Positions 1 to 37,337 of a stretch of 37,337 nucleotides of DNA are shown here, in pieces (position 1 is the stretch's first letter; every line of letters begins with the position of its first letter). The position numbers were made by a program, and so were the translations under genes. The notes beneath the pieces were generated by a model. It was not told the origin of the DNA. It searched no databases and was given only the letters and a program-made list of their open reading frames with translations. The stretch is from an uncultured Pelagibacteraceae bacterium (GTDB lineage Bacteria > Pseudomonadota > Alphaproteobacteria > Pelagibacterales > Pelagibacteraceae). The DNA lies in assembly GCA_902536925.1 (NCBI GenBank), contig CACAZL010000009.1:1-37337 (forward strand), in the 5' to 3' direction.

Positions 1-944
1 CTTTGGATCCCTATTCAGCATATATGTCACCGGACTCGTTTAAAAATATGCAAACTGAAACTAGCGGCGAATTTGGAGGATTGGGCATTGAAGTCAGTAT
101 GGAGGCCGGTGTCGTAAAAGTAATTTCTCCAATTGATAACTCACCAGCTGAGGAGGTTGGTGTCAAAGCTGGAGATTACATTGTTAAAATTGATGATGTT
201 CAAGTTCAAGGAAAAACTCTTTCTGAAGCTGTAGAATTAATGAGAGGCCCAGTTGGATCTGATATCGAAATTACTGTTAGAAGAAGGGGAGAAAGAAAAG
301 CACTTATATTTACAATTACAAGAGAAATTATACAAGTTGCATCTGTAAAGTCAGAAATTAAAGATGATAAAACAGCTTATATAAGATTAACATCATTCAA
401 CGAAAATAGTAGTAAACAAATAAAAAATAAAATCAAAGAATTTAAGAAAAATAAGAAAATTAAAAATTACATATTAGATTTAAGAAATAATCCTGGTGGA
501 TTGTTATCTCAAGCAATAAAAATTTCAGATTATTTTTTAGAAAATGGAGAAATAGTTTCAACAAAAAGTAAAAGAAAATATGAAAATAGAAAATGGTTTG
601 CAAAAAAAGGAGATATTATTGATGGAGAAACAATGGTTATTTTAATTAATTATGGGTCTGCATCAGCATCTGAAATTGTTGCAGGAGCACTACAAGATCA
701 CAAAAGAGCAATATTAGTAGGAGAGAGTACATATGGAAAAGGGTCAGTTCAGTCAATTATTCCTTTAGAAAATGAAGGTGCCATAAGACTTACTGTTTCT
801 AAATATTATCTCCCATCAGGTAAATCGATTTCAAGAGTAGGTGTAAATCCAGATATAGTTATTGCTGAAGGTTCAGATGAATTTAGAATAAATACAGATA
901 CCGATAACCAGTTGGAATTTGCTCTTAAATTATTAAATGGTTAA
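1..944 (+). CDS. ctpA: Carboxy-terminal processing protease CtpA (S41 family), 5' end missing
   Basis: Periplasmic serine protease of the tail-specific/CtpA family, which trims or degrades envelope proteins. The reading frame is open to the left edge. The first visible codon (TTG at 3) falls in the conserved LDPYSAYM-type segment that lies well inside these proteins, so it is not the true start. Numbering from that codon, a PDZ domain covers about residues 25-100 and the protease core about 125-300. The Ser/Lys dyad is visible as S221 in YGSASASE and K246 in YGKGSVQ; the 25-residue spacing equals that of S430/K455 in E. coli Prc. The signal peptide and N-terminal domain lie outside the window. 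rppH starts 2 nt after the stop, so the two are probably cotranscribed. The family assignment is secure; the substrate is unknown. Confidence 0.93.
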   Translation, partial: LDPYSAYMSPDSFKNMQTETSGEFGGLGIEVSMEAGVVKVISPIDNSPAEEVGVKAGDYIVKIDDVQVQGKTLSEAVELMRGPVGSDIEITVRRRGERKALIFTITREIIQVASVKSEIKDDKTAYIRLTSFNENSSKQIKNKIKEFKKNKKIKNYILDLRNNPGGLLSQAIKISDYFLENGEIVSTKSKRKYENRKWFAKKGDIIDGETMVILINYGSASASEIVAGALQDHKRAILVGESTYGKGSVQSIIPLENEGAIRLTVSKYYLPSGKSISRVGVNPDIVIAEGSDEFRINTDTDNQLEFALKLLNG

Positions 945-946
945 GA

Positions 947-1423
947 ATGAAAGAAAAATTTCAAAACCTCCCATTAAGAAATGGTGTTGGAATCGTAGTC
1001 TTAAATAAAGAAAATAAGATATTTGTTGCAAAAAGAATTGATAATCCCGCTGATTTTTGGCAGATGCCTCAGGGCGGTATTGATGAAGGTGAAAATTATT
1101 TTGATGCAGCGTTGAGGGAACTTAAAGAAGAAACAAGCATAAAGTCAGTAGAACTAATTAAAGAAATAAGCAAATGCACTACTTACGATCTTCCTGATCG
1201 CCTTTTAGGAATTATTTGGAAAGGAAAATATAAAGGCCAAAAGCAAAAGTGGTTTATTGTAAAGTTTAATGGAAAGGAAAATGAAATTAACATTAAAACT
1301 AAACATCCTGAATTTTTAGATTGGAAATGGATAGATATTAAAGATCTAACAACTAAAGTTGTAGATTTTAAACTTCATGTTTACCAAGAAATTCAAAAAG
1401 AACTCGAAAAAGTAGTTAATTAA
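947..1423 (+). CDS. rppH: RNA pyrophosphohydrolase RppH (Nudix)
   Basis: Nudix hydrolase of the RppH/NudH type, which removes pyrophosphate from the 5' triphosphate end of mRNA and so starts 5'-dependent decay. The 158-aa length is normal. The N-terminal LRNGVGIVVLN strand and the WQMPQGGIDEGE segment are typical of RppH. The Nudix box runs from G43 to I65 with the metal-binding R57-E58-x-x-E61-E62 intact; the usual Gly near the end of the box is Ser64. The gene follows ctpA with a 2-nt gap. Its stop codon lies in an 8-bp overlap with the stop of the convergent atpC gene. A dinucleoside polyphosphate hydrolase role is the alternative, since the family was first named for that activity. Confidence 0.92.
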   Translation: MKEKFQNLPLRNGVGIVVLNKENKIFVAKRIDNPADFWQMPQGGIDEGENYFDAALRELKEETSIKSVELIKEISKCTTYDLPDRLLGIIWKGKYKGQKQKWFIVKFNGKENEINIKTKHPEFLDWKWIDIKDLTTKVVDFKLHVYQEIQKELEKVVN

Positions 1424-1813
1424 TACTTATTGATTTTAGAACTTCGACTTTGTGATTTAAGAGAAATCTTTTTTGGTCATCGATATTATCTTTTGACAAT
1501 TCTGCTTCAGCGATGCTTATTGATTCAGACACAAAATTTTTATCAGCATCTTTTAAATCAAAAATTGAGCTAGTTAATACAGATAACGTATTATCTTTAA
1601 ATTCGACAATACCATCCTCAACATAGAAACTTTGTTCTTCAGTCTCTGAAAATACTTTAATTATGCCTGGTTTTAAAAATGAGATAATTGGAATATGGTC
1701 TTTAAGAATACCAATTTCTCCTTCTACAGCAGGAATTACAACTTCAAATACATTGTCTTTAGAAAGAAAAGATTGTTCTGGATTTACAATATCTATATTA
1801 AAAAGATTACTCA

Positions 1814-1814
<1 letters not shown>
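1416..1814 (-). CDS. atpC: F1F0 ATP synthase epsilon subunit
   Basis: Epsilon subunit of the F1 sector, part of the central stalk at the foot of gamma and an inhibitor of ATP hydrolysis in many bacteria. The 132-aa protein shows the N-terminal beta-sandwich signature (VVIPAVEGEIGILKDHIPI, residues 26-44; GIIKVF and FYVEDGIVEF following). The C-terminal helical region from about residue 88 is present. Its ATG overlaps the atpD stop by one base (TAATG), so translation is probably coupled. This is the last gene of the atpHAGDC cluster. The 3' end overlaps rppH, leaving no space for an intrinsic terminator. Confidence 0.95.
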
Positions 1815-4119
<2,305 letters not shown>

Positions 4120-4125
4120 TTATAA

Positions 4126-5646
4126 TTATTTAATTCCTTTAATTAATTCTACTAATTGTTTTTCAATGTCTTCCTCAATTTTTCCAGTTTTGGCAATAGA
4201 CTCCATAATCTCGGGTTTATCAGATTTACACTTTTGCAGAACTTTATTTTCAAAGTCGGCAACATCTTTAAGCTCAATATCATCCAAATAACCTTTTACA
4301 CCACAGAAAATTGATATAACTTGTTCTGCAACTGTCATGGGAGAATATTGTCCTTGTTTTAAAAGTTCAGTTAACTTCGAACCTCTATTTAAAAGTTTTT
4401 GTGTAGATGCATCTAAATCAGATCCAAATTGAGCAAAAGCTGCCATTTCTCTGTATTGAGCTAACTCTAATTTAATTGATCCAGCTACAGATTTCATAGC
4501 TTTAGTTTGTGCAGCTGATCCTACTCTAGATACGGATAATCCAACGTTTACTGCTGGTCTTATTCCTTGATTGAATAGTTCAGTTTCTAAAAATATTTGC
4601 CCATCTGTAATAGATATTACATTTGTTGGAATATACGCAGAAACATCACCTGCTTGTGTTTCAATAATTGGTAGTGCAGTTAAAGAACCTCCGCCATTTT
4701 CATCACTTAATTTAGCAGCCCTTTCTAATAATCTACTATGTAAATAAAAGACATCTCCTGGGTATGCTTCACGCCCCGGTGGTCTTCTTAATAATAATGA
4801 CATTTGTCTATATGCGACTGCTTGCTTAGATAAATCATCGTAAATAATTAAAGCATGCATTCCATTATCTCTAAAATATTCTCCCATAGTACATCCTGTG
4901 TAAGGAGCTAAAAACTGAAGAGGCGCAGAGTCTGAAGCTGTTGCGGAAACTATAGTCGTATATTCCATTGCACCAGCGTCCTCTAAAGTTTTTACAATCT
5001 GAGCAACAGTTGATCTTTTTTGTCCAATTGCAACATATATACAATAAAGTTTTTTACTTTCGTCGTCTGACTCATTAATTTTCTTTTGATTGATAATTGT
5101 ATCAATAGCTACTGCGGTTTTGCCAGTTTGACGATCTCCAATTATAAGTTCTCTTTGCCCTCTTCCAACAGGAATTAAGCTATCAATTGCTTTTAAACCT
5201 GTTTGCATTGGTTCTCCAACTGATTGTCGTGGAATAATTCCTGGAGCTTTAACTTCAACTCTTTTTCTTTCTAAACTTTTATCTAAAGCTCCTTTTCCAT
5301 CAATTGGATTTCCTAATCCATCAACAACTCTTCCTAAAAGTTGTTTTCCAACTGGTACATCAACAATCGCACCAGTTCTTTTTACAGTATCACCCTCTTT
5401 AATTTCTCTATCATCACCAAATATAACAACACCAACGTTGTCACTCTCTAAGTTTAATGCCATTCCTTTAGATCCATCAGAAAACTCAACCATTTCTCCT
5501 GCTTGAACATTATCCAAGCCATAAATTCTTGCAATTCCATCTCCAACAGATAATACTTGTCCGACCTCTGAAACCTCAGCTCTATCGCCAAGTTTTTTTA
5601 TCTGTTCTTTTAATATTTTTGTTACTTCTGAAGGATTTATTTCCAT
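4126..5646 (-). CDS. atpA: F1F0 ATP synthase alpha subunit
   Basis: Non-catalytic nucleotide-binding subunit of F1. The 506-aa protein has the N-terminal beta-barrel (about 25-95), the P-loop GDRQTGKT (170-177), and the conserved segments [20 protein letters not shown] and [11 protein letters not shown], followed by the C-terminal helical domain. The ATG lies directly beside the atpH stop (no intervening base), which suggests translational coupling. Nothing is unusual in the sequence. Confidence 0.98.
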
Positions 5647-6201
5647 TTATGCCTCTATCATTTGTTTTTGAATTTGTTGCAGTTTATTTTTAATAGAATT
5701 ATCTACCATTGTACTTCCCACTTTTAATACCAAGCCACCAATTAAACTTGGGTCAAATTTATAATTTAACTGTATCTTTGCTCCAAAGTTTTGAGATAGC
5801 TCTTCTTTAATTTTAGAAATATCTGTTTCATTAAGTTCTTTAGCTGAAAAAAGCTCTGCTTTTATTTCACCTCTAGCTTTCGAACATACCTCTATAAAGT
5901 CACTTAAAATTTTTTCTAAATAAAAAAATCTTCTTTTTTGAATTAAAAAAACTAGAAATCTTTTTAAAAGATTATCAAAATTGTTTTTTTCAGAAATTGT
6001 TTCAATAACTTTAGTTAAATCCTCAATACTAGTCGTAGGGTTTTTGATTAAATATCTAAATTCTTCACTTTCAATTATGAGTCTACTAATTGCAACGACT
6101 TGTTCCTCTACTTTTGCTAGAGATTTATCTTCGTTAGCCAGCTCAAATAATGCTTGGGCATAACTGTTATTAGAAGTTATTGATATTTTATTTTCGCTCA
6201 A
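5647..6201 (-). CDS. atpH: F1F0 ATP synthase delta subunit (TTG start)
   Basis: Delta (OSCP-type) subunit that attaches F1 to the peripheral stalk. The 184-aa protein has the N-terminal helical domain (SYAQALFELANE near residue 13; FLIQKRRFFYLEKI near 86) and the C-terminal FDPSLIGGLVLKVGSTMVDNS segment typical of the family. The start codon is TTG, chosen because a GAGAG Shine-Dalgarno sequence lies 6 nt upstream and no better ATG precedes it. It is the first gene of the F1 cluster, 102 bp after priA, so transcription may start in that gap or read through from priA. Confidence 0.94.
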   Translation of the reverse strand: MSENKISITSNNSYAQALFELANEDKSLAKVEEQVVAISRLIIESEEFRYLIKNPTTSIEDLTKVIETISEKNNFDNLLKRFLVFLIQKRRFFYLEKILSDFIEVCSKARGEIKAELFSAKELNETDISKIKEELSQNFGAKIQLNYKFDPSLIGGLVLKVGSTMVDNSIKNKLQQIQKQMIEA

Positions 6202-6207
6202 TTTATA

Positions 6208-6212
6208 CTCTC
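6208..6212 (-). promoter_or_regulatory. Shine-Dalgarno site of atpH
   Basis: Read on the minus strand this is GAGAG, followed by six bases (TATAAA) and the TTG start of atpH. It is the main reason for placing the atpH start at a TTG codon. Confidence 0.6.
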
Positions 6213-6303
6213 AATTGTGAAGATGTTTAAAATTTCGCTTAGATAACATACGAATTATCAGTCTTCAAGGCTCAGATTGTGAAAAATGGTAAGATTTAAT
6301 GGG

Positions 6304-8259
6304 CTAATTGAAGCTGATAGGGTCAACATCAACTGAAAGTTTCATTCCTTTGGAGAGTTGAAAATCTTTCAATACATCTTTCAATTTTTTCTGAACACTA
6401 GATGTTTTTTTTGCCCTTATTAATAGTCTATTTCTGAATTTTTGATTAATTCTATATATTGGAGCATTTACTGGTCCTAAAATTTTTGCATCTATAGATT
6501 TTGATAAAATATTTTTAAGTTTTACGGCATCTATATCAAGTTTTTTTTCATTTGATGAAGATAAGATTAAAGCGATAAATCTTTCGTAGGGTGGTAAATT
6601 ATTCCTCTTTCTTAAATTTAATTCATTTTCTAGAAATTTAAAAGGATCTTCATTTGTAATTTGATTTATAACTTCTGGTTTTAAATTGTATGTTTGGAAA
6701 TAAATATTAGCCGGTTTGCCGGTTCTACCTGCTCTTCCTGATAACTGATGGTAAAGTTGTAAATTTTTTTCAGTGCTCCTAAGATCGTGTCCTTGAGAAG
6801 TTAAATCAATATCTAATACAACAATACAATTCAATTTTGGAAAGTGAAATCCTTTTGATATTAATTGAGTGCCTACAAGAATATCTATTTCACCAGATAT
6901 AATTTTATTCAATTTATCTTTGCCAGATGCTTTATTCATTGTGTCGCTAGAAAAAATTATTGTTTTTTTATTAGGAAAAAGGTTTTTAACTTCCTCTGCA
7001 ATTTTTTCTACCCCAGGTCCACTAAATACAAATTCACAAACATTTCCTTTTTTACAATCTCTATTTAATTTTGAATTATATCCACAGTAATGACACAAAA
7101 GAATTTTTTTATTTTTGTGAAATACTAAATTTATAGAACACCTTGGGCATGTAAAAACATTTAAACATTTTTTACATAAAACATAGGGTGCAAAACCTCT
7201 TCTATTTATGAAAAAGAGAACTTGATCTTTTTTATTTAAATGTTCTTTTACTTTTTCAAGAGTTTTGAGAGATATAGAACTTTTGGTCGCTAGTTGATTT
7301 TGATAAAGATCGATAACATGGTGTTTAGGTAAATTTGCACCCTTATATCGATTAAGCAATCTTGAGTAATTATATTTTTTAATTTTAATATTTTCATATG
7401 TTTCGATTGATGGAACTGCAGTTACTAAATTTATTGGAATATTTTCGTGTTTAGCTCTTGATATTGCCATATCTCTAGCATTATAGATAATTCCTTCATC
7501 TTGTTTATAAGATTGATCGTGCTCTTCATCTACAGTTATCAAACCTAATTTTTTGAATGGCAGAAATAAGGATGATCTTGCTCCGAGTACTACTTTAATT
7601 TTTCCTGCTGATAATCCATTCCATATAATTTTTCTTTTTTTTGGGCTGACTTTTGAATGCCAAACTGCAGCTTCAAATCCAAAATAAGATTTAAATTTTT
7701 TTTCAAATTCATTTGTTAGTCCTATTTCTGGTAATAAAATTAGAGCTTGCAATCCTATATTTATAATTTTTTCAATAGCTTTAAAATAAACTATTGTTTT
7801 TCCTGAACCGGTTGTACCTTGCAGTAAATGAACTCTAAAACTGCTATCATTTTTAGATAACTCTTTATAAGCCTTATCTTGCTCTTCAGAAAGTTGATAA
7901 CTTTCTTTTTTGCTTGATAGAGCAAATTTTAATAGATCGCTATCATTTTTTATTTTTAAATTTTCGTCATTAATCAAATGTAGTTTTAAACACATTCCCA
8001 GGGGTACAAGATTGTAATTAGAAAACCACTTTAGAAAATTCATTGTCTTTTTACTTAGTGGTTCAATTTGAATTTTTTCAATTATAGATTTTAATTTAAA
8101 TTCCTTATTATTCTTTTCTTCAAAAAAATCCCAAATTACACCAATAATATTTTTCTTACCAAATGGAACTTTTACATAATCTCCTGCTTTTAATTTAATA
8201 TTACTTTCATAGGTAAAAGGATAATCAAATATATTTGGCAACAAAACTGGATATTTCAT
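6304..8259 (-). CDS. priA: Primosomal replication restart helicase PriA
   Basis: Superfamily 2 DNA helicase that recognises stalled or repaired forks and reloads the replisome. The order is an N-terminal 3'-end-binding domain (about 1-100), Walker A GTTGSGKT (148-155), the DEEH box (244-247), then a zinc-binding insert with eight cysteines (C362, C365, C371, C374, C389, C392, C402, C408), helicase lobe 2 with QLSGRAGRTGKP, and a C-terminal domain. At 651 aa it is shorter than E. coli PriA (732 aa). The shortening seems to fall mainly between the 3'-binding domain and Walker A, where the winged-helix region is reduced. Motif III reads TAVPS where SATP is usual. It lies upstream of atpH on the same strand. 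Confidence 0.94.
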   Translation of the reverse strand: MKYPVLLPNIFDYPFTYESNIKLKAGDYVKVPFGKKNIIGVIWDFFEEKNNKEFKLKSIIEKIQIEPLSKKTMNFLKWFSNYNLVPLGMCLKLHLINDENLKIKNDSDLLKFALSSKKESYQLSEEQDKAYKELSKNDSSFRVHLLQGTTGSGKTIVYFKAIEKIINIGLQALILLPEIGLTNEFEKKFKSYFGFEAAVWHSKVSPKKRKIIWNGLSAGKIKVVLGARSSLFLPFKKLGLITVDEEHDQSYKQDEGIIYNARDMAISRAKHENIPINLVTAVPSIETYENIKIKKYNYSRLLNRYKGANLPKHHVIDLYQNQLATKSSISLKTLEKVKEHLNKKDQVLFFINRRGFAPYVLCKKCLNVFTCPRCSINLVFHKNKKILLCHYCGYNSKLNRDCKKGNVCEFVFSGPGVEKIAEEVKNLFPNKKTIIFSSDTMNKASGKDKLNKIISGEIDILVGTQLISKGFHFPKLNCIVVLDIDLTSQGHDLRSTEKNLQLYHQLSGRAGRTGKPANIYFQTYNLKPEVINQITNEDPFKFLENELNLRKRNNLPPYERFIALILSSSNEKKLDIDAVKLKNILSKSIDAKILGPVNAPIYRINQKFRNRLLIRAKKTSSVQKKLKDVLKDFQLSKGMKLSVDVDPISFN

Positions 8260-8310
8260 AAATATTTAATTTTAGTTTTTTTATATCTTAAAAATATATA
8301 AATAGATCAA

Positions 8311-8955
8311 ATGAAATATAATTATTACTGGAGAAAATCAGGTTTAAAAAAACCTTATGGGGATAATTTTTTGAGTTTAGTTGAGGAATATAAGCCAAAA
8401 AATGTATTAGAAATCGGTGTTTTTTGTGGTGTTACATCAAGAAATATATGTGAATTGTTAAAGACAAATTTTGGTAGTGATTTTAGATATTACGGATTAG
8501 ATTTATTTGGATCTACTAAAACATCAAGTGTAGATGAGATCGAACCTAAATTTCTTGAAAATCAAAAATTTTCGAATCCACTTAAAACTATCTATTATAA
8601 TTTCATAAAAAAAGAAAATTTAAATTCAAAGATATCTGTTCAAAATTTTTTAAGGAAATTTTCGCAAAATATTGAGCTAATAGAAGGAGACACAAGGGTG
8701 ACTTTAGAAAAAGTTCCTTTAAGTGAAATTGATTTCGTATTTTTAGATGGAGGCCATAGTTACGATACAGTTTTAAGTGATTTACAGAAACTTTATGACA
8801 ACATGAAAAATAATTCTAGAATTGTTTGTGATGATTTTGCAGGTATTACAAAAATTGAAAGTGTTGAAAAAGCAATAAAAGACTTTGCAAATAATAATAA
8901 AATAAAACTTGAAGAAAAATTTAAAAGATTTGCTTTATTGAATGTAGAAAAATAA
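8311..8955 (+). CDS. Class I SAM-dependent methyltransferase, substrate unknown
   Basis: A 214-aa protein with the Rossmann-type methyltransferase fold. Motif I is VLEIGVFCG (32-40), the acidic residue at the end of strand 2 is in YYGLDLFG (61-68), and FLDGGHSYD (144-152) followed by DDFAG is the signature of the Methyltransf_24/CmcI-like group. Members of this group modify sugars, antibiotics or other small molecules, so the substrate cannot be named. It is the only plus-strand gene between 1424 and 34293. It diverges from priA across a 51-bp AT-rich gap and converges on lpdA, with only 3 bp between the two stop codons. It is probably an independent transcription unit. Confidence 0.75.
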   Translation: MKYNYYWRKSGLKKPYGDNFLSLVEEYKPKNVLEIGVFCGVTSRNICELLKTNFGSDFRYYGLDLFGSTKTSSVDEIEPKFLENQKFSNPLKTIYYNFIKKENLNSKISVQNFLRKFSQNIELIEGDTRVTLEKVPLSEIDFVFLDGGHSYDTVLSDLQKLYDNMKNNSRIVCDDFAGITKIESVEKAIKDFANNNKIKLEEKFKRFALLNVEK

Positions 8956-8958
8956 TTA

Positions 8959-10356
8959 TTAAGAGTGAATTTGTCTTTTATCTACTGATAATGCTGCTTC
9001 TTTTATAGCTTCAGAAAATGTTGGGTGTGCGTGACATGTTCTTGCAATATCTTCAGAACTAGCTCCAAATTCCATTGCGACAGCCATCTCAGCTATCATT
9101 TCTCCTGCATGAGGACCAATAATATGTACACCAAGCACTTTATCAGTTGATTGGTCTGCCAAAATTTTTACAAAACCCTCTGGCTCATCAATTGCTTTGG
9201 CTCTTGAATTTGCCATAAAAGGAAATTTACCAATTTTGTACCCTATGTTTTCTTTTTTTAATTGCTCTTCGCTTTTGCCAACATAAGCTACTTCGGGAGA
9301 TGTATAAACAACTCCAGGAATAATATCATAATTAACATGACCTGATTGACCTGCTATTAATTCTGCAACAGCAATTCCTTCCTCTTCAGCTTTATGGGCT
9401 AACATTGGGCCATCAATAACATCACCTATTGCATAAATATTTTTAACATTCGTTTCAAAATTTTTATTTACTTTAACTCTTCCTTTTTCATCTAACTTTA
9501 CACCAACTTTATCTAAATTTAAGTTTTTAGTATAAGGTCTTCTTCCTACAGAAATTAAAACAACATCAACATCATGTTTAACTTTTTGGCCATCATTTTG
9601 TGAAGTCTCAACCGTTACACCGTTAGTGTTTTTAGTTATTTTATCAACTTTAGTATTAAGGTTGAATTTTATACCTTGTTTCTTTAATATTTTCATAAAT
9701 TCATTTGAAATATCTCGATCCATTCCAGGCGTGATATGATCTAAAAATTCAATGACTGTGACTTCAGTGCCAAGTCTTGACCAAACTGATCCCATTTCCA
9801 ACCCTATATATCCTCCACCAACAACAATCATTTTATTGGGGAGTTTGGGAATAGATAGGACTCCAGTTGAAGAAAGAATTCTCTCTTCATCAAAATCTAC
9901 TCCAGGCAATGAAACTGGCTCTGATCCTGTACTGATTATTGTTTTATCAGTTTGAATTATTTTAGTGCCTTCCAAGCCTTCAATTTTTATTGAATTCTCG
10001 TTCTCAAATGAACCTTTGCCTTTAAAATAAGTGACTTTGTTTTTTTTGAATAAAAATTCAACTCCTTTAGTCAAAACTGTTACAGCTTTGTCTTTATTTT
10101 TCATCATTTTATCTAAATTGAGTTTTATTTCTCCAGTCTCGATTCCAATTTTTTCAAAATTTTTAGCACTGTGAAATTTTTCAGATAAATTAAGTAAACT
10201 TTTTGATGGGATGCATCCAATATTTAAACATGTCCCTCCTAGAGATCCTCTAGACTCTATGCATGCTGTTTTAAGTCCAAGTTGAGACAATCTAATTGCA
10301 CAAACATAACCACCAGGACCACCACCAATTACTGTAACATCAAATTTTTCTGACAT
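8959..10356 (-). CDS. lpdA: Dihydrolipoamide dehydrogenase (E3)
   Basis: FAD flavoprotein that reoxidises the dihydrolipoyl groups of 2-oxoacid dehydrogenase complexes and passes electrons to NAD+. The FAD-binding GGGPGGYVCA is at 11-20, the redox disulfide is C43/C48 in GGTCLNIGCIPSK, the NAD-binding GGGYIGLEMGS follows in the middle, and the catalytic His/Glu pair is H444 and E449 in HAHPTFSEA. The length is 465 aa. As the last gene after sucA-sucB (1-nt gap) it is most likely the E3 of the 2-oxoglutarate dehydrogenase complex. It may also serve pyruvate dehydrogenase or the glycine cleavage system if no second lpd exists. Confidence 0.96.
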   Translation of the reverse strand: MSEKFDVTVIGGGPGGYVCAIRLSQLGLKTACIESRGSLGGTCLNIGCIPSKSLLNLSEKFHSAKNFEKIGIETGEIKLNLDKMMKNKDKAVTVLTKGVEFLFKKNKVTYFKGKGSFENENSIKIEGLEGTKIIQTDKTIISTGSEPVSLPGVDFDEERILSSTGVLSIPKLPNKMIVVGGGYIGLEMGSVWSRLGTEVTVIEFLDHITPGMDRDISNEFMKILKKQGIKFNLNTKVDKITKNTNGVTVETSQNDGQKVKHDVDVVLISVGRRPYTKNLNLDKVGVKLDEKGRVKVNKNFETNVKNIYAIGDVIDGPMLAHKAEEEGIAVAELIAGQSGHVNYDIIPGVVYTSPEVAYVGKSEEQLKKENIGYKIGKFPFMANSRAKAIDEPEGFVKILADQSTDKVLGVHIIGPHAGEMIAEMAVAMEFGASSEDIARTCHAHPTFSEAIKEAALSVDKRQIHS

Positions 10357-10357
10357 A

Positions 10358-11632
10358 TTATAAATTTAAAAATAACCTTCTTGGATCTTCTAAGTTTTCT
10401 TTAACAGTTTTTAAAAAACTCACAGATTCTTTTCCATCAATTATTCTATGATCATAAGACAATGCTAAAAACATTACAGGTCTAGCTTTTATCTCGCCAT
10501 CAACAACAACAGGTCTTTCAACAATATTATGCATTCCAAGAACTGCTGATTGTGGAGGGTTTAAAATAGGAGTAGATAACATTGATCCATAAACACCTCC
10601 ATTGCTAATTGTAAACGTTCCCCCTTGAAGATCCTCTATGGTAAGACTACCATTTTTTGCTTTGTCTGACAGATCTTTTATGTTTTTTTCAATGTCAGCA
10701 AAAGACATTTCATCAGCATTTTTTAATACTGGAACTACTAATCCTTTTTCAGTTCCTACTGCAAAGCTCACATTATAATAATTTTTGTAAACCATTTCAT
10801 CATTTTCAACTTCAGCATTTATTGCAGGAAATAATTTTAATCCTACTATACAAGCTTTCACAAAAAAGGACATGAATCCAAGTTTAATTCCATAACTATT
10901 TTGGAAATCTTCCTGGTTATCTTTTCTCATTGAAATTATATTTGACATATCAACCTCATTAAACGTTGTAAGCATAGCTGCATTATTTTGAGCCTCTTTT
11001 AAACGTTTAGCAATCGTTTGTCTTAGTCTTGACATTTTAATTCGTTCTTCTTCGCCGTATTGAATTTTTCTTTCGTTAGGTTGAGGGTTAGCTCCCATTA
11101 AACTTATTAAATCACCTTTTAAAATTCTACCATCTTTACCTGTACCTTTTACTTCATCTAAATTAATTTTATTTTCAACAACCATTTTTCTTACAGCAGG
11201 AGAAAGTGTTTTATTTTGTTTAATAGGCTTGGCTTCTTTAACTTCATCAGTTAATACCAATGGTTCTTCGTCAAGCAATAAAGGTTCTTGAGTTTTTTTT
11301 GTATCTTTTTTCTTTTCGATTTCTAAATTTATTACATTATTTTTTTCAACGTTTCCTTTAACCGGCTCAGCTTCCTTTTCTTCTTTAAGAGCACCACCTT
11401 CTGAAATCATTCCTAATACAGTTCCAACTTCGACTGTATCACCATCTTTTGAGTTGATCTCTGATATAACACCACTCGCAGGTGCAGGAACTTCTAAGTT
11501 TACTTTGTCAGTTTCTAATTCTACTACAGCTTCATCAGCAACTACGTTATCACCCTTTTTCTTTAACCATTTCGTGACCGTAGCCTCTGTAATACTTTCT
11601 CCCAAAACTGGAACTAATATTTTTTCACTCAT
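10358..11632 (-). CDS. sucB: 2-oxoglutarate dehydrogenase E2, dihydrolipoyl succinyltransferase
   Basis: E2 core of the 2-oxoglutarate dehydrogenase complex, which transfers the succinyl group from lipoyl-lysine to CoA. A single N-terminal lipoyl domain carries the lipoylated lysine K43 in [12 protein letters not shown] charged linker runs from about 80 to 140. The peripheral subunit-binding domain is [19 protein letters not shown] with [12 protein letters not shown] (about 143-175). The catalytic acetyltransferase domain ends with [11 protein letters not shown], giving H395 and D399. The length is 424 aa. The start codon abuts the sucA stop, so translation is probably coupled. Confidence 0.97.
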
Positions 11633-14530
11633 TTATTCAAATACTTTATTTATAATTTCTTGTTGTTCAGAATTATGTCTTCTTGCATAACCTGTAGCAG
11701 GTGTAGCATCTGGACTTCTTCCAATGTAAGAAATTGTATTGTTTTTAGCCTTAATAGTCTCTAATGTCCATTGTATATAATCTCTAACAGCAAACCAAGC
11801 ACCCATATTTTTGGGCTCCTCTTGGCACCAATAAAATTTTGAATTTTTTGCAAATGGTTTTAGCTCTTTAACCAAACTTTTTGCAGGGAAAGGATATAGT
11901 TGTTCAATTCTATACAAAATCACATCATTGATTTTTAGTTTCTCTCTTGCCGCGAGAAGATCAAAATAAATTTTTCCAGAGCATAATATTACTTTTCTAA
12001 TTTTTTTATCTTCTTTTAACTTAATAAAACCTTTTTGCTTAGTATCTCTAGCATGATCCCATAGCACTCTATGAAAAGAATTTTTTTTACTAAAATCTTC
12101 TAAATTTGATACACAATATTTATTTCTTAAAAGTGACTTAGGTGTCATTACAATTAAAGGTTTTCTAAAATCACGGTGCATCTGTCTTCTTAAAGCATGA
12201 AAATAGTTTGCAGGTGTAGTACAATTCATAACTTGTAAATTATCATTTGCACATAATTGTAAAAATCTCTCTAATCTCGCAGAAGAGTGCTCTGGACCTT
12301 GTCCTTCATAACCATGGGGTAATAACATAACCAGTCCTGATGCTCTTTTCCACTTTCTTTCACCAGATGATATAAATTGATCAATAATTACTTGTGCACC
12401 ATTTGCAAAATCTCCAAATTGAGCTTCCCAAATTGTCAATGTATTCGGTTCTACTAAACTGTATCCATATTCAAATCCTAAAACTGCAAGTTCAGATAAA
12501 AAACTATCTACAATTTCAAAATTTTTTTGGTTACTAGATATATTGTTTAAAGGTATGTACCTTGAATTATCAATTTGATTTCTTAAAACTGAGTGTCTTT
12601 GACTAAAGGTACCTCTACCTGAGTCCTGACCTACTAACCTTACTGGATAACCTTCAACTAATAATGAACCAAATGCTAAAGACTCAGCTGTTGCCCAATC
12701 AATTCCTGAGCCTTCATTAATAGTTTTTTTTCTATTTTCCATAATTTTTGTTATGGTTTTGTGAATATTTTTATCAGTTGGAAAAACATGTATTCTGTCA
12801 GAAATATTATTTAAAATTTTCAAATCTGATCCAGTTACACCTCTTTTATCTTTACCTCTTTCGGGTTTATATCTCGACCAAGTTCCCTCAAACCACCTAA
12901 TTTTAGGTTTATAATCTTTCGCATTTTTAAACTGATCATCTAATAAATTTTTAAAATCAATAATTTGTTGATCTAAATCTTGTTTCGTAAAAAGTCCTTC
13001 ATTTACCAGCTTTTCACCATAAATTTTAATTGTAGATGGATGAGATCTAATTTTTTTGTACATAAGTGGTTGGGTAAAAGATGGCTCATCTCCCTCATTA
13101 TGTCCAAATCTTCTGTAACATATTAAATCAATTACAACATCTCTATTAAATTTTAATCTAAACTCAGTTGCTATTCTAGTTGCGTAAACAACTGCCTCAG
13201 GATCATCTCCATTAACATGTATGATTGGTGCATCAACCATTTTACCTACGTCAGAAGGATAAGGGGAAGATCGCGCAAATCTAGGACTTGTTGTAAATCC
13301 AATTTGGTTGTTAACAATAATATGGATTGTCCCTCCTGTGTTATGACCAGGAAGTCCAGACATCGCAAAACACTCTGCTACTATTCCTTGCCCTGCAAAT
13401 GCAGCATCACCGTGAATTAATATTGGTATAACTTTATTTCTTTGTTTGTCTTGGTGAAAAAATTGTTTAGCTCTAGTTTGGCCAAGAACAACAGGATTAA
13501 CTGCCTCTAAATGTGAAGGATTATCTGTTAAGCTAACGTGTACAGGATTTCCATCAAATTCTCTATCAGATGAGGCTCCTAAATGGTATTTGACATCTCC
13601 AGCACCATCTTCTGAACCATCCATTTCACCAGCAAATTCATTAAAAATTCTTTTATAAGACTTTTGTAAAACGTTTGCTAAGACATTTAGTCTTCCTCTA
13701 TGTGACATTCCTATTTTAACTTCTTTTATTTTGGATTGTCCTCCGATTTTTATAATTTGCTCAAGAGCAGGTATTAAACTTTCTCCACCATCTAAACCAA
13801 ATCTTTTAGTACCAACATATTTTGTGTTTAAAAATTTCTCAAATCCCTCTGCTTGTATTAATTTATTTAAAATTGCTTGCTTTCCATTTTTTGTAAACTT
13901 GAGTGCATTCTCGTCTTTTTCAACTCTATCTCTAAACCACATTCTCTCAGTTGGATTTGAAATATGCATGTATTCATAACCTATAGGACCACAATAAGTT
14001 TTTTTTAAAAACTTAAGTATTTCTCTAATATTTGCACTTTTTTTATTTATTATTCCGTTTAGAAAAATTTCTTTGTCATAATCTTCTTTTTTAAAACCAT
14101 AGTACTCAGGATGTAATTCGTCTAAATATTCTGACTTCATCAATTCTAAAGGATCTAATTTTGATAATAGATGTCCCCTTAAGCGATAAGCTCTTATCAA
14201 GGCTACGGCACTTATTGAATTTTTATTTGAATTTGCAATTACTTGAAAATTAAACTTGCTAGAATTATCTTTATTTTTTTCATTTTCTTTAGCTGTTTTC
14301 TCAACATCTTCTATATTAATTTTTTTTGATAAAGGTTTCCACGACGGTCCATTTATCTCATCGACTAATATCTTCATATCCTCATCTACACCTGAGAAAT
14401 ATTCAATCCAACTTTCAGATAGAGATGGATCTTTGTTTATAAATTTTACATACATTTCCTCAATAAATGCACTATTAGCTTTATTTAGAAATGATGTTTT
14501 TTTATATTCCAGATTTTTAGGAGAGCTCAT
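11633..14530 (-). CDS. sucA: 2-oxoglutarate dehydrogenase E1 component
   Basis: Thiamine diphosphate enzyme that decarboxylates 2-oxoglutarate and loads succinyl onto the E2 lipoyl arm. The 965-aa length fits the family. The N-terminal E2-contact segment (SESWIEYFSG, 38-47), MSHRGRLNVLANV (275-287), the thiamine-binding GDAAFAGQG (374-382) with the later NNQIGFTT, and the C-terminal transketolase half with LPHGYEGQGPEHSSARLERF are all present. It lies 30 bp after sucD and abuts sucB. Confidence 0.97.
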   Translation of the reverse strand: MSSPKNLEYKKTSFLNKANSAFIEEMYVKFINKDPSLSESWIEYFSGVDEDMKILVDEINGPSWKPLSKKINIEDVEKTAKENEKNKDNSSKFNFQVIANSNKNSISAVALIRAYRLRGHLLSKLDPLELMKSEYLDELHPEYYGFKKEDYDKEIFLNGIINKKSANIREILKFLKKTYCGPIGYEYMHISNPTERMWFRDRVEKDENALKFTKNGKQAILNKLIQAEGFEKFLNTKYVGTKRFGLDGGESLIPALEQIIKIGGQSKIKEVKIGMSHRGRLNVLANVLQKSYKRIFNEFAGEMDGSEDGAGDVKYHLGASSDREFDGNPVHVSLTDNPSHLEAVNPVVLGQTRAKQFFHQDKQRNKVIPILIHGDAAFAGQGIVAECFAMSGLPGHNTGGTIHIIVNNQIGFTTSPRFARSSPYPSDVGKMVDAPIIHVNGDDPEAVVYATRIATEFRLKFNRDVVIDLICYRRFGHNEGDEPSFTQPLMYKKIRSHPSTIKIYGEKLVNEGLFTKQDLDQQIIDFKNLLDDQFKNAKDYKPKIRWFEGTWSRYKPERGKDKRGVTGSDLKILNNISDRIHVFPTDKNIHKTITKIMENRKKTINEGSGIDWATAESLAFGSLLVEGYPVRLVGQDSGRGTFSQRHSVLRNQIDNSRYIPLNNISSNQKNFEIVDSFLSELAVLGFEYGYSLVEPNTLTIWEAQFGDFANGAQVIIDQFISSGERKWKRASGLVMLLPHGYEGQGPEHSSARLERFLQLCANDNLQVMNCTTPANYFHALRRQMHRDFRKPLIVMTPKSLLRNKYCVSNLEDFSKKNSFHRVLWDHARDTKQKGFIKLKEDKKIRKVILCSGKIYFDLLAAREKLKINDVILYRIEQLYPFPAKSLVKELKPFAKNSKFYWCQEEPKNMGAWFAVRDYIQWTLETIKAKNNTISYIGRSPDATPATGYARRHNSEQQEIINKVFE

Positions 14531-14560
14531 TTTATTTTAATATAATACTAGATTTTGTTT

Positions 14561-15435
14561 TCAATTGGACAATTTATTTAACAATGTTTTTCCAATTTCT
14601 GATGGGGATGTGGCAACTTCTATACCACAATCTTCCATTTTTTTGATCTTATCTTTGGCCCCGCCTTTGCCACCTGATATTATGGCGCCTGCATGTCCCA
14701 TTCTTCTACCCGGTGGTGCTGTAACACCTGCAATAAAACCAACCATGGGTTTTTTTATTTCATGATTTTTTACAAATTCAGCTGCTTCTTCTTCAGCTGA
14801 TCCTCCTATTTCACCAATCATTAAAATTGATTTAGTTTCCTCATCCTTTAAAAATAAATCTAAACAATCAATGAAGTTCGTACCATTTATTGGATCACCA
14901 CCTATACCTATACATGTTGATTGTCCCAAATCATTCTCTGTAGTTTGTGCGACAGCCTCATAGGTCAAAGTTCCAGATCTTGATACAATACCAACAGAAC
15001 CCTTTTTATGTATATTTCCTGGCATTATTCCGATCTTGCATTCATCAGGCGTAATTATCCCTGGACAATTGGGACCGATTAATCTTGATTTTGAATTAAG
15101 TAACTTTTTTTTGACCTTAATCATATCAAGAACTGGTATACCCTCAGTGATACAAACGATTAATTCTAAGTTAGCTTCAATGGCCTCTATGATTGCTGCG
15201 GATGCAAATTTCGCAGGAACATAAATCATAGTTGCGTTGGCACCAGTTTCATCGACTGCTTCCTTTACTGTATTAAATACTGGTCTATCTAGATGAGTTT
15301 GACCACCTTTTTTGGTGTAACTCCTCCGACTAAATTTGTTCCATATTTAATTGCTTGCTCAGAATGAAAAGTTCCGTGACTACCCGTAAAACCTTGGCAA
15401 ATTAACTTTGTGTTTTTATTAACTAAAACTGACAT
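14561..15435 (-). CDS. sucD: Succinyl-CoA synthetase alpha subunit, frameshifted in this sequence
   Basis: Alpha subunit of succinyl-CoA synthetase, carrying the CoA site and the phosphohistidine loop ([13 protein letters not shown] near the C-terminus). The gene is in two frames. The ATG at 15435 abuts the sucC stop and opens 48 codons ([20 protein letters not shown] and on to GGVTPKK) that end at TAG 15289-15291. The rest ([31 protein letters not shown] and on) continues to the stop at 14561 in another frame. One added A in the six-A run (T6 on the plus strand, 15308-15313) would restore a 291-aa protein, the normal length. The ATG at 15229 is internal. A sequencing or assembly error is the simplest reading; a real indel or slippage remains possible. 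Confidence 0.9.
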
Positions 15436-16596
15436 TTATTTAATAGCCTCTACAATTTTTTTAGCAGCATCTGATAAATCAGAAGCAGAAATTAACTGAA
15501 GACCTGAATTATCAAGTATTTTTTTTCCCTCTTCAAAATTTGTTCCAGCCAATCTTACAACTAAAGGAACATTCATTTTTATTTCTTTTGCTGCATCTAC
15601 AACACCTTGGGCAAGAACATCACATCTCATTATTCCGCCAAAAATATTAATCAATATTCCTTTAACATTTTTATCTGATAAAATTATTTTAAAAGCAGCT
15701 GCCACTTTTTCTTTAGAAGCCCCACCACCAACATCTAAAAAATTTGCTGGTTCCTTTCCATATAATTTAATTATGTCCATAGTTGCCATTGCAAGCCCAG
15801 CTCCATTAACCATGCATCCAATTGTTCCATCAAGTTTAATATATGCTAAATCATGCTTGCTAGCTTCTATCTCTGTTTCTTCTTCTTCATTGAGGTCTCT
15901 CAACTCAATTAGCTCTGGATGTCTGAATAAAGCATTTCCATCAAAATTCATTTTTGCATCTAAACAAATCAACTCTTTTTCTTTTGTTAAAATTAAAGGA
16001 TTAATTTCGATTAAATTAGCATCGGTTTCTATAAATAATTTGTATATGGACTTGATTAGACTAATTCCTTGTTCTTTTGTTTCCTCATCTAGATTAAAAA
16101 TACTTATTATTTTATTACAATTTTCATCAGATATTTCGTTATCTAAATCTACTTTTGTTGTTAAAATTTTCTCAGGAGATTTGATTGCGACTTCTTCTAT
16201 ATCCATACCCCCTTGATCACTTGAGATAAAAGCTATCTTTGAGCTCGCACGATCTACAACACAAGACAAATAAAATTCTTTATCAATGTTAGATGAAACT
16301 TCGACATATAATCTTTTAACAATTCTTCCGCTAGATCCTGTCTGATGAGTGATTAATTTTTTTCCAAGCAAGGATTTTGCCTCTGTTTCAAGACTTTTTA
16401 AATCATTTACTATTTTAACTCCACCAGCTTTACCTCTGCCTCCAGCATGAATTTGTGCTTTCAACACATATTTATCAGTTTTAAGATTTTTAGCTTTTTC
16501 CAATAATTCATTTACATCTAGAGCATAAACTCCATCCGGAACTTTAGCTCCATATTTTCTAAGTATATTCTTTGCTTGGTGTTCGTGAATATTCAT
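15436..16596 (-). CDS. sucC: Succinyl-CoA synthetase beta subunit
   Basis: ATP-grasp subunit of succinyl-CoA synthetase, giving substrate-level phosphorylation from succinyl-CoA together with SucD. The N-terminus [16 protein letters not shown], the ATP-grasp loop [12 protein letters not shown] (50-61), LIEINPL and the C-terminal GGGASKEKV and [10 protein letters not shown] segments are diagnostic. The length is 386 aa. It follows mdh by 3 nt and abuts sucD, the usual mdh-sucC-sucD order of Alphaproteobacteria. Confidence 0.97.
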
Positions 16597-16599
16597 TAA

Positions 16600-19060
<2,461 letters not shown>

Positions 19061-19080
19061 GGATGTATTTAAATAAGTAA

Positions 19081-19854
19081 TTATGTGGTTGCAAGCATTT
19101 TCTTTATCTCAGCAATAGCTTTTGCTGGATTTAATCCTTTTGGACATGCGTTAGTGCAGTTCAAAATCGTGTGGCATCTATAAAGCTTAAGTTCATCTGC
19201 AACCTTTTGAAGTCTTTCCTTTCTATCTTCGTCTCTGCTATCCATTATCCATCTATAAGCTTGTAATAAAACTGCAGGACCTAAATACTTATCGCCATTC
19301 CACCAATAACTAGGACATGAAGTAGAACAACAAGCACACATTATACATTCATAAGCTCCATCAAGTTTAGCTCTATCTTCTGGAGATTGATGAATTTCTG
19401 TTGTTTCACTTTTTGAATTATTTTTTAACCAAGGTTCAATGGATTGGTATTGTTTATATAATCCACTTAAGTCTCCTATTAAATCTTTTTTTACTTTTAA
19501 GTGAGGCAAAGGGTATATATCTATATCTCCCTTAATTTCTGCATGTGGCTTAGTACATGCAAGACCATTTTTTCCACCCATATTCATTGCACAAGAACCA
19601 CAAACTCCATGCGCACAAGATCTTCTATATGCAAGTGTTGGATCAATTTCGTTTTTAATTTTATTTAGTATGTCTAAAACTTTAGATGGACAATTATCCA
19701 TATCTACTTCATATGTGTCTATTCTTGGGTTCTCTCCAGTTGATGGATCCCATCTGTAAACATTTACTTTTCTGATATTCTTTGAACCGGTTTTGTCTTT
19801 AAAATATTTACCTTTATTAACTTTTGAGTTTTGTGGTAAATTTAATTGAACCAT
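19081..19854 (-). CDS. sdhB: Succinate dehydrogenase iron-sulfur subunit
   Basis: Electron-transfer subunit of complex II. The N-terminal ferredoxin domain binds the 2Fe-2S cluster through C80, C85, C88 and C100. The C-terminal domain supplies C170, C173, C176, C180, C227, C233 and C237 for the 4Fe-4S and 3Fe-4S clusters. The length is 257 aa. The start overlaps the sdhA stop by one base. Confidence 0.97.
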
Positions 19855-21629
19855 TAATACACTCTTTCTTGTGGAGGAAAATATTGGACTTCATTTGTTA
19901 ATGTTGAAGTATGTACATCTCTGTATTCAATTTTAGTATTTTTTCCATCACACCAAGATAATGTATGTTTCATAAATTTTTCATCATTTCTTTTCGGATA
20001 ATCTTCACGAGCATGTGCTCCTCTGCTTTCTTTTCTGTGATATGCAGAATCTACAGTTGTTATGGCTTGTCTAATTAAATTATCAAATTCTAAAGTCTCA
20101 ACTAAATCAGTATTGAATACCAACGATTTATCTTTAACAGAAATCGATTCCATGCCGTCATATGTTTTTCTTATCTCATCTACACCCTCTTTAAGATTCT
20201 TTTCAGTTCTAAATACAGCACATTTAGACTGCATTGTTTTTTGCATCGCCAGTCTAAGTTCAGCAGTTCCATTATCTCCCTCTGCATACCTTAGTTTATC
20301 AAATCTATTTAGACATTTTTCAGTTTCGCTTTCACTAACTTCTTCGTGAGGCGTTCCAGGTTTTACCAATTCCGCTGCTCTCTTTGCTGCTGCTCTTCCA
20401 AAAACAACCAAGTCAATAAGTGAATTTGAACCTAATCTATTTGCTCCATGAACAGATACGCACGCAGCCTCACCAATCGCCATCAAACCTGGGACTGTTT
20501 TTTGAGATCCATTTACTGTTAGAACTTCAGCTTTATAATTTGTTGGTATTCCACCCATATTATAATGAACTGTTGGAACAACTGGTATCGGTTCTTTGGT
20601 TACATCTACATTTGCAAATAATCTTGCTGCCTCAGTAATCCCTGGCAATCTATCTTCAATAACTTTTTTATCTAAATGACTTAAATATAAATGAACATGG
20701 TCTTGATCTTTACCAACACCTCTTCCCTCATTGATTTCAATAGACATTGATCTGCTAACTACATCTCTCGATGCAAGATCTTTAGCGTTGGGAGCATATC
20801 TCTCCATAAATCTTTCACCTTTAGAGTTTACCAAATATCCACCTTCACCTCTTACACCTTCAGAAATAAGTGTTCCGTGTCCATATATTCCTGTTGGGTG
20901 AAATTGTACAAACTCCATATCTTGAAGAGGTAATCCAGCTCTTAATACCATTGCATTACCATCACCAGTACAAGTATGTGCAGATGTTGCTGAGTAATAC
21001 ACCTTCCCATATCCCCCTGTGGCTATAATTGTTATGTGAGATCTAAAACGATGAATTGTTCCATCATTTAAATTCCAAGCAATTAAACCTTTGCATTGTC
21101 CATCTTTCATAATTAAGTCTAATGCAAAATATTCAATAAAAAATTCTGTATTATGTTTAAGTGCTTGACCATACAATGTATGGAGAATTGCATGACCGGT
21201 TCTGTCTGCTGCAGCACAAGTTCTTTGTACAATTCCATTTCCATAATTTTTTGTCATTCCACCAAATGGTCTTTGATAAATTTTTCCATCTTCTGTTCTA
21301 CTAAAAGGAACACCATACTTTTCTAATTCTAGTACTGCTTTTGGAGCTTCCTTACACAAATATTCAATACTATCTTGATCGCCTAACCAATCTGCTCCTT
21401 TTACAGTATCGTACATATGCCAACGCCAATCGTCTTCTCCCATGTTTCCAAGGGCTGCTGAAATTCCACCTTGGGCAGCTGATGTATGACTTCTAGTTGG
21501 AAAGACTTTAGAAATGCATGCAGTTTTTAATCCAGCTTCACTTAAGCCAACCGCAGCTCTTAGGCCAGAACCTCCAGCACCAAGGACAACAACATCGTAT
21601 TCATGATCTATAATATTATAAGATTTCAT
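19854..21629 (-). CDS. sdhA: Succinate dehydrogenase flavoprotein subunit
   Basis: Catalytic subunit that oxidises succinate to fumarate with covalently bound FAD. The dinucleotide-binding motif [13 protein letters not shown] is at 14-26, and the FAD-linking histidine is H48 in [12 protein letters not shown]. Further conserved segments are [26 protein letters not shown] and the C-terminal [14 protein letters not shown]. The length of 591 aa is normal. It overlaps sdhD by 4 bp and sdhB by 1 bp. Confidence 0.98.
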
Positions 21630-21955
21630 ATAGTTAGTTTAAATACCGCAAATATTGTAATTAAAGGAATTGTTATAGCAAAAAAATTTAAAGCTTTGTT
21701 TGCGGCATTTTTGATTTTTTCGTCTTTAATATAGTCTTCAAAAACCTCACTTATGCTTAATGCTGAGAAAAAGTACGCAAAAATAAGAAATAGACTAAAT
21801 ATAAACTTTGAAGGTTGAGAAGTTAGAAAAGTTAATATCTCTAAGTAACTTTTATCATAAATACTAACCAAATTTAAAGCAAACCATAACATCAAAGGTA
21901 CTAATATGAGAGAACTCACCTTTAAAAATACCCATTTTTTTGTTACTGCTCTCAT
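21626..21955 (-). CDS. sdhD: Succinate dehydrogenase membrane anchor subunit SdhD, no canonical haem histidine
   Basis: Small membrane subunit of complex II, 109 aa with three predicted transmembrane helices (about 10-30, 50-68 and 84-106). The N-terminal [17 protein letters not shown] fits the family pattern W..R.TA..L.PL..W, with Lys in the Arg position. The quinone-site Asp-Tyr pair is kept in [10 protein letters not shown]. The haem-ligand histidine expected 11 residues before that Asp is Phe, and no other His occurs in the protein. Gene order and 1- to 4-bp overlaps with sdhC and sdhA support the call. Confidence 0.88.
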
Positions 21956-22335
21956 TACAATAAATTTCGTCCTATTAAATAAATTGAAACGGTTAATACA
22001 AAAGATCCAAATATTACAATTAACCCTGTAATTTTTGTGGTTTTTAATTCAAATCCATAACCAAAATCCATGATTAAATGTCTTATCTCACTTAAGATTT
22101 GGAAACTAAAAGACCATGTAATACCCAATATGAAAAATTTTCCAATAATAGATTGGAGGAATAACTTTATAAATTCATGACTTTCTTCACTAAATGAAAA
22201 AAATATAAAAAAAATACAAATTAAAGTTATTGCTAATATATTTATTATTCCAGTAATTCTATGAGATATTGAAACTAAAGATGAAATATGCCATCTATAA
22301 ATTTGAATGTGAGGAGATAAAGGATTATTTTCCAT
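21955..22335 (-). CDS. sdhC: Succinate dehydrogenase cytochrome b556 subunit
   Basis: Membrane anchor of complex II, 126 aa with three transmembrane helices (about 25-48, 62-84 and 100-122). The N-terminus SPHIQIYRWHISS and SISHRITG (22-29) are diagnostic and supply the quinone-site Ser22 and Arg26. The expected haem ligand is H86 in RHLIMDFG. Its start lies inside the end of asd (11-bp overlap), so translation may be coupled to asd. Confidence 0.95.
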   Translation of the reverse strand: MENNPLSPHIQIYRWHISSLVSISHRITGIINILAITLICIFFIFFSFSEESHEFIKLFLQSIIGKFFILGITWSFSFQILSEIRHLIMDFGYGFELKTTKITGLIVIFGSFVLTVSIYLIGRNLL

Positions 22336-23335
22336 TTTGATTTGCTTTCATTATTGTTTCTGCAATTTCAACAGAGTTCAATGCGGCTCCTCTTAATAGG
22401 TTATCTGAAACGATCCACAAATTAATTGAGTTCTCTTTTGTCTTATCATCTCTAATTCTGGAGATAAATGTTTCATCACTACCAGTTGCTTCTATTGGTG
22501 TGCTATATCCTCCATTTTCTCTTTTATCTATAACTCTACAACCATCAGCATTATTTAATGCCTCTCTGATTTGATCAAGAGAGTAAGGATTTTCAAACTC
22601 TATATTTACTGACTCTGAATGTGATACTAGAACAGGAATTCTAACGCACGTAGCTGTTAACTCTATATTATTATCAAGTATTTTTTTTGTTTCATTAGTC
22701 ATTTTCAATTCTTCTTTTGTGTATCCATCATCCGAAAAAACATCAATGTGAGGAATTATATTAAATGCTATTTGTTTAGTAAAATTTTTAGATTGAACGG
22801 TATTTCCATCAAGATAAGATTTAGTTTGTTCAATCAATTCATCCATAGGTGCTTTTCCGCCTCCAGAAACAGATTGATAGGTAGAAACTATTACCCTTTT
22901 TATTTTATATAAATCATGTAATGGTTTAAGAGCTAATACTAACTGAGCTGTTGAGCAGTTAGGATTTGCCACAATATTTTTTTTCATTTCATTAATTTTT
23001 TCTGCATTCACTTGAGGCACAATAAGTGGAACATCGGGGTCCATTCTAAAAAAACTGGAATTATCAATTACAGTTGTTAATTTTGCTGCACTTTCTGCAT
23101 ATTGTTCTGCAATTTTACCACCTGCTGCAAAAAAAGTTATATTCGCATTTGAAAAATCATATTTTTCAAGATCATGGACTTCGTAATCTTTGCCTTTAAA
23201 ACTTATTTTTTTTCCAGCACTATTAGAAGAGGCAACTAAAAAAAGCTTATCAAATTTAATATCTTTTTTTTCTATAACTTCTAGAGTCTTTCTTCCAACA
23301 TTACCGGTTGCACCGATGATAGCTATATTAGTCAT
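22325..23335 (-). CDS. asd: Aspartate-semialdehyde dehydrogenase
   Basis: NADPH-dependent enzyme that reduces aspartyl-4-phosphate to aspartate semialdehyde, the branch point to lysine/diaminopimelate, threonine and methionine. The 336-aa protein has the N-terminal GATGNVGRKTLEVI (8-21), the nucleophile C127 in ANPNCSTAQ, and SVSGGGKAPMDEL. It lies 14 nt after dmdA and overlaps sdhC by 11 bp. In many Alphaproteobacteria asd follows leuB directly; here dmdCBA comes between them. Confidence 0.96.
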   Translation of the reverse strand: MTNIAIIGATGNVGRKTLEVIEKKDIKFDKLFLVASSNSAGKKISFKGKDYEVHDLEKYDFSNANITFFAAGGKIAEQYAESAAKLTTVIDNSSFFRMDPDVPLIVPQVNAEKINEMKKNIVANPNCSTAQLVLALKPLHDLYKIKRVIVSTYQSVSGGGKAPMDELIEQTKSYLDGNTVQSKNFTKQIAFNIIPHIDVFSDDGYTKEELKMTNETKKILDNNIELTATCVRIPVLVSHSESVNIEFENPYSLDQIREALNNADGCRVIDKRENGGYSTPIEATGSDETFISRIRDDKTKENSINLWIVSDNLLRGAALNSVEIAETIMKANQNGK

Positions 23336-23349
23336 TTTAATGATTTATA

Positions 23350-24459
23350 CTAAATGAAAGGTAAATCGCAAACTGTTCCGTTAAAACTATTACCATTTAT
23401 ATCAATTTTGAATGTTTGCTTTGCTTCAAAATATGGTTTTTTTATCATAGCTATACCAATTACCTGTTTAAAAGTTGGATTGTAACAACCTGATCGTAGT
23501 TCTCCGATTATATTATTTTTTTCATCTGTTAAATTCATTGAACCAGTTACGCTTATTTTATCACTATCAATTTTAACGCCCATTAGTTTTTTTTTAATTC
23601 CTTCAGACTTTATTTTTTTTAATTGCTCTTTTCCTAAAAATTCAACATCACTATCAATATTAATATATTTATCAAAGCCACATTCGTATGGGTTGTCTCC
23701 ATTGTCCATATCGTTTCCTTGAGAAAGTAATCCACTTTCGATACGTTCAATTAAATTAGGACATCCTGCTCTAATATTAAACTCATCTCCAATTTCAAAT
23801 AAATGATCGTATAGTTTTAAACCCGCCTCATTATTCTCTACATAAATTTCATATCCACCTTGTTTAGACCATCCTGATTGAGCAATTAAATGTTTGGCTC
23901 CAGCAAAATCAAAATAATCAAAACCAAAAAACTTTAATTTTGTTATCTTTTCTCCAAAAACTTTTTCCATCAATTTAAAAGATTTAGGCCCTTGCACAGC
24001 CATAATGTCAACTTCGGGTTCGATAATATTTACATCAAATTTATTCCCAATTGCCAGTCCTTTTGCAAATAAGATTACATCCGTATCTGCAATAGAAACC
24101 CACCATTTATTCTCATTAAATCTTAGAACAACTGGATCATTAATTAATCCAGCATTATCATCTATGATTGGACAATAATAACATCTTCCATCTTTTGATT
24201 TCGAAAGATCTCTACAAGTCATAAGTTGAACCAATTTTGCAGCATCTTTTCCAGTAATCTCTACTTGTCTTTCAGCAGCCACATCCCAAACTTGAACATG
24301 CTCTTTTAAATGATGATATGAGTCTTCTAAAGAACCAAATGCAGCAGGAAGCAACATATGATTGTATATTGTGTAAGCTGTAACACCTTGTTTTTCAATT
24401 CTTGATGTATAAGGCGTACCTCTAAGTCTTCTTGATTTTGCAATAGAAAAGTTTTTCAT
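23350..24459 (-). CDS. dmdA: Dimethylsulfoniopropionate demethylase DmdA
   Basis: Tetrahydrofolate-dependent enzyme that moves one methyl group of DMSP to THF, giving methylmercaptopropionate and 5-methyl-THF. The 369-aa protein belongs to the GcvT/aminomethyltransferase fold. Its N-terminal [51 protein letters not shown] and [17 protein letters not shown] closely resemble, from memory, the characterised DmdA of Pelagibacter and differ from glycine-cleavage GcvT. It is followed by asd (14 nt) and preceded by dmdB (65 nt), the largest gap in this 22-gene array, so a separate promoter is possible. GcvT is the alternative but the dmdB/dmdC neighbours argue against it. Confidence 0.93.
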
Positions 24460-24524
24460 TTTTTAGCTTAGTGTCATCTTTTTATCTATTTGTAAAGAAA
24501 GTAAGTTGTTTATTTGAAAGAAAT

Positions 24525-26153
24525 CTAAGTAAGTTCCTTAGCTCTTTTTCTTAATTCAAATTTTTGGATTTTACCTGTTGATGTTTTTGGAAGTTCACAG
24601 AAGTCTATTTTTTTTGGAATTTTGAACCCTGCTAGAGTTTCTCTACAAAAATCGATTAATTCTTTTTCATTTGTCTCTTTATCTGCCACTTTCTCTATAA
24701 ATGCGCATGGAACTTCTCCCCATTTCTCATCTGGTTTTGCTACTACAGCAACAATTGAAACAGCTGGGTGCTTAGAAAGTGTGTTTTCGATTTCGATAGA
24801 AGAAATATTCTCTCCACCTGAAATAATAATATCTTTCGACCTATCTTTAACCTTGATGTATCCATCTGGATAAATAACTGCCAAATCACCAGAGTGAAAC
24901 CATCCATCTTTCATAGCCTTTTCAGTGGCCTCTTTGTCTTTAAAATACCCTTTCATAACAACATTACCTTTGATCATTATCTCGCCAATGGTTTCTCCAT
25001 CCATAGGCACGGGTTTCATAGTTTCTGGATCTAAAACAACCACTCCTTCTGTGTTTGGAAATCTCACACCTTGTCTTGCTTTAATTTCATTAATTTTGTC
25101 TTCTTCAAAACCATTCCATTCATCATTCCAAGCACATTGTAAAACATGTCCATATGTTTCTGTTAAACCATAGACATGCATTACCTCAAATCCTAATGCT
25201 TTCATTTTTTTGAAAATAATACTTGGAGGTGGTGCTCCAGCAGTTAAAACATAAACTTTGTTTTTTAATTCTTTGATATCATTTTGTGATGCACCTGTTA
25301 TCATATTAAGTACAATAGGTGCACCTCCAAAATGGGTAATGTCGTGCTTTTCAATTAATTCAAATATTTTTTTTACATCAATAGCTCTTAAACAAACTGT
25401 TTTTCCATTTAACATTGGTATTGTCCACGGGTATCCCCATCCATTACAGTGGAACATTGGTACAACTGTTAAAAAATTTAATCTATTTGGCATATTCCAA
25501 GCAACAGCACTACCTGTTGACATTAAATAAGAACCTCTATGATGATAAACAACACCTTTTGGATTTCCGGTTGTTCCAGACGTATAACTTAAAGAAATTG
25601 CTTGCCATTCATCCTTTGGTTTTTTCCAAATATAATTTTCATCACCAGTGCTTAAAAATTCCTCATATTCTCTATCTCCAATTTTTTTTAACAAGGATTG
25701 GTCAGCAAAATCATCTTGAACATCAATTACGATTGGTTTTTCTTTTAAAGTTGATAAAGCCTTTTCTGCAACTGCATGCAATTGTCTATCTATTATTAAT
25801 ACTTTTGCTTCACTGTGTTCTAAAATATAAGCAACAGTTTTTGCATCAAGTCTTGAATTAATTGTATTTAAAACAGCTCCTGTCATAGGAACAGAATAAT
25901 GTGCTTCAAAAATCTCTGGAGTATTAAAGGTCATAACTGAAACTGTGTCTCCTTCAACAATACCAATTTTCTCTAGTGCACTTGCAAATTTGGTGCACCT
26001 GTTAAATACTTCAGTCCATGTGAAAGATTTTGTTTCATATACTAAAGCCTCATAATTTGGATAAATGTCTTTTGCTCTTTCTAGAAAGCTAAGCGGTGTT
26101 AACGGGACATAATTTGAAGGATTTTTATCTAAGTTCTGATTATACTTATTCAT
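24525..26153 (-). CDS. dmdB: Methylmercaptopropionate-CoA ligase DmdB (acyl-CoA synthetase)
   Basis: AMP-forming acyl-CoA ligase, 542 aa. The phosphate-binding loop is YTSGTTGNPKGV (190-201), followed by HVYGLTETYG, GWFHSGDLAVIYPDGYIKVKDR and the catalytic lysine K528 in LPKTSTGKIQKFE. The family alone does not fix the substrate. Its place between an acyl-CoA dehydrogenase (1-bp overlap) and dmdA makes methylmercaptopropionate the likely acid, giving MMPA-CoA in the second step of DMSP demethylation. Medium-chain fatty acids are an alternative, since such ligases are often broad. Confidence 0.85.
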   Translation of the reverse strand: MNKYNQNLDKNPSNYVPLTPLSFLERAKDIYPNYEALVYETKSFTWTEVFNRCTKFASALEKIGIVEGDTVSVMTFNTPEIFEAHYSVPMTGAVLNTINSRLDAKTVAYILEHSEAKVLIIDRQLHAVAEKALSTLKEKPIVIDVQDDFADQSLLKKIGDREYEEFLSTGDENYIWKKPKDEWQAISLSYTSGTTGNPKGVVYHHRGSYLMSTGSAVAWNMPNRLNFLTVVPMFHCNGWGYPWTIPMLNGKTVCLRAIDVKKIFELIEKHDITHFGGAPIVLNMITGASQNDIKELKNKVYVLTAGAPPPSIIFKKMKALGFEVMHVYGLTETYGHVLQCAWNDEWNGFEEDKINEIKARQGVRFPNTEGVVVLDPETMKPVPMDGETIGEIMIKGNVVMKGYFKDKEATEKAMKDGWFHSGDLAVIYPDGYIKVKDRSKDIIISGGENISSIEIENTLSKHPAVSIVAVVAKPDEKWGEVPCAFIEKVADKETNEKELIDFCRETLAGFKIPKKIDFCELPKTSTGKIQKFELRKRAKELT

Positions 26154-27913
26154 CAGTTAAATTTTGCGCTCATAGTATATTTACTACCAGAAATAGCAGA
26201 TTTATAATGGCTCTCAGCTCTAGGCAAAATTTTGTCAAAATAATAATTTCCTGTATTTAATTTATCTTCATAAAACTCTTTATTGTTTTCCAAATTTTCA
26301 TAGCTTTTTCTCATTGTTTTTAGCCATATAAATGAAAGACAAAAATAACCAAAAAATCTTAAATAATCGTTACATGATGCGCTTATATCGTCTTTTGGCG
26401 TATTGCCGTTAGGAGATATCCAGTCCGTGAAATCTGACAATATATTTTTTAATTCAGATATTTTTTTTACATGTTCATTTAAATTGTCTACTTTTGAACA
26501 ATTTTGAATTTCTGTATCTACATATTTCATAAAATTTTCAAAAACTTTTTTCTGACTAATTTTTCTAAATACAAAATCAATTGCCTGCACAGAATTAGTT
26601 CCTTCGTAAATAGGTGTAATTCTATTATCTCTAAATAATTGTTCTATCCCTTGGTCTTTGGTATAACCATAGCCACCAAAAACCTGAATTGCTTCATTGG
26701 TTATTTCCATACCCATATCTGTAAAAAATGACTTAATTACTGGGGTCATAAGACCTACAATATCCGATGCATCTTTTTTTACTTCCTTTGAACTATGACT
26801 TAAGCTTACATCTACCTGCTGAGCCATCCAAAAAGATAAGGATCTTTCTCCCTCAATTATAGACTTCATATTTAATAAACTTCTTCGAATATCTGCGTGC
26901 TTAATAATTAAATCTGTTTCTCCATTAGAATTATTATTTGATTTACCTTGTTTTCTCTCTTTAGAATAACTTAAAGCAGTTTGATAAGCTGTTTCAGATA
27001 GACCTAATCCTTGTATACCGACAACGATTCTTTCTAAGTTCATCATTGTAAACATAGAATTTAAGCCTTTGTTCTCTGGTCCGATCATATACCCTTTGGC
27101 ATCATCAAAACTTAATACACATGCGGGTGAACCTTTAATACCCATTTTTGATTCAATTGAAACAGTATTGACGCTGTTTCTTGGACCAATTGATCCATCA
27201 TCATTAATTTCATATTTTGGTACTAAAAATAAACTTATTCCCTTCGTTCCTTTTGGTGCGTCCTGCGTTCTTGCTAAAACAAGGTGTATAATATTTTCAG
27301 TTAAATCGTGGTCACCAGAAGTAATAAAGATTTTTTGTCCACTTATATTATAAGTACCATTTTCATTTTTAATTGCCTTTGTTTTTATTAATCCTAAATC
27401 TGTTCCACATTGAGGCTCTGTTAAACACATTGTCCCACTCCATTTACCCTCAACAATTTTAGGAAGATATGTGTTTTTGATTTCTTCAGTTGCATGACTC
27501 AAAATACAATTGTATGCACCTATACTTAATTCACTATATAATTTAAAAGATAAACTTGATGATGAAAGCATTTCATCAAAAAAAGCACTTACAGTTTTTG
27601 GCATTCCTTGACCACCATATTTTGGATCACAAGTTAAAGATACCCATCCATCTTCAATAAATTTTGAATATGCCTCTTTATAACCTGGAGGAGTTCTAAC
27701 TACTCCATTTTCATAGACACAAGGATTTTCGTCTCCAGCTTTTGCTAAAGGAAGAAGCATTTCTTCATTAATTTTTGCAGCTTCCTCTAATATATCTTTT
27801 ACTAGATCAGAAGTAACTTCTTTATATTTTTCAATTTCGTTATAATTTTTATTATCTTTTAGATGTTCAAATAAGAACATCATATCTTTCACAGGTGCAG
27901 AATAAACAGTCAT
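26153..27913 (-). CDS. dmdC: Methylmercaptopropionyl-CoA dehydrogenase DmdC (acyl-CoA dehydrogenase family)
   Basis: FAD-dependent acyl-CoA dehydrogenase, 586 aa, of the long form with a C-terminal extension. CLTEPQCGTDLG, the FAD/substrate segment KIFITSGDHD, the helical domain with QVFGGYGYTKDQGIEQLFRD, and the expected catalytic base E437 in PIYEGTNSVQ are visible. In the DMSP route it oxidises MMPA-CoA to methylthioacryloyl-CoA. The assignment rests on the long-form family plus overlap with dmdB. No dmdD hydratase gene is present in the window; other SAR11 strains are known to use a different hydratase (AcuH). It begins 32 bp after leuB. Confidence 0.85.
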   Translation of the reverse strand: MTVYSAPVKDMMFLFEHLKDNKNYNEIEKYKEVTSDLVKDILEEAAKINEEMLLPLAKAGDENPCVYENGVVRTPPGYKEAYSKFIEDGWVSLTCDPKYGGQGMPKTVSAFFDEMLSSSSLSFKLYSELSIGAYNCILSHATEEIKNTYLPKIVEGKWSGTMCLTEPQCGTDLGLIKTKAIKNENGTYNISGQKIFITSGDHDLTENIIHLVLARTQDAPKGTKGISLFLVPKYEINDDGSIGPRNSVNTVSIESKMGIKGSPACVLSFDDAKGYMIGPENKGLNSMFTMMNLERIVVGIQGLGLSETAYQTALSYSKERKQGKSNNNSNGETDLIIKHADIRRSLLNMKSIIEGERSLSFWMAQQVDVSLSHSSKEVKKDASDIVGLMTPVIKSFFTDMGMEITNEAIQVFGGYGYTKDQGIEQLFRDNRITPIYEGTNSVQAIDFVFRKISQKKVFENFMKYVDTEIQNCSKVDNLNEHVKKISELKNILSDFTDWISPNGNTPKDDISASCNDYLRFFGYFCLSFIWLKTMRKSYENLENNKEFYEDKLNTGNYYFDKILPRAESHYKSAISGSKYTMSAKFN

Positions 27914-27945
27914 AAATTTAATAGTATCAAATTAAGTTAATTTTT

Positions 27946-29055
27946 TTATTTTTGCAAATATGCAATAATCGCATCTCCCATACCAGAAGTTGAAGTTTCT
28001 TTTGTTCCTTTTGACATAATATCTTTAGTTCTTAGCCCATCATCTAGTACATTTTGCACGGCTTTTTCTAAGTCATCAGCTTCTTTATCTAAGTCAAGAG
28101 AGTACCTCAAAGCCATTGCAAAACTCAAGATAGTTGCAATTGGATTTGCTATCCCTTTTCCAGCAATATCTGGAGCGGATCCATGAACAGGCTCATACAT
28201 TGCTCTCATTTCACCATCTTTATTTTTTGCACCTAGAGAAGCTGAAGGTAATAAACCTAAAGATCCCGTCAGCATAGATGCTTCATCTGACAACATATCA
28301 CCAAACAAATTATCTGTCACAATTACATCAAATTGCTTTGGATTTCTCAAAAGTTGCATTGCACAATTATCTGCAAGCATATGATTTAACTCAACATCTT
28401 TAAATTCTTTATCGTGAAGATTTTGAACTTCCTCTTTCCATAATTGACCTGCTTCCATAACATTCGATTTTTCACAAGAAGTAACTTTATTGTTTCTCTT
28501 CTTTGCTAAATCAAATGCAACTCTAGCAACTCTTTTAATTTCTGATGAGGTATAAGTATGAGTGTTTATTCCTTTACGTTCACCATTATCAATTGGCTTG
28601 ATACCTCTCGGCTCACCAAAATAAATACCACCTGTCAATTCTCTAACAATCATTATGTCTAGACCTGATACGATTTCAGGTTTTAGCGTAGATGCCTCAA
28701 CTAATTGTTTAAAACAAATTGCAGGCCTCAAATTTGCAAATAATTTTAATTCTTTTCTTAGCTTAAGAAGAGCTCTCTCAGGTCTTTTGGAAAAATCTAA
28801 ATTATCATATTTTGGTCCACCCACAGCTCCTAAAATGACTGCTTCACATTCTAATGATTTATAAAATACTTCATCTGTAATCGGTGTTCCGTGCTTGTCG
28901 TAAGATGCTCCACCAACTAAAGCTTCTTCCATATCAAAATCGAGAGATTTATTTACATTAAACCAAGTTATAATTTTTTTAACTTCGCCAATAACCTCGG
29001 GACCAATACCATCACCTGGTAATAATAAGAATTTTCTTTTTTTGACTTTAATCAT
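27946..29055 (-). CDS. leuB: 3-isopropylmalate dehydrogenase
   Basis: NAD-dependent oxidative decarboxylase of leucine biosynthesis, converting 3-isopropylmalate to 2-oxoisocaproate. The 369-aa protein has [11 protein letters not shown] (11-21), LRPAICF, the substrate-binding [14 protein letters not shown], and the C-terminal cofactor segment [23 protein letters not shown]. Isocitrate dehydrogenase is excluded by these segments and by the leuCD neighbours. It overlaps leuD by 8 bp. Confidence 0.97.
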
Positions 29056-29653
29056 TAAATATCCAAGGCTTTGCGGATTTTAATTTTTCTTCAAATGAAA
29101 TTATTTTATTAGACTTTTCCAAAGACAGTGCAATATCATCTAGTCCCTCAATTAAACATTTTTTTTTAAATTCATCTAATTCAAATTTGATTTCTTTATT
29201 TCCAAAAATTATTTTTTGATCTGGTAAATTTATTGCAATTTCTTCTTGTCTCTTAGAATATTCAGAAAGTTCTTTTATCTGTTCATCATTAACTTTAATA
29301 GGCAATATTCCATTTTTAAAACAATTATTATAAAATATATCTGCGTAACTAGTGCTAATAACGCAAGTGATACCGAAGTCTAAAAGTGCCCATGGCGCAT
29401 GTTCTCTAGATGATCCACATCCAAAATTATTCCCTGCAATTAGAATCTTAGAATTATTATATGGGGATTTATTTAAGATAAAGTCATCTACTACTTTACC
29501 TTTTTCGTCATATCTCATTTCATAAAATAAATTTTTTCCAAGTCCTGTTCTTTTTATTGTTTTTAAAAATTGCTTTGGAATAATCATATCTGTATCAATA
29601 TTTACAATTGGTAAATATGCAGGAATACTTTTTAATGTTGAGAATTTGTTCAT
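29048..29653 (-). CDS. leuD: 3-isopropylmalate dehydratase small subunit
   Basis: Swivelling-domain subunit of isopropylmalate isomerase, which interconverts 2- and 3-isopropylmalate. The 201-aa protein has the N-terminal [17 protein letters not shown] (15-31) and the signature [14 protein letters not shown] (77-90). It abuts leuC and overlaps leuB, fitting the order leuC-leuD-leuB. Confidence 0.97.
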
Positions 29654-31057
29654 TTAACTATTGTATTTTCTAACGTCATCTAAATTTCCAGATATAGCAG
29701 CTGCAGCAGCCATAGCTGGGCTAACTAAATGTGTTCTTCCACCTCGTCCTTGTCTTCCTTCGAAATTTCTATTTGATGTTGATGCACATCTTTCTTCTGG
29801 CTTCAACTTATCTGCATTCATAGCTAAACACATTGAACAACCTGGCTCACGCCATTCAAATCCAGAATTTTTAAATATTACATCTAAACCTTCTTGCTCT
29901 GCTTGTTGTTTTACTAATCCTGAACCAGGAACTATCATTGCATTTACATGAGAAGCAATTTTTTTATCTTTTAAGATTTTCGCAGCTTCTCTTAGATCTT
30001 CGATTCTTCCATTTGTGCAACTTCCAATAAAAACTTTATCAATTCTAATATCTTTTATTTTAGTTTTCGGCTTTAAACCCATATATTTTAATGATCTATT
30101 AATAGAATTTTTTCTGTCTTCGTTTAGCTCATTTTCAGGATCAGGAACAATTCCATCAATATCTACTACATCCTGAGGTGAAGTTCCCCAAGTTACCATT
30201 GGTTTAATATCTTTGCCCTCAAGACTGATTTCTTTGTCAAATACTGCATCACCATCAGACTTTAATTTACTCCAATATTCTAATGCTTTGTCCCAATTTG
30301 AATTCTTTGGAGACATTGGTTTACCTTTTAAATAATTAAAAACTTTTTCATCTGGCTCTATTAATCCAGCCCTTGCTCCACCTTCAATTGTCATATTGCA
30401 AATCGTCATTCTTTGTTCGACACTTAAATTAGAAATTAAGTTTCCAGCATATTCAATTACATAACCAGTGCCACCAGCTGTACCAATTTTTCCAATTATT
30501 TGTAATATTACATCCTTTGATGTTACTCCAACAGGAAGAGAACCATTAACGTTTATTCTAAAATTTTTTGATTTTTTTTGAACTAAAGTCTGTGTTGCCA
30601 ATACATGCTCTACTTCTGAAGTTCCAATTCCAAATGCTAATGCACCGAATGCTCCGTGAGTAGCTGTGTGACTATCACCACAAACGATAATAGTTCCAGG
30701 TTGTGTGAATCCTTGTTCTGGACCAATAATATGCACTATTCCTTGTCTTTTATCATTCATTCCAAAAAGATTTATTCCAAATTCTGCACAGTTTTTTTCT
30801 AGTGTCTCAATTTGTATTTTTGAATCTTCGTCAGTAATAGGCACTGATCTATCCGTTGTTGGAACATTATGATCTGCTACTGCTAAAGTTAAGGAAGGTT
30901 GTCTAACTTTTCTATTAGAATTTCTTAAACCTTCAAATGCTTGTGGACTAGTAACTTCATGAATTAAATGTCTATCAACAAATAAAAGTGAAGTCCCATC
31001 CTCTTGTTGATGAACAAGATGATCATTCCATATTTTATCATATATAGTTTGAGGCAT
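29654..31057 (-). CDS. leuC: 3-isopropylmalate dehydratase large subunit
   Basis: Aconitase-family subunit that holds the 4Fe-4S cluster of isopropylmalate isomerase. The 467-aa protein supplies the cluster ligands C347 (GSCTNGR), C407 and C410 (GCSMCLA). [18 protein letters not shown] (28-45) and [20 protein letters not shown] (127-146) are further signatures. It starts 9 nt after rplS, linking leucine synthesis to the ribosomal-protein operon, an arrangement known in other Alphaproteobacteria. Confidence 0.97.
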
Positions 31058-31066
31058 TGTAAAAAA

Positions 31067-31648
31067 TTATTTTTTTACTTCAGGATTTTCTTTTTTTTCA
31101 TCAGTTTTTTTTTCTACTGATGGGGTTTCTTCTTTACTTTCTTTTTTTTCTTCTTGTTTTTTTGCTTCTACTTTTGGAGCATCTTTATTGGAATCTTGTT
31201 GGCTATCTGCTGTTTTTTGTTCTGTATCAGGCATAACATTTTCTTCTGTTACTGCGTGAATCTTAGTTTCAACATCTATACCTATTTTCTTTTTAATTTT
31301 TTCAGCAATTCTTGCAGATTTACCTGTTCTATCTCTCAAATAATATAACTTGGCTCTTCTAACTTTTCCTGACCTTACAACTTTAATTGTATCTACAATC
31401 GGACTATATAAAGCAAATGTTCTTTCCACACCCTCACCAAAAGAAATTTTTCTTACAGTAAAAGAAGAATTGATATCTCTATTTTTTTTTGCAATACACA
31501 CACCTTCAAAATATTGAATACGATCTCTTTTTCCTTCAGTTATTCTAACTCCAACTTTAACAATGTCCCCTGGGAAAAATTCTGGATGCTTTCTCTCAGA
31601 AATAATTTTTTTTACTTTAGATTGATTAATTTCTTCAATTGTCTTCAT
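31067..31648 (-). CDS. rplS: 50S ribosomal protein L19 with long charged C-terminal tail
   Basis: Large-subunit protein at the 30S interface. The L19 core covers about residues 15-118 ([42 protein letters not shown], and [19 protein letters not shown]). From about 135 to 193 a low-complexity tail rich in Lys and Glu follows, making the protein 193 aa where 115-130 aa is usual. It is 1 nt after trmD and 9 nt before leuC. Confidence 0.96.
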
Positions 31649-31649
31649 T

Positions 31650-32345
31650 TTAATTCTCTTTAGTCTTTTTATATAATTGCCACAAATCTGGTCTTCGGTC
31701 GCGTGTTATAGCCTCAGATTGAGATAAACGCCAGTCTTTAATTTTGGCGTGATCGCCTGATAATAGCACATCTGGAACACTTTTTTCCTCCCATATTTGA
31801 GGTTTTGTATATTGAGGATACTCTAAAAGTCCGTTTTCAAAACTTTCTTCTTTAGCTGAATTTGTATTGCCAAGAATACCAGGAATAAATCTTAAAATTG
31901 CATCAAGAATTACAAATGAAGCTCCTTCACCTCCAGATAAAACAAAGTCTCCTATACTTACTTCCTCAATATTTCTTGTTTTTAATAATCTTTCATCAAC
32001 TCCTTCAAAGTGTCCACAAATTATATTTATTGATTTTTCTTGAGATAGTTGTTTTGCTAATTGATGATTGAACAACTTACCCTTCGGACTTAGATAAATA
32101 ATCTTTTCGCCATCTTTAACATTCTTATCTATTGATTTTGCTAATACATCTGCTTTCATTAACATTCCTTCACCTCCTCCATAGGGAGTGTCATCAACAG
32201 TTTTATGTTTATCAAATGCATACTCTCTTATATCCACAGTATCTATTTTCCATTTATTCTCTGATAGTGCTTTACCAAAAATACCTTGACCTAAATAACC
32301 TGGAAAAAAATCTGGATAGAGTGTGAATATACGAGCTTCTAACAT
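31650..32345 (-). CDS. trmD: tRNA (guanine-N1)-methyltransferase TrmD
   Basis: SPOUT-class methyltransferase that makes m1G37 next to the anticodon and prevents frameshifting. The 231-aa protein has [12 protein letters not shown] (7-18), [11 protein letters not shown] (51-61), and the knotted SAM-binding segments [11 protein letters not shown] (111-121) and [10 protein letters not shown] (131-140). It overlaps rpsP by one base; rimM, which usually sits between the two, is absent here. Confidence 0.97.
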
Positions 32346-32761
32346 TATTTTTTTTCTTCTTCCTTAGGTGCTTCTGCTGGCTTAGCTTCTTCCTTAGGTG
32401 CTTCTGCTGGTTTAGATGCATCTCCTTCTGGTTTCGCTTCTCCACCTTCGTCAGCTTTTTTTCTATCTTTTTTAGGAATTGCTTTTTGAGGATTGTTTCC
32501 TTTTTCAGGCATTGGCATTATATCGTTTTCTCCCAATAACCTTGCAACTCTTGTTGTTGGCTGAGCTCCTTGACCTAACCAATATTTAATTCGCTCAGAA
32601 TCTAAGCCAATTCTTTCCTTTTTATCCTTCGGTAATAACGGATTATAAAAACCTAATTTTTCTATAAACCTTCCGTCTCTTGGAAATCTACTATCAGCCA
32701 CAACAATTTTATATACTGGCCTTTTTTTAGTACCTCCCATTGATAGTCTCATTTTTAACAT
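32345..32761 (-). CDS. rpsP: 30S ribosomal protein S16 with repetitive C-terminal tail
   Basis: Small-subunit assembly protein. The S16 core is about residues 1-85 ([49 protein letters not shown]). Beyond it a tail rich in Lys, Glu, Ala and Pro extends the protein to 138 aa, against 80-90 aa in most bacteria. The tail holds a duplicated unit [10 protein letters not shown] encoded by a 30-bp tandem repeat. The start follows a strong AGGAG site set just after the ffh stop. Confidence 0.96.
32356..32415 (-). repeat. 30-bp tandem repeat, two copies, in the rpsP tail
   Basis: Copies at 32356-32385 and 32386-32415 match at 29 of 30 positions; the one difference is a C/T change at the 26th plus-strand base, within the final TTAG. 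Each copy encodes a ten-residue unit ([10 protein letters not shown]) of the S16 C-terminal tail, so a copy-number change would keep the reading frame. Confidence 0.9.
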
Positions 32762-32770
32762 TACTTATAT

Positions 32771-32775
32771 CTCCT
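32771..32775 (-). promoter_or_regulatory. Shine-Dalgarno site of rpsP
   Basis: On the minus strand this reads AGGAG, directly after the ffh stop codon and 9 nt before the rpsP ATG. It is a clear consensus site and contrasts with the absence of any such site in front of ffh. Confidence 0.75.
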
Positions 32776-34134
32776 TTATTTTAATTGATTAAATAGTTCA
32801 GGCGGGATCCCTTTATCCGCCATTCCTTTCATGTTTCCTTTAGACATTTTTTTCATCATTTCTGACATCATCTTAAATTGTTTTAACAACTTATTGATAG
32901 TGGCAATGTCTGTACCTGAGCCATTAGCAATTCTTTTTTTTCTTGATCCATTTATAATTTTAGGATTTTCTCTTTCTTGCTTTGTCATTGATAAAATAAC
33001 AGCTTCATTTTGAGTTATAATTTTTTCATCTATTCCTGATTGGTCCATTTGTGATTTAATTTTTGAAACTCCAGGGAGAAATGACATTATGCCTTCTATT
33101 CCACCCATCTTTTTCATTTGACGTAATTGAGAAAGATAATCTTCCATCGAGAATTGACCTTTTTTAAGTTTCTCTTCTGTTTTCTTTAAATTTTCTTGAT
33201 CTAAATCTTCTGAAGCTTTTTCAACTAAGGAAACGATATCTCCCATTCCCAAGATTCTATTTGCAATTCGATCAGGATGGAAAACTTCAAAATTCTCAAT
33301 TTTTTCTCCAACACCAAGAAACTTTATGGGGACCTCAGCAACATATTTCATACTCAATGCAGCTCCACCTCTTCCATCTCCATCTGCTCTTGTAAGTATA
33401 ATGCCGCTCAAATTTACTGTATTTTTAAATTCCTTTGCTACATTAGCAGCAACTTGACCTGTTAGAGAATCTGCTACCAGTATAGTTTCTGCAGGATTAA
33501 TAATAGTTTCAATTTGTTTGATTTCATTCATCATTTGAAAATCTATTTGTGTTCTTCCAGCAGTATCAAATAAAACTACTTCACAACCATTTAAATTTGC
33601 AGCACTTAAAGCTCTTCTACAAATATCAGCAGGAAGCTGACCTTCTATAATTGGCAAAGTTTCAATATTATTTTGTTCACCCAAAAGTCTCAATTGCTCT
33701 TGCGCGGCAGGTCTGTAAACGTCCAAACTAGCCATCATAACTTTTTTCTTATTAATTTTTTCTAAAAATTTAGCTAATTTTGAAGTTGTTGTAGTTTTTC
33801 CTGAACCTTGCAACCCAACTAACATGATTGGAACTGGAGGGACAGCATTAAGGGAGATTTCAGAATTCTTATCACCTAAAAAAGATACTATTTCGTCATA
33901 AACGATTTTTACAACCATATCCCCGGGAGAAGTTGATCTTATAATTTCCTGACCAAGCGCCTTAGGTTTAACTCTACCAATAAACTCCTTAACTACGTCT
34001 AAAGAAACATCGGCTTCTAATAAAGCCAACCTTATTCCTTTTAAACCCTCGTCAACTTGCTTTTCATCAAGAGATGGGGCTTTTTTTAATGAAGAAAAAA
34101 TTTCTTCAAATTTATTAGTTAAATTTTCAAACAT
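32776..34134 (-). CDS. ffh: Signal recognition particle protein Ffh
   Basis: SRP GTPase that binds signal sequences and 4.5S RNA and delivers ribosomes to FtsY. I start it at the ATG at 34134, giving 452 aa beginning MFENLTNKFEEIFSSLKK, the normal family start. An in-frame ATG at 34215 would add 27 residues encoded by the structured leader and has no family support. The N domain is about 1-95; the G domain has G1 GLQGSGKTTT (107-116), SLDVYRPAA and DTAGR (190-194). The M domain has the RNA-binding SRKKRIANGSG and a Met-rich segment MMSEMMKKMSKGNM near the C-terminus. No Shine-Dalgarno sequence is visible; only five bases separate the 3' strand of the leader stem from the ATG. Confidence 0.97.
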   Translation of the reverse strand: MFENLTNKFEEIFSSLKKAPSLDEKQVDEGLKGIRLALLEADVSLDVVKEFIGRVKPKALGQEIIRSTSPGDMVVKIVYDEIVSFLGDKNSEISLNAVPPVPIMLVGLQGSGKTTTTSKLAKFLEKINKKKVMMASLDVYRPAAQEQLRLLGEQNNIETLPIIEGQLPADICRRALSAANLNGCEVVLFDTAGRTQIDFQMMNEIKQIETIINPAETILVADSLTGQVAANVAKEFKNTVNLSGIILTRADGDGRGGAALSMKYVAEVPIKFLGVGEKIENFEVFHPDRIANRILGMGDIVSLVEKASEDLDQENLKKTEEKLKKGQFSMEDYLSQLRQMKKMGGIEGIMSFLPGVSKIKSQMDQSGIDEKIITQNEAVILSMTKQERENPKIINGSRKKRIANGSGTDIATINKLLKQFKMMSEMMKKMSKGNMKGMADKGIPPELFNQLK

Positions 34135-34138
34135 AATT

Positions 34139-34240
34139 TCGCACAGCAAGTATCGCACCAGTGGGCGAACCCTCGCTGACTGGTGTCGATCTCTTTGTTT
34201 CCAAAGACACCGCAAATTGCTGTATTTTGCGGAAGTGCGC
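34139..34240 (-). ncRNA. Structured, GC-rich 5' leader RNA of ffh with probable pseudoknot
   Basis: About 100 nt at 53% GC (54 of 101 by hand count), well above the surrounding AT-rich DNA, fold into several perfect stems on the minus strand. A closing 5-bp stem pairs 34235-34239 with 34140-34144. Stem A pairs 34226-34232 with 34210-34216 (CCGCAAA/UUUGCGG, 9-nt loop). Stem B pairs 34202-34207 with 34192-34197 around a GAAA tetraloop. Stem C pairs 34179-34185 with 34156-34162 (7 bp) and is topped by GGG-UUCG-CCC. The loop of stem A (ACAGCAA, 34217-34223) is exactly complementary to UUGCUGU at 34143-34149, a 7-bp pseudoknot. The pseudoknot and closing stem share two bases, so they compete in part. 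No terminator separates it from ffh. It lacks the 4.5S RNA core. I recall a predicted ffh leader motif in Pelagibacter; I cannot check whether this is it. Confidence 0.75.
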
Positions 34241-34244
34241 GTAA

Positions 34245-34250
34245 ATTATA
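34245..34250 (-). promoter_or_regulatory. Candidate -10 box for the ffh transcript
   Basis: The minus strand reads TATAAT, the full consensus, four bases before GCGCAC that opens the structured leader. A start 6-7 nt downstream would fall at about 34238-34240, just at the closing stem. The best -35 (TTGACT, plus-strand 34265-34270) is only 14 nt away, shorter than the usual 17, so the -35 is doubtful. Confidence 0.55.
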
Positions 34251-34293
34251 TTAGAGGTTCAAAAAGTCAATAAATAAGTTAAGTATTATTTAT

Positions 34294-35118
34294 ATGGAAT
34301 TTGAAGCATTTAAAATGGACGGATTAGGTAACGACTTTGTTATTATTGATCAGAGAATAAATAGTTTAAACTTATCAAATGACCAAATCTTAAAAATTTG
34401 TGACAGAGATTTCATAGGGTGCGATCAGTTGATCTACATAAACAAAAGTCAAAAAGCTGATGCTGATGTTGCTTTTTTTAACTCGGATGGAAGCCGCTCA
34501 GATGCATGTGGAAATGGAACTAGATGCGTTGCTTATTTACTAAGTATTGAAAAAAATAAAAAAGAAATTGAAATTTCGGTATCCTCAAAAATATTAAAAT
34601 CTAAGGTCCTTAATAATAAAGATGTTGAAACAATAATTGGAACTCCAAATTTAGAGTGGAACAAAATTCCTTTAAGTAAAGATCTTGATACTAAAAATCT
34701 ATCACTTGGTATGATTGATATTGACGGAAATAAAATGAATGGTGGTATTGCAGTGAATGTTGGAAACCCTCATGTCATATATTTTTGCGAGGATATAGAA
34801 AAAATAAATTTAAAAAAGTATGGACCATTAATAGAAAATCATGAAGTTTTCCCTGAAAAATGTAATGTCACAATAGCTCAAAAAATTAGTGAACAACATT
34901 ACAAAATTAAAGTTTGGGAGAGGGGCGCTGGTTTAACAAAAGCTTGCGGGACTGCAGCATGTGCAACGGCAGTCGCAGCTAATTTAAATCAACTACAAAA
35001 TAGTAATTCAAAAATAGAATTTTCAACAGGAATTTTAAATATTCAAATTGATAATGAATTAAATATAAAAATGAGAGGTCCTGTATCTGAAATTGAAAAA
35101 ATTAATATCAAAATATAA
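34294..35118 (+). CDS. dapF: Diaminopimelate epimerase
   Basis: Cofactor-independent racemase that turns LL-diaminopimelate into the meso form for lysine and peptidoglycan. The 274-aa protein has MDGLGNDFVIID (8-19) and the two catalytic cysteines C72 (DACGNGTRC) and C218 (KACGTAACA). It begins the plus-strand unit divergent from ffh and overlaps ftsY by one base. No Shine-Dalgarno site is evident. Confidence 0.97.
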   Translation: MEFEAFKMDGLGNDFVIIDQRINSLNLSNDQILKICDRDFIGCDQLIYINKSQKADADVAFFNSDGSRSDACGNGTRCVAYLLSIEKNKKEIEISVSSKILKSKVLNNKDVETIIGTPNLEWNKIPLSKDLDTKNLSLGMIDIDGNKMNGGIAVNVGNPHVIYFCEDIEKINLKKYGPLIENHEVFPEKCNVTIAQKISEQHYKIKVWERGAGLTKACGTAACATAVAANLNQLQNSNSKIEFSTGILNIQIDNELNIKMRGPVSEIEKINIKI

Positions 35119-36035
35119 TGGGTATTTTTGAAAAATTTAAAATCGGATTTAAAAGAAGTGCAAGTAATATAGCATCAGGTCTTAAAGAAATAATAGTTAA
35201 GAAAGAAATTGACGATACAACTCTTGATAAAATAGAGGAATTCTTGATCGGCTCAGACGTGGGCATAGATGCAGCATCAGAGATAAAATCTATAATTGCT
35301 CAAAAAAAGATTGATCCAAAAAATGATCCAATAAAGGAAGTTTTTGAAATACTTAATAATTATATTTTAGAACTAATGAAACCCCTAGAAAAGAAAGATT
35401 TTTTCTTAAAAAAAGAAAAGACAAATATAATATTAGTTTCAGGTGTTAATGGAGTTGGTAAGACAACTACTATTGGAAAATTAGGAAAAATATTTATACA
35501 AAATAATAATAAAGTTCTTTTTTCAGCATGCGATACATTTAGAGCAGCTGCTATTGATCAATTAGAAGAATGGGCTAACAGGGTTGATGCTAAAATTGTA
35601 AAATCAGATCCTGGTTCAGATCCAGCTTCAGTTGCTTTTAAAGCAATGGAAATAGCTCAAAGTCAAAACATAAATCAAGTAATAGTAGACACGGCAGGAA
35701 GATTACAAAATAAAAAGAATTTAATGGATGAATTAAAAAAAATAGGAAATGTAATTAAAAAAAGTGATGAAACAGCACCTCACGAGGTTATTTTAGTTTT
35801 AGATGCAACATCGGGACAAAATATAATTAATCAACTCGAAGAATTTAATAAATTACTTCCAATCACAGGCATCATAATGACAAAACTTGATGGAACTGCA
35901 AAAGGTGGAATATTGATTGCGATTTCAAAGAAATATAAAGTACCTATTGTTGGTCTCGGACTTGGAGAAAAAGAGGATGACTTACAAATATTTGAAGCTG
36001 AGAAGTTTGCAAGTGCTTTTACCCAAATTAATTAA
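35118..36035 (+). CDS. ftsY: Signal recognition particle receptor FtsY
   Basis: Membrane-associated GTPase that docks the SRP-ribosome complex at the translocon. The 305-aa protein has an N domain (about 1-95), G1 GVNGVGKTTT (109-118), ACDTFRAAAIDQLE (137-150), DTAGR (191-195) and TKLDGTAKGG (255-264). The long acidic A domain of E. coli FtsY is absent; membrane contact would rest on the short basic N-terminus (MGIFEKFKIGFKRSASN). ATG overlaps the dapF stop (TAATG). The 3' end overlaps the next convergent gene by 8 bp. Confidence 0.97.
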   Translation: MGIFEKFKIGFKRSASNIASGLKEIIVKKEIDDTTLDKIEEFLIGSDVGIDAASEIKSIIAQKKIDPKNDPIKEVFEILNNYILELMKPLEKKDFFLKKEKTNIILVSGVNGVGKTTTIGKLGKIFIQNNNKVLFSACDTFRAAAIDQLEEWANRVDAKIVKSDPGSDPASVAFKAMEIAQSQNINQVIVDTAGRLQNKKNLMDELKKIGNVIKKSDETAPHEVILVLDATSGQNIINQLEEFNKLLPITGIIMTKLDGTAKGGILIAISKKYKVPIVGLGLGEKEDDLQIFEAEKFASAFTQIN

Positions 36036-36591
36036 GCAAATTTTTAGAAATTAAAGGTTTATAAATGTTGCACTCAAAATTATTTTTTAGAGATTTATAA
36101 CCACAGTTTTCAGCATAAGAAGAGATTATAAAATTTAATTTGCCAGAGGTATTAGCAATTTCTAGCTTATTATTTTTTATGTCATATTTTAAATTTTCAT
36201 AAAAATTTTTTTTTGCACTTATCAAAATTAAAGTGTTGTTGTCATTTAATAAATAGTAAGCAAAATCCTCTGGGAAAAGTGGGTAATTATATTTTTTTGA
36301 TATTTTTTTAACTTTTTTTGGAAACCAGTCATATGAAATCAGAGGGTAATCTTTATTTAAATTTTTATCATATAAGTATAAATCCTGTGGAAAATCATTA
36401 ATATAATTAGAAAATTCTCCCTTTGCTAAAATAGCTTTCTTCCGTGTTTTAAAATATAGAGTGAACTCACTATTGTAAGAGTTCATTTTTCCAATATGAA
36501 AATAATTGTTATCATAGTACTCATTATTTATTTCTGAACTAAGTTTTGTTGGCAATATTAATAAAAAAAGTAATAAAAGGAATTTAAACAT
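36028..36591 (-). CDS. Secreted protein of unknown function
   Basis: A 187-aa protein I do not recognise. The first 19 residues (MFKFLLLLFLLILPTKLSS) form a clear signal peptide with a likely cleavage near residue 19, so the protein is probably periplasmic. The mature part is rich in Tyr, Asn, Lys and Asp, has no further hydrophobic segment, and holds two cysteines 11 residues apart near the C-terminus (ENCGYKSLKNNFEC) that could form a disulfide. The gene ends in an 8-bp overlap with ftsY and lies 48 bp downstream of the alpha/beta hydrolase gene on the same strand, so the two may be cotranscribed. Coding status is supported by the signal peptide and the gene-like spacing. Confidence 0.7.
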   Translation of the reverse strand: MFKFLLLLFLLILPTKLSSEINNEYYDNNYFHIGKMNSYNSEFTLYFKTRKKAILAKGEFSNYINDFPQDLYLYDKNLNKDYPLISYDWFPKKVKKISKKYNYPLFPEDFAYYLLNDNNTLILISAKKNFYENLKYDIKNNKLEIANTSGKLNFIISSYAENCGYKSLKNNFECNIYKPLISKNLLN

Positions 36592-36639
36592 ATCTAAAAT
36601 TAAAATTTAAAAGTGATGTGGATTTGTTTAAATTATGTC

Positions 36640-37337
36640 TTAATTTAAACTTTTTATAAAATTGTAGATTGATTGAATTAAATTTTTATTAAATTCCATC
36701 ATATGGTCGTCGTTGTCATTAAAATAATTTGACTTAACACCACTATATTTATTAAATATTTCTTCACCCATATAAAATGGCACAATATTATCCTTTTTCC
36801 CGTGCATCACGTGCATGGGAAACTTTATTTTGTTAATTTTTTCAATGGATTTGTATTTATCTTTTAAAATAATTTTTGCAGGAAGATATGGGTAATATTT
36901 TTGTGCCAAAATCTCCATGGATGTAAATGGGGACTCTAATATTATACCTGCAAATAAATTATTACTTGCGGTCTCTATTGCTACAGCAGTGCCAAGAGAC
37001 TCTCCATAGAGAACAATATCTTTATCTTCTATATCGTTTTGATTAAGCCATTCCTTGGCTTTAATTGCATCTTTATAAAGTCCAATTTCTGTTGGTTTGC
37101 CTTTGTTTCCACTAAAGCCTCTATATGCAAAAATTAAATAGTTTAAATCTAAATCTGCAAACTCATTTAGTTTATAAATTCTATTATCTAATTTTCCAGC
37201 ATTTCCATGAAAAAAAAGCAAAGTTTTAGAGTTATTATTTTTTTTGTAATACCATCCAACTAGATCATTATCAGATTGAATAGTTACTTTTTCGATTTTG
37301 TGAGATAGAGGTCCCTCATTTAAATAATTATTTTCTC
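36640..37337 (-). CDS. Alpha/beta hydrolase, YfhR/BEM46-like, 5' end missing
   Basis: Serine hydrolase of the alpha/beta fold. The frame stays open to the right edge. The residues encoded by 37222-37335 (including HKIEKVTIQSDNDLVGWYY) match the usual start of this family, so the TTG at 37221 is internal and the true start lies outside. Counting from that TTG, HGNAG (5-9) forms the oxyanion region, the nucleophile is S75 in LYGESLGTAVA, the acid is the Asp in HGKKDNIVPF and the His is in NDDHMMEF. Members are poorly characterised esterases or peptidases, some membrane-bound through an N-terminal helix. Substrate unknown. Confidence 0.85.
   Translation of the reverse strand, partial: ENNYLNEGPLSHKIEKVTIQSDNDLVGWYYKKNNNSKTLLFFHGNAGKLDNRIYKLNEFADLDLNYLIFAYRGFSGNKGKPTEIGLYKDAIKAKEWLNQNDIEDKDIVLYGESLGTAVAIETASNNLFAGIILESPFTSMEILAQKYYPYLPAKIILKDKYKSIEKINKIKFPMHVMHGKKDNIVPFYMGEEIFNKYSGVKSNYFNDNDDHMMEFNKNLIQSIYNFIKSLN

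Follow-up and report, generated by a model that had tools for sequence, protein, structure and literature searches.

We report here that the roughly 100-nt leader RNA in the gap between dapF and ffh of an uncultured Pelagibacteraceae bacterium is, by its Rfam match, the SAR11 copy of an already known RNA, RF01793 (ffh). Its gene context points to a role as the 5′ leader of the ffh–rpsP–trmD–rplS operon, and feedback by a ribosomal protein is the function that we favour, tentatively, from comparison of sequences. The DNA analysed was a single stretch of 37,337 nt (hereafter the window), in which the leader and the four genes, in the order ffh–rpsP–trmD–rplS, lie on the minus strand. The features referred to below are as follows.

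dapF, 34294–35118, plus strand: flanks the leader on the side away from ffh.
Leader RNA, about 100 nt, minus strand: lies in the gap between dapF and ffh.
−35 box, 34265–34270, minus strand: TTGACT.
−10 region, 34243–34250, minus strand: TATAAT (34250–34245) overlapping TAATTT (34248–34243).
Closing stem, minus strand: CGCAC (34239–34235) with GTGCG (34144–34140), present in this copy.
Hairpin P1, 34210–34232, minus strand: CCGCAAA (34232–34226) with TTTGCGG (34216–34210).
Pseudoknot, minus strand: ACAGCAA (34223–34217) with TTGCTGT (34149–34143), present in this copy.
Hairpin P2, 34187–34212, minus strand: core TCTTTG (34207–34202) with CAAAGA (34197–34192), GAAA loop.
P2 base, minus strand: CGGT (34212–34209) with ATCG (34190–34187).
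Shared strand CGGU, 34209–34212, minus strand: pairs with CCG of P1 or with AUCG of P2.
Hairpin P3, 34156–34185, minus strand: the published ffh motif, with a C·C mismatch and an adjoining, varying X–Y pair.
Tail box, 34144–34149, minus strand: TTGCTG in the window, followed by T.
ffh, 32776–34134, minus strand: first gene of the operon, SRP54 domain match, ATG at 34134–34132.
rpsP (ribosomal protein S16), 32345–32761, minus strand: PF00886 match.
trmD, 31650–32345, minus strand: named by eye; the translation matches the like gene behind rpsP in family f51 (see below).
rplS (ribosomal protein L19), 31067–31648, minus strand: named by eye; the translation matches the like gene in loci L372, L390, L391 and L393.

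The bases of every structural element drawn in the initial annotation were found, all on the minus strand. Just behind dapF stands an ftsY-like gene with an SRP54 domain (35118–36035, plus strand), and the leader is flanked on both sides by SRP GTPase genes, ffh and this ftsY-like gene, that diverge from each other.

The match to RF01793 spans 34148–34200 (minus strand), includes all 52 model positions and scores 58.2 bits against a cut-off of 35. The initial annotation had suggested this search and had guessed that an ffh-associated motif of Pelagibacter was already described; it was, by Meyer et al. (2009; PMC2704228), who found it in the same dapF/ffh gap of Pelagibacter as a single bulged hairpin, our P3 with its conserved C's, and gave its range as Rhodobacterales, Sphingomonadales and Rhizobiales. 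The account of the motif in that paper describes no function, and none was found for RF01793 in the one literature collection searched. Corbino et al. (2005; PMC1273637) was discarded as a source of the motif, as a term search finds ffh unmentioned there. Whereas the RF01793 model is one bulged hairpin of 52 positions, the leader described here adds P1, P2, a tail, competing helices, a wider range and retention before rpsP; of these, the fuller structure, the helix competition and the link with rpsP appear to be new with respect to the 2009 description, none of them having been met in the portions of the literature searched. S. meliloti offers a likeness of position: the predicted small RNA sm5, about 120 nt in the same dapF–ffh gap with a sigma-70 promoter and in the direction of ffh, is treated in its entry as an sRNA candidate with detection marked 'not done' (PMC2573895).

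The element consists of three hairpins and a tail. Across 50 aligned SAR11 leaders, P1–P3 are paired in 96.7% of 1,136 cells, and 78 cells are changed on both sides, whereas shuffles give 20.5 ± 6.2 such cells and slid versions no more than 12; the three hairpins of the initial annotation are in this respect real structure. P1 by itself is paired in 94.4% of cells of these leaders, with double changes, and P1-like hairpins also occur in other alphaproteobacteria. When P2 is extended to its base (10 pairs, 44 leaders), double changes are seen in 46 cells, against 11.3 ± 2.4, and affect six of the ten pairs. In P3 the C·C mismatch is kept in 43 of 44 rows from SAR11 and in 96 of 98 from elsewhere, and the bulged hairpin with two conserved cytosines that marks RF01793 recurs through the leader family. 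The X–Y pair beside the mismatch is A·C (42) or U·C (2) in SAR11 and varies among the 98 non-SAR11 rows (C–G 45, A·C 32, G–U 8, A·A 7, G–C 3, U–A 3). The UUCG loop singled out earlier turned out to be incidental, the conserved inner pairing GCGA/UCGC (44 of 44) enclosing a variable loop. The tail box after P3 has the consensus TTGYTGG in SAR11 and GTTTGG in other alphaproteobacteria (letters TTTGG outside SAR11: 90, 92, 64, 77 and 55%). A transcription attenuator, with P3 as the intrinsic terminator, would fit the high G+C content of this hairpin and the T's that often come next in other alphaproteobacteria (linker T 83, 60 and 42%). However, the window has GATAC as its linker and the linkers of some other genomes are A-rich, so that no full U-tract is conserved, and we rejected this reading as scarcely credible.

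The leader of the window folds at −41.2 kcal/mol, against −26.4 ± 3.4 in shuffles (z −4.4; 0 of 200 shuffles). A fold this stable, which starts close to the predicted transcription start, might simply be a constitutive, ligand-free 5′ stabiliser or translation aid, its folded end guarding the mRNA or presenting the start region. We consider this unlikely, although it deserves serious weight: the exact letters kept in the C·C mismatch and the tail box, together with the competing helices described below, exceed the needs of stability.

The promoter in front is conserved as well, in agreement with the earlier picture of a structured cis leader with its own promoter: TTGAC is kept in all 158 distinct upstream stretches (103 from SAR11 and 55 from other alphaproteobacteria). 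The proposal that the perfect TATAAT is the −10 box fared less evenly. This hexamer lies 14 nt from TTGACT and is matched at five or six of its six positions at that spacing in 46 of the 103 SAR11 sequences, which favours it; the hexamer is frequent across the window, with 75 occurrences against 63 expected, and a rival, TAnnTT-like consensus at 16–17 nt is the one shared by SAR11 and the other alphaproteobacteria. Both registers, TATAAT at 14 nt and the TAnnTT-like sequence at 16–17 nt, are therefore kept as candidates. With the latter, the 5′ strand of the closing stem may be partly untranscribed.

Two further helices of the initial annotation, the closing stem and the pseudoknot, behave differently from the hairpins. 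The closing stem is present in the window, where the minimum-energy fold includes it, and across the 50 SAR11 leaders it pairs in 51.6% of cells against 45.2% in shuffles (0 of 500), with a covariation score reached by 2 of 500 shuffles. However, because it pairs better still (64.4%) when its register is slid by three columns, we regard it as weakly supported across SAR11. The pseudoknot, as a conserved part, was not borne out: it is paired in 43.9% of cells against 44.8% in shuffles. Among 50 tree-spaced SAR11 representatives, permutation of loop against tail gave p = 0.19 by energy and that of leader against tail p = 0.39, whereas the 5′ arm plus loop against the tail gave p = 0.022 (0.028 with the tail cut to 16 nt). 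For all 86 loop–tail combinations the values were 0.47 by run length and 0.008 by energy, and for 102 unspaced leader–tail combinations 0.014. The low values leave room for long-range pairing that is lineage-specific and shifts register between clades, which we do not claim. When the leader of the window is folded in the P2-base state, the helix drawn as a pseudoknot becomes a nested one.

Masking of a Shine–Dalgarno site was likewise discarded as a class-wide mechanism on the distances between leader and ffh. In 55 alphaproteobacterial loci outside SAR11, between 18 and 127 nt separate the end of P3 from the ffh start, and in one further locus the motif ends about 285 nt before it; for this reason control through the ffh start region, which the initial annotation had proposed, is contradicted as a general feature. 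In the start region of the window the longest match to AAGGAGGTG is three bases (GTG); of 93 distinct start regions from SAR11, 12 contain no match of three or more to AAGGAGGTG. In the genome with the gap of about 285 nt (G527; L371, 190–540), a 116-residue open frame overlaps the leader and ends before ffh. By eye, the interval from the leader to the ffh start contains a long, G+C-rich inverted repeat in two related genomes (L160 and L162).

In SAR11, P1 and the base of P2 compete for the strand CGGU. RNAalifold on 44 SAR11 leaders extends P2 by a pair between columns 32 and 57 (C–G 33, U–A 9, U–G 1, U–U 1), and in P1 the same column 32 pairs with column 10 (G–C 40, A–U 9, G–U 1; n = 50). 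As one strand cannot pair twice, P1 and the P2 base exclude each other. Among 113 distinct SAR11 leaders the triple 10–32–57 reads GCG in 100, ATA in 11, and ATG and GTT in one each. On a tree of the ffh gene (112 leaders), the ATA triple arose at least two times on well-supported branches; substitutions in column 32 map to four branches, which also carry all three substitutions seen in column 57, a coincidence with a chance of about 1e-5 under random placement by branch length. Full replacements of G–C–G by A–U–A in SAR11 are two and independent, a third event (L058) lacking the pair at 32–57; the independent pairs are too few for a sign test to reach 0.05. Constraining each sequence to the P1 or to the P2-base state separates the two by 1.1 kcal/mol on average (range −8.7 to +11.7; 44 sequences). 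This three-way covariation is evidence for an RNA with two states; it does not of itself prove regulation.

Outside SAR11 the competing arrangement is seen in part. A base of the form NGGU..AUCN was identified in 21 of 55 loci (17 paired at 32–57, four with C·A) and in 24 of 98 rows of the model alignment (19 paired, five with C·A); on that alignment the 32–57 pairing gave permutation p values of 5e-5 for all pairs and 0.009 for Watson–Crick pairs, relatedness being ignored. The pair 10–32 is standard in 18 of the 24 rows and fails in six; it is standard in all 21 loci of the other set, where, however, complementarity was the basis on which the P1 arm was picked. The complete P1 does better than its shuffles at p < 0.05 in nine of those 21. 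A looser count, taking the best helix that ends at position 57 without requiring GGU/AUC, reached 46 of 55 and was set aside, as it takes in many other helices. One strand covarying with two exclusive partners is thus found in SAR11, partly in other alphaproteobacteria and no longer in family f51, whose 5′ hairpin, by eye, does not use the shared strand; because of f51, the competition of P1 and P2 is not universal.

Two competing helices and nearly invariant unpaired bases would also suit a riboswitch for a small molecule or ion, and, more speculatively, the A·C pair next to the C·C mismatch could sense pH. Yet the A·C is replaced by Watson–Crick pairs in many genomes, and, to our knowledge, no metabolite links the downstream genes. 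We regard a riboswitch as improbable.

RF01793 was matched in 222 of the 247 genomes of the SAR11 order. Among the 25 without a match, 20 were searched with Ffh and none of these contains an ffh start: an Ffh piece stands at a contig start in two (G046 and G177), six have partial matches of about 30% identity, which we read as FtsY-like, and 12 have nothing. Since no ffh start is found in these genomes, these 20 misses look like assembly gaps. In all 140 SAR11 loci fetched, as in the window, the motif lies directly upstream of ffh on the same strand. Among 289 alphaproteobacterial genomes, RF01793 was matched in 75 at E 0.001 (59 over the cut-off). An extended model of P1, P2, P3 and tail (R2) matched 131, that is 73 of those 75 and 58 more, with no match in the remaining 158; in 40 of the 58 that were fetched, Ffh is encoded downstream on the same strand without exception. 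In the first round of alphaproteobacterial loci, ffh follows in 56 of 60; in three of the other four rpsP stands in its place, and one (L196) is cut by the contig end after an apparent ffh start (by eye). Matches to a P3 word pattern, among those listed, include contigs titled Bdellovibrionaceae, Verrucomicrobiales, Phycisphaerae, Microbacterium and Vicinamibacteria (L258, L259, L274, L275 and L298), which may be chance hits, mislabelled bins or real copies.

These copies also bear on whether a trans-acting small RNA is released from the leader. Rfam files RF01793 under the type sRNA, Meyer et al. (2009; PMC2704228) report its detection among small RNAs from metatranscriptomes, and a Bartonella paper lists an ffh leader RNA among expressed sRNAs (PMC7717549). 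Against this, only one of the 131 genomes (G253) has a second match to the extended model, and all fetched copies with a readable downstream gene precede ffh or rpsP, whereas an independent sRNA gene would probably turn up in other places. A role in trans thus seems rather doubtful.

The gene that the leader keeps company with almost throughout is rpsP. In 77 of 78 genomes compared, rpsP follows on the leader's strand at no more than 6 kb (44 to 5,070 nt, median 1,506), the exception having rpsP on another contig; the earlier suggestion that the element might serve the whole downstream operon gains support from this. The three loci in which rpsP replaces ffh (genomes G295, G514 and G419, in which Ffh was not found) belong to the alphaproteobacterial family f51, represented by 18 genomes (these three and G533–G547; loci L372–L374 and L387–L400) of 0.9–1.4 Mb, six of them with a completeness of 90% or more and a contamination of 5% or less. 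The leader is present in 14 of the 18, and in all 14 rpsP follows directly on its strand with no Ffh match in the locus; dapF diverges behind the leader in 13, and the fourteenth locus starts near a contig end. The order rpsP–trmD–rplS is kept in L372, and ffh seems to have dropped out cleanly from between leader and rpsP. In the window trmD adjoins rpsP with no rimM between them (31650–32761); L372 has, by eye, a RimM-like open reading frame at that place (1203–1706).

The PF00448 (SRP54) profile, which catches both Ffh and FtsY in other genomes, gave no match over the cut-off in any of the 18 f51 genomes, one 41-residue match lying below it, against 14 of 14 controls. The 4.5S RNA model RF00169 was matched in none of the 18 against 11 of 14 controls, a weak test, as the 4.5S RNA of the window's own genome scores 42 bits against a cut-off of 40. 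On these profile searches, in partly incomplete genomes, f51 has apparently lost the signal recognition particle (Ffh, FtsY and 4.5S RNA). By eye, the P2 of f51 is a short hairpin made from the former base, with compensated changes at 33–56 and 34–55 (CGGUC/GAUCG, CAGUCC/GGAUUG and CAAUCC/GGAUUG), and changes in P3 are also compensated, with some G–U wobbles; on account of these compensated changes we take the leader to be under selection without the SRP. If the absence of SRP holds, the leader in f51 would be independent of Ffh and SRP RNA. As a guess, f51 could be a streamlined marine lineage, to judge from its genome size and gene order.

The initial annotation had named Ffh itself or SRP RNA among the possible ligands. 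Feedback by either, binding the leader and shutting off ffh, would account for a leader that precedes ffh in nearly every locus read, but the persistence of the leader before rpsP in f51, where Ffh, FtsY and 4.5S RNA are not detected, makes it very improbable. Mimicry of SRP RNA, which would make the leader dependent on Ffh, was rejected on the same grounds (leader in 14 of 18 genomes, SRP54 in none). Bacterial 4.5S RNA and the leader have only the genetic link to ffh in common. The internal loop of SRP RNA is fixed, whereas that of the leader differs from it and varies (the X–Y pair over 98 rows); by eye, no hairpin like P3 is seen in the 4.5S RNA of the genome itself, and RF00169 has no match in 30000–37337 of the window. 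The treatment of the ffh motif by Meyer et al. (2009; PMC2704228) likewise noted no resemblance to SRP RNA.

Because it heads a ribosomal protein operon and stands without SRP in f51, we tentatively take the leader to be that of a ribosomal protein operon. Like the operon leaders through which ribosomal proteins exert autogenous control, it is structured, lies in cis and precedes ribosomal protein genes (rpsP follows in 77 of the 78 genomes and, in f51, directly in all 14 loci), and it stays with rpsP once ffh is gone; the ribosomal-protein role itself is read from gene context. From its staying with rpsP we infer binding by a ribosomal protein. The leader would be a two-state cis regulator of ffh–rpsP–trmD–rplS, with a product of the ribosomal protein part of the operon as the signal, most likely S16 or L19 and less likely RimM or TrmD. 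The protein would bind P3 and the side of P2 and P3, shifting the exchange between P1 and P2, and excess protein would turn the operon down. As the leader is 1.4 to 5 kb from rpsP where ffh is present, control by S16 or L19 would have to span ffh. It is conceivable, and somewhat less secure than feedback by a ribosomal protein as such, that 'ffh motif' is a misnomer for an alphaproteobacterial rpsP(–rimM)–trmD–rplS leader in which S16 or L19 drives a strand-exchange switch between P1 and the P2 base, ffh being no more than an insertion; the proof of principle would be f51, with the leader kept on rpsP after the apparent loss of the SRP pathway as a whole.

The retention of the leader before rpsP in the absence of ffh ties together two open questions: an RNA described in 2009 for which no function has been found, and a ribosomal protein operon without known regulation. 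According to the section of a 2024 review that deals with it, rpsP–trmD–rplS (the trmD operon) is a rare case of a ribosomal protein operon with no information to date on how its expression is regulated (PMC10931766). With the extended model the RNA is known from a wider range of genomes, and a bacterial family that has apparently lost the SRP is of interest in itself.
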